Shown: piece after piece, positions 1 to 22,774 of the stretch | How the letters are laid out: the number at the start of each line of letters is the position of its first letter | How positions within the stretch are numbered: position 1 is the stretch's first letter | DNA from: a virus | IMG/VR virus record: IMGVR_UViG_3300028840_001929 | Span: 1-22,774 of that record | Strand: one strand, 5' to 3' | DNA: 22,774 nucleotides | Position numbers and translations under genes: made by a program | Notes under the pieces: generated by a model | What the model saw: the letters and a program-made list of their open reading frames with translations, nothing else | Databases searched by the model: none | What the model was told of the DNA's origin: nothing

Positions 1-207
1 GACGCGTCGTTCGTCAACGTCCGGGCCGACCGGATCAAACTGGCATGCGGCGGGAAAAAACGCGACGGTACGCCTATGCGAATGTTTGTCATGGACAACG
101 GAACGTCGATTGTTTCCCAATGGGTCCGGGACGAATTGCCGCCATTGAAAAAACCAGACCCCGACGCGGAATTGGTCCCGGCGGGCGTCGATCCGTTGGA
201 GGGTTGA
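1..207 (+). CDS. C-terminal part of an unrecognised gene
   Basis: This frame is open from the first base and ends at TGA 205-207, giving 68 residues of a protein whose start lies outside the window. Codon choice (TTG, GTC, CGG, GAA) matches the clear genes downstream, which supports it as coding. The visible part mixes basic residues early (GGKKRDG) with a proline- and acid-rich tail ending in VDPLEG. I recognise no family. A GGAGG at 198-202, inside its last codons, could serve as a ribosome binding site for the next gene. Confidence 0.6.
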   Translation, partial: DASFVNVRADRIKLACGGKKRDGTPMRMFVMDNGTSIVSQWVRDELPPLKKPDPDAELVPAGVDPLEG

Positions 208-244
208 CATAAAATTCCACGAATACGTCGGTCAATCGAAAAAT

Positions 245-400
245 ATGTGGTCCCGGGCGAATTTATCCCATGACCGGATCGCCCCGGAATGTCGGTTGTC
301 GTTTTTGGAATTCCCGCCGGGCGATTTGGATTTTGCGGAATCGTTTTATATCGGCGTTTGCCGTCCCAAGTTGAATTTCAAGGGTAAAGAAACCAGATGA
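245..400 (+). CDS. Small hypothetical protein, 51 residues
   Basis: The frame runs from ATG 245 to TGA 398-400, and its stop overlaps the start of the next gene as ATGA, the arrangement seen repeatedly in this operon. The product contains ECRLSFLEFPPGDLDF and ends FKGKETR. I recognise no family. The start is doubtful. ATG 245 has no Shine-Dalgarno sequence, while the same frame stays open upstream to at least 203 and a GGAGG lies at 198-202. The only in-frame codon at the right distance from that GGAGG is ATA at 209, a rare start, which would add 12 residues. Confidence 0.55.
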   Translation: MWSRANLSHDRIAPECRLSFLEFPPGDLDFAESFYIGVCRPKLNFKGKETR

Positions 401-768
401 ACATCGACGAATTGATCGACGCGTATTGCGACCATATCCGCCAAATGGCCCCAAAGTGCCCATTTCAACAATTCAGCCAAGAGGAAATCGATTTTCAAAT
501 CGCCCGGTTCCAACAGTTGAAAATGTTGTTGCCCGCGTTATCCCCGGAAATGATGGACGTCGACCCGGACAATTGCGGGCAAATCGCGGGGTTCGTCATG
601 GCGGCGGTTTGGGCGATGCGCGGACCGATCGCCCCGACGTTCGACGATTTGAAACGGATCGCCGACATATCGAACGACGTTGGGCAATACATCGCGAACC
701 GGTTGAACGAGGAATATTGCAACGACGACGGGGATTTGGACGGATACAACGCGTACGAATTGAATTGA
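397..768 (+). CDS. Hypothetical acidic protein, 123 residues
   Basis: Starts at ATG 397 inside an ATGA overlap with the previous stop and ends at TGA 766-768. The product is acidic and probably mostly helical (IDELIDAYCDHIRQM at the N terminus, then EEIDFQIARFQQLK), with an alanine/methionine-rich stretch around residues 65-75 and an acidic end (CNDDGDLDGYNAYELN). There is no signal peptide or clear membrane segment. It is the last gene before a terminator and a new promoter, so it probably belongs to an upstream transcription unit. Function unknown. Confidence 0.75.
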   Translation: MNIDELIDAYCDHIRQMAPKCPFQQFSQEEIDFQIARFQQLKMLLPALSPEMMDVDPDNCGQIAGFVMAAVWAMRGPIAPTFDDLKRIADISNDVGQYIANRLNEEYCNDDGDLDGYNAYELN

Positions 769-831
769 CGCGGACCCGGGTTTTTGGTTTAATCGGCCGC
801 GCTACATCCATGCGAGGGGAGCGTTATGCCG

Positions 832-870
832 AACGGGGAATGATCGGGCTTCCGATTGTTCCCCGTTTTC
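832..870 (+). terminator. Hairpin terminator closing the upstream unit
   Basis: Positions 832-847 and 852-867 form a 16-bp RNA stem around the four-base loop GCTT. Fourteen pairs are Watson-Crick and two are neighbouring G-U wobbles in the middle. TTTTC follows, so the T tract is short; read backwards the stem is flanked by fewer T residues. It lies in the non-coding gap 769-912 immediately before a -10 element, so it most likely ends transcription of the first genes. Confidence 0.65.
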
Positions 871-871
871 G

Positions 872-880
872 TGCTATAAT
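872..880 (+). promoter_or_regulatory. Extended -10 promoter before the packaging operon
   Basis: TGCTATAAT gives a perfect TATAAT (875-880) with the TG of an extended -10 one base upstream. No good -35 box lies 16-18 bases upstream, because that position falls within the terminator hairpin, but extended -10 promoters do not need one. Transcription would begin near 887, about 26 bases before ATG 913. This is the best promoter in the window. Confidence 0.6.
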
Positions 881-912
881 GCCCGCATCCGTTCAATGCC
901 TGGGGGGATGTC

Positions 913-1461
913 ATGGCAAAACGAAAAACGACGCGGCGGAAGCCCGCGAAACGAAAACCGACGAAACGAAAAACGGCGACGACCAAAAACGCGACATCGA
1001 AAAAGACCACCCCGACCAAACGCAAACGCGGGCGACCGAAAAAGGCGGCAACCAAACCGCCAGCGAACGGCGCCGATGGGGGGCAGGGGGACAATGCGGC
1101 CGAACCGGCCCCGTTGGACGAATCCCGGGGGAAAACGACGCGGTCCGATTTGCGAATGATCGAACGGGCGGCCCGGAAACGTTGGAATACCCGCCCGGAC
1201 ATCAAAGACGCGTTGTTGGCCAAAGTCGCGCGGGCCGGATTGGAATCGGACAACGCCCGGGTAATTGTCGCGGCGACCCGTTGTTATTTGGTCGCCGAAT
1301 CCCAAAACCAAGGCGACGAATTGAAGGGTATTCCGGACAAAATCCAGGTCGAACATGTCGCGCATGCGGTCGGTAGCGATGAACAGCGGACCGCTATTTT
1401 GTCGGCCGTCGGGGCCGAAATGAAAAAACGGCGGATACGTGGACCGAACGGGAAAAATTAA
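913..1461 (+). CDS. Basic AT-hook protein, candidate small terminase subunit
   Basis: 182 residues. Residues 1-50 are extremely rich in Lys, Arg and Thr and contain an AT-hook core GRPKK at about 40-44, so minor-groove DNA binding is likely. From about residue 75 the sequence becomes an ordinary helical domain (RSDLRMIERAARKRW, then ARVIVAATRCYLVAESQNQ). That pattern resembles small proteins encoded just before large terminases in some environmental phages. The small-terminase role is inferred from this resemblance, the basic nature and the position upstream of TerL; no decisive motif is visible. ATG 913 follows GGGGGGA at 902-908, which favours it over upstream ATGs. It is the first gene of a unit that starts at the extended -10 promoter. 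Confidence 0.65.
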   Translation: MAKRKTTRRKPAKRKPTKRKTATTKNATSKKTTPTKRKRGRPKKAATKPPANGADGGQGDNAAEPAPLDESRGKTTRSDLRMIERAARKRWNTRPDIKDALLAKVARAGLESDNARVIVAATRCYLVAESQNQGDELKGIPDKIQVEHVAHAVGSDEQRTAILSAVGAEMKKRRIRGPNGKN

Positions 1462-1671
1462 ATGATTGTATGCGATTTTTGCCAATATTCCCACGCTGAA
1501 TTTCCGGATACCCGGTCGGCGTTGTTGGCCGCATGGTTGCAAGTGACGACGCGTATCGGTGTTGGGATGTATCGGGAACGCTGGATTTGCCCGGAATGTA
1601 TTTCGGCGATCGACGACGAAGAAAAGCAAACGTGGAAGGAATTAGCGTCCGACGATGAATCGGGCGAATAA
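1462..1671 (+). CDS. Small zinc-ribbon protein
   Basis: 69 residues, starting immediately after the TAA of the previous gene (1459-1461). Two cysteine pairs, CDFC at residues 4-7 and CPEC near residue 43, are spaced as in a small zinc ribbon, so structural zinc binding is likely. The C-terminal third is acidic (DDEEKQTWKELASDDESGE). No catalytic residues are apparent. It may be a small adaptor or transcription-related protein, but nothing in the sequence decides this. Tight coupling to its neighbour indicates co-transcription. Confidence 0.75.
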   Translation: MIVCDFCQYSHAEFPDTRSALLAAWLQVTTRIGVGMYRERWICPECISAIDDEEKQTWKELASDDESGE

Positions 1672-1695
1672 CGATTTCGGAATAGGGGCGTTTCA

Positions 1696-1791
1696 ATGCC
1701 TTGGTGGTTGTGGTTGATTTTCGGTTTTGTAATCGGGGCGCTTGGCGCGTTTTGCATGATTGCGGCCGCGTTCATCCGACCGTGGCGTTGA
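1696..1791 (+). CDS. 31-residue single-span membrane peptide
   Basis: Reads MPWWLWLIFGFVIG and continues as an alanine-rich hydrophobic stretch to AAAFIRPWR, followed by TGA 1789-1791. A purine-rich AGGGGCG at about 1683-1689 is suitably placed as a ribosome binding site. About 25 consecutive hydrophobic residues followed by R-P-W-R suggest one membrane helix with its C terminus in the cytoplasm. Small hydrophobic peptides of this kind can be holins or superinfection factors in phages, but no feature here chooses between them. The stop codon directly abuts the stop codon of the minus-strand HNH gene. Confidence 0.6.
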   Translation: MPWWLWLIFGFVIGALGAFCMIAAAFIRPWR

Positions 1792-2304
1792 TTACGCAAG
1801 CCAACGCCATGTCGTACGTTTTGCGATTTGGCCGACCGCCCGGGCGGAAACCGGGTAATCGGCGGCGATCGTCGCAAGCGGTTCGCCCGCGTCGGCCCGG
1901 CGGCGGATTTCCCGGACGTCGGTTTCGGTCAATTTTGCGGACGACCCGCGAACGCCGCGATTGGACCGCCCATGGGCGACCTTGTCGCGTTCGTTGTTTT
2001 TGGGGGTATCCCAACGCAAATTCGCGAGGTCGTTATTCCGGGGGTTTCCGTCGTCATGGCACGCGACCATTCCGTCGGGGCGGGGTCCGACCCATGTTTC
2101 AAGCACTAAATGATGAATATACCGGCGGGCGTCGTCGCGGCCTCCGCATAGCCGAACTTGCAAATACCCGCCATTTGTAACGGTCGGTCGTATTGGTTTT
2201 GGGGGTACGGATTTTCGGCGATGCCCGGGGCAACGGGTCGACCAAATGGTCCCGTTCCGGGCGACGTAGTATCCGGGAAATCCGCGAATTGGGCGCAATA
2301 TCAT
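1792..2304 (-). CDS. HNH homing endonuclease (NUMOD4-HNH-HTH), antisense
   Basis: 170 residues from ATG at 2304-2302 to TAA at 1794-1792, the only clear gene on the minus strand. Residues 1-20 (LRPIRGFPGYYVARNGTIWS) are a NUMOD4-type DNA-binding motif. The HNH nuclease core follows, with HH near residue 66, CHDDGNPRNNDLANLRW as the His/Asn part, then PKNNERDK. The C terminus (AKLTETDVREIRRRA, TIAADYPVSARAVGQI) is a helix-turn-helix that would read the target site. This is a typical free-standing homing endonuclease, spreading by cutting alleles that lack it. It fills the space between a membrane peptide (3' end at 1791) and TerL (start at 2321) almost without spare bases. Its composition resembles that of its neighbours. 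Confidence 0.9.
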   Translation of the reverse strand: MILRPIRGFPGYYVARNGTIWSTRCPGHRRKSVPPKPIRPTVTNGGYLQVRLCGGRDDARRYIHHLVLETWVGPRPDGMVACHDDGNPRNNDLANLRWDTPKNNERDKVAHGRSNRGVRGSSAKLTETDVREIRRRADAGEPLATIAADYPVSARAVGQIAKRTTWRWLA

Positions 2305-2320
2305 TTCGGAATTTTGCCGT

Positions 2321-4828
2321 ATGGCGACGTCATTGTCAAAATTGACCGACGCGGAATTGGACCAATTTGTCGCGATGTTGGAATCCGGGGATTTGCCGGA
2401 CGACGCGGTCGATGAATTGGCCCAAAATATGGGCATGCCAGCGGCCGGTTCCTTGTCGTCCCTGACGCCCGAGGAATGGTCCGACAAAATGGCGGCCGAG
2501 GCGTCATTGGCCGAATTTATCCGCCAAGCATGGCATGTCGTCGAACCTGACGTCGAATTCATCGACGGGTGGCATATCGACGCGATCGCCGCCCATTTGG
2601 AAGCGACGTTGAATCGCAACGGGCCGATCAACAATTTGTTGATGAACATTCCCCCCGGGTGCATGAAATCGTTGGCAACGTCGGTATTTTTCCCGTCGTG
2701 GGCATGGATTCACAACCCGTCGTTGCGTTTTCTATGTACGTCGTACGAACAATCGTTGTCGACCCGGGATTCGATGCGATGCCGTCAAATCATCCAATCC
2801 GATTGGTACCGGCGACGTTGGGGCGACCGGTTCAAATTGACCGGGGACCAAAACGAAAAAACGAAATTCGAAAACGACAAACGCGGTTGGCGGATCGCAA
2901 CATCGGTCGGCGGTCGGGGGACGGGCGAACATCCGGATGTGGTCATTTGCGACGATCCGCACAAGGTGAAGGAAGCCGAATCGGAAACCGAACGGCAAGC
3001 CGCGATTCGATATTGGGACGGGACGATTTCGTCGCGCGGTAAAGTCCGGGGCGTCCGGCGTATTGTCATCATGCAACGATTGCACGAGGACGATTTGTCG
3101 GGGCATATTTTGGAAAACGACGCCGAAAAACGATGGGTCCACATTTGTTTGCCGATGCGGGCCGAACCCGACCGCATGGACCCGACCCCGTTAGGTTGGA
3201 CCGATCCCCGGGAACCGGGCGAATTGCTATGGGAAGGGGCGTTCGGCGAGGGGGCGGTTTCCGAATTGGAAACGGATTTGGGGACGTTACGGGCGGCCGG
3301 TCAATTGCAACAACGCCCGGCGCCCATGGGCGGCGAATTATTCCATTTGGATTGGTTCGAAATTGTCGACGCGTCCCCGGTCAACGCCCGGCGGGTCCGA
3401 TATTGGGACAAGGCGTGCGTATTGGGTTCGACCCTCGTTGACACGTCTCGGGGCCCGGTTAGGATAGACGAAATTATTGTCGGGGATTTTGTCCGGACCC
3501 GGTTCGGGTTTTATCCGGTCAAATGGGCTGGCATAACGAAATACGTCGATCGCTTGACGGTTGCCGAATTTCCGTCCGGCGTAGTTGCCGGAACCGGCGA
3601 TCATTTGTTTTGGACATACAATCGGGGTTGGGTCCAAATGGGCCAATTGACGGGAACGGATCAATGCCACGGCGGCCGACAAATTCCGATTCGATCATTT
3701 TTAATGGTCGGCGTTACGCGCGAAAACCCGGCGGTCGATATTATTATTGCAACGAATGGGACGCGATCGCAAAACGGTATCGGTACCGGTCATTGCATCG
3801 AGACATTTGGGAATCGGCAAACGGCCCCATTCCGGACGGATTCCACATCGACCATGTCGATGGCAATTGGGACAACAACGCGGTCGACAATTTGCAAGCG
3901 GTATCGTCGGCCGATCATCGCGCAAAACATGCGGACAAAATGCGGCAACCGGACGTTGTCGAAAAGGTACGGGTCGCGTCGATTGCCGCCGCCGCCCGCC
4001 GCCGCCGGATTGTTCGCCAATGCGAGGAATGCGGGGCCGATTATACGTCCGGTTGCCCAACCGCAAAATTTTGCGGTTCGCGATGTGCGGCAAATAGCCG
4101 AAATCGCAGGGTTCGCGAACAACGTTCCCGTTTACGACTTGACGGTTGACGGTCCGCCCGAATTTTTCGCAAATGGCGTATTGGTCCACAATTCGACCGA
4201 GGGCGGCGGGGCGTATTCCGCCGGGGTCCGGATGTCGTTGGCGACCGAAACGGGGGTATTTTACGTCGAACATGTCGAACGCCGCCAAGTATCGCCGCAT
4301 AAACGGAACCTAATGATAAAAGCAACCGCGACCATGGACGCGGACGAATTCGCAAATACGGTCGAACAATGGTTGGAAAGCGAGGGCGGTTCGGGCGGCA
4401 AGGAATCTGGCGAAATATCGGTCAAACAATTACGGGGTTTCCCGGTTTATTTGGACCGGCCGACCGGCGACAAAGTCGCCCGATCGTTACCGTTCGCCGC
4501 CCAATGCGAAGCCGGAAACGTCAAAATCGTCCGGGGGTCATGGAACCGGGATTATTTGGACGAATTGACATCGTTTCCGACCGGAAAATACAAGGATCAG
4601 GTCGACGGATCGTCCGGGGCGTTTAATAAATTGGCGGCGGGGGGCGTAACGATGCCGATCGACGAAATATTGGCGTCCGGCGATCCGGAACATTTGGCCG
4701 AAGAACGGACGCCGTTTTCCGACGACGAGGTCGACGAATTGCCGGAATTCATGCGGGACGTCGCCGGACCCGCGACAACGATTGAGGTGATTGAATGGCA
4801 AAAAAGAAACCAACGCCGGACGGATTGA
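2321..4828 (+). CDS. terL: Large terminase subunit (TerL), interrupted by an intein
   Basis: 835 residues as translated. Removing the intein (366-624) leaves 576, a normal TerL length. The ATPase has a Walker A-like PPGCMKS at 111-117 and a Walker B VVICDD ending at D211-D212, followed by PHK. The RNase H-like nuclease starts at RYWD, where D363 is the probable first metal ligand. After the intein come STEGGG, EQWLESEGGSGGK and the third nuclease block FPTGKYKDQVD. The protein packages DNA by ATP-driven translocation into the prohead through the portal and cuts the concatemer. The ribosome binding site is weak (GGAA about nine bases before ATG 2321), and the start of the antisense HNH gene lies only 16 bases upstream. 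The 3' end overlaps the ParB-methyltransferase gene by 34 bases. The interrupted frame stays open throughout, including across the nested HNH gene. Confidence 0.93.
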   Translation: MATSLSKLTDAELDQFVAMLESGDLPDDAVDELAQNMGMPAAGSLSSLTPEEWSDKMAAEASLAEFIRQAWHVVEPDVEFIDGWHIDAIAAHLEATLNRNGPINNLLMNIPPGCMKSLATSVFFPSWAWIHNPSLRFLCTSYEQSLSTRDSMRCRQIIQSDWYRRRWGDRFKLTGDQNEKTKFENDKRGWRIATSVGGRGTGEHPDVVICDDPHKVKEAESETERQAAIRYWDGTISSRGKVRGVRRIVIMQRLHEDDLSGHILENDAEKRWVHICLPMRAEPDRMDPTPLGWTDPREPGELLWEGAFGEGAVSELETDLGTLRAAGQLQQRPAPMGGELFHLDWFEIVDASPVNARRVRYWDKACVLGSTLVDTSRGPVRIDEIIVGDFVRTRFGFYPVKWAGITKYVDRLTVAEFPSGVVAGTGDHLFWTYNRGWVQMGQLTGTDQCHGGRQIPIRSFLMVGVTRENPAVDIIIATNGTRSQNGIGTGHCIETFGNRQTAPFRTDSTSTMSMAIGTTTRSTICKRYRRPIIAQNMRTKCGNRTLSKRYGSRRLPPPPAAAGLFANARNAGPIIRPVAQPQNFAVRDVRQIAEIAGFANNVPVYDLTVDGPPEFFANGVLVHNSTEGGGAYSAGVRMSLATETGVFYVEHVERRQVSPHKRNLMIKATATMDADEFANTVEQWLESEGGSGGKESGEISVKQLRGFPVYLDRPTGDKVARSLPFAAQCEAGNVKIVRGSWNRDYLDELTSFPTGKYKDQVDGSSGAFNKLAAGGVTMPIDEILASGDPEHLAEERTPFSDDEVDELPEFMRDVAGPATTIEVIEWQKRNQRRTD
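3664..4149 (+). CDS. HNH endonuclease nested out of frame inside the TerL intein
   Basis: 161 residues from ATG 3664 in a frame different from TerL, ending at TGA 4147-4149 within the DNA for intein block F. A GGAACGGA sequence precedes the ATG. The product opens with FNGRRYARKPGG, has the HNH core LHRDIWESANGPIPDGFHIDH then VDGNWDNNAVDNLQAVSS, and ends with a four-cysteine zinc finger (CEECGADYTSG, FCGSRC) and a basic tail. This is the layout of complete free-standing HNH endonucleases, so it is unlikely to be a random shadow. Its likely role is homing of the intein-bearing terL allele. Inteins usually carry the endonuclease as an in-frame domain; here it would need separate initiation or frameshifting. 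The last ~70 bases code for both the zinc-finger tail and the intein C-terminal region. Confidence 0.85.
   Translation: MPRRPTNSDSIIFNGRRYARKPGGRYYYCNEWDAIAKRYRYRSLHRDIWESANGPIPDGFHIDHVDGNWDNNAVDNLQAVSSADHRAKHADKMRQPDVVEKVRVASIAAAARRRRIVRQCEECGADYTSGCPTAKFCGSRCAANSRNRRVREQRSRLRLDG
4059..4078. repeat. Perfect 20-bp palindrome in the dual-coding part of the intein
   Basis: The sequence from 4059 to 4078 equals its own reverse complement and is centred on AAAATTTT, with GC-rich CCGC/GCGG arms. It lies where the HNH zinc finger (AKFCG) and the TerL frame overlap. It could be a protein-binding site or chance; no spacer exists for a normal hairpin loop. Confidence 0.7.
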
Positions 4829-6057
4829 CGATCCGGAATAAGGGGATTCGCCGCGTATCGGTTGCCGACATTATCGACAATCCGAAAAATTACCGGACCC
4901 ACGGCGACGAACAAACGGCCGCGTTCGACGCGACGGTTGACGAGATCGGTTGGTACGGGTTCCCGGACGTATTCCTGCACCCGGACTACCCGGGCAAATT
5001 CATGTTGATCGACGGGGAATTGCGATCGCATTGTTTGGCCGAACGGTATGGATCGGATGCAGCGATCGATGTAAACGTGACCGATTTTGACCCGATCGAG
5101 GCCGATAAGGCGTTGGCGACGAAAGACCCGTTGGCAGCGATGGCGGGCGTCGAAACCGAAAAGTTGGAATCGTTATTGCGGGAAACGGAAACCGAATCGG
5201 ACGCGTTCGCCGAACTGATTTCGTCGTTGGCCGAACAAGAAAAAATCGAATTGGAACCGGCGCCCGAAATCATCGAAGACGCCGCCCCGCCCGTCCCCGA
5301 CGCTCCGATTGCGAAACCGGGCGATATTTGGACGTTGGGTTCGCACCGATTGTTGTGCGGCGATTCGACCAACCGGGACGACGTCCGGGCCGTATTGGAC
5401 GGAACGACGGCCGAGATAATGTTTACCGACCCGCCGTACGGGGTCGATTATGTCGGCGGGTATTTGAATTACGAACGCAATTCGAATAAAAAACGAACAA
5501 GGGAGCGGCTGGCGAACGATTGCGACGATTCGATTTTTGCGGCATTTTTGCCGGTTGCGATGGACGTTGTCGACGGCCCTTCGTATATGTTTTTTTCCCC
5601 AATTCATGCGTTGCCTGTATTCGAGTCGGTCAAAAACTGCGAATGCCAAATCCGGGCGGTTTTGATTTGGAATAAAACAAACGCAAAATATGCCGCAATG
5701 AATGCCCAGTATAAACCGCGATACGAAACGTTTTTGTATTTCAATCGCCCCGGGGCGAATTGGCGTTGGTCGGGGCCGCCGACCGAATCGACGGTTTGGG
5801 ACGAAAAACGCGACCCGTCGAACGATTACCACCCCACGCAAAAACCGGTTCGTTTGCCTGCCCGGGCGATCGCGAACCATACGGCCCGGACCGTTTTTGA
5901 ACCGTTTGCGGGGTCCGGGTCGACGTTGATTGCGGCGGAACAATTGGGGCGGATTTGTTTCGCGATTGAAATTGACCCGGGATATTGCGACGTGATTGTC
6001 GACCGTTGGCAAACGTTGACCGGCCAAGCAGCAAAAAAAACGCGTGGCGCCCAATGA
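4795..6057 (+). CDS. ParB-like nuclease domain fused to a DNA methyltransferase
   Basis: 420 residues. The N-terminal part (about 15-125) is a ParB/sulfiredoxin-like domain: IDNPKNYRTHG, then FMLIDGELRSHCLAERYG in place of the usual DGxxR motif. The C-terminal part (about 175-415) is an amino-methyltransferase with DPPY at 212-215 (motif IV), HPTQKP near 345 and PFAGSGST at 370-377 (motif I). Motif IV comes before motif I, the beta-class order of N4-cytosine or N6-adenine DNA methyltransferases. No partner restriction enzyme is visible. The protein probably modifies phage DNA, either against host restriction or to mark DNA for packaging. The gene starts inside the last codons of terL (34-base overlap) and ends in an ATGA overlap with the next small gene. 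The target sequence cannot be told from the sequence. Confidence 0.9.
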   Translation: MAKKKPTPDGLTIRNKGIRRVSVADIIDNPKNYRTHGDEQTAAFDATVDEIGWYGFPDVFLHPDYPGKFMLIDGELRSHCLAERYGSDAAIDVNVTDFDPIEADKALATKDPLAAMAGVETEKLESLLRETETESDAFAELISSLAEQEKIELEPAPEIIEDAAPPVPDAPIAKPGDIWTLGSHRLLCGDSTNRDDVRAVLDGTTAEIMFTDPPYGVDYVGGYLNYERNSNKKRTRERLANDCDDSIFAAFLPVAMDVVDGPSYMFFSPIHALPVFESVKNCECQIRAVLIWNKTNAKYAAMNAQYKPRYETFLYFNRPGANWRWSGPPTESTVWDEKRDPSNDYHPTQKPVRLPARAIANHTARTVFEPFAGSGSTLIAAEQLGRICFAIEIDPGYCDVIVDRWQTLTGQAAKKTRGAQ

Positions 6058-6176
6058 TAATCGCCCCGCGTTATTTGAAACCCGGGCATTGTCGGACGAA
6101 CGGCAACGAAACGTTGATGCCGATCTTTGAGGTTCGGGGAGGTTCGCGACATTCAAAACAGGAGGTTGGAGGATGA
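6054..6176 (+). CDS. 40-residue peptide with coupled start and stop
   Basis: ATG 6054 overlaps the TGA of the methyltransferase (ATGA) and its own TGA 6174-6176 overlaps the next ATG 6173 (ATGA). Coupling at both ends is a strong sign that it is translated, although the product (starting MIIAPRYLKPGHC, ending SKQEVGG) resembles nothing I know. The alternative is a longer form starting further upstream within the methyltransferase gene, which is less likely. Its last codons contain GGAGGTTGGAGG, the ribosome binding site of the next gene, so part of its sequence is constrained by that role. Confidence 0.5.
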   Translation: MIIAPRYLKPGHCRTNGNETLMPIFEVRGGSRHSKQEVGG

Positions 6177-6808
6177 AAACCCGCGAGGTCGTATTTTATT
6201 CCGTTATTTTAATCCCGACAATTTTTGCGGTCGGGTTTTGTTTGGGGGCGGCCAACGAACGAAAACGCATTCCATGGGAACCGCCGGAACCGTTGGAAAC
6301 CGAACCGTTGCAAAAATGCGAACGTTGCGGGCGGTATTTTAATTTTTGGCCGGATTGCCCCGAATGTTCGATCAAACGGGATTTGTCGGCCCCGACCGTC
6401 GAGGTCGAATGTTCGGTATGCGGCCGGATGTTTGCGACCGAGGAAAATTGGACGTCGTCGATTTGCCCCAAATGCAAGGTCCGGGAAATCCGCGATATGA
6501 GCGACGCGGATTTGGAATTGTACAACGCCAAACGGACCGACCATCGGCCGCCGGTAATCGAAATCGGGCGACCGGAATTGCCCGCCGAATCGGCATACCG
6601 ACGGGCGGCGGTCAAATATGATACGGACCGGGAAAATATGACCGACGACGATTTCCGGGCGTTGGGTTGGGAATTGGTCGAATCCGGGATCGGTTGGGTT
6701 GACCCGAACGGCCCGCATTTTACCGACGAACAGATCCGGAACGGCGAGGATCGCGATTGGCGGTTCCAGGGCGGCCGCTGGCAACGCATGGACGACGCCG
6801 ACGATTGA
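6173..6808 (+). CDS. Membrane-anchored double zinc-ribbon protein
   Basis: 211 residues. Residues 5-26 (VVFYSVILIPTIFAVGFCLG) form one membrane helix. Two zinc-binding segments follow: CERC ... CPEC at about 49-65 and CSVC ... CPKC at about 80-104. The rest is a soluble, acidic tail rich in Trp and Arg-Asp pairs near the end (WRFQGGRWQRMDDADD). The short N terminus ahead of the helix carries Lys and Arg, suggesting N-in topology with the zinc ribbons outside, but this is inference only. The start is well supported by GGAGGTTGGAGG just upstream and by ATGA coupling. Function unknown. A gap of about 90 bases follows. Confidence 0.75.
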   Translation: MKTREVVFYSVILIPTIFAVGFCLGAANERKRIPWEPPEPLETEPLQKCERCGRYFNFWPDCPECSIKRDLSAPTVEVECSVCGRMFATEENWTSSICPKCKVREIRDMSDADLELYNAKRTDHRPPVIEIGRPELPAESAYRRAAVKYDTDRENMTDDDFRALGWELVESGIGWVDPNGPHFTDEQIRNGEDRDWRFQGGRWQRMDDADD

Positions 6809-6818
6809 AAACCCGTGT

Positions 6819-6846
6819 TTGGATTGGATGCGGTACGCGGTACACT
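6819..6846 (+). promoter_or_regulatory. Weak possible promoter before the HExxH gene
   Basis: TTGGAT (6819-6824) and TACACT (6841-6846) are separated by 16 bases in the non-coding gap 6809-6899. The match to the sigma-70 consensus is modest (3/6 and 4/6), so this is only a candidate. A start near 6853 would give a leader of about 47 bases. Confidence 0.25.
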
Positions 6847-6899
6847 GTCGGCCAAGGACGCGATTTCAAATTTGACGAATGGACGCGGAGATTTGGTCG

Positions 6900-7844
6900 A
6901 TGAAATCGCAAAATTTGCGTTTGGCGGCGTTGGTTGTCGCGTTGGGTTGCATTGTCCAGCGCGGGCATGATACGACAACGGCCGCCGAACCCCATTTGGA
7001 AGATCCGGTATTTTACCGGACGACGTTGACGTTGAACGATGCCCCGGAAATGCGCGGGGGCGATTTAATTACGGATGTACACGAATGCACCCACGGAATC
7101 AACTCACGGTTGCGGCAACGGTACGGCGCGGGGGGCGGGTCCAATTGCTTTTACGTCGGCAGCGGTCGATTCGTAATGTTCCCCGAACCGCGCCCGTTGA
7201 CGATCGGGGCTGTAGCGTCGCGGGTCAAATACCGGGGAACGACATTCAATACGTACCTCGTCCAGTCGCGCGGCGATTGGGATCGCGAGCCGTTGTATTT
7301 ATTCGACGAGTGGGTGGCGTACGTTAACGGAACATTGATCGCATGGGAAAAAAATTTCCCGGGGCATGATTCGACGTTATGGTTTGCCATGGAGCACGCC
7401 CATTATTGCGCGACGTTGGTCGAAATGTTGCCCGCGTCGTATACGCAACGTTCGGAATTGGCCCGGTTTTGGTGTTGGAACGCCCGGCGGTTGGACGCGG
7501 TCGCGTATCGGTCGGCAACGACCGGCCGCATGTGGAACCCCCGGCTTTGTCCCGGTTGGCGGGCGGAAATGCACCGGGCCGATGCCCGAATCCGCAAAAT
7601 GGTCATTCCGCGCGACGGGGAACGGCCGGACGCCCCGCAATTGCAACGGACCATTTCGCAATCCGAAGAACAACGGCAGGAACATGAACGACGGACCAAA
7701 ACCCGGATATACGACAACGGCGGTATTCGTTCGGTCGTATCGCCGGATTTCCGGAAACGTTCCGGCGGGGTTCCGTACGGGTTCCCGTCAGGTTCCGGAA
7801 ACGTTCCGATCCAACCGACGGGGTTTCCGTCGGGCGGTTCGTGA
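6900..7844 (+). CDS. Exported HExxH metallopeptidase-like protein
   Basis: 314 residues from ATG 6900 (an upstream in-frame ATG at 6879 would add seven). Residues 1-30 look like a signal peptide: MKSQNLRLAALVVALGC, then a polar stretch with TTAAEP. The Cys in ALGC could be a lipid-attachment site, but the lipobox is imperfect. HECTH at 61-65 fits HExxH zinc peptidases, with a possible third ligand at Glu137 in FDEWVAY. The C-terminal third is polar and charged, ending in a Gly/Pro/Ser-rich tail (PYGFPSGSGNVP, TGFPSGGS). If active it would be a periplasmic or cell-surface protease. An exported enzyme is unexpected among head genes and suggests a cargo gene acting on the host. The catalytic call rests on short motifs only. 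Confidence 0.7.
   Translation: MKSQNLRLAALVVALGCIVQRGHDTTTAAEPHLEDPVFYRTTLTLNDAPEMRGGDLITDVHECTHGINSRLRQRYGAGGGSNCFYVGSGRFVMFPEPRPLTIGAVASRVKYRGTTFNTYLVQSRGDWDREPLYLFDEWVAYVNGTLIAWEKNFPGHDSTLWFAMEHAHYCATLVEMLPASYTQRSELARFWCWNARRLDAVAYRSATTGRMWNPRLCPGWRAEMHRADARIRKMVIPRDGERPDAPQLQRTISQSEEQRQEHERRTKTRIYDNGGIRSVVSPDFRKRSGGVPYGFPSGSGNVPIQPTGFPSGGS
7749..7808 (+). repeat. Pair of 16-bp direct repeats in the HExxH gene tail
   Basis: TTCCGGAAACGTTCCG occurs at 7749-7764 and again at 7793-7808, 44 bases apart and in different codon phase. It falls in the Gly/Pro-rich tail, where GGTTCCG-like units recur, so a local duplication is the simplest reading. Confidence 0.6.
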
Positions 7845-7886
7845 TCGGGGTAACGCGGGCCGTGTCGGCCCGACGGAGGGGGTACC

Positions 7887-8108
7887 GTGGAAATTGCCCG
7901 ATTGTCGGTCGATCGGGACGCGATTGTCCGTTTGGGGACATTGGGGGCATTTGATAACGCGGCGGCGGAATTGCGGGGCCATTTTTTGGACGCGATTAGC
8001 CGGTCCGGGCCGCGTAATGTTGTAATTCGCATAGAATTCCCGGACGAATCCGAGTACAGTTCGAACGATGAAAGGACGCGAAACGATGCCATTCAACCGA
8101 AAAAATGA
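7887..8108 (+). CDS. Small hypothetical protein, GTG start
   Basis: 73 residues from GTG 7887, preceded by GGAGGGGG at about 7875-7882, a strong ribosome binding site that decides the start. The first half (IARLSVDRDAIVRLGTLGAFDNAAAELRGHF) looks helical and amphipathic; the end is polar (DERTRNDAIQPKK). No family recognised. The 3' end overlaps the start of the next gene by 23 bases, consistent with translational coupling. The short gap before it (7845-7886) contains a small GGGCC/GGCCC hairpin without a T tract. Confidence 0.65.
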   Translation: MEIARLSVDRDAIVRLGTLGAFDNAAAELRGHFLDAISRSGPRNVVIRIEFPDESEYSSNDERTRNDAIQPKK

Positions 8109-8712
8109 GGAACAGCCGAAGGAGATCAATTTGACGCCGCCGCCCGAAATGAGCCGAACCGAACCGGTACCCAAAGGGGAAAACGTCATTGTCGAACCGC
8201 AACCCGGGCCGATCCCCGATTCGCCGCCGGTTGAATTCGAACCGATGCCGACCGGCGAATCGAAATTGTCCATTCGGGAATGCGCGGCATGCGGCGGACA
8301 ACATGCGGATTTGGAAATCCATGAATACAAGCATCGAACGCCGGTCGGTACGCATTGGTTTATTTGCCCGACGACCGGCGACCCGGTCGGTTTGACGTTG
8401 GTTATGATGGACGGGCAAAACGGTTTGGAGGTCCACGAACGGATCGTATTGTCGTTGATCGAAGCCCAAAAATCCGATTCGTATTTGTCGGCCATTTTCC
8501 GGATCGACGAGGGGTTGGTTAAATTGACGCGGACGACGCACAATTTTCCGACCGGCGATTTTTCGAAATGTTTGGGGTTGTTGAAGGACGATTTGGAACG
8601 CGAGTTACAAAATGCCCCGACCCCGCTGGAGGCGATGCAAGAAGCAAAACCCATCGCGCCGAAAGTTAACCTATTCGGCGGCGATACGGACGCGGGGGGC
8701 GGGGCCAAATGA
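8086..8712 (+). CDS. Hypothetical protein with a possible zinc ribbon
   Basis: 208 residues from ATG 8086, chosen because AAAGGA lies nine bases upstream; ATG 8068 in the same frame has no such signal. Residues 1-60 are disordered-looking and rich in Pro and Glu (PPPEMSRTEPVPKGEN). CAACGG near residue 66 and a later ICP near 93 suggest a zinc ribbon, but the fourth ligand is unclear. A helical C-terminal half follows (HERIVLSLIEAQKSDSYLSAIF, then a stretch with FSKCLGLLKDDLEREL). It ends GGGAK and overlaps the next gene by ATGA. No family recognised; position just before the portal gene suggests a virion-assembly or DNA-related role. Confidence 0.7.
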   Translation: MPFNRKNEEQPKEINLTPPPEMSRTEPVPKGENVIVEPQPGPIPDSPPVEFEPMPTGESKLSIRECAACGGQHADLEIHEYKHRTPVGTHWFICPTTGDPVGLTLVMMDGQNGLEVHERIVLSLIEAQKSDSYLSAIFRIDEGLVKLTRTTHNFPTGDFSKCLGLLKDDLERELQNAPTPLEAMQEAKPIAPKVNLFGGDTDAGGGAK

Positions 8713-9077
8713 CACGCCTGGGGGTTGCGCTTTCCGCGATTGGTGGTCGGACCCGCCGACGTCGTCGGTACCGATCGGCGATCGCGGAGGCGCGCCGTTG
8801 GCAAACCGCATACGAACGGGTCGTTGCGTTGAACGTACGGTTGGAAAATGAAATCCGCCGGGATCGCGACGAACGGGCCGAATCGGAACGGTCGCTGACG
8901 GTTGAAATCGACAAATTGCGGGCGGAAAACGATATATTGAACGCCCGGGACGCGATGTGGGTAGCCTGGGAAACCCGCGAACGCGAACGGATCAATGCGG
9001 AAACCGCCCGGTTGGCGGCCGCGAAAACCCGTTCGGTGGAAATGCCGTTAGAGGTAAACCGAGATGCCGAACTATAG
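8709..9077 (+). CDS. Coiled-coil protein upstream of the portal
   Basis: 122 residues starting in an ATGA overlap. Residues 14-22 are a cluster of arginines (RTRRRRRYR). From about residue 25 to 110 the sequence is almost entirely helical with heptad-like leucines and alternating charge (LNVRLENEIRRDRDER, IDKLRAENDILNARD, TRERERINAETARLAAAKTR), typical of a long coiled coil. It overlaps the portal fusion gene by 14 bases. A structural or scaffolding role is possible because of the coiled coil and position, but no family is recognised. Confidence 0.75.
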   Translation: MTRLGVALSAIGGRTRRRRRYRSAIAEARRWQTAYERVVALNVRLENEIRRDRDERAESERSLTVEIDKLRAENDILNARDAMWVAWETRERERINAETARLAAAKTRSVEMPLEVNRDAEL

Positions 9078-12000
9078 TCAAACGCGCGAACGTCAAACCG
9101 ATTTGGTCCGTTCGTTCGAAAATCGCGCGATGATTGCATTGGAAAAACGGGCGCCGAGCGGGGGCGGGCTTGGCGCCCAATTGGCCGGTCCGGCGGGCGG
9201 CTGGGGCGGTATATTCGACGTCGGGTCGGCCCGGGTCACCCGCAATAAAGAAGCGTACGCGTATTTTCGAAATTGGGTGTACATTTGCGTCGATGCGATC
9301 GCCTGTCGGTTGGCTGGTCAACCGATATGCGCCGGGGAAATTACGAACGCCGATCCGAACCCCGATCCGTCCGGCGAGGAACGAACCGTCCCGACCCGCA
9401 AAGCCGGGTTGCCACGGTACATCCGGGAAACGATCCCGAAATCGATTTTGAAATCGATCGGCACCCAAAATTTGGAAGTGTATGAATCGCACCCGGTTTT
9501 GGATTTGTTCGCCCGTCCGAATCCCGTCCAAAAGGGGTTCGAATTTTTTTATTTGTCGGCCGTCAATTTGCTATTGACCGGCGAGTCGTATTGGATCGGG
9601 TCCGTTGGCGATGCGGGCGAACCGGAAATTTGGGCGGTCCCGACCCATTGGTTGGAACCGGAACACGATGGCGGGTTGTTTACCGGATACAAAATCAAAT
9701 TGGGCAACATGGCGGTCGCCCAACCGATCCCGGTCGAAAGCGTCGCCCGAACCTATTTCGCCGATCCGATGGATTTGAAGTCGGCATTTTCGCCGGTCCG
9801 CGCGGCGTTGGGGGCGATCCGAACCGATGATTACATCCAATCATCGCAGGAACAAATGTTCGAACGCGGGATCAATCCGAATTTGATCGTTACCGTTGGC
9901 AAAGTCCGACGCGCCGACGGTACGTTATCCGATCGGCGGCCGGTCATGGGCGGGGCGGCCCGTCGGCAAATGATCCGGGCCATTCGCGAAATTTGGAACC
10001 AAACCGTATCGGCGGGCGACCCCGCGATTTTGGACGGGTTAATCGAATCGGTCCACAAATTGCATAATACCCCGCAGGAAATGGATTGGCCGAGTTCGTC
10101 CGAAATCGTCAAAAAACGAATCATGCAGACCTATAAGGTCAACCCGATCGTCGTCGGGGAAATTACCGCCGGGAACCGGGCCCAAGCGGTCGAGGCCGAG
10201 AAGAATTTTTGCGGAAACGCGGTCAATCCGATCGGGTCCGCGTTGTCCGAAACGGCAACCGATTTCGTCGGTCCATGGTTCGAGGAAAATAAACGTACCG
10301 CCGTTTGGGTCGAGGAATGTGTCCCGACCGATCCCGATTTGGATTTGAAACGTTGGACCGAGGCCCGTCGAAACGAGGACGTAACAACCGACGAATTCCG
10401 GGCCGAAATTTTGGGTATCCCGCCGCTCGAGGTGGAGGAAGAATCCGGCCCGTCGAAATTGTTGTCCGAACAAGGCGGTTTGTACGGCATTACGTCGTTG
10501 CTGGAAAAAATCGCGAACGGGTACGTTTCGCCGGAACAAGGGTCGGCAACGTTGCAAGCGACGTTGCGATTACCGGCGGAAACGGCCGACATGATTTGCG
10601 GGGTCGGCAACCCGGATTGGCAACCGTTTGATCCGACGCCGGACGAACCGGACGAACAACCGACGGACGACGAACCGGACGACGAAATCGAACCCGCCGG
10701 GGACGGGGAACCGCCGCCCGACGACATCGATACGGACGACGGGGACGACGCCGAAACGGCGTATCAGAACGCCATGAAATCGCCCGTATTCGCCGACGTC
10801 GCCAACATGCGTTTCGAATCGGGCCGCGAATTTATCGCCGCCATGGTCCAAAAGAACACGGCCAAAATCGAAAGGAGGTTGGGTCACGCGTTGACCCAAC
10901 ACTTTCGCCGGAGCATCCGAAATTGTACGGCGAAAATTGCCAAAATGAATCCGGACCCGGACCCCGACAACGCCGAGGTCCAAGCGGCCGCATTGGTCGC
11001 CGCAACGTTCGATTTCGATAAAGCGTTCGAGGATTTGGTCGAATCGACCGCCCCGCATTTGGCCGCCGGGTTCGCCGACGGCGTATTTTCCGAATTGTCG
11101 TTGTTGGCCGCCGTCAACGATGCCGAAAAACAATTCGGCGACAAAACGACCGCCGAGGACATCGTCGCCCAATTGGACATCGACGTCCCGCCGGATATCC
11201 CCATCGGGCAAGCCCCGGCATGGTTTCGGCAATCGGCCGAATCGTTTTTGTACGAAACGTTTGCACAACCGTATTGGACATCGGTTGACGAAACGACCGC
11301 CGACCAAATTTTGGATTTGTTGGCCGACGGGATCAACGACGGGCATTCGGTCCGGCGAATTGCCGGGGCGATCAATTCGGCGTTGGGGACATCGTATTCG
11401 ATGGCGCGGGCGACGAACGTTGTTCGGACCGAATTGACGGGGGCCATGAACGCGGGCCATGAAACGGGCATCGATCAAACCGCGTCCGAAACCGGATTGC
11501 CGATCGGCAAGGAATGGGTTTCGGTCATGGGCAATACGACCCGGGCAACGCACGCGGCAATGGACGGACAACAAACGGTCACGCCCGACGGGTTGTTCGA
11601 ATTGGCGGGCGTCAATATTCCGTACCCGGGGCACGTTCGGTTGCCCGCCGGGGAACGTTGCAATTGCCAATGCACAATAATTTCGTCGTTGGTCATGGAC
11701 GCCATGAACGAAGCCATCGAAACCGGCGAACCGGAATTGGCGCATGCGACGTTGGACAAAATGGAAGCCAAGGATATCATCGCAACGCACCCGGGGTTGG
11801 ACCGAAAACAAAAGGCCATGATGGAGGTAAAAACCAAAATGGCCGACCGCCAACACCGATATCAAAAACGGGTCAACGCGTTACGGTCGGAATACGCAAC
11901 GGTCGGGAATGACATATTTTTGTTGACCGAGGAAGCGGACGCGTTATCGGCCGAAATTGACGCTATCGTTGCGGAAGAATTGTCAGGCAATGAAATAAGC

Positions 12001-12927
12001 GACGAAACCCGGCAACGTCAAATGGAATTGAACCAAAAAATTGCCGCGTTGGATCGGCAAATCGGCGAATTACATGATTCGCGGGCGGCGGTCCGTCGTA
12101 AAATTACGCGGTTGGAAGCCCGGCGCGGCAAATTGGCCGACAAACAACGCGAAATGGCGATCCGGGCGTTGGGGGTCAAAACGTCCGAACGGATCGAAAT
12201 TAAACCCGAACAAGTCAGAGACAAATCGTTATCCAATTGGAAAAAACGCGGCAAAAAACGATCGATGGGTCGATTTGGCAAAGACCAAAAATCCCGGATC
12301 GGCAAAGCGAAGGATTTTTTGAGCCGGATGTTGACCCGCCGCAAAGATTTTAATTTGGAAACGTTGCAAAAAATCGAGCATGTCCGGGTCCATGCGGCGT
12401 CGAAACATGCCCGGGCATGGTCGGCCGTCGAAAAACATTATCCGAACGACCCCCGGAAACGCGGCATTAGTTGCGCGACGAACGCCGAAATTTCGACGTA
12501 CGTTCACGAAATGGGGCACCAATTGGAAAACAGCGTCCCGGGGTTGGAAAAACGAGCGAACGAATTCAAACGGTACCGCATCCAAAAATCGGGCCGGTCC
12601 AATCGAAAAATGGTGGAAGTTTTCCCCGGATACGGTTATACGCAAGACGAAATCGGCAACGACGACGATTTCCATGCGGCGTTCGATCGGGATTGGAAAC
12701 CGGGCAAAACGTACCCGCCCCATGCCGAATATGGGTCGAATTCGTCGTATACGGAACGTAGCGCCGCGAATTCGGCGTTTTATACCGGCAAAAATTATAC
12801 GCACGGGTCGACCGAGGTATTGTCCATGGGGTTCGAATTGTTGTACGAAGACCCGGTCGGATTTGCGGAACGCGACCCGGAATTTTTCAAGTTCATCGTG
12901 GGGGTTCTCGATGGCACCATCCGGTAA
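9064..12927 (+). CDS. Portal-MuF-metallopeptidase fusion protein
   Basis: 1287 residues. About 30-470 match an HK97-type portal: FRNWVYICVDAIACRLAG, HPVLDLFARPNP, LTGESYWIG, and the crown/clip region to LGIPPLE. An Asp/Glu/Pro-rich linker (520-563) leads to a MuF-like minor head domain (about 740-880) with HAAMDG at 830-835, PYPGHVRLPAGERCNC and CNCQC at 866-870. A long coiled coil follows (about 910-1050, RQMELNQKIAALDRQI, ARRGKLADKQREM), then a basic patch. The C-terminal domain carries HEMGH at 1148-1152 and a candidate third zinc ligand Glu1251 in STEVLSMG, a zincin signature. Portal and MuF are normally separate neighbouring genes. MuF proteins of other phages can carry C-terminal toxin domains, so a peptidase delivered with the DNA is plausible; head maturation is an alternative. 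The ribosome binding site is AGAGGT before ATG 9064. Confidence 0.88.
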   Translation: MPNYSQTRERQTDLVRSFENRAMIALEKRAPSGGGLGAQLAGPAGGWGGIFDVGSARVTRNKEAYAYFRNWVYICVDAIACRLAGQPICAGEITNADPNPDPSGEERTVPTRKAGLPRYIRETIPKSILKSIGTQNLEVYESHPVLDLFARPNPVQKGFEFFYLSAVNLLLTGESYWIGSVGDAGEPEIWAVPTHWLEPEHDGGLFTGYKIKLGNMAVAQPIPVESVARTYFADPMDLKSAFSPVRAALGAIRTDDYIQSSQEQMFERGINPNLIVTVGKVRRADGTLSDRRPVMGGAARRQMIRAIREIWNQTVSAGDPAILDGLIESVHKLHNTPQEMDWPSSSEIVKKRIMQTYKVNPIVVGEITAGNRAQAVEAEKNFCGNAVNPIGSALSETATDFVGPWFEENKRTAVWVEECVPTDPDLDLKRWTEARRNEDVTTDEFRAEILGIPPLEVEEESGPSKLLSEQGGLYGITSLLEKIANGYVSPEQGSATLQATLRLPAETADMICGVGNPDWQPFDPTPDEPDEQPTDDEPDDEIEPAGDGEPPPDDIDTDDGDDAETAYQNAMKSPVFADVANMRFESGREFIAAMVQKNTAKIERRLGHALTQHFRRSIRNCTAKIAKMNPDPDPDNAEVQAAALVAATFDFDKAFEDLVESTAPHLAAGFADGVFSELSLLAAVNDAEKQFGDKTTAEDIVAQLDIDVPPDIPIGQAPAWFRQSAESFLYETFAQPYWTSVDETTADQILDLLADGINDGHSVRRIAGAINSALGTSYSMARATNVVRTELTGAMNAGHETGIDQTASETGLPIGKEWVSVMGNTTRATHAAMDGQQTVTPDGLFELAGVNIPYPGHVRLPAGERCNCQCTIISSLVMDAMNEAIETGEPELAHATLDKMEAKDIIATHPGLDRKQKAMMEVKTKMADRQHRYQKRVNALRSEYATVGNDIFLLTEEADALSAEIDAIVAEELSGNEISDETRQRQMELNQKIAALDRQIGELHDSRAAVRRKITRLEARRGKLADKQREMAIRALGVKTSERIEIKPEQVRDKSLSNWKKRGKKRSMGRFGKDQKSRIGKAKDFLSRMLTRRKDFNLETLQKIEHVRVHAASKHARAWSAVEKHYPNDPRKRGISCATNAEISTYVHEMGHQLENSVPGLEKRANEFKRYRIQKSGRSNRKMVEVFPGYGYTQDEIGNDDDFHAAFDRDWKPGKTYPPHAEYGSNSSYTERSAANSAFYTGKNYTHGSTEVLSMGFELLYEDPVGFAERDPEFFKFIVGVLDGTIR

Positions 12928-13219
12928 AAAACCGACGGCCAAAATCCGCGTCAACGATGCGGAAATTACGGCGACCATTTCCGACGAATTGACGTGGACG
13001 TTGTCCGGCCCGAAAAACATGTCCGACCGAACGGTCCGGCATTTGGCCCGGTTGATCGGCGACGAAACCGCGTCGATTTTGGAGGACATGGGCGGGACGA
13101 TCCCGCCGCATTTGGGCGAAGCGAAAAATTACCTATTCGCCGAAATTGTCGGCCGGTTCCAAATGGACGTCGTCGATTGGGGATTGCCGCCCGAAGGCGA
13201 CATTGAAATCGTTTATTGA
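12911..13219 (+). CDS. Small hypothetical protein coupled to the portal fusion
   Basis: 102 residues from ATG 12911, overlapping the end of the fusion gene by 17 bases, with GGGGG (12900-12904) as ribosome binding site. After a Lys-rich start (APSGKKPTAKI), the segment IRVNDAEITATISDELTWTLSGPKN looks like beta strands, followed by helices (RTVRHLARLIGDETASILEDMGG) and an acidic end (PPEGDIEIVY). Not recognised. Tight coupling to a gene with a C-terminal peptidase raises the possibility of an immunity or inhibitor partner, which is speculation; a head-joining role fits the position equally well. Confidence 0.75.
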   Translation: MAPSGKKPTAKIRVNDAEITATISDELTWTLSGPKNMSDRTVRHLARLIGDETASILEDMGGTIPPHLGEAKNYLFAEIVGRFQMDVVDWGLPPEGDIEIVY

Positions 13220-13232
13220 TCGGGTGTATATT
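13203..13232 (+). promoter_or_regulatory. Candidate sigma-70-type promoter before the cargo genes
   Basis: TTGAAA (13203-13208) and TATATT (13227-13232) lie 18 bases apart, each matching five of six consensus bases. The -35 is inside the last codons of the previous gene and the -10 is in the 102-base gap before the papain-like gene at 13322. It would let the cargo segment be expressed apart from the head operon. Confidence 0.45.
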
Positions 13233-13321
13233 GGGCCCGGTCAAACAATTAAAACATCGCGGCGGGTTGTTGGGCATGAACCCGGCGGCCCGTCGCGAAT
13301 GGCAGTCCGGGGAGGGACGCG

Positions 13322-14020
13322 ATGATCCAAGGACGACGGTTCGGCCGGTTGCATTTGCCGGACAAACGTGACGCGAAATACCCGTTTCGGTTGGCGACGA
13401 CAACGCGGCGGACGACCCGAACGAAACGGTATTGGAACCCGTCGCAATGGTGGGGCGACCAAGGCCCGAATCCCCATTGCGTTGGCTATGCGTGGACCCA
13501 TTGGTTAGAAGACGGCCCCATTACGCATCGGGACGTTCCGGCCCCGGTCGTCGATCCGCGCGTTTTGTACTATGCCGCCCAACGTTGCGACAAATGGCCC
13601 GGCGAGGATTACGACGGAACGTCGGTTCGCGCGGGCGCGAAATGTTTGCAACGTTGGGGGTTAGTTGGCGAATACCAATGGGCCCGAAACGTCGACGACG
13701 TCATTGCGGCCGTATTGGAAGTCGGCCCGGTCGTCGTCGGAACATGGTGGACGATGGACATGTCGCGCCCCGACGCCCGGACCGCGCGAATGTCGATCGA
13801 CGGGCCGTACATCGGCGGGCATGCGTATGTGATCAACGGATTGAATTTGACGACCGGGTTGTTTCGGGTCAAAAATTCATGGGGCCGCGAATGGGGCCGA
13901 AACGGGCACGCGTATTTGCGCGTAATTGATTTTGCGGAATTATTGCGTACCGACGGCGAATGTTGCATTGCGACCGAATATTCGACCGACGAGAAAACGA
14001 ATATTTTGATTCCTAATTAG
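13322..14020 (+). CDS. Papain-like (C1 family) cysteine peptidase
   Basis: 232 residues with all key elements of a papain fold: the oxyanion Gln and catalytic Cys53 in DQGPNPHCVGYAW, catalytic His167 in GGHAYVING, and Asn185 in VKNSWGREWG. The segment after NSWG (GRNGHAYLRV) also follows the family. There is no signal peptide or long inhibitory prodomain; the 40 residues before the active site are basic and may serve as a short N-terminal extension. The enzyme would cleave peptide bonds, but its substrate is unknown: host cell-envelope proteins, immune proteins or phage structural proteins are all possible. It follows a candidate promoter and is followed by a strong terminator, so it may be an independently expressed cargo gene. 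GGGGAGGGA before ATG 13322 is a good ribosome binding site. Confidence 0.9.
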   Translation: MIQGRRFGRLHLPDKRDAKYPFRLATTTRRTTRTKRYWNPSQWWGDQGPNPHCVGYAWTHWLEDGPITHRDVPAPVVDPRVLYYAAQRCDKWPGEDYDGTSVRAGAKCLQRWGLVGEYQWARNVDDVIAAVLEVGPVVVGTWWTMDMSRPDARTARMSIDGPYIGGHAYVINGLNLTTGLFRVKNSWGREWGRNGHAYLRVIDFAELLRTDGECCIATEYSTDEKTNILIPN

Positions 14021-14025
14021 GTTCG

Positions 14026-14068
14026 CCCGGGTCGGGCGTTTTGTGAGCCGACGCCCGCCCGGGTTTTT
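14026..14068 (+). terminator. Intrinsic terminator after the papain-like gene
   Basis: CCCGGGTCGGGCGT (14026-14039) pairs with ACGCCCGCCCGGG (14051-14063) to form a 13-bp GC-rich stem with one bulged T, followed by TTTTT. It begins six bases after the TAG stop-proximal sequence of the peptidase gene. Confidence 0.85.
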
Positions 14069-14087
14069 CGATTCGATCGGGGACGCG

Positions 14088-14162
14088 ATGAACGCCCCGG
14101 GCCTATTGGAAGCCATGTCGATGCGAAATGTGACGACCCCAAACAAAAACGGTCCGCGATAG
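14088..14162 (+). CDS. Possible 24-residue peptide or leader
   Basis: ATG 14088 follows GGGGA with suitable spacing and the frame runs to TAG 14160-14162, seven bases before the methyltransferase start at 14170. The product (MNAPGLLEAMSMRN, then a Pro/Asn/Lys end) resembles nothing I know. It could be a translated leader coupled to the methyltransferase gene, or simply chance in the 149-base gap. Confidence 0.3.
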   Translation: MNAPGLLEAMSMRNVTTPNKNGPR

Positions 14163-14169
14163 GGAAATC

Positions 14170-14793
14170 ATGGCGATACACTACCGGAATGGATGTCGGG
14201 ATTTGTTGGTCCGGGCGTTTACCGCGTACGGCCAACCGTTGGCGGGCGCAACAATGGTTGAATTCGGCAACCAACGGTTGAAATTCGACCCGGGCGAGGG
14301 GGCCCGCCGTTTGCAATCCGCCAAACCGTATTTCGAGTTTTTGGGGATTCGGCATATTTCAATCGATTTGAACGGGATGTCTGGCGCGTTGCCCATGGAT
14401 TTGGGGAAAAGGATTTCCGCGCCCGATGTCCCGCATTGTTGCGCGGATTTCGTTACCAATTTTGGTACGTCCGAACATGTCCGGACCGGTCAACGTTGGG
14501 TTTTCGAAAACGCCCATAATTTCGCGCGGCCCGGCGGGTTTTTCGTCCATGCCGTCCCCAAAACGCGAACGTGCCGCCGACATGGTCATTGGAAATATTC
14601 GACCGAATGGTTTGAATCATTGGCCAAAACCAACGGGTATCGAATTGTCGAATTGGGCGATTTCGACAAATCCGTCGCATGGGAGGACGGCCGTATTGCC
14701 CCAGGATCGCAGGTATACGTTTTGGCCATAATGCAGCGCATGAACGCCGAACCGTTCCAGACGGAACGCTGGACGGACCCAATGCGAAAATAG
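14170..14793 (+). CDS. Class I SAM-dependent methyltransferase (first of a tandem pair)
   Basis: 207 residues. A Rossmann-type cofactor site is suggested by MVEFGNQ at 29-35 (glycine-containing motif I), an acidic strand end ISIDLNG around Asp66, and DFVTNFGTSEHV at 93-104, followed by ARPGGFFVHAVP, the typical strand after motif IV. These features fit small-molecule, sugar or protein methyltransferases of the Methyltransf_11/23 kind; no DPPY-type motif is present, so DNA is an unlikely substrate. Glycan modification fits the tandem arrangement with a second methyltransferase but is inferred. GGGAAATC precedes ATG 14170. The stop is TAG, one of the few in the window. Confidence 0.75.
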   Translation: MAIHYRNGCRDLLVRAFTAYGQPLAGATMVEFGNQRLKFDPGEGARRLQSAKPYFEFLGIRHISIDLNGMSGALPMDLGKRISAPDVPHCCADFVTNFGTSEHVRTGQRWVFENAHNFARPGGFFVHAVPKTRTCRRHGHWKYSTEWFESLAKTNGYRIVELGDFDKSVAWEDGRIAPGSQVYVLAIMQRMNAEPFQTERWTDPMRK

Positions 14794-14804
14794 CGGGGGT
14801 ACCG

Positions 14805-15422
14805 ATGGGACGTTGGCCGCAACCGTTGCGGAATTTCCGGGACCATGTCGAACCGCCGGTCGATGCGTATTTGGAAATCGGCGTTTGGCGGGGCGGATCG
14901 TTGTTTCCGATTTTCGAACATTTGCGGCCGCGTTATTGTTTGGCGGTCGACGCGTACCCGGCGTACAAAAAACAAACGGCCGAACAAAACCGGTCGGTCG
15001 GCGATGCGGTTTGGGAACGTTGGCGGCGGGATTACCCGGACGTTTCGGGCGAATTTGAATTTGCCGAATCGTCGGTCGTATTGCCGCGATTAGCCGAAAC
15101 ACATTCGTATTTTTTCGATTTGATTTACGTCGACGGGTCGCATGACGGCGACGACGTATTGGCCGACGCGGTCAATTGTTGGCCGTTGTTGAAAACCGGC
15201 GGTTTGATGGTTTTTGACGATTGGGGCAAAATACGCAACGCGGACGGGTTGCGGTTGGCGGTTGACGCGTTCGTCCGGTTGTATTGGTACAACATTTTTG
15301 TCGAATTTTGCAATTGGCAAGTCGGCATTCGAAAAACCGGGAATTTCGGCGGTTCGGGGCCGCCGGGGCCGTCGTTGTTTCGGACGTACGGCGACCCGGT
15401 TGGGAATCGGGGGAAAAAATGA
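14805..15422 (+). CDS. Class I methyltransferase, Methyltransf_24-like
   Basis: 205 residues from ATG 14805, preceded by GCGGGGGT. YLEIGVWRGGS (22-32) is motif I, Asp49 in CLAVDAYP ends the second strand, and FDLIYVDGSHDGDDVLAD (104-121) plus GGLMVFDDW (132-140) are the hallmark of the Methyltransf_24/cephalosporin-hydroxylase-like group, often linked to polysaccharide or natural-product modification. The start lies 11 bases after the first methyltransferase and the end overlaps the nuclease gene by ATGA, so all three are one operon. The pair could methylate a surface glycan or a virion glycan. The substrate cannot be read from the sequence. Confidence 0.85.
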   Translation: MGRWPQPLRNFRDHVEPPVDAYLEIGVWRGGSLFPIFEHLRPRYCLAVDAYPAYKKQTAEQNRSVGDAVWERWRRDYPDVSGEFEFAESSVVLPRLAETHSYFFDLIYVDGSHDGDDVLADAVNCWPLLKTGGLMVFDDWGKIRNADGLRLAVDAFVRLYWYNIFVEFCNWQVGIRKTGNFGGSGPPGPSLFRTYGDPVGNRGKK

Positions 15423-15796
15423 AATCGACCAGCGAATACCGCGAATACCCGATTTTCGAATGTCGGGTCGTTGACGGGGATACGGTCGACGTATTGGTCG
15501 ACCAAGGCTTTTATTCCATGCGTTGGGAACGGTTGCGGTTGGCGTCCATGGACGCGTGGGAAATCCGCCGCCCGACGTTGCAAGCCGGGCGCGACGCGAA
15601 ACGCCGGTTGGCCGAATTGGTCAAATCGGCGGACCGGTTGCGGGTCCGGACATACAAGGACAAAAAGGACCGGGAAAAACGCGGGAAATGGCGGCGATTT
15701 ATCGCCGATTTGGAAGGATTCGTTGACGGGACATGGCACGATTTCGGTCGGGTTTTGGTCAACGAAGGGCATGCGGTTCACGAGGATTACGATTAA
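15419..15796 (+). CDS. Staphylococcal-nuclease-like (thermonuclease family) protein
   Basis: 125 residues, starting in an ATGA overlap. The SNase fold is clear: CRVVDGDTVDV (15-25) supplies the calcium-binding aspartates, and RLASMDAWEIR supplies Arg40, Asp45 and Glu48, which correspond to the catalytic Arg, Asp and Glu of staphylococcal nuclease. Arg93 in GKWRRFIADL matches the second catalytic arginine. It should therefore be an active calcium-dependent phosphodiesterase cutting DNA or RNA. No signal peptide is present, so it would act in the cytoplasm, be carried in the virion or be released at lysis. Host genome degradation is the common idea for phage nucleases of this kind, but not shown here. 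It is slightly shorter than the mature staphylococcal enzyme. Confidence 0.88.
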   Translation: MKSTSEYREYPIFECRVVDGDTVDVLVDQGFYSMRWERLRLASMDAWEIRRPTLQAGRDAKRRLAELVKSADRLRVRTYKDKKDREKRGKWRRFIADLEGFVDGTWHDFGRVLVNEGHAVHEDYD

Positions 15797-16182
15797 TGGA
15801 TTATTCGTCGCCCGACATGTTGGGGTTGATCGCCGAATTGAACGCCCGCCGGGTCGCGTTGGTTTTGGGCCGATACGCGCGGCGGTCGGGGGGCCAATTG
15901 GATTTGGCCCCGAAAACGTTGGATATGTTGATGGTCGCCCGGCGGTTGCACCATCGGTATCGAAACGGGGATTATCGGCATTCCCCGAACGAATTGGGAA
16001 AAATCAAAGATTTGTGCGGTTGGTTGGTCCAACGGCATCGGGATTTGTCAGCCAATCCGCCGGATACGCCGGTCGGCCAATGGTGGGACGCTAAAAAAAT
16101 GACGTCGAAAACCCCGCCCGCCGCCGGGACGTATCCGGGCATAATTCAAGCGATTGCCGAGGGTTTGTTAGATGGCGAATGA
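15796..16182 (+). CDS. Hypothetical protein, 128 residues
   Basis: Starts at ATG 15796, sharing one base with the TAA of the nuclease gene (TAATG), a coupled arrangement. The first 90 residues are helical and basic with many arginines (MLGLIAELNARRVALVLGRYARR, MLMVARRLHHRYRNG, KIKDLCGWLVQRHRD); the rest is proline-rich, then a short helix (IIQAIAEGLLDGE). No family recognised. The basic helical nature would suit nucleic-acid binding. It overlaps the next gene by 11 bases. Confidence 0.75.
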   Translation: MDYSSPDMLGLIAELNARRVALVLGRYARRSGGQLDLAPKTLDMLMVARRLHHRYRNGDYRHSPNELGKIKDLCGWLVQRHRDLSANPPDTPVGQWWDAKKMTSKTPPAAGTYPGIIQAIAEGLLDGE

Positions 16183-16384
16183 TCGGGATCGCGAAATTGC
16201 CAAACAATTGGACGCCGTCGCCCAAGGCGTCGAATCGTTCATGTCCCGCGTCAACGTCGCCGTGGCGGATCGGCAAAATGGGTGGTTTGGGATACGGGTA
16301 AAGATCGACCCAAAGGGGGTTCGGACGGTCCAAATAACATCGGATCAACAAATTCCGGTTGACGAACCGGAAAAATCCGAGTAA
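16172..16384 (+). CDS. Small hypothetical protein at the end of the cargo operon
   Basis: 70 residues from ATG 16172 to TAA 16382-16384. A helical first half (DREIAKQLDAVAQGVESFMSRV) is followed by what looks like beta strands (GWFGIRVKIDPKG, RTVQITSDQQIP) and an acidic tail. Not recognised. It is the last gene before a strong terminator. Confidence 0.7.
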   Translation: MANDRDREIAKQLDAVAQGVESFMSRVNVAVADRQNGWFGIRVKIDPKGVRTVQITSDQQIPVDEPEKSE

Positions 16385-16427
16385 TTATTTACGCAATAAC
16401 CGGCGCGAATTGGTTAGAAACCATGAG

Positions 16428-16480
16428 CCCGGGCCCGATCAACGGAAAAAATCCGCATCGATTGGGCCCGGGTTTTTTTT
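16428..16480 (+). terminator. Intrinsic terminator closing the cargo operon
   Basis: CCCGGGCCCGATC (16428-16440) pairs with GATTGGGCCCGGG (16460-16472) in a 13-bp stem with one G-U wobble. The loop holds a small CGGA/TCCG stem. Eight T residues (16473-16480) follow directly. It is among the strongest terminators of the window and separates the cargo genes from the serine-rich gene. Confidence 0.9.
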
Positions 16481-16507
16481 GTGAACCACATCCCGGGGGA
16501 ATTGGTT

Positions 16508-17656
16508 GTGTCGCAAGAAGTAACATTTCGGCTTGAACCCGCCGGTTCGTACGATTCGCGCCGCGTTACCGTTTGGGACGTCGGGGTTTTGCCCCGGGAT
16601 TTGGTAACCGATCAAACGTTGGCGGGTAGCGCGACGTCGTTCACGATTGAATTGTACGACAACGGATTATTCGAAATCCATTTGACGGATACGTACAACG
16701 GGTACGATTCGCCGACGGCGGTTTTGAAATTCAATACGTCGTTGCCGACCCCGGGGTTGCCGCAACGGCCGTCGTTACCGATTCCGAACATAACGCAATC
16801 GATCGTTGTTCCGGTCGAGGAATCGTCCAGTTCGTCCAGTTCGTCCGCAACGTCGACCCGGTCGTGGACGTCCATGTCGACATCGTCGCAATCGACGTCG
16901 TCGACGTCCGGATCGTTGACCAGCGCGTCGACATCGTCCGGTTCGACATCGTCCAGTTCGAATTCCAGTTCGTCGTCAAGCCAAACCGATACGTCGTCCG
17001 TGTCGTCCGTAACAAGCCAATCGACCGCGACGTCCGCAACGTCGACCCGCAGTTGGACGTCCGCGTCGACATCGTCGTCGCTGACCTATTCGTCGTCGTC
17101 GACATCCGTATCGTCGCAATCGACCAATTCGTCGTCGCCATCGTCGCAAACCGACGTAACGTCGTCGACGTCGTCGTTAACCAATTCGTCGTCGTCGTCG
17201 TCCGTAACATCCGGTTCGACGTCAACATCGCAAACGGCGTCGTTGTCAATATCGTCCAAATCGTCACATACGTCGTCGTCGTATTCGACATCGTCGTCGA
17301 CATCGCAATCCGCGTCGTCGATATCGTCGTCGCTTACTTCCACGCGTTCGTGGACCTCCGCGTCGACGTCGTCGCAATCCGAATTGACGTCCGCAACATC
17401 GACGCGTTCGTGGACGTCCGCGTCGACCAGTTCGCAATCGACCAGTTCGCAATCCGAATCGTCGTTGTCGACCGGTTCGACATCGTCGCAATCGTTGTCG
17501 TCATGGTCAACGACGTCCGGTTCAACGCAATCCGCGTCGACGTTGTCCGCGTCCGAAGGCGGCGAATCGACATCGTCATTGTCGACGTCGTCCGTAACGT
17601 CGCAATCGTCGTCGTCAACATCGCAATCGTCGGCATCGTCCAGCACGCGGCCGTAA
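16508..17656 (+). CDS. Serine/threonine-rich repeat protein
   Basis: 382 residues from GTG 16508, chosen because GGGGGA (16495-16500) lies seven bases upstream; the in-frame GTG at 16481 touches the terminator T tract and has no such signal. Residues 1-100 form a normal, probably beta-rich domain (VTFRLEPAG, VTVWDVGVLPRD, SFTIELYDNGLFEIHLTDTY), perhaps an immunoglobulin-like or virion-attachment fold. From about residue 103 to the end almost every residue is Ser or Thr, with recurring RSWTSxSTSS units. The tail should be extended and could be glycosylated, like stalks of adhesins or decorated fibres. There is no signal peptide or membrane anchor, so it is probably a virion surface or fibre-like protein. 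Its start resembles the partial gene at the end of the window. Confidence 0.75.
   Translation: MSQEVTFRLEPAGSYDSRRVTVWDVGVLPRDLVTDQTLAGSATSFTIELYDNGLFEIHLTDTYNGYDSPTAVLKFNTSLPTPGLPQRPSLPIPNITQSIVVPVEESSSSSSSSATSTRSWTSMSTSSQSTSSTSGSLTSASTSSGSTSSSSNSSSSSSQTDTSSVSSVTSQSTATSATSTRSWTSASTSSSLTYSSSSTSVSSQSTNSSSPSSQTDVTSSTSSLTNSSSSSSVTSGSTSTSQTASLSISSKSSHTSSSYSTSSSTSQSASSISSSLTSTRSWTSASTSSQSELTSATSTRSWTSASTSSQSTSSQSESSLSTGSTSSQSLSSWSTTSGSTQSASTLSASEGGESTSSLSTSSVTSQSSSSTSQSSASSSTRP
16826..17650 (+). repeat. TCG-rich low-complexity tract with recurring RSWTS units
   Basis: About 820 bases built from TCG, TCC, ACG, ACA and AGT codons. Units coding for R-S-W-T-S occur near 16856, 17047, 17342 and 17411, each followed by a similar S-T-S-S stretch. 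The units are imperfect and in frame, as expected of protein-level repeats subject to recombination. The long open frames seen here on the other strands are by-products of the repeat. Confidence 0.85.
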
Positions 17657-17674
17657 TTTGTCCAGGGGGAAATC

Positions 17675-18058
17675 ATGGGTGTTCGAATCAATTTGGAACG
17701 GGCCGCCGGTTATATCAATTGGTTGCCGGTCCAAAAGTTGGAAGGGTTGGCCGACGCGTTAGAGGCCAAATGCGCGGAAATCGGCGTCGGCCCCGGCGCG
17801 CCGTTGGCGCCCGCGATCGGTCCGCAAATGACCGGCAACGTTCGCGGAATTTTGAAATTCATCGAATCGGTCAATCCGGACAGTACGGACGCCGACAAAA
17901 TCGCGATCGCCAAATTGGCCGGAACGGTTTTCGCACGGATTGGCGCGACCAATTTCGTTCGCAAAGTCGCCGCACCGGAACCGACGGACGCCGATTCGTT
18001 GACCCCGCGCGAACGCCGCGCGAAACGCCGCGCCGCCCGGTCCCGACGCCGCAAATAA
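17675..18058 (+). CDS. Small hypothetical protein with a basic tail
   Basis: 127 residues from ATG 17675, with GGGGGA eight bases upstream as ribosome binding site. The N-terminal two thirds are helical (LERAAGYINWLPVQKLEGLADALEAKC, GILKFIESVN, IAIAKLAGTVFARIG). The last 20 residues are very basic (RERRAKRRAARSRRRK), suggesting nucleic-acid binding or an interaction with packaged DNA. No family recognised. Located just before the prohead protease. Confidence 0.75.
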   Translation: MGVRINLERAAGYINWLPVQKLEGLADALEAKCAEIGVGPGAPLAPAIGPQMTGNVRGILKFIESVNPDSTDADKIAIAKLAGTVFARIGATNFVRKVAAPEPTDADSLTPRERRAKRRAARSRRRK

Positions 18059-18108
18059 CGTTCGACGTCGCGTCGTAAACGGAACCGATCAAACCGAGGG
18101 AAAATACC

Positions 18109-19494
18109 GTGGATCAAAATGAATTATTGGCCGCCATTGCCAACCGAACGATCGGCGAATCGTTCGGGTACGGGATTACGACGGCCGATCGTTACGTCCG
18201 GCATGCCGTCGATACGTGCGGCCCCATGGCGCGGTATTGCGACGATGCGTTGTTGAAACGCGCCGCCGGGACGTTGGTTTTTTGCGATGCGGAATCGATC
18301 GTCGGCGAAAAACGACGGGACGGAAAATTCGGCGATATTTTGCCGGAAAAAGTCGCCGCCCCCGAAAATACGCTGATGGTGTTCCAGCATGTCGTTACGA
18401 CCCCGCGCGAAGACCGGGATACCGATATCCTGGTCACCGAAGGGGCGATGTTGGACCCCCGGGCCCCGTTGCTTTGGCAACATGTCCATACGTTGCCGTT
18501 GGGCAAAGTGTTGACGACCATCGACCATACGAAAGACGTTTTGCGGGTCGCGACCGCGTTGTTGGATGTCAACGATTTGACCCGCGACGCCGCCGCGTTA
18601 TTGGAAGCGGACGTGTTGCGTATATCGCATGGTTTCCGGGCGCTGGAATTCGAGGAACGGAAACGGGAATCCGGATACGAGGGATTTCCCGGGTTCAAAA
18701 TTACCAAATTCGAAATCATGGAGGTTTCGTTGGTTTCGGTTCCGTCCAATGTCGACGCGGAAGTCGAAATGTTTTCCGCCGGGAAATTGACGTCCGACAT
18801 GTTCAAAGCGCACGCCAAACATTATTTCGACCAACGCCCGGTCGTTGTTCCGGGGGCGACGTTGGACGATGAACCGGAAACGGACGAAACGGAATCGGAA
18901 AAATCCGAACCGGACGACGAAACAAAAACCGTCGACGGTCCGACGTTCAACGGCGAACGAATCGAATTCGATCAACCGGTCGATGTAACGGCGGGCGGGT
19001 ATCCGTTACCCGAAGAATTCGAAAAAGCGTTGGCCGCATTGGACGAAGCGTTCGCCCCGATCCGCCGCGACATCGAGGTCCAAATCAACGAAAAAGCAGG
19101 CCGCGTATTGTCCGCCCGGAACGTTTCCGCGCTCAAAGACGTGATCGAGGATTTGGACGAACTATCGGGTTCGGACGGATTGTCGCGGGCCCAAACCGCG
19201 TTGATCGGTCGGTGCATTTCCCGTTTGAAAACCGTTTTGAAGGAAGCCGACAAACCGGACGACGACGAGGATAAACCCGACAACAAACCGAAACCGAAAC
19301 CCAAACCCGACGACGGCGACGACGAGGGCAAACAGACGTCGTCGCTGACGTTCGTTGACGCGTTCGCTTACATGTTAGCCAATGCGACCGACGACCAATT
19401 ACAACGTATGCAGGACGCCATAAACGCCCGGTTTTCGGTCGCCGAATCTGACCGACGGGCGTCGGCATATCGGGCCGCCATCGGCGGCAATTGA
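18109..19494 (+). CDS. Prohead protease with a long C-terminal scaffold-like region
   Basis: 461 residues from GTG 18109, with GAGGGA upstream. Residues about 85-225 fit the HK97-type prohead protease (S78): DRDTDILVTEGA, LLWQHVHTLPLGKV, catalytic His174 in ISHGF, and candidate nucleophile Ser207 in MEVSLVSVPSN. The protease cleaves capsid scaffold segments after shell assembly. The C-terminal 230 residues are far longer than a bare protease needs. They are very acidic (DEPETDETESEKSEPDDE), contain helices (EKAGRVLSARNVSALKDVI) and a Lys/Pro/Asp stretch (NKPKPKPKPDDGDD), and may act as a fused scaffold removed during maturation. The gene lies just before the capsid gene, as usual for this family. 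Confidence 0.88.
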   Translation: MDQNELLAAIANRTIGESFGYGITTADRYVRHAVDTCGPMARYCDDALLKRAAGTLVFCDAESIVGEKRRDGKFGDILPEKVAAPENTLMVFQHVVTTPREDRDTDILVTEGAMLDPRAPLLWQHVHTLPLGKVLTTIDHTKDVLRVATALLDVNDLTRDAAALLEADVLRISHGFRALEFEERKRESGYEGFPGFKITKFEIMEVSLVSVPSNVDAEVEMFSAGKLTSDMFKAHAKHYFDQRPVVVPGATLDDEPETDETESEKSEPDDETKTVDGPTFNGERIEFDQPVDVTAGGYPLPEEFEKALAALDEAFAPIRRDIEVQINEKAGRVLSARNVSALKDVIEDLDELSGSDGLSRAQTALIGRCISRLKTVLKEADKPDDDEDKPDNKPKPKPKPDDGDDEGKQTSSLTFVDAFAYMLANATDDQLQRMQDAINARFSVAESDRRASAYRAAIGGN

Positions 19495-19541
19495 ACGCAA
19501 CGGCCGACGTCGGCCATTATCAGTTTTTTGGAGCAAAAAAA

Positions 19542-21173
19542 ATGAAACTCACCGAAGCATTGAAAAAATGGTTGGTCGACAACGGGTTGGCGAAAGCCGA
19601 CGCGGACGACGACGAATTCCGCAATGCGGCCGGTATGGCGTTGGCCAATGGAACGTTGACAAATGACAAATTTGTCGAATTGACCAAAGACCCCGACGTC
19701 GAACGGGCCGATGCGTTTTCCGCCAAAATGGACGAGGTTCTGGATGCGGTCAAAAAGACCAACGATCGCATCGATGCCATCGAAACCCGCGCGACCGAAA
19801 CGCCGACGGTTCCGTCGAACAACGAAACCGAAGAAACGACCGAACGCAAGGACACGGTTTCGACGTTCAACAAAATGTTCGCCGGTTCCGGGGCCGAACA
19901 ATCCGGCGCGCCGGTCGTCGATGTCATCGGCGCCCATGAACGGTACGACGCCAGTCGAACCGAATTGCGATATCCGGACGTGACGACGAAAGGCGTCGTG
20001 CATCCGTTCGGCGGCCAACGCGTTTTTGAAGGGAACGCGAACGGCAAAAAACGATTCATCGATACGCCTTCCGATTTGGATCAGGCGATCGGCGGCGCGT
20101 ACATCAAATGGTGCATCCGTTGCGAAAAAGGTTCCGACGCCGGAATCCCGCAATGTATGCGCATGACCGAACATGACCGCGATTTGATCCAATACGCGCT
20201 GCGCGAAATGAAATGGGGCGGCGTCATTCGCGGCGAAGGGATCGAAGACCAAGGCGCCATCGGCGTCAAGGATCGCCGGTTGACCGAAATGGAAATCAAG
20301 GCCGTATTGGACGACGTAACGTCCGGCGGCGTTGAAATCGCGCCGATCGTTTTCGACGACGCGATCATCCAAACCCCGCTGTTGTTCGGCGAATTCTATC
20401 CCCGCGTCAATACCGTCAATATTACGCAGGGACGCCGGATCGAAGGCGGGACCATCGGCAACGTGACGTTGACATCCGGCGGGGCCGACGGAACGGCGAT
20501 TCCGCTGTTTTCGACGGCGTCGTTTATCGCGGAATTCAATACCGACATTTTCGTCGCCAACGGATCGATCGAAATCGGCCTCGATTTCCTTTCCGATTCG
20601 CCAGTCGACGTTGCCGGGATCGTTTCCGCCCAATACGGCCAAGTTCTCTTGGCATGGTTGGACGAACAAGTTTGTGTCGGCGACGGAACTACCGAACCCG
20701 AAGGGATTACCAACGCAACCGGGACGACAACCGTCAACGCCGCCAACGGCGCGGGCGGTCCCCCGACGGTTGGCGATTACGAAGGTTTGTTGTTTGGCGT
20801 CGCCAAAAATTACAAACAAGGCTATCCGGCCAACCGTCAAACGTTTGCCGGTACGGAAACGTCGTATTCGCGGGCCCGGGGCATCGCGGTCGGAACGACC
20901 GACGCCCGCCGCGTATTCGGCATGACGCACGAGGACTATATGTTGCTCGGGCACCCGTACGGCGTCGGCGAATTCTTTACGAACCGGCAAATTTTGTTCG
21001 TCAATTGGGGCCGATACCGAATGTATCGCCGCCTTGGTTTGACGGTCAAAGTGACAACCGAAGGCAAAGAATTGGTCCGCAACAATTTGCTATTGATTAC
21101 GGCCCGCGCCCGATACGGCGGTCAATTAGAGGATGGCAGCGCCGCCGCCGTCATGGCCGACGCGCAATCGTAA
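19542..21173 (+). CDS. Major capsid protein, HK97 fold
   Basis: 543 residues from ATG 19542, with TTGGAG about ten bases upstream; an in-frame ATG at 19491 lacks such a signal. The N-terminal region (1-110) is charged and helical (LTEALKKWLVDNG, AKMDEVLDAVKKTND) and probably a scaffold (delta) domain cut off by the prohead protease. From about residue 235 the HK97 pattern is clear: a long helix/E-loop region with EIAPIVFDDAII, FYPRVNTVNI, SFIAEFNTDI, the spine helix VAGIVSAQYGQVLLAWLDEQVC and GDGTTEPEGITN in the A domain. It forms the hexamers and pentamers of the shell. Its codons contain more AG and CT than those of its neighbours, perhaps because of high expression. Confidence 0.93.
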   Translation: MKLTEALKKWLVDNGLAKADADDDEFRNAAGMALANGTLTNDKFVELTKDPDVERADAFSAKMDEVLDAVKKTNDRIDAIETRATETPTVPSNNETEETTERKDTVSTFNKMFAGSGAEQSGAPVVDVIGAHERYDASRTELRYPDVTTKGVVHPFGGQRVFEGNANGKKRFIDTPSDLDQAIGGAYIKWCIRCEKGSDAGIPQCMRMTEHDRDLIQYALREMKWGGVIRGEGIEDQGAIGVKDRRLTEMEIKAVLDDVTSGGVEIAPIVFDDAIIQTPLLFGEFYPRVNTVNITQGRRIEGGTIGNVTLTSGGADGTAIPLFSTASFIAEFNTDIFVANGSIEIGLDFLSDSPVDVAGIVSAQYGQVLLAWLDEQVCVGDGTTEPEGITNATGTTTVNAANGAGGPPTVGDYEGLLFGVAKNYKQGYPANRQTFAGTETSYSRARGIAVGTTDARRVFGMTHEDYMLLGHPYGVGEFFTNRQILFVNWGRYRMYRRLGLTVKVTTEGKELVRNNLLLITARARYGGQLEDGSAAAVMADAQS

Positions 21174-21194
21174 TCGATTGAAATGATCGTATCG

Positions 21195-21267
21195 CGTCCT
21201 TGGCGGGGCGGGCCCCAGACCCGAAAGGGCCATGACCCGCCCTGCCGACCGACGGGACGTATTTTTT
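21195..21267 (+). terminator. Composite hairpin terminator after the capsid gene
   Basis: GGCGGGGCGGG (21202-21212) pairs with CCCGCCCTGCC (21236-21246), and an outer CGTCC/GGACG stem (21195-21199 with 21255-21259) brings the structure next to TATTTTTT. The internal loop is asymmetric, so it may be partial and let some transcripts read on into downstream genes. Confidence 0.6.
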
Positions 21268-21312
21268 GTAAACGCCTGGGATTTTATTTGATGGGGAGCA
21301 ACACAACGAACG

Positions 21313-21963
21313 ATGTCCGATCAACCGAAACGCGGTCGGGGGCGACCACGTAAAGATCAAACAACCGCCCCGCCTCGCGGCGACAACCCGGTCGAACCAT
21401 CGGCCGAACCGGTCCCGCGAATCCAACCGTTCGTCGTCGAATTCGGCGACAATTATTGCCGCAATCATTCACTTGGTTGTTTTCGAATCCGACCGATTCG
21501 CGGCGCGTGGTCCATTACGCGGTTACACCAACGACCGACGGGCGGCCGCGACATTGGCCAAACTATGTCGTCCATGCCGGACATTCCGGGCATGCGGTTA
21601 CGGGTCGAACCGCAAAACATGGTCGCCGTATTATTCGACCCATTGGACGACGACGCCGATTTGTTGGAACGCGTGAACGCCGTCGCGCGTCGCGCGAAAT
21701 CGTTTTACAAAGGTGTTCCGTTCAAACCGGTACCGGAAAACCGATTGCAATTGAACGACGATTTGTTGGTCACATTGCTGTACGAATTACATCGCAAAAT
21801 GGACGCCGAACAAATCGAAGTCGTATCCGGTCGTTTGCCAACCAAGGAGGAAATCGATACGTTGCCGGGTCGCGAGTATTACGACGTATGGAACAACGGT
21901 CGCCGCCCGCGATACGTCGACGAAGTGCCCGGTTGGTTAGAACGATTGGAACAAAACGCATAG
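21313..21963 (+). CDS. Hypothetical protein with an N-terminal AT-hook
   Basis: 216 residues ending in TAG. Residues 6-14 (KRGRGRPRK) form an AT-hook. The middle is a mixed domain (FVVEFGDNYCRNH, RIRPIRGAWSITRLHQ) and the C-terminal half is helical (DADLLERVNAVARRAKSF, LNDDLLVTLLYELHRKMDAEQIE), ending VPGWLERLEQNA. Not recognised. The position after the major capsid gene is typical of head-completion or neck genes, but no such fold is evident. ATG 21313 has only a distant GGGGAG (about 15 bases upstream), so the start is less certain. Confidence 0.7.
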   Translation: MSDQPKRGRGRPRKDQTTAPPRGDNPVEPSAEPVPRIQPFVVEFGDNYCRNHSLGCFRIRPIRGAWSITRLHQRPTGGRDIGQTMSSMPDIPGMRLRVEPQNMVAVLFDPLDDDADLLERVNAVARRAKSFYKGVPFKPVPENRLQLNDDLLVTLLYELHRKMDAEQIEVVSGRLPTKEEIDTLPGREYYDVWNNGRRPRYVDEVPGWLERLEQNA

Positions 21964-22006
21964 AGGGGTCAAAGCGGTGCGTTGTGTTGCGCACCCGCCC
22001 AGGCGG

Positions 22007-22054
22007 GGGCCGGGCGCCGGGGCGGCAACGCCTTGGCGATCGGCCCTTTTTTTT
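22007..22054 (+). terminator. Strong intrinsic terminator with a GCAA tetraloop
   Basis: Positions 22007-22024 pair with 22029-22046 in an 18-position stem (one mismatch, three G-U wobbles) closed by the stable loop GCAA and followed by eight T residues (22047-22054). It lies between TAG 21963 and ATG 22069. Smaller hairpins (GTGCG/CGCAC and CCCGCC/GGCGGG) precede it. Confidence 0.92.
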
Positions 22055-22068
22055 CAGGGGTCGATACG

Positions 22069-22227
22069 ATGAAAACGACAAACCAAACCGCCGACAAATC
22101 AAAGCCGGGCAAATGCCCGCATTGCGGCGGATCGGGAACCGTCAAAGCGTCGTCCGGGAAACCGGCGACGAAATGTTTGCATTGTCGCGGGACCGGTCGC
22201 GGTTCCGTTGGTTATCTAACGAAATGA
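22069..22227 (+). CDS. Small DnaJ-type zinc-finger peptide
   Basis: 52 residues from ATG 22069, with AGGGG upstream. It carries one pair of CxxCxGxG repeats, CPHCGGSG (residues 16-23) and CLHCRGTG (about 36-43), as in the zinc-finger region of DnaJ chaperones, joined by a Lys/Ser-rich turn. No J domain is present. One zinc ion is probably bound. Free-standing single repeats of this kind are common in phages and may assist protein folding or bind partner proteins; the role here is unknown. It directly follows the terminator with the GCAA loop, so it must be transcribed by read-through or from an unseen promoter. Confidence 0.75.
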   Translation: MKTTNQTADKSKPGKCPHCGGSGTVKASSGKPATKCLHCRGTGRGSVGYLTK

Positions 22228-22246
22228 ATCTGTAAGGGTTGAAAAA

Positions 22247-22612
22247 ATGCCGAATTGGATAAATTCAATCGATCAAACGCAAGCGTTATTGAAGGCGTGG
22301 AACGCATCCGGAACGTCGATTCGCGATACGCAAATCGTCGACGACGCGTCCAAAACGCCCGCCATTTGCTACCTATTGTTGAACGCGCCGTTGTCGGACG
22401 AATCCCGGCAATTGTTCAAATCGGCGCTGTTGAACCCCGATTTGTCGGACGCCGCCCGGTTGGATCTGTTGACCCAATTGCGCGCCGCGTTGGTCGACGT
22501 CGAGGTCATCGGCGGCGTTACCGCCCCGGCGGAATTGACGGCGTTGCCTGACAAACAATGGCGGTTCGTTATGGAAGCGAAATTGCGATGCGACGACGCG
22601 CCGCCCGCATAA
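22247..22612 (+). CDS. Hypothetical protein, 121 residues
   Basis: ATG 22247 follows TAAGGG at a suitable distance. The protein is mostly helical (QTQALLKAWNASG, ESRQLFKSALL, AARLDLLTQLRAALVDVEVIGG) and mildly acidic, with an alanine/proline end. No motif is recognised. Located in the stretch after the capsid gene, where head-tail connector genes usually lie; that role is only a possibility. Confidence 0.75.
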   Translation: MPNWINSIDQTQALLKAWNASGTSIRDTQIVDDASKTPAICYLLLNAPLSDESRQLFKSALLNPDLSDAARLDLLTQLRAALVDVEVIGGVTAPAELTALPDKQWRFVMEAKLRCDDAPPA

Positions 22613-22639
22613 CCGGGATTCGCTTGTTGGAATGATTTG

Positions 22640-22666
22640 GCGCCTCGCCCGGTCGGGGCGGGGCGC
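22640..22666 (+). other. GC-rich hairpin without a T tract before the second serine-rich gene
   Basis: GCGCCTCGCCC (22640-22650) pairs with GGGCGGGGCGC (22656-22666), 11 bp with one wobble and a five-base loop. A second overlapping CGCGA/TCGCG hairpin follows. There is no T run, so it is more likely a leader structure or a factor-dependent stop than an intrinsic terminator. Confidence 0.55.
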
Positions 22667-22697
22667 GATGTTCGTCGCGCGATAGGAAGCCCGCCCC

Positions 22698-22774
22698 ATG
22701 TTGTCCAGTTCGTCGCTCAGTTCGACCCAATCGTGGACGTCCCATTCGACGTCGACGTCCGTTACGTCGTCGCT
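22698..22774 (+). CDS. Start of a second serine-rich repeat protein (partial)
   Basis: ATG 22698 opens a frame that runs off the window, with 25 residues visible. They are nearly all Ser and Thr, with the unit QSWTSHSTST, matching the RSWTSxSTSS units of the gene at 16508. AGGAAG lies at 22684-22689 as ribosome binding site. Here the repeat begins at the first residue, without the N-terminal domain of the other gene, so this could be a short repeat-only protein or have its folded domain further downstream. Confidence 0.7.
   Translation, partial: MLSSSSLSSTQSWTSHSTSTSVTSS

Follow-up and report, generated by a model that had tools for sequence, protein, structure and literature searches.

Split inteins accompanied by a free-standing homing endonuclease, the fractured genes, were reportedly described by Dassa et al. 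in 2009. The gp41-1 intein belongs to this kind, as does that of MIJ3 polB, whose two halves are separated by an HNH gene (PMC6892783), and all intein-borne endonucleases have been reported at one conserved insertion site (PMC6801210). The ShiLan domain is an insertion in a phage methylase with an out-of-frame HNH, which its authors could not class as an intein or an intron (Arsenault, Gosselin and Gogarten 2025, PMC11855218). In collaborative homing with introns, capture of a pre-adapted endonuclease by the splicing element has been proposed (PMC2988022, PMC10448857), and some HNH proteins encoded next to TerL in phages take part in DNA packaging (PMC12724721).

The window, by which we mean the whole 22,774-base virus record analysed here, carries a packaging and head module of standard type in which the gene for the large terminase (terL) is interrupted (Table 1). 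We consider it highly probable that the interruption is a composite mobile element, consisting of a class-1 mini-intein in TerL and a complete, separately translated HNH homing gene that sits at the canonical Hint insertion site, in the -1 frame, and arrived there by capture.

Table 1. Features of the interrupted terL gene, with positions in the window.
Feature	Position	Strand	Remarks
terL, large terminase precursor, 835 aa	2321..4828	+	single open frame (frame 2), intein included
N-extein	2321..3415	+	last residues ...RYWDKA (nuclease motif I); TerL homology ends at this point
IntN: block A (C1), block B (TGDH), folded Hint half	3416..3664	+	IntN HMM 67 bits
Nested HNH endonuclease gene, 161 aa, -1 frame relative to terL (frame 1)	3664..4149	+	own ATG (3664) and TGA (ending 4149); HNH_3 9.5e-15
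Intein-frame loop, residues 96-206 (111 residues)	3701..4033	+	no domain or predicted structure (AF2)
HNH_3 (PF13392) catalytic domain, residues 44-86 of the nested protein	3793..3921	+	profile match
C4 zinc ribbon of the nested HNH (C120, C123, C137, C141)	4021..4086	+	invariant in 17 sequences
IntC: blocks F and G, VPVYDLTVDGPPEFFANGVLVHN	4127..4192	+	IntC HMM 43.7 bits; TIGR01443
C-extein, starting STEGGG (Ser +1), RNase H-like nuclease domain	4193..4828	+	Terminase_6C 1.1e-6

TerL homology is present at both ends of the open frame, where the exteins match phrog_38 (7.5e-68) and phrog_979 (1.3e-34), one each, and is broken from 3416, the codon of C1, to 4192, the end of the last Asn codon, with Ser at +1 and VYDLTVDGPPEFFANGVLVHN as block F/G. 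The insertion site is nuclease motif I of TerL (YWDKA / C...N / STEGGG). The sequence features of a class-1 intein are present, namely C1, T60 and H63 of block B, a ...VHN end and Ser +1, and C1, T60, H63 and N259 are invariant in an alignment of 21 sequences. TIGR01443 (intein C-terminus) matches the window TerL above its curated cutoff (E about 2.7e-6), the Pfam profiles Intein_splicing (4.8e-5) and Hint_2 (5e-4) both score below their gathering thresholds, and a profile built from 21 inteins of this type hits gp41-1, an intein of solved structure, at 1.5e-19. AlphaFold models residues 1-95 and 207-259 with confidence as a Hint fold (pLDDT 86-97 for residues 1-80), for which Foldseek returns gp41-1 as the nearest solved structure (E 2.2e-6, TM 0.83 by target length), and residues 96-206, which overlap the HNH gene, are modeled at pLDDT 33-48 without secondary structure. 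On the strength of its catalytic residues and fold, the insert is predicted to be a splicing-competent class-1 mini-intein. A sequence-only reading of this DNA had placed splicing blocks A, B, F and G in the TerL frame, described that frame as open across the intein, and remarked on a long intein stretch with no recognisable domain; all three observations are borne out by the motifs, the profile matches, the uninterrupted ORF and the structural model, in which the stretch in question is unstructured.

The same reading had described a full HNH-zinc finger gene out of frame within the intein, which it had located correctly. HMM searches of both frames separate the two proteins, with intein profiles matching the terL frame and HNH_3 matching the -1 frame, which also matches phrog_15471 (2e-20). 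Residues H45, H64, D66, N71, N72, N76 and H85 of the nested protein are invariant in 17 sequences, and its AlphaFold model is confident (mean pLDDT 87.6), with I-HmuI as the nearest solved structure (Foldseek 8.5e-4). The nested ORF is not a product of chance, and its catalytic residues and predicted fold point to an HNH_3 (I-HmuI-like) homing endonuclease. Its TGA stop is formed at the GTT/GAC (V-D) junction within intein block F. Codon usage separates the two frames weakly (0.327 for the HNH frame and 0.285 for the intein frame).

Other parts of the window deserve mention in their own right. A second, apparently free-standing HNH_3 endonuclease (5.5e-9) is encoded on the minus strand at 1792-2664, just upstream of and overlapping the terL start, giving the window TerL one flanking HNH gene and another inside. 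Farther downstream, a 1287-aa ORF (9064-12927) is a fusion of portal and Mu F-like head protein with a C-terminal extension bearing a zincin-like HEMGH motif, and a long, low-complexity, Ser/Thr-rich ORF lies at 16481-17656, with long open stretches in its other frames and on the reverse strand as well.

A tblastn search of phage genomes with the HNH located it inside the annotated TerL of Tetrasphaera phage TJE1, Acinetobacter phage Highwayman and Rhodobacteraceae phage LS06-2018-MD07, and all three share the window's arrangement, with the HNH one frame behind TerL. With an alignment of nested HNHs as the query, IMG/VR yielded at least 562 relatives, of which 80 were kept, and GTDB genomes yielded 26. 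In this census, whose seed of nested HNHs makes the sample lean to this lineage and places other HNH-intein lineages outside the survey, an HNH is accompanied by both intein halves at 91 loci. Of these, 70 (62 distinct) keep a contiguous host frame and place the HNH at -1, and 21 are fractured, the host frame being broken by stops in 10 and the halves lying in different frames in 11. The fractured loci have the layout of split intein halves with an HNH gene between them. Nearly all of the related inteins occupy the C-terminal nuclease motif of TerL (DNH / C...N / C-IDAxRY), and the window intein lies at another site. The offset noticed from sequence alone is therefore conserved in homologous TerL inteins, at -1 in 70 of 70 contiguous loci, and an HNH in frame with its intein, which would have counted against it, occurs in none of the 91. 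Two points lay beyond that earlier account: that the family is widespread, and that an out-of-frame HNH insert outside inteins (ShiLan) had already been published.

Locus L007 (3941-7162) is apparently a further, independent out-of-frame case. Its TerL intein lies at a third site (PDYIV / C...N / CDDPHN) and holds a different zinc-finger/HNH-like ORF nested at +1, with no stops seen versus 9.5 expected (fewer than 1 in 5000 permutations); a search for relatives of this HNH returned only L007 itself. In Vibrio phage 1.238 (L016, 658-4389), TerL contains an in-frame intein close to the Walker A motif and also a second, split intein, both halves of which are overlapped by an HNH. In Lactobacillus phage CL2 (L022, 506-2684), the annotated TerL ends in IntN, and a separate HNH gene and IntC follow downstream, making this an unannotated split intein.

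Two constraints act on the same DNA. The number of intein-frame stops expected per locus is 2.3 by synonymous permutation of HNH codons or 5.1 by base-composition resampling, and none is observed in the 62 distinct contiguous loci; since a locus counts as 'contiguous' only if it has no stops, what is telling is that the stop counts are bimodal. Most fractured loci carry about the expected number (14 vs. 12.4 in L016, 12 vs. 12.0 in L118), and loci with one to three intein-frame stops are rare. The other offset would give about 20 stops, which explains why -1 is the sole offset among contiguous members. For the window alone, the probability of no intein-frame stop is 0.15 under codon permutation and 0.027 under codon resampling; the open TerL frame is weakly informative there and very strong evidence across the family. 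The comparison of rates in both frames, proposed in the sequence-only reading, was made over 165 pairs of relatives, which are not independent of one another. Substitutions in the HNH frame number 6611, 5572 and 11013 at codon positions 1, 2 and 3, the count at third positions being about double that at either of the other two, and 33% of amino acids differ when the DNA is read in the HNH frame vs. 52% when it is read in the intein frame. Purifying selection acts on the HNH frame, and stop avoidance on the intein frame.

Evidence of mobility comes from relatives of the window element. The TerL exteins of Highwayman total 1302 bases, the length of the intein-less TerL of Acinetobacter phage Acba_21, and a 981-bp insert is present only in Highwayman TerL, with no match in any other of 50,697 phage records. 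The exteins of the two phages show 15 differences, every one of which falls between -163 and +12 relative to the insertion point; at residue +1, Acba_21 has Leu and Highwayman has Cys, as splicing requires. Judged from these sequences, the pattern is that expected of recent homing with co-conversion. BP10, tried as the empty-site partner of Highwayman, was rejected because the TerLs are too different, and Acba_21 was used instead. In 45 (overlapping) pairs, the HNHs are at least 65% identical and the TerLs 24-45% identical, a discordance that we count as a sign of horizontal spread, and within the L090 group divergence is 1-5% for the intein DNA and about 10% for the upstream extein. No empty-site pair was found for the window's own insertion site, and a DNA pattern for its junction (HN-STEGG) gave four matches, all chance, and no relative at that site. 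Homing at the window's site is thus suggested by analogy.

The possible origin of the element is indicated by free-standing members of the same HNH family, which adjoin TerL, many between terL and the portal gene, with the TerL site uninterrupted. In the HNH tree, free-standing, nested and split forms are mixed, and well-supported branches force at least three changes; few deep branches are well supported, so any direction or number of captures read from the tree is tentative. Because TerL-adjacent free-standing relatives occur and mix with nested forms, we favor a scenario in which a mini-intein captured a free-standing HNH that already targeted TerL, and the earlier idea that endonucleases invade mini-inteins gains support to that extent. 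Given the HNHs involved in packaging (PMC12724721), the free-standing relatives need not all be homing enzymes. At the other end of the series, the TerL of Brochothrix phage BL3 (L017, 1936-2607) has a split intein with only the zinc-finger end of an apparently decayed HNH left, and the split intein of Vibrio phage 1.238 has an intact HNH; both are plausible later stages after loss of the host frame.

The alternative that fares best holds that the intein splices while its passenger has decayed, the nuclease being no longer made or active in this phage. Such decay could account for the long window HNH branch (2.71 vs. a median of 0.52), for the weak Shine-Dalgarno-like sequence before its start, and for the lack of close relatives of the element in IMG/VR when the window HNH served as the lone query, its relatives having been reached only with the alignment of nested HNHs. 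However, all invariant HNH and zinc residues are kept, the HNH frame has no stops, and the predicted fold is confident, which makes decay unlikely.

For expression of the nested gene, we favor independent translation from an internal start. Every HNH examined but two (L017, decayed, and L107) has an ATG, GTG or TTG of its own close to the end of IntN; Shine-Dalgarno-like sites precede many of these starts, with A-rich leaders instead in a Bacteroidota-type group, and in many loci an HNH-frame stop lies shortly (tens of bases) upstream. The HNH stop falls in or beside block F in 54 of 62 loci, commonly as a TGA from TAT/GAT (Tyr-Asp) or GTT/GA (Val-Asp/Glu). Programmed -1 ribosomal frameshifting within the intein would instead yield a TerL-IntN-HNH fusion, with no independent translation of the HNH. 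The offset in contiguous loci is always -1, the frame that such shifting reaches, and the HNH frame of the window is open upstream of its ATG from 3463. Yet a slippery X_XXY_YYZ heptamer occurs, in the possible stretch before the overlap, in just 8 of 70 family loci and nowhere in that stretch of the window, the HNH is a separate ORF in fractured relatives, and the -1 offset is explained by stop avoidance. Together with the upstream stops and the many Shine-Dalgarno-like sites, this renders frameshifting improbable. Independent translation is favored by the HNH's own start and stop, the Shine-Dalgarno-like sites, the upstream stops and the rarity of heptamers, and the earlier suggestion that nuclease expression is separate from splicing is likewise supported by these codons and by the fractured relatives.

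It is more doubtful still that the insert is no intein at all and instead an out-of-frame HNH insertion that stays unspliced and is tolerated as a loop, for which ShiLan is a precedent without splicing motifs (PMC11855218): here the splicing blocks and catalytic residues are complete and do not vary, the predicted fold is Hint, and an insert in the TerL nuclease active site should be lethal if unspliced. Finally, sequencing or assembly indels that shifted an ordinary in-frame HNH intein, as a single metagenomic contig alone could hold, are refuted by the census, in that the 69 other contiguous loci with the same offset, including the annotated genomes of TJE1, Highwayman and LS06 and dozens of contigs, make such error unnecessary and two compensating indels would be needed per locus, leaving this explanation a negligible chance.

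The composite of mini-intein and overprinted nuclease gene would then operate as follows: (i) The ribosome translating TerL would read the HNH DNA as a long unstructured loop. (ii) The intein, to judge by its catalytic residues and fold, would splice this loop out and restore TerL. (iii) The HNH would be made separately from its internal start, as its own start and stop and the Shine-Dalgarno-like sites of many relatives suggest. (iv) The HNH would cut intein-less TerL alleles, and repair would copy intein and HNH jointly, a process with a signature in Highwayman and presumed for the window. (v) The element most likely arose when a mini-intein captured a free-standing HNH already targeting TerL. 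(vi) The -1 frame would be kept as the stop-poor frame, with conserved block F codons often supplying the HNH stop. (vii) Where intein-frame stops are acquired, the element would turn into a split intein whose halves flank a free HNH gene, as the fractured relatives suggest.

We give even weight to a broader proposal, that phages harbor a wide class of actively homing inteins in which the endonuclease stays overprinted at -1, the only frame easily kept stop-free, with conserved block F codons supplying the stop; that its members are intermediates between a free-standing endonuclease plus mini-intein and split inteins; and that split inteins can arise naturally when such inteins lose their open host frame. 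The family bears on the open questions of how homing endonucleases and splicing elements join and of how split inteins arise, since one gene offers a single HNH family in its free-standing, nested and fractured states, plus an empty-site pair, for direct comparison. It also offers a well-supported case of same-strand overprinting in phages, with purifying selection in one frame and stop avoidance in the other, and active nucleases overlooked by gene callers may lie within TerL inteins that are annotated as mini-inteins.

Our literature search for inteins with out-of-frame endonucleases, which covered published papers, found none describing such a layout. A 2025 preprint from the ShiLan group (Gosselin et al., bioRxiv 2025.01.02.630785) concerns, by its title, actinobacteriophage inteins with 'non-canonical architecture'; the title suggests unusual layouts, and overlap is possible. 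Measured against the nearest published kinds, ShiLan-type out-of-frame HNH inserts and fractured inteins are already known, and the out-of-frame HNH within a contiguous intein appears to be new. Canonical large inteins share the Hint fold and an endonuclease at the conserved insertion site, here between IntN and IntC, but in our case the endonuclease is out of frame, has its own start and stop, and lies outside the intein polypeptide. The nested gene resembles free-standing phage HNHs in being of HNH_3 type, I-HmuI-like and related to genes that adjoin TerL (PMC2988022, PMC10448857); unlike in collaborative homing with introns, the splicing element is an intein, and capture would have occurred by overprinting within its coding sequence. 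In fractured genes and split inteins, likewise, a separate endonuclease gene lies between the two halves of a mini-intein, a layout present in 21 relatives, and gp41-1 is the closest solved structure to the window's splicing domain; the window and 69 other loci differ in keeping the host frame unbroken, with one polypeptide, predicted cis-splicing and an overlapping endonuclease. ShiLan comes close in having a complete zinc-finger HNH in another frame, an open host frame and a disjunct distribution suggesting homing (PMC11855218), but its authors found no intein or intron splicing motifs in it, whereas the present family, found mostly in TerL, has a full splicing domain with catalytic residues and adds an empty-site/co-conversion pair and a quantified stop-avoidance signal.
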